A program made the translations under genes and the position numbers. A stretch of DNA of 64,000 nucleotides from Helicobacter monodelphidis. Its GTDB lineage: Bacteria > Campylobacterota > Campylobacteria > Campylobacterales > Helicobacteraceae. Below, one piece after another: positions 1 through 64,000 of the stretch. Position 1 is the stretch's first letter. Each line of letters opens with the position of its first letter. The DNA lies in NCBI RefSeq assembly GCF_003288845.1, contig NZ_NHYN01000002.1, positions 1-64,000 on the forward strand, read 5' to 3'. The notes under the pieces are model-generated. The model ran no database searches. It was not told where the DNA came from and saw only the letters and a list, made by a program, of their open reading frames with translations.

Positions 1-2
1 TA

Positions 3-182
3 GATAAGATAACCAATCAATATAATTTTATAGCTTTATAAACCCTTAGTATAAAAGGCTTAATTAGTATGCTAACTGAAATAGATAAATCTAAGGTAGA
101 ATGATCTGAAGTTATACCTGTGGAAATAACTAGTGGGATATTAAAACATAGTAGCATACTTGATGCTAGTGTCTATCAATGA
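3..182 (+). pseudogene. IS605-family tnpB 3' remnant
   Basis: One frame reads like the degenerate C-terminus of an IS605/IS200-family TnpB: a segment resembling the usual N-A-A-x-N-I-x-x-G-L ending, then VE-stop-SEVIPVE, where the family normally has a Trp before SEV. In-frame stops lie at 39-41 (TAA) and 102-104 (TGA, one base from TGG). The frame ends at a TGA at 180-182, next to a right-end type hairpin. The body of the element would lie upstream of the window. The TnpB assignment rests on motif memory, not on a search, and the copy cannot encode a working protein in this frame. Confidence 0.55.
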
Positions 183-191
183 AACAAGAAG

Positions 192-223
192 CCCAACCAT
201 CTTTAGTGGTTGGGTGGATTCAC
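192..223 (+). repeat. IS605-type right-end hairpin
   Basis: CCCAACCA (192-199) pairs with TGGTTGGG (207-214), and the sequence then runs to ATTCAC at about 218-223. Subterminal hairpins like this mark the right end of IS200/IS605 elements, where they are bound by the TnpA transposase and form the scaffold end of the TnpB guide (omega) RNA. Read on the minus strand, the same hairpin is followed by a T-rich stretch, so it may also terminate transcription of the lipoprotein gene beside it. Confidence 0.5.
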
Positions 224-229
224 CATAAA

Positions 230-568
230 TTACTTTCCAGAAACTTTAGTTGTGTATTTTACATAAATCCCTAAAATACTCATCGTATGATGGTCGACAG
301 CTGATACTTGTGTAATTCCACCATTCTTAGCTGCTGCTGCAACGCTACAATCCCCTTTTGCAACAAGAGATAAAATACTCTCGCATGATGCCTCACCAAC
401 TTTTGTCATTGCACCACCTTCACCTATAGCACCTTTTGTAGGTGCATTCACATCAGCATAAACAACACCAAAAACAGGATCACCAGTCATAACTGCTCCA
501 ACACCACAACCTGTAAGACCCACCATTAAAGCAAAGCCTAAACCTAAAGACATTAAGATTTTTAACAT
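230..568 (-). CDS. TRL-like family lipoprotein
   Basis: This 112-residue protein carries a lipoprotein signal peptide: Met-Leu-Lys, a hydrophobic stretch, then the lipobox LTGC with the lipidated Cys at residue 21. The mature part has the features of the TRL (tRNA-associated locus) family, including VGEASC, SILSLVAKGD, AAAKNGGI and SILGIYVKYTT. The function of this family is unknown; it should sit in the cell envelope. A good ribosome site (AAAGGAG) precedes the ATG. The gene is divergent from the fumarase genes, and its stop codon lies 7 bp from the insertion-sequence right end. The family call is fairly sure; the role is open. Confidence 0.75.
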   Translation of the reverse strand: MLKILMSLGLGFALMVGLTGCGVGAVMTGDPVFGVVYADVNAPTKGAIGEGGAMTKVGEASCESILSLVAKGDCSVAAAAKNGGITQVSAVDHHTMSILGIYVKYTTKVSGK

Positions 569-638
569 AAATCTCCTTTCTAAATTTCAAAAATAACACC
601 GGAGATTCTACAGTAATTCATACCAATTTGTCAATATA

Positions 639-686
<48 letters not shown>

Positions 687-810
687 TATATATAATAAAC
701 TATCATTGGTCATTTAGGAGTTACATTCTAAACTTTATCTTTTTTTTAATCTTAAAAAGCTACAATATCCACGTGGAAAATTCCAAATCATTTATTAAAA
801 AGGAGCAGTG

Positions 811-1656
811 ATGAGGACAGTTCAAGCAAAGGATATCACTCAAGCTGTTGCAAAACTTTGCAAACAAGCCTGTTGTAATGTAACCCCTGATATGTATGAA
901 GCTTTCAAAAAAGCAGAAGCAAGCGAAAGTTCTCCATTGGGTAAAAGTATTATCGGCACTTTGATTCAAAATGCTGATATTGCAAAAAATGAGGAACGAC
1001 CTATTTGCCAAGATACAGGAATGACGGTTGTTTTTGTAGAAATTGGACAAGACGTACACATCGAGGGTGGCTACCTTGAAGATGCCATTAATGAGGGGAT
1101 AGGAAAAGGCTATGTTGATGCCTATTTGCGCAAATCTGTTGTGAAAGAGCCTATTTTTGAACGCACAAATACACAGAACAATACTCCAGCGGTGATTCAC
1201 ACACGCATTATCAAAGGAGATAAATTCCATATTCAAGTCTGCCCAAAAGGCTTTGGTAGTGAAAATAAAAGTATCTTAAAAATGCTTGTCCCAGCTGATG
1301 GGCTTGAGGGTGTTAAAAAAGTTTTCTTAGAAGCAGTCAAATTAGCAGGACCAAATGCGTGTCCTCCTATGGTTGTAGGAGTTGGCATTGGTGGAACAAT
1401 GGAAAAAGCTGCACTCTTAGCAAAACAAGCAGCGGTAAGAGATGTGGATAGTTATAATCCGCATCCTAAGTATGCTGAATTAGAAAAAGAATTCGTGGAA
1501 CTTGCTAATAAAACAGGTGTGGGACCGCAAGGGCTAGGAGGCACAACAACTGCATTCAAGGTTAATATTGAATGGTATCCCACACATATCGCTGGTTTAC
1601 CTGTTGCCGTTAACATTAACTGCCATGCTGCAAGACATGCAGGCATTGATCTTTAA
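811..1656 (+). CDS. Fumarate hydratase class I, alpha subunit
   Basis: This is the catalytic alpha subunit of a two-subunit, iron-sulfur (class I) fumarase, which interconverts fumarate and malate in the TCA cycle. The three cysteines expected to hold the [4Fe-4S] cluster are visible: C66 in CQDTGM, C184 in NACPP and C271 in NCHAARH. The family glycine-rich segments GVGIGG and GPQGLGGTTT are also present. An upstream in-frame GTG at 808 lies only 2 bp from the AAGGAG site, so the ATG at 811 is preferred, giving 281 residues. The partner subunit starts 9 bp downstream. A tartrate dehydratase (TtdA) is the nearest alternative, but TCA context and the lack of tartrate genes favour fumarase. Confidence 0.88.
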   Translation: MRTVQAKDITQAVAKLCKQACCNVTPDMYEAFKKAEASESSPLGKSIIGTLIQNADIAKNEERPICQDTGMTVVFVEIGQDVHIEGGYLEDAINEGIGKGYVDAYLRKSVVKEPIFERTNTQNNTPAVIHTRIIKGDKFHIQVCPKGFGSENKSILKMLVPADGLEGVKKVFLEAVKLAGPNACPPMVVGVGIGGTMEKAALLAKQAAVRDVDSYNPHPKYAELEKEFVELANKTGVGPQGLGGTTTAFKVNIEWYPTHIAGLPVAVNINCHAARHAGIDL

Positions 1657-1665
1657 AAGGGGGAA

Positions 1666-2226
1666 ATGATGTCTGAAGCAATTAAAATTACCGCACCATT
1701 CACAACAGAGGTTGCACAAACACTAAAAGCAGGAGATAGAGTCTTAATTAGTGGAACAATTATAGCCGCTAGAGATGCTGCACATAAAGCTTTAACAGAG
1801 GCTTTGGCAAAGGGAGAGAAGTTGCCTGTGGATCTTGTCAATCAAACAATTTACTACTTAGGACCAAGTCCAGCAAAACCCGGAGACCCTATTGGTTCAG
1901 CAGGACCAACAACAAGCGGAAGAATGGACAAATATACTCCAACAATCCTCGATCAAGGAATCACAGGAATGATAGGTAAGGGTTATCGTTCTCCCGAAGT
2001 GATTGAGTCCATCGTTCAACACAAGGCTGTTTATATGGTTGCAGTAGGTGGAGCTGCTGCATTCATTGCAAAATCAATTAAAAAATACGAAGTTCTTGCA
2101 TATCCAGAATTGGGGCCAGAGGCAATTGCAAGATTGACAATTGAAGATTTTCCAGCAATTGTGGCAATTGACTCCAAAGGAACCAATTTTTACACTATCG
2201 GTCAAGAACCCTACAAAGAAATCTAG
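1666..2226 (+). CDS. Fumarate hydratase class I, beta subunit
   Basis: This is the C-terminal-domain subunit (about 186 residues) that partners the alpha subunit to form an active class I fumarase. Recognisable segments are YYLGPSPAKPGDPIGSAGPT, TSGRMDKYTP, MIGKGYR, VGGAAAF and PELGPEA. In single-chain FumA these two parts are fused; here they are separate cistrons. A strong AAAGGGGGA site precedes two tandem ATGs at 1666 and 1669, and either could be used. The transcript ends at the hairpin that follows. Distinguishing fumarase from L(+)-tartrate dehydratase would need enzymology or a tree. Confidence 0.87.
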   Translation: MMSEAIKITAPFTTEVAQTLKAGDRVLISGTIIAARDAAHKALTEALAKGEKLPVDLVNQTIYYLGPSPAKPGDPIGSAGPTTSGRMDKYTPTILDQGITGMIGKGYRSPEVIESIVQHKAVYMVAVGGAAAFIAKSIKKYEVLAYPELGPEAIARLTIEDFPAIVAIDSKGTNFYTIGQEPYKEI

Positions 2227-2244
2227 TTCCTAACACTGCATTCC

Positions 2245-2283
2245 GCCATTTCTTTGTGAAAAACATAGAAATGGCTTTTATTT
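2245..2283 (+). terminator. Terminator after fumarase genes
   Basis: A 9-bp perfect stem (GCCATTTCT at 2245-2253 with AGAAATGGC at 2267-2275) is followed directly by TTTTATTTTT. This is a standard intrinsic terminator 18 bp after the beta-subunit stop codon. Confidence 0.85.
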
Positions 2284-2444
2284 TTCTCACTTACAATAGC
2301 AAATCTACCCTCACATTCCTACCATTTTAACCATTTATCATATTAAGGCAAACAAAATAGCAATTTTTTTAAATAAAGAATGTAGTTTTAAGTTAAAGGG
2401 TATTAGAATATCTACTCAAATATTACTACAAAAGGGGAGCGTTA

Positions 2445-2951
2445 ATGTCAGAGAATGTGAATAGGCGTGATTTCCTTGGAATGGCTTTAGGAGGTGTTGC
2501 TCTTGTTGGTGCGGGTGCAACACTTGTAGCCATCAAAGGGACATGGGATCCATTACCTAGTGTCATTGCTGCAGGTTTTACGACCGTAGATTTAAGCCCA
2601 ATGGCAGAGGGTGAGCTAAGAGTTGTTGAATGGCGAGGTAAGCCCGTTTATATTATTAAAAAAACAGCCGCTATGAAAAAGTGCAAAACACGCGATGTTG
2701 TGGTATCACAGAGTGATTATTCTGTGGGTATCCAAATCTGTACTCATTTGGGCTGTATTCCAGCTTATGAACCAGCTTCTATGCAATTTAAATGTGCTTG
2801 CCATGGTGGCGAATTTGATGTTTGTGGACGTAACACTTTTGGACCACCTCCTACACCTATGGAGATACCTCCATTTAAAATCAATGGAAATACATTAGTT
2901 TTAGGTGAGGAAGGTCCTGAATATCAGCAGCTCAAAGAAGCGAACGTATAG
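2445..2951 (+). CDS. petA: Ubiquinol/menaquinol-cytochrome c reductase Rieske subunit
   Basis: This is the Rieske iron-sulfur protein of the cytochrome bc1 complex, which takes an electron from quinol at the Qo site and passes it to cytochrome c. The N-terminus has a twin-arginine signal-anchor (NRRDFLG, then a hydrophobic helix at about 12-30). Rieske box I is CTHLGC (C99, H101, C104) and box II is CACHGG (C117, C119, H120). C99/H101/C117/H120 should bind the [2Fe-2S] cluster, and C104-C119 should form the disulfide. It is 168 residues long and is the first gene of petABC, with a good ribosome site (AAAGGGGAG). Confidence 0.95.
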   Translation: MSENVNRRDFLGMALGGVALVGAGATLVAIKGTWDPLPSVIAAGFTTVDLSPMAEGELRVVEWRGKPVYIIKKTAAMKKCKTRDVVVSQSDYSVGIQICTHLGCIPAYEPASMQFKCACHGGEFDVCGRNTFGPPPTPMEIPPFKINGNTLVLGEEGPEYQQLKEANV

Positions 2952-2965
2952 AAAAGGAGAATTAA

Positions 2966-4201
2966 ATGGCAGAATTTAAAGAAGCTAATGGAATAGTCGA
3001 TTGGCTAGACCAGCGATTAGCTATTAAAAATTTTATAAAGGTGATGATGACGGAATATTGGATTCCAAAAAAAATCAACTTTTTGTGGGCTATGGGTGTA
3101 ACCTTGCTTGTAATGTTTCTTGTGCTTTTTGTATCAGGACTTATGCTTTTAATGTATTACAAGCCAGACACAAAGCTTGCATTTGATAGTGTAAATTATA
3201 CAATTATGCAAGAGGTTGCCTATGGTTGGTTATGGAGACATATTCATGCCGTCGCAGCATCTGTGATCTTCCTTGTAATTTATATCCATATGTTCGTTGG
3301 TATTTATTATGGCTCTTACAAACGCGGAAGAGAAATGATTTGGATTAGTGGTATGCTACTCTTTATGATTTTTTCAGCAGAAGCGTTTAGTGGTTATATG
3401 CTTCCTTGGGGGCAAATGAGTTTTTGGGCTGCAGCAGTGATCACAAACCTTTTTGGTGGTATCCCATTAATTGGTGCGGATTTGGTTGTGTGGATTCGTG
3501 GAAACTTTATTCCTGCCGATGCAACACTCACTAGATTCTTTATGCTTCATGTTGTGCTTTTACCTGTCGTCATTTTAGCTCTAATTGCTCTTCACTTCTA
3601 CACTTTGAGGTTTCCACATGTAAACAATGAAACAGGTGAGGTGATTGATTTTGATAAGGAAGCAGAAAAATATAAAGCAGGGAACAAGAAAGAAGCACAA
3701 GTTGTTTCATTTTGGCCAGATTTTCTTTCAAAAGACATCTTTGTTGTCTGTGTTTTTATGATTGGCTTTTTCTATCTTGTTTGTTTTCACTTTAATTTTG
3801 CAATGGATCCAATCAACTTTGACCCAGCCGATTCGCTCAAAACCCCTCCACACATTTATCCAGAATGGTATTTCTTGTGGAGTTATGAAGTCTTAAGGGG
3901 TTTCTTCTTCAGCTCTGATTTAGGGTTAATTGCATTTGGTATCGCGAATGTTATATTCTTACTTATGCCTTTACTTGATCGTAGCAAAGTTGTTGCTCCA
4001 GCACATAAGAGGGGTGGATTCTTCTTGTGGTTTTGGTTGCTTGTTGCTGACTTAATCGTCTTAACAATTTATGGAAAACTCCCGCCAACGGGTATGAATG
4101 CATATATTGGCTTTGTCGCTTCAGTTACATTTTTGGCATTGTTTGCACTCTTGCCTATCATCACAGCAGCAGAAAATAAAAAGGTAGGAGGTCGCTCATG
4201 A
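2966..4201 (+). CDS. petB: Cytochrome bc1 complex cytochrome b subunit
   Basis: This 411-residue membrane protein is the core of the bc1 complex. It holds both b hemes and the Qo and Qi quinone sites. Likely heme ligands are H94/H108 (13 residues apart) and H195/H210 (14 residues apart), on two neighbouring transmembrane helices. The Qo-site PEWY motif is present, followed by FLWSYEVLRG. The full-length form has the extra C-terminal helices, unlike split cytochrome b6/subunit IV. It follows petA by 14 bp and overlaps petC by 4 bp (ATGA), so the three subunits should be translated together. Confidence 0.95.
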   Translation: MAEFKEANGIVDWLDQRLAIKNFIKVMMTEYWIPKKINFLWAMGVTLLVMFLVLFVSGLMLLMYYKPDTKLAFDSVNYTIMQEVAYGWLWRHIHAVAASVIFLVIYIHMFVGIYYGSYKRGREMIWISGMLLFMIFSAEAFSGYMLPWGQMSFWAAAVITNLFGGIPLIGADLVVWIRGNFIPADATLTRFFMLHVVLLPVVILALIALHFYTLRFPHVNNETGEVIDFDKEAEKYKAGNKKEAQVVSFWPDFLSKDIFVVCVFMIGFFYLVCFHFNFAMDPINFDPADSLKTPPHIYPEWYFLWSYEVLRGFFFSSDLGLIAFGIANVIFLLMPLLDRSKVVAPAHKRGGFFLWFWLLVADLIVLTIYGKLPPTGMNAYIGFVASVTFLALFALLPIITAAENKKVGGRS

Positions 4202-5319
4202 AAGAATTGAAAATTCTTGCTTTACTTGTCATTATTACAGGTATTATTTACTGGGGTGTAGAACCCTTAGCACATAGCGTAATGAATCCTCATGTTGCTC
4301 CTGCAGATTATACCTTTAAAGATTCTGTTGCACCTGCACCTGTTTATGATAATATCCGTAAACCAATCGCCGATGCGGCACTCGAAAAAGCACGCAATGA
4401 TGTCCTTGCAGGAAAAGACATAAACACTCTTCCAGCGGAGGAAGCTGAAAAACTCGATGCACAAATTCAGGCAGAATTTGACAGCAAATATAAAGCACAA
4501 GTTGACACTGAAGCACAGCAAATCTATGAAAAACAATTAGCCGATTGGAATAAACTTGTAGAGGATACATTCCCTGTGCTTTCAGAAACTATTAACAAAG
4601 GAAACGCTGCAAACGGACAAGAACTTGTAACGGGTAATTGTGTAGCCTGCCACAGTATTGAATCTCAAGGGTTTGCACAGGCAATGGATAATGCAACACT
4701 TTCTAGCACTTATGGCGTTGTTCCACCCGATCTTTCAAGCACTGGTTATCTTTATGATTCATATTATTTATTTAATTTCATCAAAGATCCAGCTGTTGCA
4801 GCAAAGGTTAGCCACAAGTTTGCAGAAGGAAGTGGTAAGGTTCACCCTATGTTAGCATATAAAGATGTGAATAGTGATGCAGAAATTGCGGATATGGTTG
4901 CATATTTAAAGAATATTGCACCAAAAGAGATGGACAACAAGCAGGCCTTTATCGATGCATGTGCACGTTGCCACTCTGTCAAATACGATGGCATTGAAGC
5001 ACTTTCTACGGCTGATAATGTTAATGCATATATGGGTGTCCGCTATATTCCAGACCTCTCCATTATAATTCGTGCAAGAAGTTTGGATTATTTGCATACC
5101 TTCATTAATGATCCGCAAAAGCGACTTCCTGGCACTTCTATGCCACGCGTTGGCTTGAACGAACAGGCTGAGAAACAAGTTATTGCTTATCTTGAAAGCG
5201 TTGGAGATAGCAAGAAAGCAGAAAGGGAATCTTTGGGAATTTATCTTATGGGATTCTTTGCTATTATGGCAATTCTTGCTTATTTATGGAAAAACAGTCG
5301 CTGGAGAGATTTACATTAA
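4198..5319 (+). CDS. petC: Cytochrome bc1 complex diheme cytochrome c subunit
   Basis: In place of a monoheme cytochrome c1, this 373-residue protein has two c-type heme sites, CVACH (C148, C151, H152) and CARCH (C255, C258, H259), as is usual for Campylobacterota bc1 complexes. An N-terminal hydrophobic helix (about 5-24) and a C-terminal one (about 348-364, ending in Lys/Arg) bracket the periplasmic part. Residues 55-125 form a charged, helix-forming region before the first heme domain. It accepts electrons from the Rieske protein and hands them to soluble cytochrome c. A hairpin follows the stop codon. Confidence 0.93.
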   Translation: MKELKILALLVIITGIIYWGVEPLAHSVMNPHVAPADYTFKDSVAPAPVYDNIRKPIADAALEKARNDVLAGKDINTLPAEEAEKLDAQIQAEFDSKYKAQVDTEAQQIYEKQLADWNKLVEDTFPVLSETINKGNAANGQELVTGNCVACHSIESQGFAQAMDNATLSSTYGVVPPDLSSTGYLYDSYYLFNFIKDPAVAAKVSHKFAEGSGKVHPMLAYKDVNSDAEIADMVAYLKNIAPKEMDNKQAFIDACARCHSVKYDGIEALSTADNVNAYMGVRYIPDLSIIIRARSLDYLHTFINDPQKRLPGTSMPRVGLNEQAEKQVIAYLESVGDSKKAERESLGIYLMGFFAIMAILAYLWKNSRWRDLH

Positions 5320-5323
5320 AGCA

Positions 5324-5357
5324 TTATCCCATTCTCCCACAAAAGAGAGTGGGATAA
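5324..5357 (+). terminator. Hairpin after petABC
   Basis: TTATCCCATTCTC (5324-5336) pairs with GAGAGTGGGATAA (5345-5357) with one G-T mismatch, forming a 13-bp stem 4 bp after the petC stop. There is no strong T-run after it, so it may act mainly as an mRNA 3'-end stabiliser or a weak terminator. Confidence 0.6.
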
Positions 5358-5448
5358 GTCTGCATAAAAAATGGAACTTTTAACCAAAAGAAAGTCAAAA
5401 ATAGATATAATCCTCGCTTAGTTTTGCAAGATTACATCAAGGTATGTT

Positions 5449-6837
5449 ATGGTAACACTTATTTTATGTGGTGGCTCTGGGACGCGTCTATGGCCAATCA
5501 GTCGGGGACTAATGCCTAAACAGTTCCTCTCTCTTTTTGAGGGAGATTCTTTATTCCAAAAATGCATTAAACGCAATATGGTTCTAAGTGACGCATTTTT
5601 AATCGTTACTCACTCAGAATATTATTTTCTTGCTTCAGACCAACTCAAGAATATTTGTCAAGACAATCAGTTTTCTTTTATTCTTGAAGAAAATGCTAAA
5701 AACACTGCCATCGCTATTGCCTTGGGTGCACTCTCACTCCCTGCTAATGAAATTATTTTAGTTGCTCCATCAGACCACCTTATTAAGAATCAATATGCAT
5801 ACAATCAAGTCATCACACGAGCAAAAGAATTAGCACAAGAAGGCTATATTGTTACGTGTGGCGTTCCGGCTCTATATCCTGAAAGTGGTTTTGGCTACAT
5901 TCAAGCAAGGGGTGAAAATATTTTATCCTTCAAAGAAAAACCTGATTACGAAACAGCACAGAAATATATTGCACAAGGAGATTATTTTTGGAATAGTGGA
6001 TTGTTTTGTTTTCAAGCCCATACTTTTTTAGAGGAGTTAAAGCAACACGCACCGCATATTTATGAAACTGCCCAAAGTGCGATACAAAATTCTAGCAAAG
6101 AGTATAACTATACACGCATCAAGGAAGAATCTGTTTGTCATCTTGAACCTCAAAGCATTGATTATGCCTTAATTGAAAAAAGTCAAAAAATTAAAATGGT
6201 TGAATCACACATTGAATGGAGTGATATAGGAAGTTTTGATGCTTTATATCAAGAATTAAGTAAGGATTCAGCAGGTAATACACAAAGCAATGCCCTACTA
6301 CTTGATTCTACAAACAATCTAATTCTTACCTCCAAAAGACAAATAGCTCTTGTAGAAGTTGATAATTTAATGATAGTTGATACACATGATGCCTTGCTTG
6401 TAGTAAAAAGGGGTTCTGGACAACGTGTACGTGAGGTCATTGCAAAACTCAAAAAAGAAGAAAAAAACATTCATCACACTCATCTCTTAGTTTATCGCCC
6501 TTGGGGGACATATAAGGTCTTAAAGGAAGAAAAAACCTACAAAATTAAACGCATTATTGTAAATCCCGGCAAGAGTCTATCCCTACAAAAGCATTTTCAT
6601 CGTAGTGAACATTGGGTGGTTGTTAGTGGGAATGCACTTGTACGACTTAAAGACAAGGAAGTTACCTTATGTCCTAATGAGTCCATTTATATTCCTGTCG
6701 GGGAGATTCACCGCTTAAGCAATCCTGACAAAATACCTCTTGTTATTATTGAAGTGCAGATAGGAAGTTATTTGGGGGAAGATGATATTGTTCGACTTGA
6801 TGATGACTACCATAAAAAAGAGAGAAATAAGGAATAA
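5449..6837 (+). CDS. manC: Mannose-1-phosphate guanylyltransferase / mannose-6-phosphate isomerase
   Basis: This 462-residue enzyme makes GDP-mannose, the donor for mannose, fucose and related sugars in surface glycans. The N-terminal nucleotidyltransferase domain (about 1-285) shows the GGSGTRLWP signature at 8-16 followed by PKQF, plus FKEKPD and WNSGLF. The C-terminal cupin domain (about 345-455) has RPWGTYK and the metal-site-like LQKHFHRSEHWVVVSG typical of the type II isomerase half. It starts a cluster with three glycosyltransferase-type genes, the first beginning 1 bp after its stop, which suggests the product feeds that pathway. Confidence 0.9.
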   Translation: MVTLILCGGSGTRLWPISRGLMPKQFLSLFEGDSLFQKCIKRNMVLSDAFLIVTHSEYYFLASDQLKNICQDNQFSFILEENAKNTAIAIALGALSLPANEIILVAPSDHLIKNQYAYNQVITRAKELAQEGYIVTCGVPALYPESGFGYIQARGENILSFKEKPDYETAQKYIAQGDYFWNSGLFCFQAHTFLEELKQHAPHIYETAQSAIQNSSKEYNYTRIKEESVCHLEPQSIDYALIEKSQKIKMVESHIEWSDIGSFDALYQELSKDSAGNTQSNALLLDSTNNLILTSKRQIALVEVDNLMIVDTHDALLVVKRGSGQRVREVIAKLKKEEKNIHHTHLLVYRPWGTYKVLKEEKTYKIKRIIVNPGKSLSLQKHFHRSEHWVVVSGNALVRLKDKEVTLCPNESIYIPVGEIHRLSNPDKIPLVIIEVQIGSYLGEDDIVRLDDDYHKKERNKE

Positions 6838-6838
6838 A

Positions 6839-9817
6839 ATGAACGAAAGCCAACTAGAACGATCGCTATGCGTGGATTATGAAGATATTTTTGTAGCACG
6901 CATTTTTGCTAAGCAAAAAATAACCTATGTAGAAAGTTACCCAAAATACGCAAGGGAAGGTAGCCCAACCCATCTCTTATACACAATGGGTGCAGAGGGT
7001 ATTGTATTAACTCACTCTCAAGTCGATTCAAATTTTCGTATTTTGCGTTATTGGGAAAAACACTGCTATTCTCAAGAAGATTTTATACATATTCTAAAAG
7101 ATTATGATTACATTGATTTTTTACGCATTGATCCACAAACATCAGATGAGATGATTCTGTGGATTTTTGATGAAATAGTAAATAAGAAAAAAATCCGTAT
7201 TCTTGCCCTACCCCCTACAAGCCTCACACAATACAAAAATCTATTACAACAAAACTTTTTGCAAGGTTGCAGTTTTAGACATGGTATTTATTTCTGCCAC
7301 AAAGATTCTATAGAGTTACTAGAGTCTGTTTGTTCGTCGCCCTCTGAAGACAAGCCTTTCTCCACTCCATCAAAAGAAGCTCTAAAAGAAGAGATTTTAT
7401 GGCTTAAAAGACGTTGTGCAGAATTACACTCAACAGTGCATACGCCTACACCAATCATACATGATGAAACACCAAAAACAACTAAAAAAGGTATTATGCA
7501 AAAGCTGATTCACCATCTTTTTACTTCAAAAGTTAAAGATACATGGAAGGAATATCTAAGAGGTAGAGAACGATATGGATTAAAAAAAAGCCACAATCAA
7601 GAAAAAAGTAATGGACGAGTTCTAGTTATGTTCTGCTCCAATTCAATGCTAACAATAGAATATGTTCGTTCTTTTATTGCAAGTATGCCTGATAGAGAAA
7701 TTGTACTGATGAGTGATGACTTGATTATTCAAGAGGGGTTATTTTCTCAAGAAGTACAACCTGTCAAAAAAATCATTAATCATATGCGTTGGAATGATGA
7801 AATTTATTATATTCTTGTAAATCCTTTTGAGGGAGTTATGATTACACCTTATATTAAGCAATATGGTGGTGCCGTCTTGCTTTTTGATATTTTTGGCAAA
7901 CTAGATTCAACGCTTTTATCCAAAGAAAAGGAGGAGCTAGATTTCAGTGAAGTACTTGACCACCATTCTTACCCCCACCCTTTTCCCTTAACAAGGAATA
8001 TGATTCGCAATGAAGTTTACTATTCTTGTGGTATAGGACTTGGGGTGCAGTTACTTAAAAATCATGAACGATCGCGTTTAAGTTTTATTCGTACACTCCT
8101 TGAATATTCGGATTATGTCTTACTGCCCTCAAAGGAATCTATTACTCTTGTATTGCAACAATATCCACAATTTAAGCAAAAAATCCTCTTATGCAACTTA
8201 CTACCCCACCTCAACCCTCTTCCTGCAAGTGAAGTCATTGAAAGCGATTACATATTGCTAGCTGCCTCCTCCTACAATGAAATAAAGCGCTTCTTGCAAG
8301 CATGGAAAAAAAGTTCCCTATGGAATCAATATACTTTAGTGATTCAAAATCTAATCTACACAAAAGAGCAAGATAAGCTAGAAGAAGATATTGAACAAGG
8401 ATTTTTAGGGCATATTATTTTAACCCCCACCATTTTAGGTTTTTTAGAAAAAGCAAAAGCATGTTTTCTACTCAATCAACCAGGTTTTCAATTTAATACT
8501 TATTTTGCAATCAAAAGTCAAGGTATACTTGTTGCGACAATGAGTGGCGTACTTAAAGATTTTAAAGGAGAAAGCTTTATTCCTTTACATACCAATTTCT
8601 TAACAGAGGATATTTGGCGAACGCTTTTACATATCCAAAAAGGTCATGTCTCTCCTCAAAAAAAACTCTTAGGAGAATATCCCCTTTTTGAAGAACCACT
8701 TTGTTTTTCTTTATCTATGCCCGCCTTCAGAGATTCTCCATTACGTCCTAAAATTGCTTTTGAAGTCGCATCATTTTTAGAGCCTACTGGGGAAGTTAAA
8801 CGTTGGAGTGCCGGTATTCTAAATGCATTACTGACTCCTTCTTATGAAAAAAATTATGAAATAATCCCTGTTCATTTAAATTCTGAAAAAATCATACGTT
8901 CCTATTCTGAAATATTTTGGCTATTCTTAGGGGAAGATTTACACATTCAACAGGAGCATTTAGACTTATTCAAGGGTGATATTTTTCTAAATTTAGAACA
9001 TAACTTGGAGCGAATTTTATCTTTAGAGGTAGCTTATAAAGAATTACAGGATAGAGGTGTAGACATTTATTCTATGTTTTACACAATCCCTACAGAGGAT
9101 ACCTCTAAGTCTCTATCCATAAAAGATTCTTTAAGGGTTATTGCCTGTTATTCAAGTCGTTTATTCTGCCTTTCTTCTGCAAAAATGCAAATCTTTTTAG
9201 AATATTTAAAAAAAGAAAATATTGAGCGAAATGCAGCACTAAAAATTGAAGTTTTACAAATGTCTAATCTTATTCAAGAACAATTATTCACGCGTGGAAA
9301 CACCTACTTCAAAGAAGCAATACGAACAATTAGAAATAAAAAACTTGTCTTATATTTAGGTGATGAAGATCCTAAAATTTTAGAATATTTAAAGATTTTT
9401 GATGAATTATGGACAAAAGACGAGAATGTTAGTTTTTTACTCTTAAGCGATACAACGCAAAATGGCGAGGCAAAAAAACAGGTACAAAAGCACAAAGAGC
9501 TACATAAACGACTTTGGTGGCTTGAGGGTTATAGTAGCAAAGAACTGCAAACCCTCTTCCGACATTGCTCTGTCTGTATTATGTCAGACTCTATAATTGG
9601 GATTGCAATAGCAGAAGCATTGGGAGAATCCTTACAAATTATCATTAATGATTCTCCTCACAATCAAGAATTGCTAGGCAAAAATAGTATAGCCCCTCAA
9701 TCTCTAACAGCACAAACATTAAAAGAAATTCTTAATAAACCAAAAGAACAATCTACAGCACAACCACTTTCCTACACTCAAACCATACAAAACCTACTTC
9801 AAAGGAATAAATTATGA
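6839..9817 (+). CDS. Large multidomain glycosyltransferase-like protein
   Basis: This is a 992-residue protein with no signal peptide. A longer frame begins at 6782 inside manC, but the ATG at 6839, with an AAGGA site and 1 bp after the manC stop, is much better. The last 200 or so residues resemble a GT-B (GT4-like) C-terminal half: KKLVLYLGDEDP, LLLSDT, RLWWLEGY, LQTLFRHCSVCIMSD, and an IAEALGE segment. The segment KIAFEVASFLEPTGEVKRWSAG near residue 640 looks like the start of a second Rossmann half. The N-terminal 600 residues are unassigned and may hold another transferase or scaffold module. It overlaps the next gene by 4 bp. Glycan assembly is inferred from context. Confidence 0.6.
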   Translation: MNESQLERSLCVDYEDIFVARIFAKQKITYVESYPKYAREGSPTHLLYTMGAEGIVLTHSQVDSNFRILRYWEKHCYSQEDFIHILKDYDYIDFLRIDPQTSDEMILWIFDEIVNKKKIRILALPPTSLTQYKNLLQQNFLQGCSFRHGIYFCHKDSIELLESVCSSPSEDKPFSTPSKEALKEEILWLKRRCAELHSTVHTPTPIIHDETPKTTKKGIMQKLIHHLFTSKVKDTWKEYLRGRERYGLKKSHNQEKSNGRVLVMFCSNSMLTIEYVRSFIASMPDREIVLMSDDLIIQEGLFSQEVQPVKKIINHMRWNDEIYYILVNPFEGVMITPYIKQYGGAVLLFDIFGKLDSTLLSKEKEELDFSEVLDHHSYPHPFPLTRNMIRNEVYYSCGIGLGVQLLKNHERSRLSFIRTLLEYSDYVLLPSKESITLVLQQYPQFKQKILLCNLLPHLNPLPASEVIESDYILLAASSYNEIKRFLQAWKKSSLWNQYTLVIQNLIYTKEQDKLEEDIEQGFLGHIILTPTILGFLEKAKACFLLNQPGFQFNTYFAIKSQGILVATMSGVLKDFKGESFIPLHTNFLTEDIWRTLLHIQKGHVSPQKKLLGEYPLFEEPLCFSLSMPAFRDSPLRPKIAFEVASFLEPTGEVKRWSAGILNALLTPSYEKNYEIIPVHLNSEKIIRSYSEIFWLFLGEDLHIQQEHLDLFKGDIFLNLEHNLERILSLEVAYKELQDRGVDIYSMFYTIPTEDTSKSLSIKDSLRVIACYSSRLFCLSSAKMQIFLEYLKKENIERNAALKIEVLQMSNLIQEQLFTRGNTYFKEAIRTIRNKKLVLYLGDEDPKILEYLKIFDELWTKDENVSFLLLSDTTQNGEAKKQVQKHKELHKRLWWLEGYSSKELQTLFRHCSVCIMSDSIIGIAIAEALGESLQIIINDSPHNQELLGKNSIAPQSLTAQTLKEILNKPKEQSTAQPLSYTQTIQNLLQRNKL

Positions 9818-11349
9818 TTGAAAAATCAATAAGCACAATTCTATTTGACTGTACAACTCTACTCTACTGGAATCGCTCACCAGTCGGTATTGTACGTGCA
9901 GAATTAGAAATAGCTGAATATCTTTTACAAACTGATTTTAGAATAAAATATGTCCAATTCAACAAACAAAGAGATGAAATTTCTGAAATTTCTGCAGAAA
10001 ACATACAGGAAGTTTGTGCACATTTAAGAGGCACACAAGAAAATAACCATTCTTCGTTTAAAATTATATCACCCATTAAAAATCACCTCCATTCCTTATC
10101 TAATCGCCTAGAAAAATATGGAAAAAATATTGAAAAAATATTGAAAAAATACGCTAATAAAGAATTAATAAAAAGTCAGAAAGAAAAAATTCAAGAAGAA
10201 TTAGAAGCAATTAAAATACCGCCTATTACGCGTTTAACACGTAATTTATTTGATAAAGAAACACTCTTTATTAGTGGAGGATTAGATTGGGATTTATCTA
10301 ATTACTCCTTACTTTATCTCTTAAAAAAGGAAATTAACTTTAAATTTATTGGAATTTTTTATGATGTCATCATTCTTAGAAATCCTGAGTGGGCAGCTTC
10401 AACTGATCTGTTAAAACGTTTTAATCTCTTTTTCTATTATCTTGCGACAATGAGTGACGGACTTGTAACAATTTCTGAATTCTCTAAATCAGAATTCTTA
10501 AAACTCGCAAAGGACTACCATATCACGCCTACAAGCCAAATTAATGTTTTACATCTAGGAAGTTCACCACTACAAAAACAAGAAGAATCCAATCAGCCAC
10601 ACACAAAACAAGAATCTAATAGCCAAGCACAATCAACTCAACTGTTACCCACCATTGTTGAATCACCAGAAATCTACCTTAAAATAGACTCTAAAACTGG
10701 AGAATTTATTTCATCAGACAGCCCTGATATAGAACCTCAAAAACAAACCCCCTCTACAAATCCGCTGATTGCACGTTTTGCTAAACGTCCGCATTCTGAT
10801 TTTTATGCACTTTATGTCAGCACTCTTGAGATTCGCAAAAATCATCAAATTCTGCTTGAAGCATGGAAAATTTTACAGCAACACAACAATATTCGTATAC
10901 CTGACCTTGTTTTTGTCGGTATGGAAGGTTGGGGTGTTGAAAAACTCTTAAAGGAAATACAACAAGAACAATTTAAAAATAAAGTTTTTTGGTATTCAGA
11001 TGTAACTGATGAAGAATTGAAGGATCTTTATCAAAAGACTGCCTTTACTCTATTTCCCTCTTTTGCAGAGGGATGGGGGCTTGGAGCAGCTGAATCACTC
11101 TCTTATGGTAAAGTCGCAATCATTTCTAATGCACCCGCACTTGCCGAAGCAACACAAAACCTGATGCCTATCATCGATGCACACAATGCATATGAGTGGG
11201 CAAATATAGTGAGTACCTTCAGCAATCAACCTGCTAAATTGCAATCTTTAGAAAAAAAAATTAAAGAACAATTCAAACAGAGAAGATGGCGAGATTTTGC
11301 AGAAGAGTGTATTAATTTTGCAATTCATGCCCAAAAGGAACAAAGATGA
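9814..11349 (+). CDS. GT4-family glycosyltransferase
   Basis: This 511-residue protein has a GT-B fold typical of GT4 enzymes. GLVTISEFSKSEFL closes the N-terminal half. YALYVSTLEIRKNHQILLEAW, LVFVGMEGWG and LFPSFAEGWGLGAAESLSYG form the nucleotide-sugar-binding C-terminal half; the second Glu of the E-x7-E type motif lies in AAESL. Residues 60-150 and 245-310 are Lys/Gln-rich insertions not expected in the core fold. It overlaps both neighbours by 4 bp (ATGA), so it is translationally coupled. With manC upstream, a mannosyltransferase role is reasonable but unproven. Confidence 0.8.
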   Translation: MIEKSISTILFDCTTLLYWNRSPVGIVRAELEIAEYLLQTDFRIKYVQFNKQRDEISEISAENIQEVCAHLRGTQENNHSSFKIISPIKNHLHSLSNRLEKYGKNIEKILKKYANKELIKSQKEKIQEELEAIKIPPITRLTRNLFDKETLFISGGLDWDLSNYSLLYLLKKEINFKFIGIFYDVIILRNPEWAASTDLLKRFNLFFYYLATMSDGLVTISEFSKSEFLKLAKDYHITPTSQINVLHLGSSPLQKQEESNQPHTKQESNSQAQSTQLLPTIVESPEIYLKIDSKTGEFISSDSPDIEPQKQTPSTNPLIARFAKRPHSDFYALYVSTLEIRKNHQILLEAWKILQQHNNIRIPDLVFVGMEGWGVEKLLKEIQQEQFKNKVFWYSDVTDEELKDLYQKTAFTLFPSFAEGWGLGAAESLSYGKVAIISNAPALAEATQNLMPIIDAHNAYEWANIVSTFSNQPAKLQSLEKKIKEQFKQRRWRDFAEECINFAIHAQKEQR

Positions 11350-12605
11350 ATATCTTGCTTTTAAGCACTTATCCAACCATTTTACCAAGACATGGAGGAC
11401 AAATCCGTGTCCAACATATTGCCCATTATTTACGCCTTCAAGGGCATAAAGTACGTATTGTTTCCCTATGCGAACCCACACATAGCCAGTATGAAATTAA
11501 TGATATAAAAATAAGTAAAAATGATTTAGCAAAGTCTCCTTACTCTTCTTTTGCTTATGATTATGCAACCTCCTTGCTTTGCACACAAGAACCCTATTTT
11601 TCACGTCTAAAAAGTCGTATCATTGATTTTAATCCGCAAGTCATTTTTATCGAACAATCTTGGCTATATCCCCTTTATCAAGCCCTATATACTTCTCTTG
11701 AAGTAAACAAACGTCCAATTTTAGTATATTCTTCACACAATATTGAATATGAAGCAAAGCAAGAATTACTAGAATGCTTAGATAAAGCTGATGAAACATT
11801 AATTTCTGCAATTCGACATCAAGAAGAGCAACTATGTTTAAATGCAGATTATGTCATTGCATGCACACAATCTGATGCAGATAAGCTCCAAAAAATGGGA
11901 GCAAAAGATGTGAGCATTTGTCCTAATGGGGTTGATCGCCATCTGACTGATTTAGATTCTATGAAAACTTTAAAACAAAAGCTTAATGGCTTTCAATTTG
12001 CATTATTTGTCGGCTCTGCCCATATCCCAAATGCATTAGGTTTTTGGAATATGTTATCTGGAAATCTTGCATTTCTAAAACCTAACCAAAAGATTATTGT
12101 TGCGGGTAGTGTTTCTTATATTCTGGAACAATACATGCCCAAAGAAGCAGATATGGCGTTGCTTATTAACAAAGAAAAGTTAATTATTTTGGGTGAAGTC
12201 AGTGAAATACTCTTACAATGCCTACTTAAACAAGCTTCCGCCATTCTTTTACCTATTACAAATGGCGGTGGTTCAAATCTTAAAACTGCAGAGGCTATTG
12301 TCGCAAATCGCCATGTTATCGCGACAAATACAGCGATTCGTGGTTTTGAATTTGCTAAACAATTAAGCAACTTTTCAGTTGTCAAAACACAAGAAGAGTT
12401 TATAAAAGCAATTCAACAAGCATTTACACAAAAAATTAAGACTATCAGTAAAGATGAACAAAAACAACGCGATACACTTTATTGGGGAATTACCCTCAAA
12501 CCTTTAGGAGAATTAGTCGGACGTATTGCTGTAAAATTAGGTGAATTTGCACTACCGCCTGTTGACAAAATGTCAGATTCAGCAGATACACAAGATAAAA
12601 AATAA
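11346..12605 (+). CDS. GT4-family glycosyltransferase
   Basis: This 419-residue protein begins with a typical acceptor-side Rossmann domain (MNILLLSTYPT, then RHGGQIRVQHIAHYLRLQGHKV). It continues with YSSHNIEYEAKQ, DYVIACTQSDADKL and CPNGVD, and a C-terminal half with ALFVGSAHIPN and LLPITNGGGSNLKTAEAIVANRHVIAT. This matches glycosyltransferases that add sugars to lipid-linked or LPS glycans on the cytoplasmic face. It is the last gene of the cluster; no clear terminator was found directly after it. Donor and acceptor cannot be read from sequence. Confidence 0.8.
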   Translation: MNILLLSTYPTILPRHGGQIRVQHIAHYLRLQGHKVRIVSLCEPTHSQYEINDIKISKNDLAKSPYSSFAYDYATSLLCTQEPYFSRLKSRIIDFNPQVIFIEQSWLYPLYQALYTSLEVNKRPILVYSSHNIEYEAKQELLECLDKADETLISAIRHQEEQLCLNADYVIACTQSDADKLQKMGAKDVSICPNGVDRHLTDLDSMKTLKQKLNGFQFALFVGSAHIPNALGFWNMLSGNLAFLKPNQKIIVAGSVSYILEQYMPKEADMALLINKEKLIILGEVSEILLQCLLKQASAILLPITNGGGSNLKTAEAIVANRHVIATNTAIRGFEFAKQLSNFSVVKTQEEFIKAIQQAFTQKIKTISKDEQKQRDTLYWGITLKPLGELVGRIAVKLGEFALPPVDKMSDSADTQDKK

Positions 12606-12693
12606 TCCCCTCTCCCCAAGAAAATACTGCTGGTTCAGCAAATCATCAATATTATTATTTGCTGGAGAAAATCAAGATTCTACCCTTTTTTCA

Positions 12694-12755
12694 ACCTAAG
12701 AACCACATAAGATAAATTATAAATAATATCATCTACAAGAACTATTCTTAGGTTA
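12694..12755. repeat. 10-bp inverted repeat in intergenic DNA
   Basis: AACCTAAGAA (12694-12703) and TTCTTAGGTT (12746-12755) are perfect inverted copies 42 bp apart. They lie 90 bp beyond the last glycosyltransferase gene. A long-range hairpin or a residual element end are both possible; there is no T-run. Confidence 0.5.
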
Positions 12756-12879
12756 CTCGTGCCAACCTTACAACATTTTGTAACTTCAATAGAAATTGAC
12801 AGTGTAATTATAAAAACTTAAAATAAAAAATTAGCGTATAAAAAAGGTAGTAGCCATTGTCATTCTAGCAGGAAAATCT

Positions 12880-13131
12880 ATGTATTGCTCTTGCAAAGAT
12901 TTTTATATGGATTCTTCAGCATTAGACTTAATAATAAAAAATGGGGGGAAGGTAAAAGGGGAGATTAAAAGCGAATAATTTTACCCAAATGCTGGAGATT
13001 CAAAAAAAGGCATTCTTCAATTAAATGGGAATAGAGGCATCAATAAAAAAATCAGAATCTTGATAAAAGGATTTATAGCCCAACAATGCGATCCAGTGTC
13101 TAGCAATAATTTAGCTATAGCTAATAGGTAA
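12880..13131 (+). pseudogene. Unrecognised decayed reading frame
   Basis: One frame stays open from 12835 to 13131 except for a single TAA at 12976-12978. It could start at an ATG at 12880, but no ribosome site is evident. The first half ends in DLIIKNGGKVKGEIKSE and the second contains GDSKKGILQLNGNRGIN; this mix of hydrophobic and Asn/Gly segments is protein-like, but I do not recognise the family. It may be a decayed fragment or simply chance in AT-rich DNA. It is the only coding-like signal in the 590-bp gap 12606-13197. Confidence 0.25.
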
Positions 13132-13159
13132 AACAAAACTACAATAAATATATCATATA

Positions 13160-13185
13160 AACCCTATAAATGAGATTATAGGGTT
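13160..13185 (-). terminator. Hairpin after rpoD
   Basis: AACCCTATAA (13160-13169) pairs perfectly with TTATAGGGTT (13176-13185) over a 6-base loop, 12 bp beyond the rpoD stop codon. The sequence after it on the minus strand is AT-rich without a clean T-run, so termination is likely but not certain. Confidence 0.6.
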
Positions 13186-13197
13186 ACTAAAAGAGGA

Positions 13198-15261
13198 TTA
13201 ATCTTCAATATAATTCTTCAATGCACGTCCAACTTTAGGGTGCTTAAGCTTTTTAATAGCACTAGACTCAATCTGCCTCACGCGTTCTCTGGTTACATTC
13301 AATTCCTTCCCAATTTCTTCCAAAGTTCGGTCGCTTTCGTCCTCCAACAATCCAAAACGCATACGAATCACTGCCCTTTCTCGTTCATTTAATTGATCTA
13401 GCACTTCACTAATTTGCGTTTTCAAGTCTTCTTTTAAAATATAATCCATCGGACATATCGAATTCTTATCCTCAACAAAATCTCCAAACTTCCCATCTTC
13501 ATCACTACCAATCGGTGCTTCAAGGCTAATAGGCTCTTTAGTAATCTTAATAACATTCTTGACTTTATCCACAGGAAGTCCAACTTCTTCTGCGATTGTT
13601 TCAACATCGGGTTCTTTACCATTTTCTTGCAAATGCTGTCGCACAATTTTATTAATTTTGTTAATTGTCTCAATCATATGGATAGGGATTCTAATCGTCC
13701 TTGCTTGATCAGCAATTGCACGACTAATAGCTTGACGAATCCACCAAGTTGCGTAAGTGGAAAATTTGAAATCTTTTTTGTATTCAAATTTATCAACAGC
13801 TTTCATTAGTCCAATATTACCCTCTTGAATTAGGTCCAAAAAGGGTAATCCACGATTTGTGTATCGCTTAGCAATACTCACAACAAGACGCAAATTACTC
13901 TTTGCCATTTTTGTTTTTGCCTTATCCGCAATATCTTTACCGCGTTTAATCTGGTCAAGAATCTCTTTTAAGTGGTCAGGGTCAAGATTAAAAGATGCCT
14001 CGCTTGCCTGCTTTGTTGTAAAAAGTTTCTTAATTTCCATATAAGTGGAAACCATCGTTGCTTCTGACACTTGTGTAGCAATATCACTTTTTTCCATGTT
14101 AACAATATTTTTTAGAATTCTCTGATGATTTTCAATCAACATTTCATTAAATAGTGGAAGTTTATATTCTAAACGTTTCAATTCCTTTTCAAAGCCTTCG
14201 TCACTCTTAAGCGTATTCTCCATTGCCTTAACCAATTCGTTAATTAATTTTGTTGTAGGCCCTAAATCAAGCAATTTCATCTTTAAAATTTGCTTCTTAA
14301 ATGCAGAGGTAAGCAAAAACAGTGCGTTTCCTTCTTCAGATTCTTGCCCATTTAAAGTTTTTAGCCAATCTTTCTTTGCTTTCTCTAAAGCTTTAAAGCT
14401 AACAAAAACCTTTTCAATTCGTTTTTGATCCTTTTTTCCTATAGTTGGTGATTCTCCTTCTTCGCCCTCCTCACCATCAATCACATCATCAGCTTCAATT
14501 AACTCATCATTCTCATCTTCCTCGTCAACCTCAAAACTTTTAAATAATTCCTTCACGCGCCTCTCACGATTAATCAACGCATCCTTATAATCTAAAATAA
14601 AATCAATCAAATAAGGCACAGAACAAATTGCATCGAGAATGATATTTTCACCTAATTCAATATCACGACTTAACTTCACTTCATCTTCTTTTAAAAGAAG
14701 TGGAATTTGCCCCATTTCTCGCAAATACATACGAACAGGAGAATCACTCCTACTCCATTCTAATAACTCTTTTTCTTTAGCAAAATCAAATTTATCTTCC
14801 TCGTTATCTTGCATCTTACGCTTTTTCTCTTGCTTAATTTTTTTTACATCTTCTTTATTAAGCAATTGAGCAATTTCTGAAGAACTCAAAAGTTTTTTCT
14901 TATATTTGGTTGACAAATCTTGCACTTTCTTAGCTTGTGCAATTGTTGGGGGTTTTGCAAAAAGCTGCACTATACGATCATAAGAAACATATTTTTCTTT
15001 TGATGACTTAAATAGAAACTCTAATTCTTGGTTTAATGTCCGCTTCTCTGGCACTTTTTTAGAAGATACAGCCTTCTTTGTTTTAGGCTTCTGTCCATCT
15101 GTAGCTCCTTCATTTTTCTGCACAACAACTTTTGTTACTTTTTTTTGTTTTGTAGCATCCTTTGCTACTTTTTTACGAACCACTTTTGGAGTGGAAACTT
15201 CTGTGCTATTTTCTTGAGATTCAACAATATTAGTTGCCATTTTTTTTACCGAAACTGCCAA
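13198..15261 (-). CDS. rpoD: RNA polymerase primary sigma factor RpoD
   Basis: This is the housekeeping sigma factor. Region 1.2 is at about 173-185 ([12 protein letters not shown]). Region 2 contains [32 protein letters not shown] and [12 protein letters not shown]. The C-terminal helix-turn-helix of region 4.2 is [19 protein letters not shown]. The N-terminal 70 residues are Lys-rich, and an acidic stretch lies at about 246-270. Two starts compete: a TTG at 15261 with GAGGAG 8 bp upstream inside the preceding gene, and an ATG at 15240 with no ribosome site; I kept the TTG. It is the last gene of a minus-strand run beginning at gmhA. Confidence 0.95.
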
Positions 15262-16034
15262 TTTTTCTTCTCCTCTGTAATTTTTTCTGAATATATGCTT
15301 GCCGTGAGCAACCCCTCTTTATCTTCCAAAGAGCTTTCAATATCCCCTGATGGGGAGATAAATAAAGAATCACCATAAAATCTCCAAATCCAATCATTTT
15401 CACTAGGAATATATTCGCCAACACGATTTGCCCGTAAAATATAGCAACTCCCTAAGAATGCCCTTGTTTTTAAAATCTCCCTCCATCGTCCCATCGACTC
15501 AAAAGTGCAAACAGACGAAACAAGGACAACATCTACCCCTAATTTTTTAAATTTAATCCATATCTCATCAAAATAAACCTCAAAGCCAAAAATAACACCA
15601 ACTTTTAAACCATGCAAAGTAAAAATCGGCGGATTTTTTAGATTCTTAGGTGTAGAATTTGAAAAAAATGCTTTTTCGTTCCAATGCTCAAATGCTAATA
15701 ATCTTTGTGCATCATAATATTCTACCTCTCCTTGATGAATAATCGCCAAACTCTTATACACTCTACGCCCACTAAATCGGATAATGGGTGCAAGAAGTTT
15801 TGGGCGATACTGCCTAGACATTTCAATAATATTTTCTAGTCTTGCTAAAGATTGCTTTTCATTCATATCATTAGGAATGGACTCAAATTCTTTAAAAAAA
15901 AGATTGAGGACATATTCTCCTAACAATAACAATTCAATATTCATATCATCACAGATTTTCCAATAATGACCAAGCTTAGAATCTCCCCAAGCAAGGGTGC
16001 TTAATTGAAGAGCTGCAATATTAAAATCTGCCAT
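15246..16034 (-). CDS. Carbon-nitrogen hydrolase-fold protein, probably catalytically dead
   Basis: This 263-residue protein follows the nitrilase/amidase (carbon-nitrogen hydrolase) fold. The normal triad is Glu-Lys-Cys. The Glu position survives in LLGEYVLN. The Lys position (usually K-x-L after a Tyr) reads [10 protein letters not shown], and the nucleophile Cys position (usually C-Y/F-D/E) reads [13 protein letters not shown], with Gly where Cys is expected. That points to a pseudoenzyme or a binding protein. The ATG overlaps the xseB stop by 1 bp (TGATG), and its 3' end overlaps the alternative start of rpoD. Substrate and role are unknown. Confidence 0.7.
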
Positions 16035-16228
16035 CACATTCTGTCCATATTGATTTCTTCAAAAGCGATTTCTGCTTGATGTAAAATTTCCTGTGCCTCT
16101 TTAATTTTTTGTGCACCCTCTTTGTACACCCTAAGAGATTCTTCCAAACTAATATCCTCCTTACTTAAGTGCTTTAAGATGTTCTCTATACATAAAACTT
16201 TTTCCTCAAAACTTTCTTGTTTTTTCAT
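16034..16228 (-). CDS. xseB: Exodeoxyribonuclease VII small subunit
   Basis: This 64-residue protein matches XseB, the small helical subunit of exonuclease VII, several copies of which bind one XseA chain. The family pattern is FEEKVLCIENILKHLS, then ISLEESLRVYKEGAQKI. The length is normal for the family, which is about 60-90 residues. XseA is not encoded nearby. It is coupled to the nitrilase-fold gene by a TGATG junction and starts 10 bp after metX. Confidence 0.82.
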   Translation of the reverse strand: MKKQESFEEKVLCIENILKHLSKEDISLEESLRVYKEGAQKIKEAQEILHQAEIAFEEINMDRM

Positions 16229-16238
16229 CCCGTTCCTT

Positions 16239-17333
16239 TTAAGAATTCAAAATATGGCGAATATAATCATCATATAAATCTACTTGGACTAAAAAGCTAT
16301 CATGCCCAAAAGACCCTTGCAACTCAAGGAGATTATATTTTTTTTGCAAATACATTAAGGCTTCTGCAATTTGTCTTGATTCCTCTACCTTAAACATTGT
16401 ATCATCAATAAAAGAAATAATGTGAATATGACTCAAAACCCCTTTTAATGCATCATAAAGATTTTCATACCCCAAAGATAAATCATAAATACATAATGCC
16501 TTTGCAAGATACAAATAGCTAAGAGGGTCAAAATAATGGCAAAAAGATTGCGTATTATAATCCAAATAACGCATCACCTCAAAACGTCCAAATAGCTCAT
16601 ACAAACCATCTTGATTGACATAGCGATGAGAAAATTTTCGTTGCATTGTTTGTGGTGAAAAATATTGCAAGAATCCAATCATACGTGCAATAGCTAAACC
16701 TTTCATTTGTGCAACCTCTGTAGATTCATACTGTCCTGCACGAAAAAGAGGATCATTCATAATAGCCTCACTCATTGCTTTATGAGCAGCGATTACATAG
16801 TCTGAAGTACAATGTGTTGTCGCAATAGCAAAAATATGTTCTGCCATTTTAGGATAAAGTTGTGCAAAACTCAATGCCTGCATACCACCCATAGAACCAC
16901 CAATAACCGCCTTAAGATAATCAATTCCAAGTGTACTAAGAAGAATCTTTTGTGCACGAACCATATCCGCGATTGTTATCACTGGAAAGTCTAAACGATA
17001 GGGGATTTGGCTTGGGTGCTGCAATGACATAGGTGAAGTTGAACCATAGCAACTGCCAATGGCATTTACACAAATCACAAAATACCTATCAATATCAATA
17101 CCTTTCTTATGTCCGATCAAAGAGTCCCACCAGCCAGCTTTTTGCTCCCCCTCATAAACCCCTGCTGCATGATGAGAACCACTAAAGGCATGCATAATCA
17201 AAATTGCATTACTCTTGTCGGCATTCAATGCACCATAAGTCTCATAAGCAAGAGTGTAAGGCTCTAAAATACGTCCAGAATCTAAGTAAAGCGGATTTGT
17301 AAAATGGGCAAATTGCGTAACAGGACATTCCAT
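16239..17333 (-). CDS. metX: Homoserine O-acetyltransferase
   Basis: This alpha/beta-hydrolase acylates homoserine at the start of methionine synthesis. The nucleophile elbow GGSMGG places Ser147 as catalytic, with the Asp in SFIDDTMF and the His in GSFGHDSFLV. Also visible are NAILIMHAFSGSHHAAG and the NAIGSCYGSTSP oxyanion/substrate loop. A GTG at 17345 would overlap the preceding gene; the ATG at 17333 has GGGG about 6 bp upstream and gives 364 residues, the usual length. Acetyl versus succinyl specificity is not certain from sequence alone. Confidence 0.9.
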   Translation of the reverse strand: MECPVTQFAHFTNPLYLDSGRILEPYTLAYETYGALNADKSNAILIMHAFSGSHHAAGVYEGEQKAGWWDSLIGHKKGIDIDRYFVICVNAIGSCYGSTSPMSLQHPSQIPYRLDFPVITIADMVRAQKILLSTLGIDYLKAVIGGSMGGMQALSFAQLYPKMAEHIFAIATTHCTSDYVIAAHKAMSEAIMNDPLFRAGQYESTEVAQMKGLAIARMIGFLQYFSPQTMQRKFSHRYVNQDGLYELFGRFEVMRYLDYNTQSFCHYFDPLSYLYLAKALCIYDLSLGYENLYDALKGVLSHIHIISFIDDTMFKVEESRQIAEALMYLQKKYNLLELQGSFGHDSFLVQVDLYDDYIRHILNS

Positions 17334-17334
17334 T

Positions 17335-17985
17335 TTATTCCCCACTTTGTTGGTGTTGATTACAAATAAGGTAAAATGATCCTTCTTTATCCTGTGCTAA
17401 AAATAATTCAGCATTCTCCGCTTCACAACAAGAACAACGATGGTGGTAAATATTTTTAAAAAACGCGAAAAGGCTTTGGTACTCCTCCTCTTTAATCCCT
17501 GCTTGAGGGCTATACAAAGAGGCATTTAAAAGATTTAAACTCCCTAAAACCTCATCTTTGGATAAACGACTCAAGACCAAACATTCTTCGCATACCTCCA
17601 AAGGAGCATCATGGTGGACACTCAAAGCTGCACGACGCGTAGAAATTTTAAAGGTAAAGGAATTAGAACCAGTCAAGGAAGCAAAAAAATATGACTTTGT
17701 ATCCATGCTCGACTGGAGAGTGTCCTGAATGGTCTGACAAGGCATAAAATGAAAGCACGGAACACCCTTTGTTTGAAACTCTTTATCTGCTAAAATCCCC
17801 TTATGCACTAAAACACGAATTAATGTGTAATTATTTAAAAGCAAATAGATACCAGATTCACTTAACCATATATCAGCTAAAGATAAACTTACACCACCAT
17901 TCCTAAGATTCTTCATAAGAAAATGGCTTAAAGAATGGGGTACCGATAAGGAAGCTGACTTAAGAGTTTTTTCAAACAAAACCAT
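17335..17985 (-). CDS. Unrecognised Cys-rich protein
   Basis: I do not recognise this 216-residue protein. It has no signal peptide or membrane helix. Two paired-cysteine sites, CEEC at about 131-134 and CSCC at about 184-187, could bind zinc or a cluster. The ATG has a GAGG site and starts 12 bp after gmhA; metX begins 1 bp after its stop. Its place between gmhA and metX says it is co-transcribed but does not suggest a function. Confidence 0.6.
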   Translation of the reverse strand: MVLFEKTLKSASLSVPHSLSHFLMKNLRNGGVSLSLADIWLSESGIYLLLNNYTLIRVLVHKGILADKEFQTKGVPCFHFMPCQTIQDTLQSSMDTKSYFFASLTGSNSFTFKISTRRAALSVHHDAPLEVCEECLVLSRLSKDEVLGSLNLLNASLYSPQAGIKEEEYQSLFAFFKNIYHHRCSCCEAENAELFLAQDKEGSFYLICNQHQQSGE

Positions 17986-17997
17986 TTACTATCCTCA

Positions 17998-18567
17998 TCA
18001 AAAGGCAAAGTGTTCTTCAATGGAATGACATAAGATATGCCCAATTGTAATATGCATTTCCTGAATGCGTGGAGTATCATCACTAGGTATTACCAAATTA
18101 ATATCACATAAATCATTCATTTTTCCACCACCTTTACCACTCATTCCAATCAATGAGCAGCCATACTCCCTGCCTTTTTCTAAAGCAAGAAGCACATTCT
18201 CAGAATGGCCACTCGTAGAAATGCCCAATAAAACATCGCCCTTCTTTGCTAATGCTTCCACCTGCCTTGCAAAAACATAAGCATATCCATAGTCATTCGC
18301 AATAGCAGTCAAGGCTGAAGTATCGGTACTAAGGGCAATTGCAGCAATTCCCTTTCTTTCTTTCTTGTAACGCCCTGTAAGTTCTGCTGCAATATGTTGT
18401 GCGTCTGCAGCACTCCCACCATTACCAAAAATAAGTAATTTTCCTCCACAATCTAGGGCTGAAACAATAAGGTCAAGGGCTTTTAAAACTGGGACTTGTA
18501 GAGATTCTAGACTTTTTTGTGCTGTCAGTATGTGTGAGTTAATTTCTTGCGTAAAAAGTTCTTTCAT
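17998..18567 (-). CDS. gmhA: Phosphoheptose isomerase
   Basis: GmhA converts sedoheptulose 7-phosphate to D-glycero-D-manno-heptose 7-phosphate, the first step to the heptose of the LPS inner core. The SIS domain is clear: [54 protein letters not shown] and [16 protein letters not shown]. Longer in-frame starts exist at 18600 and 18588, but the ATG at 18567 has an AAGGA site and gives 189 residues, the usual family length. It opens the minus-strand run that ends in rpoD. Confidence 0.92.
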
Positions 18568-18639
18568 GATCTTCCTTATGTCTTGCATCAGAAATTCCAA
18601 GATTCTTGGGATTCAATGAGAATATATGGTTAATCTGAT

Positions 18640-18645
18640 ATTATA
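18640..18645 (-). promoter_or_regulatory. -10 element for the gmhA-rpoD run
   Basis: On the minus strand the sequence TATAAT occurs about 73 bp upstream of the gmhA start, in AT-rich DNA. Helicobacter housekeeping promoters rely mostly on this box. It is the best candidate for transcribing gmhA through rpoD. Confidence 0.5.
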
Positions 18646-18824
18646 CAATAAAGAACTTAAAAGTCTATAAAGCACACTTTTTTGTTTTTTATTGTGGTAA
18701 AGTTCTTTAGCTCAACCACAAAAACAAGAATCTATGAATTTTCAAAATATCTACAAAAAATGAATAATTTTCACGACTCTTATTCCATTAAATAATAAAA
18801 ATACATAGTTTTAGCTAAAAAAAC

Positions 18825-18858
18825 TTGACATTTATAGACTCATTTTATATAATGTCAA
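18825..18858 (+). promoter_or_regulatory. Consensus promoter with overlapping inverted repeat upstream of clpB
   Basis: TTGACA (18825-18830) and TATAAT (18848-18853) are separated by exactly 17 bp, a perfect sigma-70 consensus, rare in this phylum where the -35 box is usually lost. TTGACATT (18825-18832) and AATGTCAA (18851-18858) are also perfect inverted copies, covering both promoter boxes. This could be an operator for a stress repressor. It is not a match to CIRCE, and only loosely resembles the HspR HAIR site. Confidence 0.65.
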
Positions 18859-18893
18859 ATATATAAAATTCATTGATATCAAAAGGAGACATA

Positions 18894-21473
18894 ATGAATC
18901 TACTAGAAAAACTAACAAATAACTTAAGAGAATCTCTTGATAAATCAGCTTCCTTAGCACTACATGCACAGAATCAAGAGATTGGAATACCTCATATCCT
19001 ATGGGCTTTGCTTATTGATTCACAATCAATTTTAAATCAAGCCTTGAATCGCTTAAATACAGACAAAAATGTCCTTGAACTAGAAATGCGTTCATGTGTC
19101 GATAAGCTCCCTAAAAGCTCTAGTGTCAATAAAGACAATATGAAACTCTCTAAAGATTTTATCGACACCTTAAACTATGCTGATGGCTTGAGTGTAAAAA
19201 ATGGTGACCAATTCATTGCAGTTGATACTTTTATTATAGCTTTAATTGAAAGCAAAAATTCCACATTGAAAGAGGTTTTTGAACCTTATATCGACACCTT
19301 AGAATTAAAAAAGAATCTGGAATCTATGCGAGGAGAACAGAAAATTGAATCTGCAAGTGGAGATGAAAACTTAGAAGCTTTAGCGAAATTCGGTATTGAT
19401 TTAACAAAAAAAGCAATGGATAATGAACTTGATCCTGTGATTGGACGCGATGAAGAAATCAACCATATGATGCAGATCCTTATTCGTAAAACAAAAAATA
19501 ACCCTATTTTGCTTGGCGAGCCCGGCGTTGGAAAAACAGCTGTTGTTGAGGGTTTATCACAAAGAATCATCAAGAAAGAAGTCCCCATCTCTCTACAAAA
19601 TAAAAAAGTTATCACGCTTGATATGAGCGCAATGATTGCTGGGGCAAAATATCGCGGAGAATTTGAAGATCGATTAAAAAAAGTTATTGATGAAGTAAAA
19701 AAAGCAGGAAACATTATCCTTTTTATTGACGAGATTCACACTATCGTTGGTGCAGGTGCAGCTGAAGGTAGCATGGATGCTGCAAATATCCTAAAACCCG
19801 CATTGGCACGTGGCGAATTGCACACAATCGGAGCAACAACATTAAAAGAGTATCGCAAATATTTTGAGAAAGATGCAGCTCTACAACGACGATTCCAACC
19901 TGTTACATTAAATGAACCTACCGTAAATGAAGCTTTACAAATCCTAAGAGGAATTAAGGAACGCTTAGAAGCTCATCACAATGTTAGCATCACAGATTCT
20001 GCCCTTGTAGTTGCAGCAAAACTTTCTAATCGCTACATTACAGACAGATTTTTGCCTGATAAGGCTATTGACTTAATTGATGAAGCGGCGGCAGAATTAA
20101 AAATGCAAATAGAATCAGAACCCAGTGAATTAGCAAAAATTAAACGAGAAATTTCTTCTCTATTTGTAGAGAAGGAAGCATTACTAATGGAAAAAAACAC
20201 CAAAAATGAACAAAGATTAGTAGAAATTGAAAAAGAAATTGCCAATAAAAACGAAAATAAACGCAAATTAGAATCTCAATTTGAAGGTGAAAAAAGCGTA
20301 TTTAACGAAATTGCTAAAATTAAAACCCAAATTGATTCTTTGCGTAAAGAATCTGAATTGGCTAAACGCAATAGTGAGTTTAACAAGGCGGCTGAAATTG
20401 ATTATGGAAAAATTCCAGAACTAGAAAAGCAAGAACAGAATCTAAACACACAATGGGAGAAAATGCAACAGTATGGAACATTACTAAAAAACGCCGTTAC
20501 ACCAGAATCAATTGCAGCTGTGATTAGCCGATGGACACAAATTCCGATTCAAAAAATGCTTCAAGGAGAAAAAGAAAAAATATTAGGTATTGAGGAAGAA
20601 TTGAAAGAAAGTGTTGTTGGGCAAAGTGAAGCAATCAGAGCTATCTCAAGAGCCATTAAACGCAACAAAGCGGGCTTAAGTGAGCATAATCGCCCTATTG
20701 GAAGTTTTCTTTTTTTAGGCCCAACTGGCGTTGGAAAAACACAAATTGCGAAGAGTTTGGCAAAATTCTTGTTTGACCATGAGAAAAATCTTATCCGTAT
20801 TGATATGAGTGAATATATGGAAAAACATGCTGCAAGTCGTTTGGTTGGGGCACCTCCTGGATATGTCGGCTATGAAGAAGGCGGACAACTTACAGAAGCT
20901 GTCAGAAAAAAACCTTACTCTGTTGTATTATTTGATGAGATTGAAAAAGCTCACCCTGATGTATTCAATATGCTTTTGCAAGTCCTTGATGATGGACGAT
21001 TAACAGACAATAAGGGCGTGAATGTTGATTTTCGCAATACCATTATTATTTTGACAAGCAATATTGGAAGCGAAAAAATTTTAGAAATTCAAGATAAAAC
21101 ACAATTACAAGAGGCAGTTGGGCAAGAATTAAAAAAATATTTTAAACCAGAATTTCTGAATCGCTTAGATGAGCAAATCATTTTTAATCCTTTAGGGTTA
21201 GAACAAATTATCCAAATTGTCGATATTTTATTTAAACACATTTACCATAAGGCACAAGAACGTGGATTGGAAATTACTCTCACGCAAGAGGCAAAAGAAT
21301 TTATTGCTAAGGCAGGTTTTGACCCTATTTATGGTGCTAGACCCCTAAAAAGAGCTTTGTATGAAGAAGTAGAAGATGTACTTGCTGAGTTAATCTTAAA
21401 AGAGGAAGTAAAAGAGGGAAATACTATCCTCTTTGATTATCAGGACAATAGGATAGTTACACAGATTCAATAA
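18894..21473 (+). CDS. clpB: ATP-dependent disaggregase ClpB
   Basis: This Hsp100 chaperone pulls proteins out of aggregates together with DnaK. In order, it has a Clp N-domain (1-145), the first AAA+ module with GEPGVGKT at 208-215 and [12 protein letters not shown], a coiled-coil middle domain of Lys/Glu-rich heptads (about 395-520), and the second AAA+ module with GPTGVGKT (about 605) and [14 protein letters not shown]. The middle domain separates it from ClpA/ClpC. A TTG at 18873 is open upstream, but the ATG at 18894 has a perfect AAAAGGAG site, giving 859 residues. The promoter upstream suggests stress control. Confidence 0.96.
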
Positions 21474-21481
21474 ATTAAAAA

Positions 21482-21505
21482 TCTCCGCTTTAGCGGAGAA
21501 ATTTT
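21482..21505 (+). terminator. Terminator after clpB
   Basis: TCTCCGC (21482-21488) pairs with GCGGAGA (21493-21499) over a 4-base loop, followed by AATTTT. It lies 9 bp after the clpB stop codon. Confidence 0.8.
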
Positions 21506-21611
21506 CAAGTCAATCCCTTATGTAAGAAAGATTAAATTTTTATATATTTAAAAGTATACAGAAAAAGACGATCTATCTCTAGAACATTTCTTACAATAAA
21601 AGGAGTCGTTT

Positions 21612-22637
21612 ATGACAAAGCCCCATTTATTTTCACCTTTTGTTATTCCTCATTCTTCTAAGCCTTTGGAGTTAAAAAACCGCATTGTTATGCCACCGAT
21701 GGATCAATACAGTGCAGCTAATGATGGTAAAGTCAATGCGTGGCATTTTCAACATTATGTCCAACGTGCCTTAGGGGGCGTTGGATTAATCATCATTGAA
21801 GCCACAGCAATTAGTAAAGATGCAGTTATTAGCCCTCAAGATCTAGGGCTTTGGGAATATTCACAGGTCGAAGGTATTGCACACATTGTTGAAGAATGCC
21901 ATCATTTAGGAGCAAAAGTTGCTATCCAGCTCAACCACGCAGGACGAAAAGGGGCAGAAGGTAACCCACTAATCGCTCCTAGTGCAATTCCATTCACAGG
22001 GAATGCTACACCACGTGAAATGACAGGGCAGGATTTACAAAATGTCAAAAATGCATTTGTAAAAGCAGCTATCCGTGCCGTTAGCACAAAAGTTGATGCA
22101 ATTGAAATTCACGCCGCACACGGCTATCTACTCTCCAGTTTTCTCTCTCCCTTATCTAACAAACGACGCGATGATTATGGCTTAGATAAAGCACGATTTT
22201 TGCAAGAAATTTTAGAAAGCATTAAAGATGCCATTAATGACGAAATACCTATTATTTTGCGTATATCAGCAAATGATTGGGCAATAGGCGGAAATGAAGC
22301 CATTGATATGGCAGGTTTACTTGCCCCACTTAACGATTTATATGAAGCCATTGATGTGAGCAGTGGAGGCGTTATTGCTGAAGCAAATATTCCAGCATAC
22401 CCATGTTATCAGATTCATCTCGCCCATACTCTTAAGCTTGCCTTAGGAAAACCAACGATTGGTGGCGGATTTGTTTGTGATGCAAAAACTGCAAATCATA
22501 TTGTTAAAAGTGGTGCGAGTGATTGTGTTTATCTGGGAAGAGAATTGCTCAAAAACCCATTTTTTGCATTACAGGCAAGTCAAGAGTTAGGTGTTTCTAT
22601 TGATATTCCAAAAGCCTATCAAAGGGCATTAAAGTGA
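21612..22637 (+). CDS. NADH:flavin oxidoreductase, old yellow enzyme family
   Basis: This 341-residue TIM-barrel flavoenzyme belongs to the YqjM-like class of old yellow enzymes, which reduce activated alkenes with NAD(P)H and FMN. Features include NRIVMPPMDQYSA, the active-site segment QLNHAGRKG, EIHAAHGYLLSSFLSPLSN with the substrate-binding His pair, RRDDYG, and the phosphate-binding GGGFV and YLGRELLKNPFF. Physiological substrate is unknown. It stands alone behind the clpB terminator with its own AAAGGAG site. Confidence 0.88.
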   Translation: MTKPHLFSPFVIPHSSKPLELKNRIVMPPMDQYSAANDGKVNAWHFQHYVQRALGGVGLIIIEATAISKDAVISPQDLGLWEYSQVEGIAHIVEECHHLGAKVAIQLNHAGRKGAEGNPLIAPSAIPFTGNATPREMTGQDLQNVKNAFVKAAIRAVSTKVDAIEIHAAHGYLLSSFLSPLSNKRRDDYGLDKARFLQEILESIKDAINDEIPIILRISANDWAIGGNEAIDMAGLLAPLNDLYEAIDVSSGGVIAEANIPAYPCYQIHLAHTLKLALGKPTIGGGFVCDAKTANHIVKSGASDCVYLGRELLKNPFFALQASQELGVSIDIPKAYQRALK

Positions 22638-22747
22638 ATCAATACAAATAGAAAGCACAATAAACATCTTTTAAAGTGAAAAAATATATAAATAATATCA
22701 AGGAAGATTATTCTTTATTTTATAAAATTTTATCTTTTTTGGCAAAA

Positions 22748-22763
22748 TTGGCACATAAATTGC
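22748..22763 (+). promoter_or_regulatory. Sigma-54 promoter
   Basis: TTGGCAC (22748-22754), six bases, then TTGC (22760-22763) match the -24/-12 sigma-54 consensus, with GG and GC separated by exactly 10 bp. The start codon of the EF-hand gene lies 53 bp beyond the -12 GC, leaving room for a leader of about 40 bases. In Helicobacter and Campylobacter, RpoN with FlgR drives mid-stage flagellar genes. Confidence 0.8.
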
Positions 22764-22815
22764 TTATTGTAAAAATATCGTTATCAAAATTTTTATTCTA
22801 TAAAGGAGCAAAGAT

Positions 22816-24144
22816 ATGAATAGTGTTCAACAGTATTCAAAACAAGTAAATCAATATGGTGCAACAAATTATGGTGCCAACCAGCAAAATATAGGAGAAG
22901 TTGCAAAGTTTCAAGAGCAAATTCAGCAACTCATGAGCAAGCTTGAACCTCAAAATGAAAACATACAAAGCGAACATGGGTTTGGTTTCGAAAATAGCAA
23001 TCAACACAAGAATCAATCAACACAAGAAATTCAAGCAATGATTGCTGAATTAGAAGCACAAAAAAATGCACTGATGAATACTATCCAAGAACAAGTGAAT
23101 ACTTCCACAGATAACAATCCTGAAACATTGGAGAATCTGAACAATATTAAAGACCAGCTTGATGCTGTGAATGGGAGCTATTTTGCACTTGTCTCAAAAC
23201 TCTTAGAGGAGTCATCCAAAAAGCAAACCTCTAATGAATCAAACAATATAAGCAAGGAAGAAAATTCTACGCAAAATACGGCAGGAGTAGGCAATATTAA
23301 TCGTCCATCAAATCAAGATCCAGTTGATGCACTCTTAAATAAACCTTTAGTAAATTCAGGTGGAAGCATTACGCCCCCAGAGAACATTGAAGACCTCTAT
23401 AATCCTCTCGAACTAAAAGATTCTTCAATACAACTGCCCAGAAATAGCATTAAGATTACAGATAAGTATTCTGGAAAAGAAGTAGTGATTACTCTTGATG
23501 AAGACAATGTAGAACGTCTTGAAAAAAAATTTGGTTCTCTTGAGAAAGCGAGTAGTTATTTAGAGGGCTGGTATAATGACGCAGCCTATGGTGTTGGTTA
23601 TTTAAAATATGATGCCGATGGAAATGGCACAATTTCTAAGGAAGAGGCAAGGCATCTGAAAGGTCTAGTTTCAGTCAGTGAAGAACCACCTAGCAATTAT
23701 AAATCTTTGTCAGATATTTTTAGCAATGAAAAAGATATGGACGCATTTTTAGATGAGTTTGGGTTTATAGGTTCTATTTCTGAATTCATTAATCACTCCA
23801 TTCGTCAAGATGAAGATTTAGACGGAGTGCTGAATTTTAAGGAATTAGCAGGCGAAAATAGCAAAGAAGTTGCAAAAAAAGTTATCAATGGTGAGGTCAG
23901 TGATATCTTTGCATTAAATCGTCTTGTAATTGGCAAGGCGGGTGAAAGCAATATTGATGACTTCTTGAATATTATCGGAAAAATGCAAGAAAAGAGTACA
24001 CAAAATACCGAAGAATCTTATTCAAGCAGTGGAGTCAATACTGATGAGAACAAAAAAGATAAAGAAGAAAAAGATGGGCAAGAAAGCAAAGAAACAAAGG
24101 TGGCAACAAACCGATCTTCTCAACAGTCTCAAATTAAGGTGTAA
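22816..24144 (+). CDS. EF-hand protein under sigma-54 control
   Basis: This 442-residue protein has no signal peptide or membrane helix. Two canonical EF-hand loops are present: DADGNGTISKEE at 266-277 and DEDLDGVLNFKE at 332-343, both with acidic or Asn/Asp ligands at positions 1, 3, 5 and Glu at 12, so calcium binding is likely. Residues 1-200 and 400-442 are rich in Gln, Asn, Ser and Glu and probably flexible. The ribosome site is AAAGGAG. The upstream sigma-54 promoter suggests it belongs to the flagellar regulon, perhaps as a structural, regulatory or exported protein; this is inference. Confidence 0.75.
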   Translation: MNSVQQYSKQVNQYGATNYGANQQNIGEVAKFQEQIQQLMSKLEPQNENIQSEHGFGFENSNQHKNQSTQEIQAMIAELEAQKNALMNTIQEQVNTSTDNNPETLENLNNIKDQLDAVNGSYFALVSKLLEESSKKQTSNESNNISKEENSTQNTAGVGNINRPSNQDPVDALLNKPLVNSGGSITPPENIEDLYNPLELKDSSIQLPRNSIKITDKYSGKEVVITLDEDNVERLEKKFGSLEKASSYLEGWYNDAAYGVGYLKYDADGNGTISKEEARHLKGLVSVSEEPPSNYKSLSDIFSNEKDMDAFLDEFGFIGSISEFINHSIRQDEDLDGVLNFKELAGENSKEVAKKVINGEVSDIFALNRLVIGKAGESNIDDFLNIIGKMQEKSTQNTEESYSSSGVNTDENKKDKEEKDGQESKETKVATNRSSQQSQIKV

Positions 24145-24174
24145 TCTTTAAATAAGCGACACACTCTTAAACTT

Positions 24175-24216
24175 TAGCTTGAAGTAGCGGAATCGCCGCT
24201 ATACAAGCTAGTTTTT
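24175..24216 (+). terminator. Terminator after the EF-hand gene
   Basis: A two-part stem (TAGCTTG with CAAGCTA outside, TAGCGG with CCGCTA inside, 24175-24210) is followed by GTTTTT. It lies 30 bp after the stop codon. Confidence 0.85.
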
Positions 24217-24870
24217 CAGCACAATAAAATCAAAAGTACTCTTTTTCAGTGAAAAATCTGTCAGAATTCCTAAGAAGAGATTTCCTCTTGTGCTTTATGA
24301 AAATATTATTTCATTTCATATTAATAACAAAATAGCAAAGCAAAATGCACTATTCCTTCTTATCGTTCAAGCAATCTTTAGAGCAATCAAACAATGCACT
24401 CTCCCCCTCTATTACGAAACATACTCTTGGATAGTAGCACCAAACTACTTCCTTGTTCTATGGTTAGATTTTTATGTAACAATTAAGGCGATCAGCTAAA
24501 TAAAACAACATCAACAACATACTTTCAAGCCTTTTTAACTCTTATTATTCAATGGGCGACATATCAGTTCTTTAGTTTATTTCAAAAAAATTTAAGCTTT
24601 GATAAGGAAAATTTCCTGCTATTATTCTGTACACTTTTAAAATAGAAATAGAGATATAAAAATTTAATTTTACAAAAAACAGCTTTCATTGACTACACTT
24701 ATACTCTAAATTCTTGCAATACCACACATATGATGGTTACTTGCGTTTCCGGCATCTCCTAATTAGATACCATCTAGCAAGATATAGACGCCAACGATAC
24801 AAACAAAATAATAAAAATATGTATTGAAACTTCCTAAAAACTGCCCCTATTAGAGTAAGATTTAAATACA
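24217..24870. other. Gene-free intergenic region
   Basis: No supportable gene is seen in this stretch. A 69-codon plus-strand frame at 24290-24499 has no ribosome site, no recognisable motif and a composition like its surroundings. A small inverted repeat (GATGGT near 24732, ACCATC near 24768) is too short to argue for an RNA gene. I find no SRP RNA, tmRNA, RNase P or 6S-like signature. Confidence 0.6.
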
Positions 24871-25311
24871 TTAATCCTTTAGGACATCGACCTCCCAAAA
24901 AAACTCAATCCAGCCATGAGTTTGATGAATATAATAATCTGGTTTAAAAATAGCTTCAGGCTTATAAAAAATAGATGCTGTCTTAAAATGAATGTCAGGA
25001 TTCATATCCTGTAAAATTTGACAAACCCTTTGCATACTCTCACCACTGTCCACAATATCATCTACAATTAAAATATCCTTTCGCCCTTCAAGAGAGGGTG
25101 GATTAGAAATTTTTAAGACTTCTTTTTGATAATCACTATAGGAAATGGCATTAATAAGATAAACTTCATTTATATCCAACGCAATACCTAAAACATGGGC
25201 GATACTCATACCACCTCGTGCGATTGCTACAATACCATCAGGCTCAAAATCAAGTACATTCACCAATTGTTTCATATCAACCAAGAATTCATTATAACCA
25301 TAGTAACGCAT
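24871..25311 (-). CDS. gpt: Xanthine-guanine-type phosphoribosyltransferase
   Basis: This type I phosphoribosyltransferase of 146 residues has the PRPP-binding motif ILIVDDIVDSGES at 80-92, preceded by GIVAIARGGMSIAHVLG, which holds the PPi loop. It attaches ribose 5-phosphate to a purine base in salvage. The short length and the hood region (WIEFFWEV at the end) fit the Gpt group of Campylobacterota rather than hypoxanthine or adenine enzymes. It starts 9 bp after mqnE. Base specificity is not certain. Confidence 0.8.
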   Translation of the reverse strand: MRYYGYNEFLVDMKQLVNVLDFEPDGIVAIARGGMSIAHVLGIALDINEVYLINAISYSDYQKEVLKISNPPSLEGRKDILIVDDIVDSGESMQRVCQILQDMNPDIHFKTASIFYKPEAIFKPDYYIHQTHGWIEFFWEVDVLKD

Positions 25312-25319
25312 ATTTCCTC

Positions 25320-26345
25320 CTAGTATCGTGCAATTTCCCGATAAAGTGTATCCCGTTCTATCGGAATAAAACCAGCATTCTTAATTTGTGAAATTAATTC
25401 CTCTTTTGTAATTCCTTGTGCACTTTTAGAGCCACTTGCACTTTGGATAGATTCTTTTTGAATTGTACCATCTAAATCATCTGCCCCAAATTCTTGTGCA
25501 ACCATCGCAACATTAATACCTAAAGTTGCCCAATACGCCTTAATATGCGGAATATTATGGAGCAAAATTCTTGAAATAGCAATTGTTTTCAAGACCTCTT
25601 GTCCAGTTGGCGATTCTTGAATATTCAAAAAGTTATTTTTTGTTTGAAATAAAAGGGGAATAAACGCGTTAAAACCATTTGTCTCCTCCTGCAACTCTTG
25701 CAATCGCAACAAATGGTCAATACGATGCTCCCTGCTTTCAATATGCCCAAAAAGCATTGTGCAATTACTTTTTTTGCCCAGTTTATGCCAATGTCGATGA
25801 ATGTCAATCCACCTACAAGAATCTACCTTACCTTTACAGATTTTTCGGCGAACTTCTTCATCAAAAATCTCTGCTCCACCACCAGGCATTGAGTCCACCC
25901 CTGATTGAATCATCTTTTCTAGCACAGCTTTAAAAGAAAGTTGATGCAAATCTGCCAGATAATTTACCTCTGCTGCCGTAAGAGCTTTAATGTGAAGTTG
26001 TGGATATTGCTTTTTGATTTCACTAAATAATTGCACATACCAATCTAAATTACATTTAGGATTATGTGCCCCAACAATATGAATTTCTAACGCCCCCTCT
26101 TTTACAGCACATTCCACTTGTTTTAATGCCACATGTAGAGTCATTGTATAAGGGTTTGGATTTTTGCGATGAGCAGAAAAACCACAAAATTTACAAGTAT
26201 CAACACATTCATTTGTTGGATTTAAGTGAGCGTTGGAATTAAAAAAAACTTTATCCTGATGAAATTCTCTACGAATTCTATCTGCTTTCTCGCCAATCTC
26301 ATAAATATCTTGTGTATAGAGATTTATTGCTTCTGTTTTTGTCAT
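25320..26345 (-). CDS. mqnE: Aminodeoxyfutalosine synthase
   Basis: This radical SAM enzyme joins SAM to 3-[(1-carboxyvinyl)oxy]benzoate to give aminodeoxyfutalosine in the futalosine route to menaquinone. The cluster motif is C47-x3-C51-x2-C54 (CVDTCKFC). The family segments MPGGGAEIFDEEVRRKIC, TMLFGHIE, FIPLLFQ, FGADDLDGT and ERDTLY separate it from MqnC. A GTG at 26351 is open, but the ATG at 26345 has an AAGG site, giving 341 residues. It supplies the quinone that the bc1 complex uses. Confidence 0.92.
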   Translation of the reverse strand: MTKTEAINLYTQDIYEIGEKADRIRREFHQDKVFFNSNAHLNPTNECVDTCKFCGFSAHRKNPNPYTMTLHVALKQVECAVKEGALEIHIVGAHNPKCNLDWYVQLFSEIKKQYPQLHIKALTAAEVNYLADLHQLSFKAVLEKMIQSGVDSMPGGGAEIFDEEVRRKICKGKVDSCRWIDIHRHWHKLGKKSNCTMLFGHIESREHRIDHLLRLQELQEETNGFNAFIPLLFQTKNNFLNIQESPTGQEVLKTIAISRILLHNIPHIKAYWATLGINVAMVAQEFGADDLDGTIQKESIQSASGSKSAQGITKEELISQIKNAGFIPIERDTLYREIARY

Positions 26346-26546
26346 AAACACCTTCTTTATTAATAAGAGTCGGGTATTCTATCACAATGTTACTATATCT
26401 TTGCTTTAAGTAACCTAGCGTCACAGCAAGTACAAATCGCAACCTAATCAATAACATAAAAACAACCAATCTATATCTGTCATAAATAACCAATAGTTTG
26501 CAAGGACAATATTTAAGGATATAAGAGCGTCATCATAGATTAAAGA

Positions 26547-26633
<87 letters not shown>

Positions 26634-26659
26634 TTACAATGTCACCATAATACTAACAA

Positions 26660-26745
26660 TGGTGCGCTGGGCGAGACTTGAACTCGCACGAGAAAATCCC
26701 ACTACCCCCTCAAGATAGCGTGTCTACCAGTTCCACCACCAGCGC
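26660..26745 (-). tRNA. tRNA-Leu (GAG)
   Basis: On the minus strand the acceptor GCGCTGG pairs with CCAGCGC, followed by A and an encoded CCA. The anticodon stem CTATC/GGTAG encloses TTGAGGG, giving anticodon GAG (reads CUC and CUU). The T-loop is GTTCAAGTC and the variable arm is long. It lies 26 bp upstream of the Leu-CAA gene, so the two are likely processed from one transcript. Confidence 0.95.
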
Positions 26746-26757
26746 CTATTTTAAATC

Positions 26758-26777
26758 TGTCCGCAAAATTGCGGACA
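26758..26777 (-). terminator. Hairpin after atpE
   Basis: TGTCCGCAA (26758-26766) is complementary to TTGCGGACA (26769-26777), 10 bp beyond the atpE stop codon on the minus strand. The following minus-strand sequence is AT-rich (GATTTAAAAT). It probably ends the atpE transcript ahead of the tRNA genes. Confidence 0.65.
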
Positions 26778-26787
26778 TTTAAATAAA

Positions 26788-27102
26788 TTATACTTTGAAA
26801 GGGTTTGCAAAAAGTAGAAGTAAAGCAACAACCAACATATAAATCACTTGTGCTTCAATCATCGCCAATGCAATAAACATTGTTGTTGTAAGCTTACCGC
26901 CAACATTAGGATTTCTAGCTGTCCCAGAAATTGTTGCAGCTGCTGTGTTACCCATACCAATAGCACCACCCAAAGCAGCAATACCTAAACCAATTCCTGC
27001 ACCAATCACAGAATACGCACGAATAAACTCTGTTCCTGTAACCGCTTCCGCTGCAAAAACTGCACCTGCAAAAGCAAGGAACAAAATGACAAACTTTTTC
27101 AT
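26788..27102 (-). CDS. atpE: ATP synthase F0 subunit c
   Basis: This 104-residue protein forms the proton-carrying rotor ring of F0. Two transmembrane helices surround the polar loop ARNPNVGGK (62-70). The proton-binding carboxylate is E83 in ALAMIEAQVIY. The glycine-rich first helix (IGAGIGLGIAALGGAIGMG) is typical. An extra N-terminal hydrophobic segment ending in AVFAAEA looks like a cleavable signal, seen in other Campylobacterota. The ATG at 27102 has an AAAGGAG site; longer frames upstream are not supported. It is separate from the other ATP synthase genes, as I recall for Helicobacter. Confidence 0.93.
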   Translation of the reverse strand: MKKFVILFLAFAGAVFAAEAVTGTEFIRAYSVIGAGIGLGIAALGGAIGMGNTAAATISGTARNPNVGGKLTTTMFIALAMIEAQVIYMLVVALLLLFANPFKV

Positions 27103-27215
27103 AAAGACTCCTTTATATTTTATATCCTGTAACATAATGGCTGTTCGGATTCTTCCCCCTACTAATCCCATTTCCACAGAATTCAGAATTATACAACCTA
27201 TTTCTTAAAAAATAT

Positions 27216-29420
27216 TTAAATCTTACGCAAAAAGCCCAGCTCAACTCTATTTTTATTGACGGATAAAATCTCAACCTCAAGCTTATCCCCTTCTTGCAAT
27301 ACAGAACGAATTTCTGCAGAACGATTACTGACAATTCTTGAAACATGCAAAAGCCCATCTCCACCTTTAGGTAATTCTATAAATGCACCAAATTCAACAA
27401 CTTTTTTTACTTTACCTTCATATTTTTCCCCAACTTGATACAAGTCACCAATTCTTATTTTTTGGATATGACCATCTTCTTGATTTGCTATATTTAGAAT
27501 AAAATCTTTAGCACAAAGAACTTTTTCTTTACTTTCACCACTAACCTTCACTTCACCATTCTCACGATTTAAATCAATGGCTACCTCAAACTTTTCAATA
27601 ATCTCCCTAATTGTCTTACCTGCCTGCCCTATCACATCAACAATTCTTGAAGGCTGAATAGAAAAAATCTGCAACGATGGAAGGTTATCTTCGTTGACCA
27701 CAATCTCTTTTGATGCCTCTTTCATAATATTCAGAATATGTTCTCTTCCTTCTTTCGCCTGAATAAGAGCCTCTTTAAGAATTTGCATAGAAAGTCCACC
27801 AAGCTTAATATCCATCTGCATAGCAGTGATACCCTTATGTGTACCAGCAACCTTAAAATCCATATCCCCATCATGGTCTTCTAAGCCCATAATATCGGTT
27901 AATATCGCATACTTGTCCCCTTCCATAATAAGCCCCATCGCAACACCAGCGACAAAATCTGTCGTACCGACTCCTGCTGCCGCTAGTGCTAATGAACCGC
28001 CACATACACTTGCCATTGAACTTGAACCATTTGACTCTAAAATCTCAGAAACAAGACGAATAGTTTGAGTATCTAAATCTTCAATAACTGGCTCTAAAGC
28101 ACGTTTAGCCAAATTTCCATGTCCCAGCTCACGTCTACCGGGTGAACCAATAACACCAACTTCCCCGACACTAAAAGGCGGAAAATTATAATGCATCATA
28201 AATTTTTCTTTTTTATTTCCCTTATCGCTTAATAACTCATAACTCTGTGCATCTGAATCTCCGCCTAAAGTTGCAATAACAAGTGCTTGAGTTTGTCCAC
28301 GCGTAAACAATGCGGAAGAATGTGCCTTAGGCAAAATATTACATTCTATCTGTATTGGACGCACATCACAAAGCCCCCGCCCATCAGGTCTTTTATGTTC
28401 TTGCAAAATCATCTTTCGCACACTATCACGCTTTAATTGATGCAACATTAGTTCAACCAATTCCACATCAAATCCCCGATTCTGAATCTCCTCATCTTGA
28501 AGTACTTTTTTTAAAATATCAGCAAGAATACTTGTTCTCTCACTTTTTGCCATTTGCTGCAAGCCAATTTTCACCTCATCACCAACCTTTTCTTTCAAAT
28601 ATTGATAAATCTCGTCCGAATAAGATTCAGCCTTTAAGTTAATAACCGCATTGGGTTTAGCTAAAGACTGGAATGCATCTTCATATTTTTGGCTCATAGC
28701 TGCAATTTCCTGCATTGCAAGATCTAGGGCTTGCAACAATTCCTCTTCATTTAATTCATTTGCACAATGTTGCGTCAAATTTTCAATAACTTCAGCACTC
28801 AAAGTTGCACAAGCCCCGCCAATCACCTGTGAATCCGTACTTTTTTTGCTCAAACAACGCATTTCAATCATTAATAAATCATGATGAACGCCGGAAACAA
28901 ATAAATCTAATGTGCTTTTATTCATTTCTTCTAAAGTTGGATTAAGTATGAATTCTTTATTAATTCTCCCTATACGCACAGCTACCGCTGGTTGTCTCAC
29001 AGGAATATCAGACAAATATAATGCACAAGAGGCAACATTTAAAGCAAGTGTTTGAAGGTCAGCTACCCCATCACAACTTAGAATTAAAATAGTAATTTGT
29101 GTGGGATAATGGTAACCCTTAGGAAACAAAGGACGCAATGTACGATCCACAATACGAGCACTCAATGTTTCAAAATCACTCGGCTTTGCTTCCCTTTTAA
29201 TAAAACCTCCTGGAATTTTACCTGCTGCATAGCTCTTCTCAATATATTGCACAGTAAGGGGCAAAAAATCACTGTCATTTGTTGCAGCAAAATCACTACA
29301 AATTGTCGCTAAAGCAACACTATCTCCAACTTGCAATAAAACTGAACCATTAGCTTGCTTAGCAACTTTATTAAGTGTAAAATATTCAATTTTCCGTGTC
29401 GACTCAATGGTTACTTTCAT
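27216..29420 (-). CDS. pnp: Polyribonucleotide nucleotidyltransferase
   Basis: PNPase degrades RNA 3' to 5' using phosphate. The protein has two RNase PH domains (first with YIEKSYAAGKIPGGFIKREAKPSD; second with RPDGRGLCDVRPI, YNFPPFSVGEVG and SPGRRELGHGNLA), the catalytic acidic motif GLEDHDGDMDFKVAGT, then a KH domain (about 600-655) and an S1 domain (about 665-730, KYEGKVKKVVEFGAFIEL). At 734 residues it is slightly longer than usual because of inserts in the linker region. It overlaps the upstream PRT-fold gene by 4 bp. Confidence 0.96.
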   Translation of the reverse strand: MKVTIESTRKIEYFTLNKVAKQANGSVLLQVGDSVALATICSDFAATNDSDFLPLTVQYIEKSYAAGKIPGGFIKREAKPSDFETLSARIVDRTLRPLFPKGYHYPTQITILILSCDGVADLQTLALNVASCALYLSDIPVRQPAVAVRIGRINKEFILNPTLEEMNKSTLDLFVSGVHHDLLMIEMRCLSKKSTDSQVIGGACATLSAEVIENLTQHCANELNEEELLQALDLAMQEIAAMSQKYEDAFQSLAKPNAVINLKAESYSDEIYQYLKEKVGDEVKIGLQQMAKSERTSILADILKKVLQDEEIQNRGFDVELVELMLHQLKRDSVRKMILQEHKRPDGRGLCDVRPIQIECNILPKAHSSALFTRGQTQALVIATLGGDSDAQSYELLSDKGNKKEKFMMHYNFPPFSVGEVGVIGSPGRRELGHGNLAKRALEPVIEDLDTQTIRLVSEILESNGSSSMASVCGGSLALAAAGVGTTDFVAGVAMGLIMEGDKYAILTDIMGLEDHDGDMDFKVAGTHKGITAMQMDIKLGGLSMQILKEALIQAKEGREHILNIMKEASKEIVVNEDNLPSLQIFSIQPSRIVDVIGQAGKTIREIIEKFEVAIDLNRENGEVKVSGESKEKVLCAKDFILNIANQEDGHIQKIRIGDLYQVGEKYEGKVKKVVEFGAFIELPKGGDGLLHVSRIVSNRSAEIRSVLQEGDKLEVEILSVNKNRVELGFLRKI

Positions 29421-30154
29421 TTGTTTTCCTTTTCTTTTTGATCTTTTTCTTTTATTTTTTTCTGCTGTCTCTGCACCAAAAATCCTTCCTTCAAAATCTC
29501 TTCCACTTGTTCAGAACTCAATACATCAAAACGTTCATAATAACTACTTACTTCCACAAAATGACGCGGACGCAAAATTGTATAGAGATTATCAACAATA
29601 TCTTTTAAAAGAAACTCTACATCAGCAGGCATAACAGGAACAGCAATAGAAACACTTTTTGCTTGATGGTTAATGCAAGATTTGACAACATTTGTAATTG
29701 TCATACCGCTATCAATACCCTCATCAACAATAATAACATCCTCACCCTTCAGAGAACTAATAACTTCCCCTTTACGAAACTTGTAAATCGTGCTTAGAAT
29801 TTGCTCTTCATAACGTCTTTTTGCTTCTCCATAAATATAATCAAGACTCACTTCAAATGCATTTACAAGGGCATCATGAATAATAATATCATAAGTTTCA
29901 CTCACCATTGCAATAGGACATTCTGGATTAAGAGGGGCAGGAATAGACGCCGTAAATAAAACATCAAAAGGACATTTTAATATAGTAGCTAACTTTTTTG
30001 CAAAAAGAACACCACCAAAAGAAATGGCAATCACTAGATTCTCACGGTTGCTCATCTCTGCAATAGGCATTACCTCAACAAGCTTACTTAATGCATCATC
30101 ACGGTCAATAAAACGCAATAAAGTAGGTGAATGTATATCTTTTTCTATCGGCAT
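29417..30154 (-). CDS. Phosphoribosyltransferase-fold protein
   Basis: This 245-residue protein carries a type I PRT core: VIAISFGGVLFAKKLA for the PPi loop and VIIVDEGIDSGMTIT as the PRPP loop (about 140-155). The expected acidic pair of the PRPP loop reads D-E instead of D-D. The C-terminal 25 residues are almost entirely Lys/Gln/Glu, a flexible tail. It is coupled to pnp and follows the MCE gene. I cannot assign a substrate; it could be a salvage enzyme or a regulator using the PRT fold. Confidence 0.7.
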   Translation of the reverse strand: MPIEKDIHSPTLLRFIDRDDALSKLVEVMPIAEMSNRENLVIAISFGGVLFAKKLATILKCPFDVLFTASIPAPLNPECPIAMVSETYDIIIHDALVNAFEVSLDYIYGEAKRRYEEQILSTIYKFRKGEVISSLKGEDVIIVDEGIDSGMTITNVVKSCINHQAKSVSIAVPVMPADVEFLLKDIVDNLYTILRPRHFVEVSSYYERFDVLSSEQVEEILKEGFLVQRQQKKIKEKDQKEKENK

Positions 30155-30163
30155 TCATTCTCC

Positions 30164-31534
30164 TTATTTCGCCATTCCAGCAGCTCCGCCAATTGTCCCA
30201 ATTAAGCTTTTTGCATCATCATCAATAAAACGTACACCCGCACCTACAAATAAATTTATTGTATCTTTATTTAGTGGATTGTCTAATCCCGCAAAAAAAT
30301 CAATATATTTCAGTAAAGTATAACGCAATGTTAGCTTAAGATGGGGCAAATCTCCCCTTAAATCCCTCTTTCCCGTAAAGTCAAAAACCTCTATACTTGC
30401 TCGCATCTTGTCATCAAGCAAATAATAATCCATTCCAACACCCGCACTACTTTCAATCAACCCTCCACGAAATAAAACACTGCCATATCGCTTACCCAAC
30501 TGCAAAGAAAAATATAATTTATCTTTATCAGAACGTTTAGGCTCAATTAAGGCACCATTATTATCCGCACGCGAATAGTCCACGGCACCAATTGCCTCCA
30601 TAATGTAGTATCGCGTTGGGCTAGGAATGTATACTGCCGAAGCATAGCCCTTAGATACCCCATCCGTCAATAAATATTCCGCACGCATCGCTAATTCTAG
30701 TTGACTTTTATCCACAACAGAAAGATATTGGTCAAGACGATTTACCACTTGACGCCCATCAGTAAAAAACCCATCAACTGACCTGAGTGTTTTGCCTAAA
30801 GATTCTTTATTTTCTTCTATCATATCCGTTGCACCTGATGCAAAAACTTCAATTTTATCAGCGATAACAGGTAATTTACGATTAATTTCATCAGCTGTTA
30901 TCGCAAATTTATCGCTGGTTTGACGGATACTTGCTGCCATTTCTGTTATCCCTTGCAAAGTACTATAAATATTTTCCCGATTTTCTGTTAAAATTTCTCT
31001 ACTTAATGAGGCAGTTTCCTTGATGTGTGCAACAGCCTCTTGCAAATCTACACGAACTTGTTCATTAAATAACAAACGAAACTCATGTACAAAAAGTTGA
31101 AATTCTTCAGCAGCCTTTTTGATGCTATCACTTGTTTCATCAAGTGTAGCACGATTAAGAATCTGCGTCAAGCTCCCACCTTCTGCAATCATTTCTTCAC
31201 TTTTTCCGGGTATAATTTCTATATACTTTCCCCCAAGCATATTTTCTTGTGCTAAAACCAAAACAGAATCTGTCGGTAGCATTACACCATAATAAAGCAT
31301 GATTGTCGCATACGCCTCTTTACCTCTCAAATAAATTTTGGCAATATATCCAGCCTCTACACCATTTATCCTTACTTTTCCATAGGGATTCAAGCCTGCG
31401 GCATTGCCAATTGCTACTTCAACAGGATAAGCCTCTTGTTGGGAAAAATTAAAGCGATTAATTTGAGTACTCATCAAAAAAAGTAGAATAATTGCAACAA
31501 CGACAAAAATACCCACTTTTGCTTCCAACCTCAT
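30164..31534 (-). CDS. MCE-domain lipid-transport protein (MlaD-like)
   Basis: This 456-residue protein has one N-terminal membrane anchor (7-24) followed by an MCE domain (about 36-115: YPVEVAIGNAAGLNPYGKVRINGVEAGYIAKI, then ENMLGGKYIEI). MCE proteins form periplasmic rings that carry phospholipids. Residues 125-260 look helical. The last 180 residues alternate polar and hydrophobic (VLFRGGLIESSAGVGMDYYL, LKLTLRYTLL, INLFVGAGVRF), like beta-strands of an outer-membrane protein; MlaD itself has no such part. It lies between lptD and the PRT-fold gene; an ABC permease and ATPase are not in the window. Confidence 0.8.
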   Translation of the reverse strand: MRLEAKVGIFVVVAIILLFLMSTQINRFNFSQQEAYPVEVAIGNAAGLNPYGKVRINGVEAGYIAKIYLRGKEAYATIMLYYGVMLPTDSVLVLAQENMLGGKYIEIIPGKSEEMIAEGGSLTQILNRATLDETSDSIKKAAEEFQLFVHEFRLLFNEQVRVDLQEAVAHIKETASLSREILTENRENIYSTLQGITEMAASIRQTSDKFAITADEINRKLPVIADKIEVFASGATDMIEENKESLGKTLRSVDGFFTDGRQVVNRLDQYLSVVDKSQLELAMRAEYLLTDGVSKGYASAVYIPSPTRYYIMEAIGAVDYSRADNNGALIEPKRSDKDKLYFSLQLGKRYGSVLFRGGLIESSAGVGMDYYLLDDKMRASIEVFDFTGKRDLRGDLPHLKLTLRYTLLKYIDFFAGLDNPLNKDTINLFVGAGVRFIDDDAKSLIGTIGGAAGMAK

Positions 31535-31544
31535 CCCATCCTCC

Positions 31545-33680
31545 TTATAATTTTATACTTACAGCACCAACAGGGTCAAATTGCAACTCAAACAAAATAT
31601 AACGATTCTCTTGAGGTTGAATCCCGCTCGTTGTTAGAATTGGACGCATCTCATTAGCTAAACGAACGCGGTACGAAAAGCAACGTACACTTTTTTGCAA
31701 ACCTACATTCCATGTACGAAAATAATGCTCTTTGTAATCATACCCTAAACTTCCAAAAACTCCAAAATATCCTAAGTTCTTATTAATGGCAAAATGAATA
31801 AAATCTGCTTCTGCCAAGTCATATGTATTTTCCAAATACCGCATTCCTTTTTTACGCAAAAAATGCCCCACATATAAAGAGGTTTCAGGTGTTTGATAAC
31901 TCAAGTCATGTGAGAGTTCAGCAATTCTATGCTTAGAAAAAGAGTAAAATATAGAACTAGAAATTGACCAATTCTCGCTTAAAAACCATCGCAATTCATT
32001 TTCAAAATCTCCAACAATATTTTCATATTGATGATTCCTATAGAAAGGTTGTGTTACACGATGATACAAAAAGGGTTCTAGCTTACTAGGGCTATAAAAA
32101 TATTGTGAAACAGAAAAAGTGACCTTATTCTGATCGCCAGGTAATTGCAAAGATGGGACAACATCACCTTTTCTTTCTTTGATTCCAGGCAAAGTATACT
32201 CTGTTTCAAGATGCAAAGAATGATTAAAACTTTTGTAAGGCTTAATTAAGTCTGAATATACTGCGAAAGTATAATAGTTACTAAAAAATAGAAAATCATT
32301 TAATTGCGGTGTAATATTAGAATGGTTTGCATAAGTTGCATACAGTGCGGTTGAGAGTTTCAGCATGATGTAATCATTCAATAAAGGCTGAGTTAATGAA
32401 ATAGGAATTGTTAGCTCATTTTGAGTAGTTGTATAGCCCTCCTTTCTCCAGTAATTATGTAGCTTGTAGTCAATGCTGTAGGAAAGTTTATCCCACAACA
32501 ATGGAGAGGTATGAGAATGATACTGAATCGTTGGAAGCGTTTGAAACGTAGTATCGTTATTTGTTAAAGATAGATCAATATAATATTTACTATAAATTCC
32601 AACATAATTATTCTCCCCTTTTAAAAAGTAATTAATTCTTGAAGTTAAAAGCTTATCATAAATATCAACATCACCTTCGCCTTCTTTTTGAATACGCAAA
32701 TATTCAATGTCATTTAGCTCTGTCCAGTCTATATATAAACCATCTTCCTTAACCAGCTTAAAAAATTCTGAAAATAAGCCTGAACGAACATACCTTGCTT
32801 GATAACCATAAGAAGCCTTATTTGCAAGATCAAATGTATCTTGGTAGCTTTGCTGATTGCGAAAGTATCCAGCCCTCAATGTTGCAACACTATTGCGATG
32901 GTCAGAAAAACGCAATTCTGCTAAACCGCCAAAACCACGGTGCTGACGATATTGAGAAGTGACTGTTGCATCCCATTGAGAATCGACAGCAATATAAAAT
33001 GGCTGATGATAGATGATTCCATCATCTTTAGAGTGCCCAACTTTTGGGAAAAGAAAGCCACTTTGACGCGAACGATTTGTTGAAAATGAGAAATATGGTG
33101 AATAAAAAACAGGGTAATCAAACAAGAAAAATCTTGCATGCCACAGACGAATCCACGATTCTTCTTGATTGTAAGTTCCCTCTTTAAAACTAATACTCCA
33201 AATCGGCATTTCAAGACTACAAGCTGACAAAGTTGACCCTTGAACATTATATTGTTGTCGCTCCAATATCGCTTTTTGTGCACTTACCCATAAGCCACTT
33301 TCTGCATCATGCATATAGAAAGGTTCTAAAATGCTGTATTGCTCATCAAGCTCAAAGCGGACTTTATCAGCTTTCATGTAAAGTGTCTCACCTTTAAAAA
33401 CAAGTACGGACCCTCGCACTTCAATAATTTTTTTTTGCGTATTGTAGGTAGCTTGATGTGCCACAATATAAAAATCACTCGTAAGAAGGACAACATTACC
33501 TTCTCCCTTCAAAAGCTCACCCTCATTGCTCATAGAATCAGCTAAAAATTCAAACACCTTTTTATTTTCTTTATTAAAGTGCCCAATAGATGGACGTGAA
33601 GCCTCGAGATTCACCATAAAGAGAATCATTATAAAAAAATTAATCCAAAGAAATCGCAACACTATGTGCCAAGCGATCAT
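31545..33680 (-). CDS. lptD: LPS-assembly outer membrane protein LptD
   Basis: LptD forms the outer-membrane channel that inserts LPS. The protein has a signal peptide (about 1-28), an N-terminal LptA/OstA-like beta-jellyroll (about 50-160: GEGNVVLLTSDFYIVAHQAT, LYMKADKVRFEL), then a long beta-barrel with YPVFYSPYFSFSTN and RQSGFLFPKVGHS, a family hallmark. Four cysteines seen in E. coli LptD are mostly absent. The ATG at 33680 has AAGAGGA and overlaps the RDD gene by 41 bp; a shorter start would remove most of the signal peptide. At 711 residues it is slightly shorter than E. coli LptD. Confidence 0.88.
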   Translation of the reverse strand: MIAWHIVLRFLWINFFIMILFMVNLEASRPSIGHFNKENKKVFEFLADSMSNEGELLKGEGNVVLLTSDFYIVAHQATYNTQKKIIEVRGSVLVFKGETLYMKADKVRFELDEQYSILEPFYMHDAESGLWVSAQKAILERQQYNVQGSTLSACSLEMPIWSISFKEGTYNQEESWIRLWHARFFLFDYPVFYSPYFSFSTNRSRQSGFLFPKVGHSKDDGIIYHQPFYIAVDSQWDATVTSQYRQHRGFGGLAELRFSDHRNSVATLRAGYFRNQQSYQDTFDLANKASYGYQARYVRSGLFSEFFKLVKEDGLYIDWTELNDIEYLRIQKEGEGDVDIYDKLLTSRINYFLKGENNYVGIYSKYYIDLSLTNNDTTFQTLPTIQYHSHTSPLLWDKLSYSIDYKLHNYWRKEGYTTTQNELTIPISLTQPLLNDYIMLKLSTALYATYANHSNITPQLNDFLFFSNYYTFAVYSDLIKPYKSFNHSLHLETEYTLPGIKERKGDVVPSLQLPGDQNKVTFSVSQYFYSPSKLEPFLYHRVTQPFYRNHQYENIVGDFENELRWFLSENWSISSSIFYSFSKHRIAELSHDLSYQTPETSLYVGHFLRKKGMRYLENTYDLAEADFIHFAINKNLGYFGVFGSLGYDYKEHYFRTWNVGLQKSVRCFSYRVRLANEMRPILTTSGIQPQENRYILFELQFDPVGAVSIKL

Positions 33681-34119
33681 GTAATCCTCTTTTGAATGAA
33701 TCTGTAAAAATACTTAAAAATGGAATATAGTACAAAGCAGCTGAACATAAACGCAATGCCGACCGAACTGCGGCTCTAAAAATATTTGGATGATCTAACA
33801 TTGTGATATCTACAACACGAATTTGACAAAACATCTTTCCTAAAGTAGACCCCAAAAAAGCAATAAGCAACCAATGATACACGAATTGTACAAAAATAAT
33901 CGTTGGCATTGCTTTTGTCAAGAGTGCAACCACCGCTAAACCATCAACCAAACTCTGATGGCTTTTGATTGCCTGAATATCACTCCACAAAAAAGCTAAA
34001 ATGGCAAGCGATAAAAACAAATCATCAATCACATACGCCAAAAAACGTTTCTGAATAGTAGGAACTTTTAATCCCTCTCGCTCAAGGGTTTCTTCAAGTC
34101 GCTCATTTTCACTCTTCAT
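33640..34119 (-). CDS. RDD-family membrane protein
   Basis: This 159-residue protein has the RDD-domain pattern: KRFLAYVIDDLFL at the first helix, a second helix at about 80-95 ending in the GSTLGKMFCQIRVVD motif, and a third helix near the C-terminus. These proteins are small inner-membrane proteins whose function is mostly unknown, sometimes linked to transport. It starts 3 bp after purD and overlaps lptD by 41 bp, so the genes are likely co-transcribed. Confidence 0.82.
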   Translation of the reverse strand: MKSENERLEETLEREGLKVPTIQKRFLAYVIDDLFLSLAILAFLWSDIQAIKSHQSLVDGLAVVALLTKAMPTIIFVQFVYHWLLIAFLGSTLGKMFCQIRVVDITMLDHPNIFRAAVRSALRLCSAALYYIPFLSIFTDSFKRGLHDRLAHSVAISLD

Positions 34120-34122
34120 TGC

Positions 34123-35388
34123 CTACCTCATCAAAGCCAACAAACCTATATCATCGCGAAATTGCATTCCTTCAAATGTAGCCATTTGACAAAGTTTATA
34201 AGCACCAAGTTGTGCCTCTTTTAATGTCTCTCCAACACTTACACATGCAATCACTCTACCCCCTGTCGCTAACAATTCCTCCCCCTGTCGCTCCACACCC
34301 GCAAAACAAAAGTGTGACTGCAAAGTTTGCATATAATCCTTACTAATATGAATTATTGCATTTGGTGAATTTGTATAAGGATAATTTTTAGAAGCAAGAA
34401 TCACAGCCAAACAATAAGAATCTAAAAATTCAACAGAAAGTTTCCCTAATTCTCCCCGCGTACTTGCGAGCAAAATATCTAAAAGAGGGGTTTTTAAAAG
34501 AGGCAAAAGCACTTCACATTCTGGATCACCAAAACGAACATTAAATTCCAACAAATAAGGTTCATTGTCTACAACCATAATCCCACAAAATAAAACACCT
34601 TTAAAGCCCCTTCCCTCATCACTCATACCCTTCAAAGTTGGCTTCACAATCCGTTCTTGAATTTTTTGGATAATCTCTTTTGTTGCAAGTGGAGTTGGTG
34701 CATATGCACCCATTCCGCCAGTGTTTGGACCCACATTACCACTCAAAAGTCGCTTATGATCCTGTACTGCTGGAAGCAAAATATGCGTTTCACCATCACA
34801 AACCGCAAAAACAGATAACTCAAAACCATCTAAGAATTCTTCCACAACAACACATTCTCCAGCTTTACCAAACTGCCCATCTTTCAACATTCCCTGTAAA
34901 GCTACTTCTGCGTCTTGCTGATCTTGTGCAATAATCACACCCTTACCTGCACACAAACCATCAGCCTTAATAACTACAGGATAACCAATCTTAGCAATAA
35001 AAGACATCGCTTCCTGCTGTAAAGTCGTTTGAATAAAACGTGCTGTGGGAAGTTTGTGTCTCTTTGCAAATTCTTTCATAAAAGCTTTAGATCCCTCAAG
35101 AATAGCCGCCTTTGCACTTGGTCCAAATACAGAAAATCCTGCCTCTTCGAATAAATCTCCAACTCCTTCTACCAAAGGAGCTTCAGGACCGATAACAACG
35201 AGGGAAATATTAAGTTCTTTAGCTACATAAATTAGTTCATCATAAGAAGAGACTTGTACATTTTCACCAAGTAAATGAGTTCCGCCATTGCCGGGGTAAA
35301 AATAAAGTTTATTAATACGCTGATCTTGTTTTAAGGAAAGTCCGATTGAATATTCTCTTGCACCATTTCCAATGATGAGTATTTTCAT
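34123..35388 (-). CDS. purD: Phosphoribosylamine-glycine ligase
   Basis: PurD makes glycinamide ribonucleotide in purine synthesis. It is an ATP-grasp enzyme: MKILIIGNGAREYSIG at the N-terminus, GPEAPLVEGVGDLFE, GYPVVIKADGLCAGKGVIIA, EEFLDGFELSVFA, NTGGMGAYAPTP and LEFNVRFGDPECEVLLP. An open frame extends to 35475, but the ATG at 35388 has GGAG about 8 bp upstream and begins with the expected sequence, giving 421 residues. It heads a run of minus-strand genes through to atpE. Confidence 0.95.
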   Translation of the reverse strand: MKILIIGNGAREYSIGLSLKQDQRINKLYFYPGNGGTHLLGENVQVSSYDELIYVAKELNISLVVIGPEAPLVEGVGDLFEEAGFSVFGPSAKAAILEGSKAFMKEFAKRHKLPTARFIQTTLQQEAMSFIAKIGYPVVIKADGLCAGKGVIIAQDQQDAEVALQGMLKDGQFGKAGECVVVEEFLDGFELSVFAVCDGETHILLPAVQDHKRLLSGNVGPNTGGMGAYAPTPLATKEIIQKIQERIVKPTLKGMSDEGRGFKGVLFCGIMVVDNEPYLLEFNVRFGDPECEVLLPLLKTPLLDILLASTRGELGKLSVEFLDSYCLAVILASKNYPYTNSPNAIIHISKDYMQTLQSHFCFAGVERQGEELLATGGRVIACVSVGETLKEAQLGAYKLCQMATFEGMQFRDDIGLLALMR

Positions 35389-35718
35389 ATAAAATCTCCA
35401 AATTCTAAATAGCACCCAGATGAACGTTACCAAATGATCGTGGCCACAAAAAGCCAATAACATAAGCACAAGCACTCAATTAGGCGGTAAATCCTAATCG
35501 TTAAAGACTCAAGCAGAAACACCGACACACAAGAATGAAATCTATATGCTTAAAAATACTTTGATTGTCTGACCCCATTTATTTGGGATCTCGTTTCATC
35601 CAGGAAGTATTATTATAGATAAGCTTAGCTTTTACTCCCTTTAAAATAAATCTCTAATTCCAAAAACAAAGTTACCCTAAAATTCTCAAGAAAGATTGAA
35701 AAAGTGGTATTTTTTGTC

Positions 35719-35724
35719 TATAAT
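35719..35724 (+). promoter_or_regulatory. -10 promoter element
   Basis: TATAAT lies 36 bp upstream of the ATG at 35760, after a T-rich stretch (GTATTTTTTG), the usual layout of Helicobacter housekeeping promoters. It should drive the next two genes. The rest of the 370-bp gap 35389-35759 shows no gene. Confidence 0.6.
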
Positions 35725-35759
35725 TGCATACGAAATCAACTATCAAAAGGAGTTTAATC

Positions 35760-36902
35760 ATGGCGACTAAAGTGCTGTGTCTACTAGAAGATTCTCAACT
35801 CTTTATCCAATCTTATATGGGTTACCTTAAGCAACAAAGCAAGGGAACACTTGAATATATGACTTTACCAATTGCCCCAGAAATGTTAGCAACAAAACCG
35901 CTAACAACTCTTGTCAGTGTATTAAAAAAGAAATTTGGTGACCCTGAACAAGATATTGATTATATTTTCAGCTTTAACTCCCATTATCGCTACATCAAAC
36001 CCGGAACAATGCCTGATATTCCAATTGTAGAATTTGGGAATTCTATTTCTGGTCCAGATTATCGTAGTCGCCCATTCATGAATCAAAAAAAGCCATGTGC
36101 ATGGGAAGATAAAGTGTTAAAGGTTGAGCCCGCATGGTTCAATCAAATCATTCCGCTTGCCAATATGAAAATGATTTATCAAATGCAAGATTCTTATCGC
36201 TATGCCTATTTACGTCAAGTTGTTGATGAATACAAAGCAAATCGCGGTGGCAATATCCAAAAAGATCCTGAATATGTTGTTTACCTGCCAGATTGGACAA
36301 CACATATTGACAGTATTCTCAATAATGTTTATCGTTGCTTAGATTTCTGCTCTCAGCAAGACTGTCATTTTCATCTAGCCCTCACAAAACATCTCCTCAA
36401 TGAAACTGATGACTTCTTTACAGCTCAATTTGGTATCAAGAAGGATTCTCTTAATTCAAGTATTAAGATTCTTAAAACAGAGTTGAGTCGATTCCAAGAA
36501 TCCGACCCGAATTTACGTTGCACACTGGGAGCACTGGAAGATTTTCACACGACTTTTGTAGGTATGAATCCAAAGGTTGTATTCATTGACCCTAGCCATT
36601 CTGCGTGGCTAGAAGCACTATATATGATGAAATATAAAGGACTTGATTGCCATAAAGTTCGTTTGGTTTTCTCAATAGAGAAGAAATTTGCCCAAATTGA
36701 AAGCAAAATGTTTGACAAAAATCTACCTGATATTGAAAAATTCTTTAAAGATGGACTATTTCGTAAAGATGTACATTCTGTATTGGGCAATATTTCAACA
36801 ACAACTGATAAATTTTATAGCTTCATCAACTATCACGACCGACCTTTAGAAGTTTTGGATTTGTCAGAAATTGCCTCAAAATTTCCAGCAAAAAATAAAT
36901 AA
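35760..36902 (+). CDS. Unrecognised 380-residue protein
   Basis: I do not recognise this protein. It is 380 residues, without signal peptide or membrane helix, and starts at the ATG at 35760, with AAAAGGAG 8 bp upstream and a good -10 box, so it is probably well expressed. Visible features are a start like a response-regulator or Rossmann strand ([21 protein letters not shown]), an Arg/Tyr-rich middle and a Cys/His cluster ([14 protein letters not shown], about 195-208). No P-loop or metal motif is evident. It precedes the DAHP synthase gene by 10 bp, but a link to aromatic synthesis is only positional. Confidence 0.7.
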
Positions 36903-36912
36903 GGTAATACAA

Positions 36913-38274
36913 ATGGCTCAAAACACACATGCAACATGGACTCCTAAAAGTTGGAGAAACTTTAAGATTCAGCAACAACCCACCTACCCAAATCAGACTT
37001 TACTACAAAATGTAGAAAAAGAACTCTCGGGCTACCCGCCACTTGTTTTTGCTGGTGAGGTACGTTCTCTTAAACAATGTCTTGCAAAGGCTACCAAAGG
37101 TGAGGCATTTTTGTTGCAAGGTGGAGATTGTGCGGAAAGTTTTAGTGAATTCAATGCGATTAATATCCGCGATATGTTCAAAGTTATTCTGCAAATGGCA
37201 GTTGTATTGACTTTTGCAGGAAAATGTCCAATCGTAAAAGTTGGACGTCTTGCAGGACAATTTGCCAAACCGCGCTCAAGCGATACTGAAACAATTAATG
37301 GTGTCACTTTACCTAGTTATCGCGGTGATAATATTAATAGCATTGATTTTAATAAAGAATCAAGAGAGCCCGACCCACAACGCATTCTCCATGCATATCA
37401 CCAATCTGCCGCAACACTCAACCTATTGCGTGCGTTTGCACAAGGTGGTTTTGCAAATCTCGAGGAAGTGCAACGATGGAATTTAGATTTTACGGAAGCC
37501 CACAGTCAAGAAAAATATAAAAAAATCACACAACGCATTACAGAATCTCTCCGTTTTATGGATGCATGTGGAATTAATGCACAGACAATTCCACAGTTAC
37601 GGGAAACAGACTTTTACACATCACATGAAGCCTTGTTGCTAAATTATGAGGAAGCATTGACACGCAAAGATAGCCTCACGGATGACTGGTATGATTGTTC
37701 TGCACACATGTTATGGATAGGCGAACGGACAAGAGGGCTTGATGAAGCACATTTAGAATTTTTAAGAGGGGTGAAGAATCCGTTGGGTGTAAAGATTGGA
37801 CCCAATGCGACACTTGATGAATTATGTGGTATTTGTGACATTTTAAATCCACAAAATGAGGAAGGGCGATTGAATTTTATTGTTCGTATGGGGGCAGATA
37901 AAATTCAGAAGAATTTTCCACCCCTTCTTGCAAAATTTACTCAAGAAGGACGCCATGTACTCTGGAGTATTGACCCTATGCATGGGAATACCATTAAGGC
38001 AACAAGTGGCTACAAAACGCGCCCATTTGATGCCATTTTAAGTGAAGTTAGTTCTTTTTTTGAAATTCATCAAGCACAAGGTAGTTATGCAGGAGGAATC
38101 CATCTTGAAATGACCGGACAAGATGTGACTGAATGTATGGGTGGTAGTCAACAAATTACAGAAGAAAATCTTTCTGACCGATACCATACACATTGCGACC
38201 CGCGTTTAAATGCCACACAAGCTTTAGAGCTTGCTTTTTTAATTTCAGATAAGATCAAAAAAGCACATGCATAA
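36913..38274 (+). CDS. 3-deoxy-7-phosphoheptulonate synthase, class II
   Basis: This enzyme joins phosphoenolpyruvate and erythrose 4-phosphate in the first step of the shikimate pathway. It is the plant-like class II form, unrelated in sequence to AroF/G/H. Hallmarks are [80 protein letters not shown] and [15 protein letters not shown]; these contain the substrate- and metal-binding Cys, His, Glu and Arg residues. A longer frame from 36871 overlaps the previous gene; the ATG at 36913 with AAGG upstream gives 453 residues. Confidence 0.95.
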
Positions 38275-38339
38275 ACCAGAATTTCATTCTAAGTTTTGTA
38301 CCATACCCTTAGAGTGAATCGCCTCACCAAAGGTTTTTT

Positions 38340-39161
38340 ATGCATATTATGTTGTTTCTTTTATGCTTAACCTTCCTACATGCAGAGGAAATTTTACTTT
38401 TGTCGCCTTACAAAAAGGATCGACTTCAAAATGCTTGGCATCGCTTTGTTATGAGTGAAAAATTTGATGGGGTACGTGCAATTTGGGATACCCGCACACT
38501 CAAAACGCGTAATGGCTACCTTATTACCACTCCATCTTGGTTTACAGAATCCCTGCCACCATTTCCACTTGATGGAGAATTGTGGCTTGATTATGGAAAT
38601 TTTGAGGAAATATCCTCACTCATTCAATCAGCAAATCCTCAAGATTATCGATGGCGAAAAGTTCAATACCACATCTTTGAAATTCCGCATCAAAAAGGAT
38701 ATTTATCAGAAAGAATGCAAGTTCTTCAAGAATATCTAACACAAAACCCACATATTTCATTCATTCATCCCATTCAGCAAATTCCGATTGAATCAGAAGA
38801 GCGACTCAATCAATTTTTAGAATCCATTGTACAAAAAGGTGGCGAAGGCGTTGTTGTTCGAGAAGCATTTGCCCCCTTTAGCACAGGCAGAAATCCTTTA
38901 GCCATGAAGCTTAAAAATCACCTAGAATCCGAATGCACCCTCATCGGCTATGAAAAAAGCAAACAGCACAATACTCATCAAATTGCCTCATTAATTTGCA
39001 AAGAGGGTGAATTAGAATTTAAAATTGGGACAGGGCTAAAAAAATCTATGCGTGAAAATCCGCCACCTATTGGCAGTTTAATTGAGTATCGCTATTTTGG
39101 AAAAACAAAAAAAGGTAAACCAAAATTTGCATCTTTTCTGCGCATTAAAGAATTCAAGTAG
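38340..39161 (+). CDS. ATP-dependent DNA ligase, secreted type
   Basis: This 273-residue protein combines a signal peptide (about 1-15, FLLCLTFLHAEE) with a minimal DNA ligase. The catalytic Lys is K41 in EKFDGVRAIWD (KxDG motif). Further motifs are LDGELWL (III), GGEGVVVRE (IV) and AMKLKNH (V), followed by a C-terminal OB fold (RYFGKTKKGKPKFASFLRIK). Chromosomal replication uses the NAD-dependent LigA; this small ATP ligase is of the periplasmic kind described in Haemophilus, Neisseria and Campylobacter. A role in repair of DNA taken up for transformation is a hypothesis only. Confidence 0.88.
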   Translation: MHIMLFLLCLTFLHAEEILLLSPYKKDRLQNAWHRFVMSEKFDGVRAIWDTRTLKTRNGYLITTPSWFTESLPPFPLDGELWLDYGNFEEISSLIQSANPQDYRWRKVQYHIFEIPHQKGYLSERMQVLQEYLTQNPHISFIHPIQQIPIESEERLNQFLESIVQKGGEGVVVREAFAPFSTGRNPLAMKLKNHLESECTLIGYEKSKQHNTHQIASLICKEGELEFKIGTGLKKSMRENPPPIGSLIEYRYFGKTKKGKPKFASFLRIKEFK

Positions 39162-39192
39162 ATCGCTTACATTCCGGTTAAATAATTTATGA

Positions 39193-39198
39193 TATAAT
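39193..39198 (+). promoter_or_regulatory. -10 promoter element
   Basis: TATAAT occurs 42 bp upstream of the lipoprotein start, in the 78-bp gap after the DNA ligase gene. It probably begins the transcript for the lipoprotein, pdxA and following genes. Confidence 0.5.
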
Positions 39199-39239
39199 AC
39201 AGCCCAAAAATAAGAACGCTTAAGGATTTACCCATCGCA

Positions 39240-39845
39240 ATGATTGTTGCCTATCAATATTTTACACTAGCTACTATCCTTTTATGCTTCATCGGTTGTG
39301 CCACGCCAAACGCACAGACTTTGAATCTCCACGAACTCAAATATATTCCTGCCAAAACAATACCACAATGTTCATATATGGACAAAGTTGAAATAGATAC
39401 TCCCCTCCTTTCCAAAGAACTCTACACACTCAACCGACAAATTGCCATCATACAATACAGCAATTATCCAATAATGTTCAAAAATGCACAATGGACACAA
39501 AACCCTGCGTCTATGATTCAAACTGCTATACAAGATTCTTTGCATGCATGCCTACACACAACTCCAAAAAATCCGCAATACAGACTTTTAAGCATTGTCC
39601 CAGAAATGGGAATTATTCATCACACAGACAAAAAAGAGCAAAAAGCAATTTTTGCGATGGATTTTATTCTCTATGATATTCAAAAACAATCTACTATTTC
39701 CCGCTATAGTGCATTTGAAGAATGGGAGCTAAAAAATTTAGAGCAAGAAAAAGCAATCTACGCTCTTAACAAAACCCTCAATATTATCATTCAGAGAATG
39801 ATTCAATATTATGATAACCTTATCCAAAAACAGGAATCTGCATGA
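39240..39845 (+). CDS. Probable lipoprotein, ABC-transport auxiliary-like
   Basis: This 201-residue protein has a hydrophobic N-terminus ending in CFIGC, a loose lipobox with Cys20 lipidated (the -3 residue is Phe instead of Leu). The remainder (RQIAIIQYSNYPIMFKNAQWTQNPASMIQTAIQDSL, later ALNKTLNIIIQRMIQYY) resembles PqiC/ABC-transport auxiliary lipoproteins that accompany MCE systems, where this strand-helix pattern is typical. The AAGGA site is 13 bp from the ATG, rather far. It overlaps pdxA by 4 bp. Function with the MCE protein at 30164 is speculation. Confidence 0.6.
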   Translation: MIVAYQYFTLATILLCFIGCATPNAQTLNLHELKYIPAKTIPQCSYMDKVEIDTPLLSKELYTLNRQIAIIQYSNYPIMFKNAQWTQNPASMIQTAIQDSLHACLHTTPKNPQYRLLSIVPEMGIIHHTDKKEQKAIFAMDFILYDIQKQSTISRYSAFEEWELKNLEQEKAIYALNKTLNIIIQRMIQYYDNLIQKQESA

Positions 39846-40843
39846 AAATTTATGTCAGTGTAGGTGATATCAATGGCATTGGTTTAGAAATTTTATTGCG
39901 TTCCCACATTTCTTTACAAAAAAAATATCCCCATATTGAGTGGATTTATGGCGTAGATAAAGAAATTTTAGCGAAGGGAAAAGAGTTACTTAATATTAAC
40001 ATAGATATTGAATCTCTCCCATGTATTTCCATTGCCATGCAGAATTCACAACAATTATGGGAACAAACATTTAATACAGCACTCAGCAATTTTCTTCAAC
40101 CAATGCCTATCCCCTGCATCCAACCTGCCACAATTTGTTCTAAATCTGGGCTTTATAGCCTTAAAAGTTTTTTACAAGGCGTTTTACTTGCACAAAAAAG
40201 AGAGATATCAGCCCTCATTACCCTCCCCATCCACAAACAAGCGTGGGCAGGTGCAGGAATTCATTATGCTGGACACACAGAATTGTTAAGATTTCTCTAC
40301 CAACAATCTGTTATTATGATGCTAGGTTGTCCAAAATTATTTGTTGCATTATTTAGCGACCATATTCCTTTAAAGCAAGTTCCTGCCACCATTCAAAAGG
40401 ATAAAATTGTCTACTTTCTCATTCAGCTTTGTTCCTGCCTAAAACATATGCGAAAATGTGGTGTACTGGGCTTGAATCCTCATGCTGGTGATGGTGGATT
40501 GCTTGGCGATGAAGACTTCATTATTCAAGAAGCAATTGCTGAAGCAAATGCACAATTAAAATGCAATATTTTTAGTGGTCCTCTTGTCCCAGATACAGCC
40601 TTTACTCCCTTTCAACGTCAACAATTTTCATATTTTGTTGCTTTTTATCATGATCAAGGTTTAATCCCACTCAAAACCCTATATTTTGATGAGAGCATTA
40701 ATGTTTCTTTAGGATTGCCAATTATACGCGTTTCTGTTGATCATGGTGTTGCTTTTGATAAAGCTTACAAACAACAAGATATTTCTTGTAAAAGTTATGA
40801 GAATGCCATTCAAACAGCCATCTTGCTACAAGGACAATCATAA
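39842..40843 (+). CDS. pdxA: 4-hydroxythreonine-4-phosphate dehydrogenase
   Basis: PdxA oxidises 4-phosphohydroxy-L-threonine in the DXP-dependent route to pyridoxal phosphate. The 333-residue protein has SVGDINGIGLEI, TLPIHKQAW, YAGHTELLR, SDHIPLKQVP, GLNPHAGDGGLLGDED (metal-binding His), ADT-like PDTAFTP, and FYHDQGLIPLK with a further metal His. In many Campylobacterota pdxA sits beside pdxJ; pdxJ is not in this window. It overlaps the lipoprotein gene by 4 bp and the next gene by 1 bp. Confidence 0.92.
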   Translation: MKIYVSVGDINGIGLEILLRSHISLQKKYPHIEWIYGVDKEILAKGKELLNINIDIESLPCISIAMQNSQQLWEQTFNTALSNFLQPMPIPCIQPATICSKSGLYSLKSFLQGVLLAQKREISALITLPIHKQAWAGAGIHYAGHTELLRFLYQQSVIMMLGCPKLFVALFSDHIPLKQVPATIQKDKIVYFLIQLCSCLKHMRKCGVLGLNPHAGDGGLLGDEDFIIQEAIAEANAQLKCNIFSGPLVPDTAFTPFQRQQFSYFVAFYHDQGLIPLKTLYFDESINVSLGLPIIRVSVDHGVAFDKAYKQQDISCKSYENAIQTAILLQGQS

Positions 40844-41664
40844 TGGCAATTGATGAATCTTATCTTGCTGAAATGAATCAAAAATTAACACAAAGCAATA
40901 AAGAGTTGAATCAACAATTAGAAGAATTACAGCATATGCAAACACAGTGGAATATCCAAAAAGACGAGTTATTGCTACAAAAAAGTAAATTAGAGGAAGA
41001 GATAAAAACACTCAAAAGTGTAAAGTCAATTATCGAAGCAAACAACAAAGCATTACAAGAAAGATTAGAGGAATTAAAAATACAACTTTCAATCGCTGAA
41101 AAAGAAAAAACATTAGCACAAACAGAGACAACACAAAAAGAAACTCTTATTGCACATTTAACACACCATTTAGAAAAGTTAAGCGGTTCTGTTGATGAAT
41201 TAGCTTCTATTTTAATCAATGAAGAGAAGCAAGAATCTCTACCGCAAGATAAACTCTCACATTCAGCTACCTTTTTGCAATCGATTGTTTTTCAAAATGA
41301 TAAAGAGCTACTATTTGGTATTAATATTAAGGAAAATTTTTTACAACAAAGTAGTGCAAATACAATTAAATATTATTTATTTGCGTGTGAGTGCCATATT
41401 CATGAAGAATTTGAGATAAAATCTCTTAAACTTCAAAATAAAAAGCAACTTGCATTAGTTGGGGAAACATTTGCACAATTTGTGCGTCTCCATGCCCTAA
41501 ACAAAAATGAAGAAATACAGGGTATTATTGAAATGTTAAGTGGAACAATGCTGGATTTGCCGATTTTAAAATTTTATGGAGACAAAAGCGTTAAACAGTA
41601 TTTTACAGATTTTATGCAAGCCTGCATCCTACCCCAAAGCAATCTTACGCAACCAAAGGAGTAA
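40843..41664 (+). CDS. Coiled-coil protein of unknown function
   Basis: This 273-residue protein is a long coiled coil from about residue 8 to 105, with regular Leu/Ile heptads rich in Gln, Lys and Glu. A globular part follows at 135-265 (LLFGINIKENFLQQ, YLFACECHIHEEFEIKS). There is no signal peptide or membrane helix. The ATG overlaps the pdxA stop by 1 bp, so it is translationally coupled. I do not recognise the family; a structural or scaffolding job is the most one can say. Confidence 0.6.
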   Translation: MAIDESYLAEMNQKLTQSNKELNQQLEELQHMQTQWNIQKDELLLQKSKLEEEIKTLKSVKSIIEANNKALQERLEELKIQLSIAEKEKTLAQTETTQKETLIAHLTHHLEKLSGSVDELASILINEEKQESLPQDKLSHSATFLQSIVFQNDKELLFGINIKENFLQQSSANTIKYYLFACECHIHEEFEIKSLKLQNKKQLALVGETFAQFVRLHALNKNEEIQGIIEMLSGTMLDLPILKFYGDKSVKQYFTDFMQACILPQSNLTQPKE

Positions 41665-41672
41665 AAAGTAAA

Positions 41673-42182
41673 ATGTTAAAACGATTTTTTGAAGGTATAT
41701 TATGGAATGCTAGATTATTCATCATCCTTGCTGTTATCCTCTCTATGCTTGGTGCAATTTTGCTATTTATCGTTGCAAGCATTGACATTGTGTTAGCTAT
41801 CAAGCAAACATATTTATATTATACAGGAATGCTGGAAAAAGGGGCAGACATTCACAATATTTTGTTAAATACTATTATTATGGCGATTGACTTATACCTT
41901 ATCGCTGTTGTCTTGCTTATTTTTGCGTTCGGCTTATATGAGCTTTTTATTTCAAAAATTGAAATGAAGGGGAGTGAGAATTCCAAAGTTTTAGAGATTC
42001 ACACTTTAGACCAGCTCAAAGATAAGCTAGCAAAAGTAATTGTAATGGCACTTATTGTTGCCTTTTTTTCAAAAGTCTTGAATATGGGTATGAAGCAACC
42101 CTTAGATATGTTATTTTTTGCTATCTCTATCTTATCGCTTGCATTGTCTCTATATTTTTTACATAAAGATTCCAAACATTAG
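41673..42182 (+). CDS. YqhA/UPF0114 family membrane protein
   Basis: This 169-residue protein has four predicted membrane helices (about 12-36, 67-90, 112-130, 138-160). The family signature is near the middle: AIDLYLIAVVLLIFAFGLYELFISK followed by a conserved LDQLKDKLAKVI segment. The function of UPF0114 proteins is not established. It lies 8 bp after the coiled-coil gene and 9 bp before hemE. Confidence 0.85.
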   Translation: MLKRFFEGILWNARLFIILAVILSMLGAILLFIVASIDIVLAIKQTYLYYTGMLEKGADIHNILLNTIIMAIDLYLIAVVLLIFAFGLYELFISKIEMKGSENSKVLEIHTLDQLKDKLAKVIVMALIVAFFSKVLNMGMKQPLDMLFFAISILSLALSLYFLHKDSKH

Positions 42183-42191
42183 GAGAGAAAA

Positions 42192-43211
42192 ATGATTTTT
42201 ATTGATGTATGTTTCAAGAAAAAAACACCTTACACGCCGATTTGGCTAATGCGACAAGCCGGACGCTACTTGAGTGAATACAAAATGACACGACAAAAAG
42301 CAAAAAACTTTCTTGGCTTATGCAAGAATCCTGAGTTAGCTAGTGAAGTTACACTCCAGCCTGTGGATATTTTAGGTGTTGATGCAGCAATTATTTTTAG
42401 CGATATCTTAGTAATTCCGATGGAAATGGGTATGGGACTTGGATTTTATGAGGGTGAGGGACCCAAATTTGACTCCACCATGCGTTGCAAAGAAGATTTA
42501 AGAAAACTTCAAACAGGAGCATTCAAACGTACACAATATGTGTATGATGCTCTAAAAATTACGCGTGAAAAGTTAGATTCTTCTAAAGCACTGATTGGCT
42601 TTTGCGGTTCACCATGGACACTCGCTACTTATATGATTGAGGGTGAGGGAAGTAAAACCTATACCCACTCCAAACGTCTACTTTACAAAGACCCATCAAC
42701 ACTACATACCCTATTAGAACAACTCACAGAGGAATTAAAGCAGTATCTAGAAATGCAGATTCATGCTGGAGCTAATGCTGTGATGGTTTTTGATTCTTGG
42801 GCGGCAGCATTGGAGAAGAGTGCATACTTTGAATTTAGCTGGGACTACATGAAACAAATCGCCACCTATCTTAAGGCGAAATATCCACATATTCCCATTA
42901 TTCTATTTCCAAAAGGCATTGGGGCATACTTAGAATCCATTGATGGAGAATTTGATGTATTTGGTGTTGATTGGGGAACGCCGATGGAATCTGCAAAAAA
43001 GATTCTAGCAAACCGCTTTGTCTTACAAGGAAACTTAGAACCCGCAAGACTATACCAACATTCAAGTATGGTTGATGGCGTAGAAAAAATCTTTGAAGTA
43101 ATGCAAGATACACCTTTTATTTTCAATTTGGGGCATGGTATGATGCCAGATTTGCCACGTGAATCTGCTATTGAGCTTGTAAAAATTGTACAACAAAAGA
43201 GAATATCATAA
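42192..43211 (+). CDS. hemE: Uroporphyrinogen decarboxylase
   Basis: HemE removes four carboxyl groups from uroporphyrinogen III to give coproporphyrinogen III in heme synthesis. The 339-residue protein has the signature [12 protein letters not shown] with the substrate-binding Arg residues, [55 protein letters not shown] and [10 protein letters not shown]. The heme it supplies is needed by PetB and PetC. It has a good AGGAG site. Confidence 0.95.
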
Positions 43212-43212
43212 T

Positions 43213-44127
43213 ATGAAATCCATATTATTTGGACCTGTACATTCTAGACGATTTGGAATATCCTTAGGGGTGGATTTATCACCTGATTCCAAACAATGTA
43301 ATTTTGACTGCCTTTATTGTGAATTGCAAAAAGCAAAGGGAATAGATACGATGAAATCAGTCATTGAGGTAGATTCTATTTTAGAAGCACTTAGACAAAA
43401 TCTTAAAGCAAATCCACATTATGATGTCATTACCTTAACAGCAAATGGAGAACCTACACTTTACCCTCACTTGCTTACTCTCACAAAAGGGATTAAAGAT
43501 TTATTAAAACCTCTTGAAAATCCCCCTAAATTACTCATCTTAAGCAACGGTTCTTTATTTTATAAACCAAAAATACAAGAAGCCTTAATGTATTGTGATT
43601 GGGTAAAGTTCTCATTAGATGCAGTGAGTCCAAAAATCTTTAAAAAAATTGATCGTGCCACACCTACAACAGATATTCAAAGTATTATTCAAGGCATTAT
43701 TGATTTTGGAATAAAATTTCAAGGTGAATATATTGCTGAAGTACTTTTTATTAAAGGTGTCAACGACAGCGTAGAAGAAGTGCAAAAAATTGCGGATACA
43801 CTCCATAAAATTTCCCCACATCGTGTTGATATTAGTACAATTGACCGTCCTCCTGCCTATGGGGTCAAACCCCTTAGCGAACAAGAAATTTTTCAACTCA
43901 TACCCTATTTTAAAAACCTACCCCTTTTTGTTGCTAAGCGATCAAAAGCCAGCCCTATCATTTTAAATAAAGCTGAATTATTGCAGATACTCTCAAGGAG
44001 ACCCCTCTCAATACAAGAAATAGGAAATGTTGAAAATCAACTACTATTAGAAGAAATGTTACAAAAAAATCTTTTAGAACAAATAAAAATTGGGGGTGTT
44101 ACATTTTATAAAAAAAAGAATATATGA
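43213..44127 (+). CDS. Radical SAM protein
   Basis: This 304-residue protein starts 1 bp after hemE at the ATG at 43213. The cluster motif is C29-x3-C33-x2-C36 (CNFDCLYC), after a conserved VHSRRFGISLGVDLSP segment. TLTANGEPTLYP follows, then ILSNGSL and WVKFSLDA as the SAM-binding strands. It belongs to the group of short radical SAM proteins with a HXXXX-RRFG-LG-DL-P start found widely in Campylobacterota, whose substrate I cannot name. The C-terminal 60 residues form a small helical domain with a winged-helix-like look. Confidence 0.8.
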   Translation: MKSILFGPVHSRRFGISLGVDLSPDSKQCNFDCLYCELQKAKGIDTMKSVIEVDSILEALRQNLKANPHYDVITLTANGEPTLYPHLLTLTKGIKDLLKPLENPPKLLILSNGSLFYKPKIQEALMYCDWVKFSLDAVSPKIFKKIDRATPTTDIQSIIQGIIDFGIKFQGEYIAEVLFIKGVNDSVEEVQKIADTLHKISPHRVDISTIDRPPAYGVKPLSEQEIFQLIPYFKNLPLFVAKRSKASPIILNKAELLQILSRRPLSIQEIGNVENQLLLEEMLQKNLLEQIKIGGVTFYKKKNI

Positions 44128-44194
44128 CGATTTTCTCAGTGGTTTTTAAGAGGATTTTTTTTAAAATTATATAAAAATTTAAGGCTACCTCCAA

Positions 44195-45775
44195 ATGTCA
44201 GAAAAACAATCATCAGCCCCCAAGAATACAGATTCTCAAGAAGAATTAAATGACGCAAAACAACATTCCAACATACAAAATGAAGAACCACAAGCACAGG
44301 ATTCAAGAGAAACAATCCCCACCAATGAAAGCTTAGATGAACTTGAAGATAGAATTACACAAGAAGCAATGGAAGTCTTAGAGCCACCAACTGAAAAATT
44401 AACAACTGAACAACGTTTTACTAAAATTGCAATTGGACTTGGTGTAGCAGTTGCAATGGGAATTGTTGCCGCCCTACTTTCAAAATTTTATCTTGGTGCA
44501 TCTTTTAAGGTTTCCGCATTAATTGGCATTATTTTGTTGCTTGTTACATTATGGACAAATAAAGCTTTACCTCTTGGTGTTGTTTCTTTATTGCCGATTA
44601 TTTTATTTCCAAGCTTTGGGATTTTAGATACAGCGAGTGCTACAGCTAACTATGGAAACCCCATTATATTCCTATTCTTAGGTGGTTTTATGTTAGCCGC
44701 CGCGACTGAAAAAATTGACCTACATCGTGTCATTGCAAAAAAATTTTTAGGTTTATTTCCTGCAACACCAAAAGGAGTCATTTCAGCATTAGGTTTTGCC
44801 TCTGTTGTTCTTGGAACAACGCTTTCAAACTCAACAGTCGCTATTTTGCTCCTACCCATTGCACTTTCAATCACACAGGATTATTTCTTAAAGTTAAGAT
44901 TCTTACTTGCTGTTGCATTTGGAGCAAGTATAAGTGGAATCAGCACCCCCATTGGAAGTCCATCAAACCTAATCTTTCTAGGTTTTTTGGAAAAACTTGG
45001 CTTTGAAGGTATTTCTTTTACAACATGGATTTTTATGATGGTGCCACTCACCGTTCTTATGCTGTATGCTATGATCTATCTTTTATCCTATAAAACCAAA
45101 GAACATTCCTTAGAAATTAATATGTTTGATAGTGTAGAAATCACTTTTGCACATAAACGATTACTCTGTTTTATTGGTGCTTTGCTTGTACTTTTACTTC
45201 TCAATTCTCCAATTAAACCTTTTTACAATGGGCTTGGTTTAAATGAGAATATTATTTTACTCGCATTTGGACTTTTAATGTTTGTGCCTAAGGTAGGTTT
45301 TCTGGATTGGGATGATTCTAAATCTATCCCCTATGAACTCATTTTTTTGTTTGGTGCTGGTTTTTGTATTGCAACCGCATTCACGCAATCAGAACTAGGT
45401 GGTGCATTTGAAGGATTCTTTAAACAATTCTCTGGGTTACCTTTCCTTATTTTCTTATTTTTAGCTTGTATTTCTGCGATTATTGCAACAGGGTTTTTAA
45501 GCACGACTGCCCTCATTGCCATTCTCTTACCCATCGTCTACACCGCAACACAATCATTCTTAGCCAACAAGGAACCTACAATCGTAATGCTCGCTATCAC
45601 AATTTGTGCAAGTTTCTCCTTTATGATACCCATCAGTACACCCCCAAATGCAATTGTATTTGAAAAGGGCAACATTAAAGCATGGGATATGATTCGTTTT
45701 GGAGCAATTTTAAGTATAGTAGGAATTTTTGCCGTCACCTTGTTTGCATTTGCTTATTGGCGGTGGTTTATATAA
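44195..45775 (+). CDS. SLC13/DASS-family anion:sodium symporter
   Basis: This 526-residue membrane protein has about 12 hydrophobic helices after a 75-residue acidic, Gln-rich cytoplasmic N-terminus. The two sodium/substrate motifs typical of DASS carriers are present: LSNSTVAILLLPI, with ISTPIGSPSNLIFLG, and FLSTTALIAILLPI, with MIPISTPPNAIVFEKG. Substrates of this family are dicarboxylates such as succinate or malate, sulfate or phosphate; dicarboxylate is plausible here given fumarase but not shown. It overlaps the next gene by 1 bp. Confidence 0.88.
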   Translation: MSEKQSSAPKNTDSQEELNDAKQHSNIQNEEPQAQDSRETIPTNESLDELEDRITQEAMEVLEPPTEKLTTEQRFTKIAIGLGVAVAMGIVAALLSKFYLGASFKVSALIGIILLLVTLWTNKALPLGVVSLLPIILFPSFGILDTASATANYGNPIIFLFLGGFMLAAATEKIDLHRVIAKKFLGLFPATPKGVISALGFASVVLGTTLSNSTVAILLLPIALSITQDYFLKLRFLLAVAFGASISGISTPIGSPSNLIFLGFLEKLGFEGISFTTWIFMMVPLTVLMLYAMIYLLSYKTKEHSLEINMFDSVEITFAHKRLLCFIGALLVLLLLNSPIKPFYNGLGLNENIILLAFGLLMFVPKVGFLDWDDSKSIPYELIFLFGAGFCIATAFTQSELGGAFEGFFKQFSGLPFLIFLFLACISAIIATGFLSTTALIAILLPIVYTATQSFLANKEPTIVMLAITICASFSFMIPISTPPNAIVFEKGNIKAWDMIRFGAILSIVGIFAVTLFAFAYWRWFI

Positions 45776-46425
45776 TGGAAGTTCTAAACTTATTACTTAT
45801 TTTTTCCATCAGCTTTGTTGGTGCCTTGACTCCAGGTCCTGATTTACTATTTATTTTAAGAAACACTCTGCTGTATGGTGCAAAAAAAGGGTTTTTTAGT
45901 TGGCTCGGGATTTTTGTCGCCTCATCAATCTATTTATTTATTGCTTATCAAGGCTTATTGCATTTCTTGCAATCACCTTTAGTGCAAATGGGTATTGGGA
46001 TTCTGGGTGGATTCTATCTACTCTACATTTCTTACCAACTCCTCCAAACAACAAATACGATTGATTTATCTACACATCAAAATTCGACCATTCCTCCATC
46101 AAAAACCTGTTTCATTAAGGGTTTCATAATTAATATTTCTAATCCAAAATTTATTATTTTTGTCATCTCCATCCTTGTTCCCACCATTGGAGATATGCTA
46201 GAAATCGGCTTAATTGTTTTTATTATTAGCTCTGCTTTAGCATTTTGGCTAGTCATTCTTGTTGCTTCATTTTTTAGAAAAATCATCACAAACCATTTAT
46301 TTAATTGGATTGATAAAATTTGTGGTGTTCTATTTATTATTTTTGCCCTTTTGCTCTTTTATTCAAGCTACCTTAACTTGATCGCAACCCTTCCTCAAGA
46401 CTCAAAACTTCCTAGCCATTTTTAA
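45775..46425 (+). CDS. LysE/RhtB-family exporter
   Basis: This 216-residue protein has six hydrophobic helices and the family motif GALTPGPDLLFILRN at the first loop (14-28), followed by GAKKGFFSWLGIF. The C-terminal half has FIKGFIINISNPKFIIF, the second family hallmark. LysE/RhtB proteins export amino acids or related small molecules. A frame open from 45682 lies within the previous gene; the ATG at 45775 overlaps that gene's stop by 1 bp and is the proper start. Confidence 0.85.
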   Translation: MEVLNLLLIFSISFVGALTPGPDLLFILRNTLLYGAKKGFFSWLGIFVASSIYLFIAYQGLLHFLQSPLVQMGIGILGGFYLLYISYQLLQTTNTIDLSTHQNSTIPPSKTCFIKGFIINISNPKFIIFVISILVPTIGDMLEIGLIVFIISSALAFWLVILVASFFRKIITNHLFNWIDKICGVLFIIFALLLFYSSYLNLIATLPQDSKLPSHF

Positions 46426-46513
46426 TATTCTACCTGAAATGAGAGAACAATTTAAGCAAAATTTCGGTAAAATCCATACCTATTATATTTTTTCAAGAAG
46501 GGAAAATAAGACT

Positions 46514-46765
46514 ATGGAAGTCAAACAGGCACGCAAACAATTAGACGGAAAAATAGACAAAATCACAAGCGAACAAATCTTGGAGCAGTTACAGGAAAAT
46601 GGACAGAAAATATTATATCTTGATAAAGAAAATTCAGCTAAAGATATTAAAAAGTTTTGCGATATTTTTTCAAAAAAAGGCTTTAGTGTGCACTATCACG
46701 AAATTTATTATGGCTTAGATAGTGGAGATTTTCTCTACGAAGTTCACCTTATTCAAAATATATAA
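46514..46765 (+). CDS. HP0268-like small protein
   Basis: This 83-residue protein resembles HP0268 of H. pylori, a small alpha/beta protein reported to have nuclease activity. Shared features are [20 protein letters not shown] and [16 protein letters not shown], ending in YEVHLIQNI. It starts at the ATG at 46514; a longer frame from 46439 has no ribosome site. As in H. pylori (from memory), it lies directly before miaB, 28 bp upstream. Function is not settled. Confidence 0.75.
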
Positions 46766-46793
46766 TTATTTTCACAAGATGACAGGACAATCA

Positions 46794-48119
46794 ATGAACC
46801 AACAAAAAGAGAGTGCATTTCAGAAGAAAGTGTTTATAGAAACAATGGGTTGTGCAATGAATGTTAAGGACACAGAACATATGCTTGCCGAGCTAGAATC
46901 TAAAGAAGGATATAAGCTTACCCAAAATGCAAAAGAAGCGGATTTAATTCTTATCAATACCTGCAGTGTACGCGAAAAGCCGGAACGAAAACTTTTCTCA
47001 GAAATTGGACAATACGACAAACTCAAAAAAAAGGGTGCAAAAATTGGTGTTTGTGGTTGCACTGCCAGTCATTTAGGTCAAGAAATTCTTACTAAAAGTA
47101 AAGCGGTTAGCTTTGTTTTAGGTGCAAGAAATGTCTCAAAAATTACTTCCATCATTCATCAAGAAGGTGCTGTGGAAGTTGATACGGATTATGATGATAG
47201 TCGCTATGTTTTTGCTTCAAATTCTTCACACTCAACACTCAAGGCAATGGTTAATATCTCCATTGGTTGCGATAAACAATGCACTTATTGTATTGTACCA
47301 CATACAAGAGGGGAAGAAATCTCCATTCCTGCTGATATTATCTTAAAAGAAGTGCAAAAGGCGGTAGATGATGGTGCAATAGAGGTGCTGTTGTTAGGGC
47401 AAAATGTTAATAACTACGGACGTCGTTTTAGCACAGAACATACACCGATGAATTTTACGCAATTATTGCAAGAAATATCAAAAATTGATGGTTTAAAACG
47501 TATTCGCTTTACTTCACCTCACCCGCTACAAATGGATAATGCTTTTTTAGAAGAATTTGCGAACAATCCTAAAATCTGCAAAAGCATCCATATCCCTCTG
47601 CAAAGTGGTTCGGATAAGATTCTTAAATTAATGAAAAGGGGTTATACACAAGATTGGTATTTACAAAGAATTCGTAAATTAAGGGAGCTTATTCCTTCCG
47701 TTAGCATTGGCACAGACATTATCGTTGCATTTCCTTATGAGGAAGAAGCCGATTTTTTGGAGACAATGAGAGTATTAGAAGAGGTGCGTTTTGATACAAT
47801 GTATAGCTTTATTTACTCTCCACGTCCACATACAGAAGCAAGTCGCTGGGGTATTCAAGTTAATGCAGAAGAAGCCCTTAATCGCTTAATACGACTACAA
47901 AACCGTCATAAGGAGATTTTGGAACAAAATAATGCACAAGAAATTGGTACAGTATGTGAAGTTTTATGGGAGAATATCCGTGAAGACGGATTCTTAGAAG
48001 GTAAAAGCGATCATGCAAAATTGGTTCGTGCACCTTTTAAAAATGGGCTAATTGGGAAAGTGGGCTATGCACAAATCCTTGATGCTCGCCGTGCATACTT
48101 AATAGGAGAAGCAATATAA
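46794..48119 (+). CDS. miaB: tRNA-2-methylthio-N6-dimethylallyladenosine synthase
   Basis: MiaB adds the methylthio group to i6A37 of tRNAs reading UNN codons. It has the N-terminal cluster cysteines C20, C57 and C89, and the radical SAM motif C158-x3-C162-x2-C165 (CDKQCTYC), followed by VPHTRGEE. Later segments are [28 protein letters not shown] and [11 protein letters not shown]; a TRAM domain forms the last 65 residues. Longer frames start at 46722 and 46779, but the ATG at 46794 has AGGAC 6 bp upstream, giving 441 residues. Its stop region is shared with the next gene. Confidence 0.95.
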
Positions 48120-48787
48120 AAAAGAAAATTTCAAGATTCTTCACACTATTGTTCGTGCCACCATTGGGGTATTTGCTGGTTAGGCTACTCTTTTTGCTGT
48201 GTAAAAAAGAAATATTAATCCATAAGGAGGTCTTTGAACTTGTCGATAAGCCTTTTATTGCCGCTTTTTGGCATGGGGAAATGCTGTTTCAACCCATTTT
48301 ATACCAACACATACGTCAAAAACCTAAGGGCTATGTGATTAGCAGTCTACACTTTGATGGGGAAGTTGTCGTGCGTTTGATTAAATTTTTTAACTTAGAA
48401 ACAATTCGTGGATCTACCTCAAGAGGTAGTGTACGTGTTTTCTTAAAAGCACTTAGAGCACTTAGAGAAGGAAAAGATATTGCTATTACCCCTGATGGTC
48501 CAACAGGCCCTTATCACAAAATCTCAAATGGCATTGTTGCTCTTTCACAAAAAAGTAATGTGCCGATTGTGATATTTAGATTCTTTGCACAACATTCTTG
48601 GCAGATGAAAAGTTGGGATCGCTTTTTAATCCCTAAACCCTTCTCTTCCTTTTCGTTAATCACATCAAAACCAATTTACATACAAGAATTAAGCGAAGAA
48701 GAAGCAACAATTTTTATTAAGCAAGAAATGGAATATCCATTTGAAACTTATTATAAATCTTATCAAGAATCTTATCATCAAACATAG
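48116..48787 (+). CDS. DUF374 lysophospholipid acyltransferase family protein
   Basis: This protein belongs to the DUF374 acyltransferases, related to lipid A acyltransferases: [15 protein letters not shown] holds the catalytic His region, with [26 protein letters not shown] and [15 protein letters not shown] membrane-anchor helix lies at the N-terminus. The only standard starts are a TTG at 48149 and GTG at 48155, neither with a ribosome site. An ATA at 48116, 7 bp after AGGAG and overlapping the miaB stop, gives a typical Lys-rich start (KKKISRFF). Ancestral ATGA changed to ATAA would explain this. I used 48116; TTG at 48149 is the fallback. Confidence 0.78.
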
Positions 48788-48825
48788 GGGACAGAGATGA
48801 AAAATCAAAGCAATGGAAGGTTAAT

Positions 48826-49797
48826 ATGGGTTTATTAAGAAGTTTATTTGCGACAGCAATTGCTAGTGTACACCTTGACTTAAGGGATTGTCGCATTAAA
48901 TTTGAAGTATTGAAAGGTGGGCAAGTTGTCTTTGAAGAAATCAAAACACTCCGTTCTTCACCTAATGAACTACCTATTGAAGCCGCACACTACCTTTCGC
49001 GTATGCGGAGACGATACCCTTTTACTTATATCGCTACCATCAGCCAAACTATCTATCAAGGTGCATTCTCTGCTATAGGGGATAGTGAATGTTCGCGTTT
49101 TGGTGTAAATCCAGCTGGAGTTAGGCGCGTGATTGTAGGTAAGCAATGGACAGCTTTTATTGATAAAGGTGCAATCATTGAAGAAAGAAATAATTTTTCT
49201 AAAGCCCCATCACTGGATTTCCTATACTCTCCTTTTCTGATTCTTTATAATTCCATTCGCTCAAGGCTTGATAATTCCAAAAAACTTTATCTCTTACAAC
49301 AACAATCAACCATTACAATGATGATTATGGATACTTCGAAACTTTATTATGGTTGTATTCAACCATTAGAGGCTGTTAATTCAGCGGGACTTGAAGATGA
49401 GCTGGAAGATAATTCGATAGAAGCTATACAAGAAGAAGGCTTAGAAGAAATTGGAGAAATTGATAATCTTGATGAAATTGAAGGACCACAAGAATTTCAA
49501 GACACCTCACAGGATATGGAAATAAACTCCTTAGAGCAAGGCAAAAAAAGTCTTGAAGATTTTTCACGTGCTGTGAGTATTGTCAATAGCATCAAACAAT
49601 CTTTAAATGAGTTTTATAATAATGATATGTACGAAAGTGATTTTGTCAGTGAAATTGTTTGTGTCGATCCACTACAAATGAGTCAAAAAGCTATTAGCTA
49701 CATTAAAACCAATCTCATGATAGACCTTAGCATAATTTCTATTGATATGTGTGATGTCATTTCAGAAATAGTGCGTAGAGATTTAGCGGAGGTGTAA
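48826..49797 (+). CDS. Unrecognised protein, PilM/GspL-like position
   Basis: This 323-residue soluble protein starts with strands (VHLDLRDCRIKFEVLKGGQVVFEE) that resemble the first hairpin of an actin-like fold as in PilM or GspL. A second region is VGKQWTAFIDKGAIIEE. Residues 188-225 are strongly acidic (Glu/Asp-rich insert), after which a helical part runs to the end. No ATP motif can be confirmed. The ATG has a GAAGG site. It is followed within 4 bp by two single-helix membrane proteins, which together have the layout of PilM-PilN-PilO. This is inference from topology and order, not from family motifs. Confidence 0.55.
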   Translation: MGLLRSLFATAIASVHLDLRDCRIKFEVLKGGQVVFEEIKTLRSSPNELPIEAAHYLSRMRRRYPFTYIATISQTIYQGAFSAIGDSECSRFGVNPAGVRRVIVGKQWTAFIDKGAIIEERNNFSKAPSLDFLYSPFLILYNSIRSRLDNSKKLYLLQQQSTITMMIMDTSKLYYGCIQPLEAVNSAGLEDELEDNSIEAIQEEGLEEIGEIDNLDEIEGPQEFQDTSQDMEINSLEQGKKSLEDFSRAVSIVNSIKQSLNEFYNNDMYESDFVSEIVCVDPLQMSQKAISYIKTNLMIDLSIISIDMCDVISEIVRRDLAEV

Positions 49798-49800
49798 AGT

Positions 49801-50328
49801 ATGTATAGTTTTATACGCCCAGAAAAGAAAAGTATATTCAGCAAATTAACAAAAATTTGGGGTTTTTATTGCATTTTGTCTGTCGGTATTGTGTCAGCTT
49901 ATATTGCGTGGATTGAATCAGAAAAAATTTATATGCAATATCGCATTGAAGAAAGTGTTGCACAAAAACAAACCTATCAAGACCAGATTGCACAAGTGCA
50001 GGCACAACTAAAAGGTTCAAACTCTGATGTTCTCTTTGCTAAACGTATTGATACACAAAACAATAAGGTGGCTAAAAGCATTTCTAATCTTTTTGATTTA
50101 ACACCTGACCAAATCACTTTAAGCAACATTGAAATGCATAAAGATATGTTAGTTCTTAAGGGTGTTACGCCCTCAAAAGAAATTTATAGCTTTTTGCTTG
50201 AAGCTCCACTAAGAGCAATTTTTCACGAGAGCCGTGTCGATTTCTACCCTCTATCAAGCGGGTGGTTTAATTTTGTTTCCGTAAGCAAAATGATTATTCT
50301 TGATATTGATGAGGAGGAAAAACAATGA
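49801..50328 (+). CDS. Membrane protein with PilN-like topology
   Basis: This 175-residue protein has a short basic cytoplasmic part (MYSFIRPEKKSIFSKLTK), one membrane helix (about 21-39), a periplasmic coiled coil (about 42-75, EKIYMQYRIEESVAQKQTYQDQIAQ) and a small alpha/beta domain (about 90-170). That is the layout of PilN and the periplasmic part of GspL. It starts 4 bp after the upstream gene and overlaps the downstream one by 4 bp. No catalytic motif is visible. Related proteins exist in other Helicobacter, as I recall, without an assigned function. Confidence 0.6.
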   Translation: MYSFIRPEKKSIFSKLTKIWGFYCILSVGIVSAYIAWIESEKIYMQYRIEESVAQKQTYQDQIAQVQAQLKGSNSDVLFAKRIDTQNNKVAKSISNLFDLTPDQITLSNIEMHKDMLVLKGVTPSKEIYSFLLEAPLRAIFHESRVDFYPLSSGWFNFVSVSKMIILDIDEEEKQ

Positions 50329-50927
50329 ATAGCTGGAAATCTATAGATTGGATATCAAATACAGCTTGGCTACTTTTTTATAGCGTTGGAATTCTGCTTT
50401 TTCTTTCTTTGTTTTGGTGGGATTACATCAATCAATATCGCACTATCAATGCAACTTATCGACGCGAAGAAGTCTTGGTGCAACAATTCTATCAAGAATA
50501 CGCAAAAATTACTGCACAAAAAAAGGAATATGACCAACAAAATATGCAATTCATTGCAAAAATGAATAACTCTCTCTCAACATCTTCCTTGCAATCGCTA
50601 ATGGGAAATTCTAAGGGCGTGAAAATTCAGTCAAAAGCTGCTAAGCAAAATGCTGACATCCTTGAATCTTCATTTAGCGTTTCTGGTACAGTCGCTTCAA
50701 CAAAACAATTTCGAGATTTAATTAAATCTCTACAAAATAGTAATTATGCCTTAGAGATTAGCTTTCCTATTAAATTGCAATCTGTCAAGGGGGGATTAAA
50801 ATATACCATCGGTATCAAAAGCTTTACAAAGAAGAATGCAACCCCAATGAGTGCGAATCCAGATAAAGCTGTAACACAAGGTGGAATAACCATTCCAGCC
50901 TCCGCTATCCCAAATTCTACACAATAA
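50325..50927 (+). CDS. Membrane protein with PilO-like topology
   Basis: This 200-residue protein has a short cytoplasmic N-terminus, one membrane helix (about 13-29), a coiled coil (about 35-75, rich in Gln and Glu), and a periplasmic alpha/beta domain (about 95-175: SSFSVSGTVASTKQFRDLIKSLQNSNYALEIS). The domain has the pattern of the PilO/GspM ferredoxin-like fold, in which such SGxxxxxxxFxxLLxxL strands are common. It is translationally coupled to the PilN-like gene and 9 bp upstream of the dynamin-like pair. Assignment is by topology only. Confidence 0.6.
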   Translation: MNSWKSIDWISNTAWLLFYSVGILLFLSLFWWDYINQYRTINATYRREEVLVQQFYQEYAKITAQKKEYDQQNMQFIAKMNNSLSTSSLQSLMGNSKGVKIQSKAAKQNADILESSFSVSGTVASTKQFRDLIKSLQNSNYALEISFPIKLQSVKGGLKYTIGIKSFTKKNATPMSANPDKAVTQGGITIPASAIPNSTQ

Positions 50928-50936
50928 GGGGCATTA

Positions 50937-53276
50937 ATGAATGAGAATTTTCAAAGAATTATTGCTGATTTTTTTACGCTATTACATCATCATGAAACAC
51001 CGGAATACAATAAAGAGTGGTTGCATTCCCTACAACAAGAAGGGCTTGATTCCTATGCCATTTTACTTGTATGCAATAGACGCAATCAAGATATATTCTG
51101 TTCCTTAGAGGTAATCCACCATCTATGCGAAAAATTTAACACAACACCATTACCTGAAAATATCCGCACTCTACAGTGTTGCATTCTCCATATTCTTGCG
51201 ACAAAACCATCACTAAAAGTTGTTGAAGAATTAACCAAAAGGTTAATATCTCTTAGAGAGTGCGGAGTTTTAGAATATGATGAAGAACAAAAAATGCGTT
51301 CTATACTCCACCAACTCCGCCCTAAACCCAAACAGATAGAATTAAACACTCCGCAAAAAAATGAAAATTTATTTAAAGAAAATATTGCAAAAATTCATCA
51401 ATTATTATTGCAAAACACTAGAATTTTAGAAACTTATCACAGCAAACAAAAAGCTTTTGACATTCTTGAATCATTGCAAAATCAACATTTTTCTATCGGC
51501 GTTACAGGCGTAATGTCTTCTGGAAAAAGTACACTATTGAATGCAATTTTGCAAAAAGAGGTATTGGGTACTTCAGTCATTCCAGAGACAGCAAATTTAA
51601 CTATCCTAAAGTATGGAGAACAAGAAAGCGGAAAGATTTATTTTTGGAATAAAGCAGAATGGGATAATATCCGAAAATCTGCGACATTTAATGACGGGAT
51701 TGCTGCTTTCGTCCGGGAGAGTGAAGAAAAGTTTAAAGATCAATTGATGCTTGAAATTACAGAACAAGGCAAGGTAATGGATATCACCATCGATTCTTTG
51801 CAAACTTATACTTCCGCTAAAAATCCTCATAAATATTGCAATCTTGTTAAAAGTGTTGAGATTTTTACACCCTTAGAATTCTTAAAAAATGGTGTTGAGC
51901 TTGTTGATACGCCAGGTCTTGACGACCCACTAACACAAAGAGAAGAAATCACAAAAACTTATCTCACGCGTTGTGATGTGATTGTTCATTTAATGAATGC
52001 GGCACAAAGTGCAACACAGAAGGATATTGATTTTATCGTCGATGCACTAACCAACAAAAATGTATCGCGGTTTTTGGTTGTCTTAACGCATGTCGACACA
52101 ATCAGTCATTCAGATTTACAAGCTGTCCTAGAGTACACACAAACAAGCATTCAGAATCGTTTACTTGAATTTCGTTCCACAGAAGGATTTGACCAAATTA
52201 TTGAAAGGATCGAATTTATTCCAACGGCTGCTTATATGGCATTATTACATCGCACAAATCGTGCACAAGAGGCATTAGAAAAAGGTTACACTTTAGAGGA
52301 TAGTGGGATTTTAAAACTAGAATCCATACTTAGAGAATTACTATTTGGTTCTGAATCTGAAAAAAGTCGCACCCTTCTGTATGGAAGTTGTCGCAAGATG
52401 ATTGACTTATTTTCTTTGATTCAATCTGAAATTGAATTGAAAAAAAGTCTTATTCAAGAAGGTGCAGAAAGTTTGCAAAAACGTTTAAAAGCCCATCATG
52501 AACATGAACAAAATGCACAGTCTTTGGAGAAAAAAGTAAAACAATCCATATCAGAAAGCACAACAACCTTCATGCAACAATTTGAACAGCTAGGAAAAGC
52601 TGCAATATTTAAACTCAAAGAATATGAACAACTTTTAAAAAATCGCTTAATTGATGAAGTTAATTATGCAAATGCCCAAAACCACTCACTACAAGCCAAT
52701 CATATCGAAAAAAACCTCATTATTGGTATTCAAGATGGCGTAACAGAAGCAAGACGAGATTTTTGCTATAAGTTAGAGAGATCGCTACATTTCTTTTTTC
52801 AAGAAATTCGTGAACTTTTTTATGCATTTGAAGAATTGGATAATCGTTTCATTGATGAGAAAATGGCTGATACACAAATATTATTACTCAAAAAATTTAA
52901 AGAACGTCCATTTATTGATCAAACCTCTATAATCCCACACTCTGCAGCACAACTTGCCCTAAAAAAACAAGGATCTGAATTAAAAAAAGAACTTGACCAG
53001 TTATTTATACTTGGCTTTGACGCTTTAAGCGAACGGACAGAAACTTGGATAAAAATATTAAATGATGAAATTCTTGAAGAATGCACACAAACTTTTGGAA
53101 ATTTATATTCATTTGTCCATGAAAAAATCCGTAATGAAAAGGAAATTTTAGAGAATGCTTTAGAACAAAGAACAAATACAGAGACACAGGACAAAGAAAA
53201 AGATCTTCTACTGGAAGAGGAAGCACTTTTTGATATTTTAAATACATTTGAATCCATTTTAAAAGAGGTTTCATGA
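50937..53276 (+). CDS. Dynamin-like GTPase 1
   Basis: This 779-residue protein is a bacterial dynamin-like GTPase. After a helical N-terminal region (1-170), the GTPase domain has the P-loop GVMSSGKS (191-198), the G2 threonine region (SVIPETANLT), G3 DTPG (324-327) and G4 THVD (384-387). A long helical stalk with coiled-coil segments (about 470-600) and a further helical region follow; the C-terminus is Glu-rich. In Campylobacter jejuni a homologous pair (DLP1/DLP2) forms a heterotetramer that can tether membranes. It overlaps the second GTPase gene by 4 bp, as expected for such a pair. Confidence 0.85.
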   Translation: MNENFQRIIADFFTLLHHHETPEYNKEWLHSLQQEGLDSYAILLVCNRRNQDIFCSLEVIHHLCEKFNTTPLPENIRTLQCCILHILATKPSLKVVEELTKRLISLRECGVLEYDEEQKMRSILHQLRPKPKQIELNTPQKNENLFKENIAKIHQLLLQNTRILETYHSKQKAFDILESLQNQHFSIGVTGVMSSGKSTLLNAILQKEVLGTSVIPETANLTILKYGEQESGKIYFWNKAEWDNIRKSATFNDGIAAFVRESEEKFKDQLMLEITEQGKVMDITIDSLQTYTSAKNPHKYCNLVKSVEIFTPLEFLKNGVELVDTPGLDDPLTQREEITKTYLTRCDVIVHLMNAAQSATQKDIDFIVDALTNKNVSRFLVVLTHVDTISHSDLQAVLEYTQTSIQNRLLEFRSTEGFDQIIERIEFIPTAAYMALLHRTNRAQEALEKGYTLEDSGILKLESILRELLFGSESEKSRTLLYGSCRKMIDLFSLIQSEIELKKSLIQEGAESLQKRLKAHHEHEQNAQSLEKKVKQSISESTTTFMQQFEQLGKAAIFKLKEYEQLLKNRLIDEVNYANAQNHSLQANHIEKNLIIGIQDGVTEARRDFCYKLERSLHFFFQEIRELFYAFEELDNRFIDEKMADTQILLLKKFKERPFIDQTSIIPHSAAQLALKKQGSELKKELDQLFILGFDALSERTETWIKILNDEILEECTQTFGNLYSFVHEKIRNEKEILENALEQRTNTETQDKEKDLLLEEEALFDILNTFESILKEVS

Positions 53277-55282
53277 CATTACTACAACAATTTACAACGC
53301 AATACATTCAAAAAAGTGAAGCACAAAAACAACAGAATACAATGGGTGGTGGCATTATTGGGGTAGCTGAAATTCTTCTTGATGAAAAGTTTTATCCATC
53401 AGACAATCTCAAAGAAGAATTTAAGAGGTTACACAAAAAAGCGAAAGAACCTATGCTTATTGCCGTTGTTGGGCAATTTTCCGCTGGAAAATCAACTTTT
53501 CTTAATGCCATCCTGAAAGGCGAGATTCTCCCCACAGGTGTAACTCCCATAACTTCAAAAGTCTGTCGCCTAAGCTATGACTATGATTTTAACCTAGAAG
53601 TTATTTATCAAAATGCTAATAGAGAATTACGAAGAGTAGAAGACATTTTTTCATTAGAAGATGAACCCTTAAAAATAATTCAGGAATTCCACCTCAAAGC
53701 CCCCATTCCAATATTGAAAGAAATTAGTTTTTTAGATACTCCTGGCTTTAACTCCCAAAGACAAAGCGATACAGATACAACAAATCGTATCTTGGAAAAA
53801 GTTGATGGCATCATTTGGCTAACTTTAATTGATAATGCAGGCAAACAAAGCGAACTAGAAATTTTGGAAAAATTTATGGGCCGCTATGCAAATAAGAGTT
53901 TATGCGTTTTAAATCAAAAGGATCGCCTTTCTTCTGAAGAAGAAATCCAAACCGCCATCAATTATGTTAAAGAACGTTTTAAGCAATTTTTTGCAGATGT
54001 TATTGCCATATCCTCTAAAGTAGCACTACAATCACAACAAAATCAAGAATCTCAATGCATACAAGAATCCCTCAAACATTTAGCACAACGTATTCAGCAG
54101 CTTAAAGCTAATGAATACTCACAAGAAAAGATAAAAGAACTCTGTATAGAGCAAGAAAGAGAAGTTGAAAAATTCCAAAAAATTGATACAGCACAGATTC
54201 AAGAACTTTACAAAAAATCTAATTTTGAATCTGTTATTACATTCATTCAAGAACAAATCCGTCCACAGGCTGAAGCCACAAAAGAATTCACAATTAGGCG
54301 GGAGATTCAAGGCATCATTGATATTTTTGAAGAGCAATATGAACATATTCAAGAAGCACATCAAGAATTACAAAATATTTTGCAACATCACCAAGAGGAG
54401 ATTAATAATCTCTTAAAGCAACTAAAGGGTCGCTATAAAGAGGAACTTTCTGCCTTGGGGCAAGAATTTCATTATCATCTAGAAAGCATTACAGAAGTTT
54501 TATACACACACTTATTGCAAGGTTTGAAGAGTGTTTACACGGAAAAATCCGGAATATTGGGCAATAAAATCGTGAAAGAAGAGTTCAATATTGCTTATTT
54601 TGATAAAGATCGCATTAATGAAGAACTATTTTTAGGAGATTCTAAGAATATTAAATTCTTTAAAAAGTTTCCTATCAAACTTAAAAAAGCATCAATCCAT
54701 ATCCAAGAAGATTTTTTACAAACTTATAAAAAATTTGAAAAAGAGTTAAAACTTTGGCAAGAAAGTTGTGAGTTTCTTTATAAGCGACATCATTTAGCGT
54801 CTGATGAAAGTTATAACCAATTACGTCATTTTGCATTAAAAATCTATGAGGAGATTGCTCAAGATTGCTTAGCACTCATCTTGGAAATGAATGCTTATAT
54901 CCAAACGGAAATAGAAGGTATCAATACACTTTTTAATGGTATCCATCTAAAGCTAACCGAACTTGTCATTTTAACAATTGAAAAACGTATGGAAGAATCT
55001 TTAACCCTCCATCTCTCTCAACCAAAAAGCTTCAAAATATACATTCCTACTTTTGTTGAAATCAAAACAATCGTGGAAGAATCTTTTAATATTGCTAGTT
55101 TTTTGCCCCGCATTGAGGGTGAAGAAACAACACTCGTACGCGTATACCAAAAAATGTTTATCCGCTATAAACAATTAATGGAAACAAAAATGCAAATCTT
55201 AAAGTCCAGGACTGCTCCAACCCTAGAAAGATTAAATGAAGTAAGGAACTTAAGAGAAAGAATTACCTTAACACATTTATAG
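53273..55282 (+). CDS. Dynamin-like GTPase 2
   Basis: This 669-residue protein is the partner of the preceding GTPase. It has the P-loop GQFSAGKS (67-74), the G2 segment LPTGVTPITS, G3 DTPG (155-158) and G4 NQKD (214-217), all intact, so GTP hydrolysis is likely. The rest is helical: a hinge and stalk with Gln/Glu/Lys heptads at about 250-420 and a trunk with KKFPIKLKKASI-type basic stretches that may touch membrane (about 440-480). Membrane remodelling or tethering is known of the family; the cargo and site are not known here. The operon has no clear terminator before the MCP promoter. Confidence 0.87.
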   Translation: MTLLQQFTTQYIQKSEAQKQQNTMGGGIIGVAEILLDEKFYPSDNLKEEFKRLHKKAKEPMLIAVVGQFSAGKSTFLNAILKGEILPTGVTPITSKVCRLSYDYDFNLEVIYQNANRELRRVEDIFSLEDEPLKIIQEFHLKAPIPILKEISFLDTPGFNSQRQSDTDTTNRILEKVDGIIWLTLIDNAGKQSELEILEKFMGRYANKSLCVLNQKDRLSSEEEIQTAINYVKERFKQFFADVIAISSKVALQSQQNQESQCIQESLKHLAQRIQQLKANEYSQEKIKELCIEQEREVEKFQKIDTAQIQELYKKSNFESVITFIQEQIRPQAEATKEFTIRREIQGIIDIFEEQYEHIQEAHQELQNILQHHQEEINNLLKQLKGRYKEELSALGQEFHYHLESITEVLYTHLLQGLKSVYTEKSGILGNKIVKEEFNIAYFDKDRINEELFLGDSKNIKFFKKFPIKLKKASIHIQEDFLQTYKKFEKELKLWQESCEFLYKRHHLASDESYNQLRHFALKIYEEIAQDCLALILEMNAYIQTEIEGINTLFNGIHLKLTELVILTIEKRMEESLTLHLSQPKSFKIYIPTFVEIKTIVEESFNIASFLPRIEGEETTLVRVYQKMFIRYKQLMETKMQILKSRTAPTLERLNEVRNLRERITLTHL

Positions 55283-55305
55283 GGTGTGGATTTACTTTTT
55301 TAATG

Positions 55306-55311
55306 TATAAT
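55306..55311 (+). promoter_or_regulatory. -10 promoter element for the MCP gene
   Basis: TATAAT lies 30 bp upstream of the start codon at 55341, after a T-rich stretch (TTTACTTTTTTAATG). It suggests a separate housekeeping promoter for the chemoreceptor; no sigma-28 consensus is seen. Confidence 0.55.
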
Positions 55312-55340
55312 CACCTCGCTACAAGCTAAAGGAGTAAGCA

Positions 55341-56972
55341 ATGAATTTGTCTATGAATCAAAAACTTTATTTAGGTTTTGGAATCCTGATCGCCATTATG
55401 ATTTTTGTTGCAACAACAGGAATGCTTAAAGTGGGTAATATCAATCAGGGTTTAACAACAATCACTGAACTCAATGCTCTCAAGCAACGTTACGCTATTA
55501 ATTTTCGTGGTAGTGTTCATGATCGGTCCATCGCTATTCGGGATGTAATTTTATTTGAAAAAACAAGAATGGATTCCTTACTTCAAGAAATTCAAAGGTT
55601 AAGGGATATGTATTCTGAAGCTGCCAAAAATTTACAAGTTATTTTCAGTAACGATCAGTTGGTAAATGCAGAAGAAAAAGCCTTGCTTGCAGAAATTCAA
55701 CGCATTGAGAAAGAAACGGTAGCAAGCGTCCAACAAATCATTAGCTTAAAAAAACAAAATCAAGATGATGAGGCAAAACAGATTCTTTTAACAACGGTTG
55801 CCGGACAATTTGTGAATTGGTTAGCCGCTATCAACCGATTGATTGATTATGAAGAGAGCCAAAATCAAGTCATCACACAAGAAGTTAAAGATATTGCACA
55901 AAATTTTAGCTATTTAATGATTGTTTTAACCATCATTATGGCATGCATTGGCATTAGCATTGCTTTTGCCTTAGGAAGATTCCTTAAGCATTCTTTAGGT
56001 GGAGAACCACAGGAACTCAAACGCATTGTCAATGTAATTGCAAAGGGCGACCTCACGCAACAGGTAACTTCCGCATATGAGGGAAGCACTCTTAGTGCTG
56101 TTATATTAATGCAAGCTAAAATTTCTGAAATTATTAAAACAATTGTTGGCGTATCCAAAACATTACTTGACAAAACAAACATTGTTTCGGATGCTTCCTT
56201 ACTATCCCAAAATGCTGCAAATCGTCAGGAAGATATGACAACCTCTCTTTCAGAAGATATCAAACAAATTCAAGTGAACATAGCAGAGGTAACAAAAATT
56301 GCACAACTCACTAGCGATAACTCAACGCAAAGTGCTGAATTAAGTGAAAGGGGGAGAGAGGCAGTTAAAAAAACTGCTGAAAATCTTGAAAGCGTTACTC
56401 AATCTGCTAAAGATTCCGCCTCAAAAATTCAATCTCTCTACCAACATGCACAAACAATTGGTAATAGTGCTGAATTAATTCAAGAAATTACCGACCAAAC
56501 AAATTTGCTTGCCTTAAACGCAGCTATTGAGGCAGCAAGAGCAGGAGAATCAGGGAGAGGTTTTGCTGTTGTTGCGGATGAAATTCGCAAACTTGCAGAA
56601 AGAACTGGGGTTGCCACACAAGAAATTAATCATATTATTGAGCTTATTCAAACTGAAACAAAAGAAGCAGTTTCAAGTGTAGAAGGAATGGTGAGAGAAA
56701 TTGATAATAGTTACGAGGTCGCGAATGAAGCCTCTTCAGTGCTAGATGAGATTTATCATCAAGCAACAGACTCTTTAGATAAAATACAACAAGTTGCATC
56801 GCACTCCGAAAACCAAAATAACGAAATTAACAGGTTATCACAGGAGATTAATGAAATCGCAAATATAGCTCAGGAGACTTCAGATATTTTAGAAAAAAGT
56901 CGAGATGAAATCAAACTGCTTGAAGATGCGTCGCATCAGCTAGAAAAAGTTATTAAAGAATTTAAAATATAA
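55341..56972 (+). CDS. Methyl-accepting chemotaxis protein
   Basis: This 543-residue chemoreceptor has a membrane helix at about 10-29, a periplasmic domain of 160 residues that looks like a four-helix bundle ([25 protein letters not shown]), a second membrane helix at about 191-212, a HAMP domain ([23 protein letters not shown]), and a long coiled coil with the kinase-contact tip [19 protein letters not shown]. The C-terminus ([12 protein letters not shown]) lacks a CheR-binding pentapeptide. Ligand is unknown. Its 3' end overlaps the convergent minus-strand gene by 11 bp. Confidence 0.93.
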
Positions 56973-57375
56973 AAAACCACAAAAATGCAATGGCAAAAAA
57001 TATGCAAATTCCATAAACCCCTGCCATTTTCCATAAAAAATAGGATGGGCGGGGCTGGTTTTTTTGCATTTCCTCTTGAATCTTCTGCTTTTCCTCTAAG
57101 CATAATTGTCGAAACAAGGGTTCACTTAAACCCTTTAGTTGTTGCTGAATCTCATCATCAAAAATACCTCCATGCAAAAAAAGCTTCTGAATTGCTTCTC
57201 GCCAATGTTGCTCCAAAGCAGTGTAAATCTCCCATAAATCATACCACTCTTGGTCATCTAAGCCATACTCTAAAAAAGAATCTCTTATTTGCATATCCGT
57301 TTTATTTTCAATCTTTAAAGATTGAATCAAATATAAAAAAAGTTCTAGCTTTTCTCTAACCCGATTGTCAATCAT
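56962..57375 (-). CDS. Unrecognised tail-anchored protein
   Basis: This 137-residue protein has an acidic, Leu/Trp-rich helical part (1-100, [23 protein letters not shown]) and a single membrane helix at the very end (about 114-136, [19 protein letters not shown]). It lacks a signal peptide, so the N-terminus should stay in the cytoplasm. It overlaps trpS by 4 bp and is probably co-transcribed with it. I do not recognise the family. Confidence 0.65.
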
Positions 57376-58358
57376 AAAAGCCCTACACGTTCCTTTACAA
57401 TACGATAACGACTTTCAGCAATTTGCCTTGCCGCGTCAGCCCCTTTGCAAATCAAATGCTCTAAATAGTTCGGTTCTTTTTGTAGCATAAAATAATGTTC
57501 TTGAATGGGCTTTAATGACTCAATAATTACCTCTGAAACCCTTTGTTTTAGCACCCCATAACCCTTACCCTCAAATTCTAATATGATCTGCTCTTCTGTT
57601 TGCAAACTAAGTGCTTGATAAATCTTTAAAAGATTATAAACACCATGTTGTTCTGTATTGAATGTAATATGTCCTAAAGAATCTGTTGTCGCCCTTTTAA
57701 TTTTCGCTAAAATATCTTTCGGACTATCTAACAAAGCGATTGTACCTTGTGGCGAAGCATCACTTTTGCTCATTTTTTTTGTTGGCGTACTCAAACTCAT
57801 AATTCTAGCACCAACATCAGGGATTATCGATTCTGGTATCTTGAAAGTTTCACCATACTCGTAATTAAAACGTTGGGCAACATCACGCGTTAATTCAATA
57901 TGCTGACGCTGGTCATCTCCAACGGGAACAAAATCAACATCATAGAGTAAAATATCTGCTGCCATCAAAGCAGGATAATTAAACAAGCCAACATTAATAT
58001 TTTTTGCATTCTGGCTACTCTTATCCTTAAATTGCGTCATACGACTCATATCTCCCATTGGAATATAACAATCAAGAATCCAAGCAAGTGCGGTGTGTTC
58101 ATTCACTTGAGATTGTACAAATAGGATAGACTTCTCTGCATCAATCCCACATGCAAGAAGCATAGCCATTAATTCATAAGTTTTCTCTTTTAATATTTTA
58201 GAGTCTTGTTTGACAGTGATAGCGTGAGAATTGACAATACAAAAAATATTTTCAAATTGCTCTTGAGAATTAACCCAATTCTTCACCGCACCTAAATAAT
58301 TCCCCAGATGGATATTTCCGGTTGGTTGAATACCTGAAAATATTCTTTTTTTACTCAT
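57372..58358 (-). CDS. trpS: Tryptophan-tRNA ligase
   Basis: This class I aminoacyl-tRNA synthetase charges tRNA-Trp. The HIGH-type motif appears as [16 protein letters not shown] near the N-terminus and the KMSKS motif as [12 protein letters not shown]. Also present are [32 protein letters not shown] and [22 protein letters not shown]. The length of 328 residues is normal. It overlaps the tail-anchored protein gene by 4 bp. Confidence 0.96.
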
Positions 58359-58369
58359 AAATCCCTTTC

Positions 58370-59350
58370 CTACTTACGATTTGCTTTACTATGAATCACT
58401 GAATGCACAAAAGCAATAACGATAATAATCATACCAACGCTACCCACAATCACTTCCGGAATGTGGTGAAAAATCTGTACAAACATCAATGTTGCAAGGA
58501 ATAAAATCGCATATCTTGCTCCATGTTCTAAAAAGATAAATTCTGAAAGCACTTTTTTTTCAACAAAATAAATTGTTAAAGAGCGAACGAAGAATGCACC
58601 AATTGCCAGACCAATCATAATAATAAAAACATTATTGCTTAAAGCAAATGCACCAATCACACCGTCAAGTGAAAAACTTGCATCAAGAACTTCCAAATAC
58701 AAAAACCCAATTACCCCACTTTTTGCACCCGTTTTCGCAAGTGCATTATCAATACCCCTAATCAAAGCATATAATGCTAAACCAATAAAATAAGCAATAC
58801 CAATAGAAATATCTTGACTAATACCCAAAAGAATAATACCAACCACAGAAGCAACAAATAATTCAATAAAGTTAATCTTACTAATTTTTACAACAAATGC
58901 ATTCTGCTCTAAGCCCTTAATCCAAGAAATTTCCTTCCCTTCATCAAAGAAAAATTCCAGAAACACCATCAATAAAAATGCTCCACCGAAAGCATAAATC
59001 GTCCCCATCACTTCAGAAAGTAATGCAGCATAGGCTGCAGCGTCATTTAAAGCCAGTTGCGTAATTTCAACAAACCCTTTAGAGCTAGCAAGAGCAACGA
59101 TAACAATGGGCAAAATAAAACGAACACCAAAAACGGCAATAGGAATCCCATAAGTAATAAATCGAAAACGCCATTTTTCATCCATTGTATTGAGAACTTT
59201 TGCATTAATCACAGCATTATCAAATGAAATAGAAACTTCCAATAACGCAAGTAAAAAGACAATATAGGCAGCATTCACACCACCCAAAAAAATAAACGCA
59301 ACCACTAAACCCGCCAGGGCAAAAAAAGAGGAAAACGCAAAATATTTCAT
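58370..59350 (-). CDS. TerC/DUF475-family membrane protein
   Basis: This 326-residue membrane protein has about eight hydrophobic helices. Two acidic motifs inside helices are typical of the TerC/DUF475 group: [15 protein letters not shown] and [18 protein letters not shown]. Members have been linked to metal ion export and tellurium resistance; the substrate is not known. A frame open to 59371 exists, but the ATG at 59350 has AAGGA 5 bp upstream. It lies 11 bp before trpS and probably shares its transcript. Confidence 0.82.
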
Positions 59351-59405
59351 AAAGGTCCTTGCGATGGGCAATACACCCCATCATAAACATGATTACAAAA
59401 AGAAA

Positions 59406-60989
59406 TTAAATTACTGCATATGCAATATTTAAACAAGCCTTAATATTGCGCAATTCTTGAAGTGTAGCCTGATTCACTTCATCATCAACAATAATAACCG
59501 CTAAAGCTTCATTGTGTGCGTTGCGCCCCAAGCGAAAATCAGCGATATTAATTTGGTGATTAGCAAGAATTGTCCCAATAGCACCAATGACACCCGGAAC
59601 ATCTGTATTTCTAAAAAAAATCATTCTTCCTTTAGGTTTAATGTCCAAATAAAAGCCATTTACCTCAACAATGCGTTGAATACTGCCATCAAAAACGCTT
59701 CCACTAAGAGTAATTGTCTCTGTTTCACTTGTTAACTTAATAGAAACAACATTTTGATAGGCACCATGTGCTTCCTTACAATCCACCTTGCACTTAATCC
59801 CTCTTTCTTCAGAAACAAATGGGGCGTTAACGTAGTTAATGGCATCACCCAAACTTGCTTTCAAGGCACCAACAAGTAAAGAAGTTTGTAAAGGAGCAGA
59901 ATAACTCCTCAGTTCCCCTTCCAATGTAAGTTGAATGGAGTGAATCGGGTTTTTATTGATTTGTGTTGCTAAAAACCCCATCTTCTGAATCAACTCTAAA
60001 AAAGGCTTTAACGAAGAGGGTAGCTCATTTTCTTTAATAGGAAGATTTAAGGCATTTGGAAAGCTTGAGCCCCTTGCAGCTTCAATTGCTGCCTCTGCAG
60101 CCTCAATTGCAATCCTCTCTTGAGACTCAAGAGTATTCGCACCAATATGAGGAGTAACATAAAGATTAGGGACATCAAGTAGTGGATTTTGTATTGCTGG
60201 TTCTTTATTAAAAACATCAACTCCAGCCCAACGAATCTTTTTAGACTTCAAGCCTTCTAGTAAAGCTTCCTCATTATATAATCCACCCCTTGCACAATTA
60301 ATTAGAATTACGCCATCTTTCATCTTTTCTATTTGTTCTTTATTTATCATATTAATTGTTTCACGATTTTTTGGAGTATGTATCGTAATAATATCACACT
60401 CTAAAATAGCATTAAAATCTGTCACATAACCTACACCCAAGTCTGTTGCTTTAGCAGGTTTAATATACGGATCATAGGTAATGACTTCCATCTCAAACGC
60501 TTTGGCACGCAAGCCCACACGACTACCGATATTACCAAAACCAATAATGCCTAATTTCTTACCTTTTAGTTCTGTACCATACCAATCTTCACGTTTCCAA
60601 ATACGATCATTTTTTAATTGGTGATTCGCACCTGGAAAATTTCGCACTGCATTCAATAAATGTGCCATTGTTAATTCTACAGCCGCAATCGTATTTGCAG
60701 TTGGAACATTCATCACAACTACGCCACTGCGAGAACAAGCATCAATATCAACATTATCTACACCTACACCCGCTCTTACAATAGCTTTAATACCAGTTGC
60801 AGCAGCTAAAAACGCTGAATCAACATCAGTGGAACTACGTGTAATAGCAACATCAGCGCCAGACAACACTTCAGCCAAACGATCTTTTGGGTGATCTGCT
60901 ACTTCAATTAGATCAACCTCACTACTTTTTTTTAAAATATCCAAACCATGTGCATGAATATGGTCACATACAACAATCTTATAAGGCAT
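59406..60989 (-). CDS. serA: D-3-phosphoglycerate dehydrogenase
   Basis: SerA oxidises 3-phosphoglycerate in the first step of serine synthesis. It has the NAD-binding motif GIIGFGNIGSRVG, the substrate loop VRAGVGVDNVD, NCARGGLYNEEAL, and TPHIGANTLES with the catalytic His. It is the long form of 527 residues, with an allosteric substrate-binding domain (about 315-445) and a C-terminal ACT domain (about 452-527, FFRNTDVPGVIGAIGTILANH) for serine feedback. The site AAGGAG precedes the ATG. Order with the next two genes matches what I recall from H. pylori. Confidence 0.95.
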   Translation of the reverse strand: MPYKIVVCDHIHAHGLDILKKSSEVDLIEVADHPKDRLAEVLSGADVAITRSSTDVDSAFLAAATGIKAIVRAGVGVDNVDIDACSRSGVVVMNVPTANTIAAVELTMAHLLNAVRNFPGANHQLKNDRIWKREDWYGTELKGKKLGIIGFGNIGSRVGLRAKAFEMEVITYDPYIKPAKATDLGVGYVTDFNAILECDIITIHTPKNRETINMINKEQIEKMKDGVILINCARGGLYNEEALLEGLKSKKIRWAGVDVFNKEPAIQNPLLDVPNLYVTPHIGANTLESQERIAIEAAEAAIEAARGSSFPNALNLPIKENELPSSLKPFLELIQKMGFLATQINKNPIHSIQLTLEGELRSYSAPLQTSLLVGALKASLGDAINYVNAPFVSEERGIKCKVDCKEAHGAYQNVVSIKLTSETETITLSGSVFDGSIQRIVEVNGFYLDIKPKGRMIFFRNTDVPGVIGAIGTILANHQINIADFRLGRNAHNEALAVIIVDDEVNQATLQELRNIKACLNIAYAVI

Positions 60990-60998
60990 AAACTCTCC

Positions 60999-61502
60999 TT
61001 AAGTTCTTTGTAGCTGATACTGAATTTCGTATTGCTTAAGTTGCTCTAAAACAGACTTCAAATACTGCTCACTTCTTGCATTAATCATTAGCTGAATTCT
61101 GCCTCCATTTTTATAGTAGGCATAATTGATGCCATTACTATTTAAAACATAATTCAGACAAAAAAACCGATAAGCATCAAGTTGTTCCACCATCACTAAA
61201 AATCGTTGCTCACCTGCCTCAGGAGGCGTAACATCAAAGTTAATACTTAACTCCAAAGCAGGATAAACAAAAGAACCGCGTTTACCGCTTGAAAGCCCAT
61301 CAGCCCAAGAGGTTACCTCCTCCGTTGCCTGTTCCATTAGGGTTTTTTGATTAGAAATTCCGGTTTTATCATCACTTAAAGACAGATTGCTTCGTTCAGC
61401 AAGCTCATCTTCAAATCCAGAAAGCTTGAGATAGCTAAAAGTAACCACGCCCGCTAAGGCAATGACAATTAAACCAAACAACGCAACCGCAAATTTCGAC
61501 AT
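60999..61502 (-). CDS. Unrecognised membrane-anchored protein
   Basis: This 167-residue protein has one N-terminal membrane helix (about 5-26) and a periplasmic part with an acidic linker (30-75) and a small alpha/beta domain (about 80-165: LELSINFDVTPPEAGEQRFLVMVEQLDAYRFFCLNYVL). No catalytic motif is visible. It sits between rpsA and serA, 20 bp after rpsA. In H. pylori a small hypothetical protein occupies the same place, so it may be conserved in the genus. Confidence 0.65.
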   Translation of the reverse strand: MSKFAVALFGLIVIALAGVVTFSYLKLSGFEDELAERSNLSLSDDKTGISNQKTLMEQATEEVTSWADGLSSGKRGSFVYPALELSINFDVTPPEAGEQRFLVMVEQLDAYRFFCLNYVLNSNGINYAYYKNGGRIQLMINARSEQYLKSVLEQLKQYEIQYQLQRT

Positions 61503-61522
61503 TCAAATACCGCCCGCCTCTG

Positions 61523-63193
61523 CTATGAATTTAATTCTTTCAAAACATCGCCTAATGTCATTTTTTCATCACCATTAAAAGCTTTAATATGTTCTTTCTC
61601 TTTCTTGCGCTCCAAACGTTTAACTGAAACACGAATGCGATTATTATCTCTATCAATTAAAGAAATCACACCTTCAATTTCATCGCCAACTTGAAGATTC
61701 TCTTTTTTTAGTGGTGCTAAATCTTCTACACGAATGAGAGCATCAATGCCATCTTCAAGATTAATAAAAACACCAAAATCCTTAATGTCACGAATCTTAC
61801 CAATTACTTTATCATCAACTTGATGCTTCTTGCTAAAACTATCTGCAGGAGATGATAAAAGATGTTTGCGACTTAAAGAAATCCTCTCCTTTTCCGAGTC
61901 AATTTTGATAATTTTTACTTCAACTTTATCGCCCTCCTTCATCTGCTCTTTACAACGCAAATTCTTCTCCCAAAAGGCGTCCTCATTATGCAACAAGCCA
62001 TCAATGCCCCCAATCTTGATAAATGCACCAAAATCAGTCAAAGTTGCAATTTCACCTGTTAAAATATCACCCTCTTTGTGTGTTTTGCAAAAATTTTCAA
62101 AAGGACGCTCTAGCATTCTTTTGCAAGAAACACGTAATCTCCTTGACTGGACATTAATTTCAATAACCTCAACAGTAATTTCCTGCCCACTCTTAAGATG
62201 CTCACCCGGATGTTTAATATTTTTGTCCCAAGAAATCTCTGAGATATGCAAGAATCCTTCAATATCATTACCCAAATCAACAAATGCACCATAGGGCTCA
62301 ACATTACTTACAACCACTTTAATTGCATCGCCAACCTCTAACTCATCTTCAATTTCTTTCCATGGATCTTCAGCAGTCGCCTTAATCGATAGGGAGAGTC
62401 GCTTTTTCTCCTCGTCATAACCAATTGCCTTGACACTAACTTTTTCACCTTCTTTAAATGTTTTGGAAGGATTTACCGGACCCTTGTAGCTAATCTCCGT
62501 ATAGTGCACTAACCCCTCAATGCCTTCAACCTCAACAAACATTCCAAAAGCAGTAATCTTCTTAATGATGCCTACAAGAGGTTCTGTTGCACCCAAAAGC
62601 TTCTGCACACCCTCTTTTTTTATCTTATTGTTGATATCAAAAAACCGCTTACGAGAAACAACAATCGTATCTTCGTCAGGCTTGACATTAATAATGCACA
62701 CCTTAATTCTTTTATTAAGATGTTTACCATCATCTTTAAGTGCTGACATCTTACGTGGCATAAAATATTCCACACCCTCATCATCCTCAAGCGTATAGCC
62801 ACCATGATTTTTATGAACAATCTTTGCCTCAACGACAACATCTTTATGTTGATCGCCCAAAGCAATAATCTTTTCCTGCACCTTATGATATTTTAAAGCC
62901 TTAACGTGAGATACAGATGGCTTTTCGCTATGTTCATTTGTAACAATGACATCAATCTTATCGCCTTTTTTAAACTTCAGCTCCCCATTCTCTGTAATTT
63001 CCGCAACACTAATTCTACCCTCATTTTTACCACCTACATCAACTAAGACAATGCCCTCATTTTCGTTAATGCTAACAATTGTCCCTACAGTGATTTTACC
63101 ACTTCTACTTTTCGCATCAAATTGGTCCAATATCGCACCAAAATCCTCACCCTCATCTTCCCCAAAAGAGGCACACTTACTACTTTCAGCCAT
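61523..63193 (-). CDS. rpsA: 30S ribosomal protein S1
   Basis: S1 helps bind mRNA to the 30S subunit. The 556-residue protein carries six S1 repeats, beginning at about residue 35 and then roughly every 85 residues; the later ones are obvious from GIIKKITAFGMFVEVEGIEGLVHYTEIS, VVVSNVEPYGAFVDL, GEIATLTDFGAFIKIGG and GKIRDIKDFGVFINL. The acidic N-terminal 30 residues are typical. It has an upstream purine-poor leader (AAAGGTTG) and lies 73 bp from ispH. Confidence 0.95.
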   Translation of the reverse strand: MAESSKCASFGEDEGEDFGAILDQFDAKSRSGKITVGTIVSINENEGIVLVDVGGKNEGRISVAEITENGELKFKKGDKIDVIVTNEHSEKPSVSHVKALKYHKVQEKIIALGDQHKDVVVEAKIVHKNHGGYTLEDDEGVEYFMPRKMSALKDDGKHLNKRIKVCIINVKPDEDTIVVSRKRFFDINNKIKKEGVQKLLGATEPLVGIIKKITAFGMFVEVEGIEGLVHYTEISYKGPVNPSKTFKEGEKVSVKAIGYDEEKKRLSLSIKATAEDPWKEIEDELEVGDAIKVVVSNVEPYGAFVDLGNDIEGFLHISEISWDKNIKHPGEHLKSGQEITVEVIEINVQSRRLRVSCKRMLERPFENFCKTHKEGDILTGEIATLTDFGAFIKIGGIDGLLHNEDAFWEKNLRCKEQMKEGDKVEVKIIKIDSEKERISLSRKHLLSSPADSFSKKHQVDDKVIGKIRDIKDFGVFINLEDGIDALIRVEDLAPLKKENLQVGDEIEGVISLIDRDNNRIRVSVKRLERKKEKEHIKAFNGDEKMTLGDVLKELNS

Positions 63194-63266
63194 TTACAAC
63201 CTTTATAAAAAACTCAACCTTAGTGGTTACTTTTAGTTATTGTAACATATTTTTGTTTAAAAACTG

Positions 63267-64000
63267 CTATATTGGAGTAATTGCCTCAATTTTTGCAACA
63301 ACATTTTGAATAATCCAATCTGGAGTTGATGCACCTGCAGTTACCCCACAAATTTTTTTATGCAAAAACCACTCTTCTTGTAATTCATTTTCATCTTCAA
63401 TCAAATAGGAATCATCACAATGCTCCTGGCAAATAGACAATAATTGCTTGGTGTTTGAAGAATTTTTACCCCCCACAATAATCATCACCTCTACTTCACA
63501 GCTTAATTCTCTGGCTGCTTCTTGATTATCAAAAGTTGCATTACAAATCGTATTAAAAATACGCACTTCTGTACATTCTCGCACAAGATAATCCGCAATA
63601 TTTAAAAATTCACTAATTTTTTTTGTTGTTTGAGATACTAAAGCAATCTTTTCAGACAGAGACTTTTTTTTTAGTTCTTCCAAATTACCAACAACAAGCA
63701 CTGGCGTCATAGAATAGCTCATTACTCCCTTCACTTCTGGGTGAGATTCATCACCAAAAATAATTACTTGATAACCCTCTTTGCTCATTTGCTCACAGAT
63801 TTGTTGAGGTTTAGTTACAAACGGACAAGTTGCATCGGTAATTTGGTTGCTTTTAAGACGTAATTTCTCTAAGTCTTTCTTAGGAATTCCATGCGTACGA
63901 ATAATAACCTCTGAATGATTAGGAATCTCTGCAACACTTTCACATACACTTACGCCATAATCACTTTTTAAGCGATTAATTTCTTTTGGATTGTGAATTA
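63267..64000 (-). CDS. ispH: 4-hydroxy-3-methylbut-2-enyl diphosphate reductase (partial)
   Basis: IspH (LytB) performs the last step of the non-mevalonate isoprenoid pathway. The start is beyond the window end; the frame is open through base 64000 and begins IHNPKEINRLKS. The cluster-binding and catalytic residues visible are the His of RTHGIP, the Cys of DATCPFV, and the Cys of NTICNATFDNQ. The SSNTKQL and GVTAGASTPDW segments follow. Reading an internal ATG at 63788 as the start would cut the domain, so it is not the start. Confidence 0.95.
   Translation of the reverse strand, partial: IHNPKEINRLKSDYGVSVCESVAEIPNHSEVIIRTHGIPKKDLEKLRLKSNQITDATCPFVTKPQQICEQMSKEGYQVIIFGDESHPEVKGVMSYSMTPVLVVGNLEELKKKSLSEKIALVSQTTKKISEFLNIADYLVRECTEVRIFNTICNATFDNQEAARELSCEVEVMIIVGGKNSSNTKQLLSICQEHCDDSYLIEDENELQEEWFLHKKICGVTAGASTPDWIIQNVVAKIEAITPI

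Follow-up and report, generated by a model that had tools for sequence, protein, structure and literature searches.

The genes analysed here resemble two described systems. In Campylobacter jejuni, FcpM, FcpN and FcpO are encoded by the three genes after miaB (CJJ81176_0481-0479), make up the flagellar-motor cage and are recovered with one another in pull-downs (PMC11870540, PMC11237671). The PilM, PilN and PilO proteins of Helicobacter pylori, of which PilO is HPG27_252, also form a motor cage (PMC11870540, PMC11237671). The published fcpMNO operon has a conserved upstream miaB (PMC11870540), and fusions of the trio genes have been published for Arcobacter (M-N-O) and Nitratiruptor (M-N). The second system is the pair of dynamin-like proteins (DLPs) Cj-DLP1 and Cj-DLP2, which form a cytosolic 2:2 tetramer with GTP hydrolysis and membrane tethering activity. 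The knockout showed no division defect, and a repair role was speculated (PMC6104087). Here, we report how both gene sets are arranged in a window of 64,000 nucleotides, which is part of contig C54 of a draft Helicobacter genome of 1.99 Mb. The identities, folds and distribution of the genes and a conserved adjacency limited to one genus come from the present analysis. What is said of DLP structure and activity (PMC6104087) and of localisation to the cage of C. jejuni and H. pylori motors (PMC11870540, PMC11237671) comes from the literature and concerns other organisms. The locus is very probably the fcpMNO flagellar cage operon and a C. jejuni-type DLP pair, joined as one transcription unit in a single genus.

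Five open reading frames on the forward strand span positions 48826-55282 of the window, with junctions of +3, -4, +9 and -4 bp (ORF listing). Upstream on the same strand lie miaB (46722..48119), with UPF0004 and Radical_SAM matches and a true start codon that may be further 3', and a DUF374 gene (48149..48787; PF04028, E 3e-23) directly preceding fcpM. Both are conserved upstream neighbours of fcpMNO, in a position common to most relatives. Downstream of DLP2, after 58 bp, follows a chemoreceptor gene named from its sequence (55341-56972). A ribosome-binding-like AAGGGG for DLP1 overlaps the stop codon of fcpO, which is consistent with translational coupling into DLP1. A promoter and terminator scan gave nothing usable, with signals no higher than in shuffles. 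Profile searches of contig C54 produced no secretin, T2SSF or N-methyl pilin match, and a single T2SSE match was weak and below cut-off (C54:20676, E 4e-4). The original prediction had described five tightly packed genes with two 4-bp overlaps and no pilin, secretin or pilus ATPase in the window. The ORF coordinates bear out the former, and the sub-cut-off T2SSE match is all that the contig offers against the latter.

Sequence searches of Pfam, NCBIfam and PDB profiles gave no credible match for FcpM or FcpO, hence folds were required for their identification. FcpM (48826..49797, forward strand, 323 aa) is strand-rich and has no transmembrane (TM) segment according to its AF2 model and hydropathy. 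The model was built with a 21-sequence family alignment as input (pLDDT 82.8), and its Foldseek matches in the PDB fall in the actin-like ATPase superfamily. Rank 1 is an actin-fold protein of unknown function. Ranks 2-11 are all PilM, PilM-PilN or pilus-machine structures (P. aeruginosa and T. thermophilus PilM; E 9e-10 to 7e-8), with TM-scores of the PilM matches of 0.42-0.51 on the query. FcpM is thereby predicted to be a cytoplasmic protein with a PilM-type actin fold. A profile search of the genome contigs with FcpM alone found nothing, and the FcpN alignment succeeded instead.

FcpO (50325..50927, forward strand, 200 aa) is predicted to be bitopic, with a hydrophobic helix at about residues 13-31. 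In the AF2 model (pLDDT 84.8), a single long helix at the N-terminus is followed by an alpha/beta domain. The top two Foldseek matches in the PDB are both PilO of P. aeruginosa, namely 5uvr (E 8e-4, TM-score on the target 0.69) and 2rjz (E 4e-3). With 5uvr as the sole match at E <= 0.001, and that of modest strength, the model points to a PilO-type fold.

FcpN (49801..50328, forward strand, 175 aa) has one TM segment at about residues 20-38 (hydropathy), which fits a bitopic, PilN-like protein. The family alignment (A1) shows a conserved N-terminal segment, YSFIxPxxK, and a conserved domain, LIPDQIT...KGxTPSKE...GWxxFVS. Among Pfam families, PilN attracts the most matches from members of A1 (6/21), but the best E, 0.005, does not reach the cut-off. 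PilN binds PilM through a short cytoplasmic N-terminal motif, and PilM:PilN structures are among the Foldseek matches described above. The YSFIxPxxK start probably does the job of this PilM-binding motif.

The last two genes encode large dynamin-like GTPases. DLP1 (50937..53276, forward strand, 779 aa) matches 5owv_A of the PDB (phmmer, E 4e-71) and DLP2 (53273..55282, forward strand, 669 aa) matches 5owv_C (E 5e-49). Pfam Dynamin_N is found in both (E 2e-32 and 4e-26, respectively). The G1, G3 and G4 motifs are intact in DLP1 (GVMSSGKS, DTPG and THVD) and in DLP2 (GQFSAGKS, DTPG and NQKD). Judged from these matches, the two proteins are orthologues of Cj-DLP1 (Cj0411) and Cj-DLP2 (Cj0412). 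Much of what the original prediction had read from the letters thus agrees with the models and searches. The product of gene 1 is rich in strands and free of TM segments, those of genes 2 and 3 begin with a single hydrophobic helix near the N-terminus, and the guess of PilMNO folds is matched by PilM for gene 1 and PilO for gene 3 (Foldseek) and, weakly, by Pfam PilN for the family of gene 2. The call of a dynamin-like pair is upheld by the Dynamin_N matches, the GTPase motifs and the orthology to 5OWV.

Gene order, folds and co-distribution with flagella identify the trio as the known flagellar cage operon FcpMNO. Most of the sampled Helicobacteraceae genera keep the order miaB-DUF374-M-N-O, which is also found in Campylobacter. 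FcpM was found in 116/119 genomes of the family Helicobacteraceae, and two of the three exceptions are only about 60% complete. Across 249 near-complete Campylobacterota genomes, in which unlisted genomes were counted by subtraction, the FcpN profile matched 216 and fliF was present in 222, including the window's own genome. Both occurred in 213 genomes and neither in 24, with FcpN only in 3 and fliF only in 9 (Fisher p 6e-23, a value that ignores the kinship of genomes). Family f6 accounts for eight of the nine genomes with fliF only. In three other genomes of this family (G200, G257 and G261; loci L166, L168 and L169), DUF374 is followed by one gene for a protein of 521-533 aa that runs from an M through an N to an O segment, with one strong TM segment at about 285, and that the FcpN profile barely detects. 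Family f8 (L163, L164) has an FcpM-N fusion and a separate FcpO. Both arrangements correspond to the fusions published for Arcobacter and Nitratiruptor. We also considered the weak FcpN matches of f6 as pilus PilMN fusions and rejected this, since the loci show M-N-O fusions after DUF374. Two individual genomes depart from the common arrangement. The g7 genome G099 (99% complete) has fliF with fcpM and fcpN undetected, which may reflect a cage lost in nature or a gap in the assembly. At L077 (G005, genus g6), fcpM-fcpN has no recognisable fcpO beside fcpN.

The DLP pair shows a different distribution. A DLP1 of the protein family seen in the window is absent from all 32 g7 genomes (H. cetorum/H. 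pylori type), nearly all of which keep the trio, and this argues against an obligatory functional bond between the two gene sets. Some genomes without fliF retain DLPs (G136, G161). An explanation of the pair through the flagellar sheath fits poorly, since C. jejuni has the pair but no sheath and the g7 type has a sheath but not the pair. Many g7 genomes (e.g., G073, G081, G118) contain only short or interrupted dynamin-like fragments, a few with in-frame stops, which suggests other or decaying dynamin-like genes. In the genomes of genus g6 that were sampled (L087, L088, L098, L103), DLP2 is not beside DLP1.

The adjacency of the two gene sets could be assessed in 65 genomes of the family in which FcpM and a full-length-type DLP1 were both located. 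Three of these have the sets adjacent (G000, G020 and G008), all from the window's genus, with FcpM and DLP1 2.1-3.4 kb apart by match coordinates and within one unbroken gene array. In 14 further genomes FcpM and DLP1 share a contig at a distance of 30 kb to 1.7 Mb, and in the remainder they lie on different contigs, which in draft genomes is compatible with adjacency. Outside the genus, none of the loci read directly had DLP1 behind fcpO, and in G007 of the nearest (sister) genus the trio and DLP1 are 365 kb apart. Two further genomes of the window's genus, about 60% complete, yielded neither FcpM nor DLP1. Within the genus, the junction between fcpO and DLP1 measures 9, 5 and 9 bp in the three members, at identities of only 37-44% for FcpO and 43-44% for DLP1. 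A junction of 5-9 bp kept despite such divergence of DLP1 indicates that the joining is old in the genus and a real operon. The recurrence of the five-gene order in two divergent species besides the window likewise makes the array more than chance. In Campylobacter g22 (L154, L155, L156), the pair is close, at about 5 kb downstream of fcpO, but not adjacent. The spacer there holds genes resembling frdCAB and two others; we take the former to be frdCAB by their size and the known C. jejuni order. In other g22 genomes the frdCAB-like block moves together with the DLP pair rather than the trio. On these grounds, with the sets apart in 62/65 family genomes, we rejected adjacency as a general rule of the phylum. 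The trio thus stands without adjacent GTPase genes in nearly all relatives that have both, an outcome that the original prediction had named as telling against its proposal.

The retention of the tight junction over deep divergence could reflect selection for joint function. The DLP pair might then serve the flagellar motor in this genus, where it would be co-expressed with the cage and act on the inner membrane surrounding the large motor, in repair, remodelling or disk/cage insertion. The junction in three species, the AAGGGG over the fcpO stop in the window and the g22 pair downstream of fcpO would all fit such a role. We nevertheless consider it unlikely, because the sets are apart in nearly all family genomes, including G007, and the g7 genomes without DLP1 nearly always have the trio. 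In addition, G136 and G161 keep DLPs without fliF, and the Campylobacter DLPs travel with the frdCAB-like block rather than with fcpMNO. A variant in which the pair was recruited to the motor in this lineage, is co-translated with the cage and there carries out remodelling or repair of the surrounding inner membrane seems slightly less likely again. If true, it would provide the first flagellum-dedicated bacterial dynamin. We read the joining of trio and DLP pair as an operon capture giving co-expression, with a functional bond possible but unproven.

The trio might instead be the PilMNO/GspLM inner-membrane platform of a type IV pilus or T2SS-type machine of the same genome. Such machinery does exist, contrary to the original prediction's premise that Helicobacter generally lacks type IV pili, which fails for this genome. 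On contig C45 (L152, 18001-31820), positions 6182-12690 encode two single-TM proteins of 436 aa and 311 aa, a secretin, a GspE-type ATPase and GspF; this may be a Cts-type competence system. Contig C65 (L161, 128001-147000) carries at 6794-10242 a gene for a PilT-like ATPase (358 aa) surrounded by four or more ORFs for pilin-like or pseudopilin-like proteins, and the short proteins have pilin-like N-termini. This cluster is probably the filament part belonging with the C45 locus. However, the C45 locus has its own candidates for the platform, as the 436 aa and 311 aa proteins occupy the M/N and O positions upstream of the secretin and the latter is weakly matched by the FcpO profile. A separate pilus or T2SS locus with its own M/N-like and O-like proteins was another finding that the original prediction had set against itself. 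A secretin was found in 86/119 Helicobacteraceae genomes and in none of the 32 g7 genomes. In 32 genomes of the family the trio occurs without any secretin; it therefore cannot belong to a pilus there and is independent of pilus or T2SS. Given also that the trio tracks fliF and that its counterparts in C. jejuni and H. pylori are components of the flagellar cage (PMC11870540, PMC11237671), a role as the pilus or T2SS platform is very improbable. Equally remote is the original prediction of trio and DLP pair as a new kind of envelope machine, which the tight five-gene array in one genus might have suggested but which finds no support, as each half, FcpMNO cage operon and Cj-DLP1/DLP2 pair, is complete, separately distributed and separately characterised (PMC11870540; PMC6104087).

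As a captured operon of two known gene sets, the locus would work as follows. FcpMNO would constitute the inner-membrane part of the Campylobacterota flagellar-motor cage, as a PilMNO set co-opted from type IV pili. The actin-fold protein FcpM would sit at the cytoplasmic face, and the short conserved cytoplasmic tail of FcpN would probably dock onto it, as PilN does on PilM. The coiled-coil and alpha/beta domains of the single-pass proteins FcpN and FcpO would build the periplasmic cage units around the stators. DLP1 and DLP2 would form a heterotetrameric GTPase of the cytosol with membrane-tethering activity and a presumed role in membrane repair. In a genus-level lineage of Helicobacter, the DLP pair would have come to lie immediately behind fcpO and would have kept this place within a single transcription unit. 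We infer that trio and pair are co-transcribed and that the DLPs are not physically coupled to the cage. No earlier report of the tight placement of trio and DLP pair, seen here in one Helicobacter genus, was found in the literature searched. As far as this literature goes, both halves were already described and only the genus-limited operon is new. Fold and distribution together identified both gene sets in a Helicobacter lineage that is uncultured, and the results agree with the view in the literature that the flagellar cage is built from PilMNO proteins of pilus origin. The cage operon with its dynamin pair provides a small natural case for probing bacterial dynamins at the flagellar motor.

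Among known systems, the cage genes of C. jejuni and H. pylori resemble the window trio in gene order, upstream miaB, the folds of PilM and PilO, N and O proteins with a single TM segment, and a distribution tracking flagella. They differ in that no dynamin pair directly follows fcpO as it does in the window, and their cage location is known, whereas that of the window trio is predicted. PilM, PilN and PilO of type IV pili share the M and O folds, the topology and the gene order. In contrast to these, the trio locus has no pilin, secretin, PilP or pilus ATPase gene, and the trio also occurs in genomes without any secretin. The N-terminal motif of FcpN is different (YSFIxPxxK), and FcpM and FcpO lack a Pfam-level match. 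The T2SS/type IV pilus-type locus on C45 likewise encodes M/N-like and O-like single-TM proteins, but unlike the trio it is complete with secretin, ATPase and GspF and is unlinked to the window. Cj-DLP1 and Cj-DLP2 (Cj0411/Cj0412; PDB 5OWV/5OXF) agree with the window pair in gene order, similar lengths and intact GTPase motifs. The operon partner of the pair is an HcpA-like gene in C. jejuni (PMC6104087), whereas in the window it is fcpMNO.
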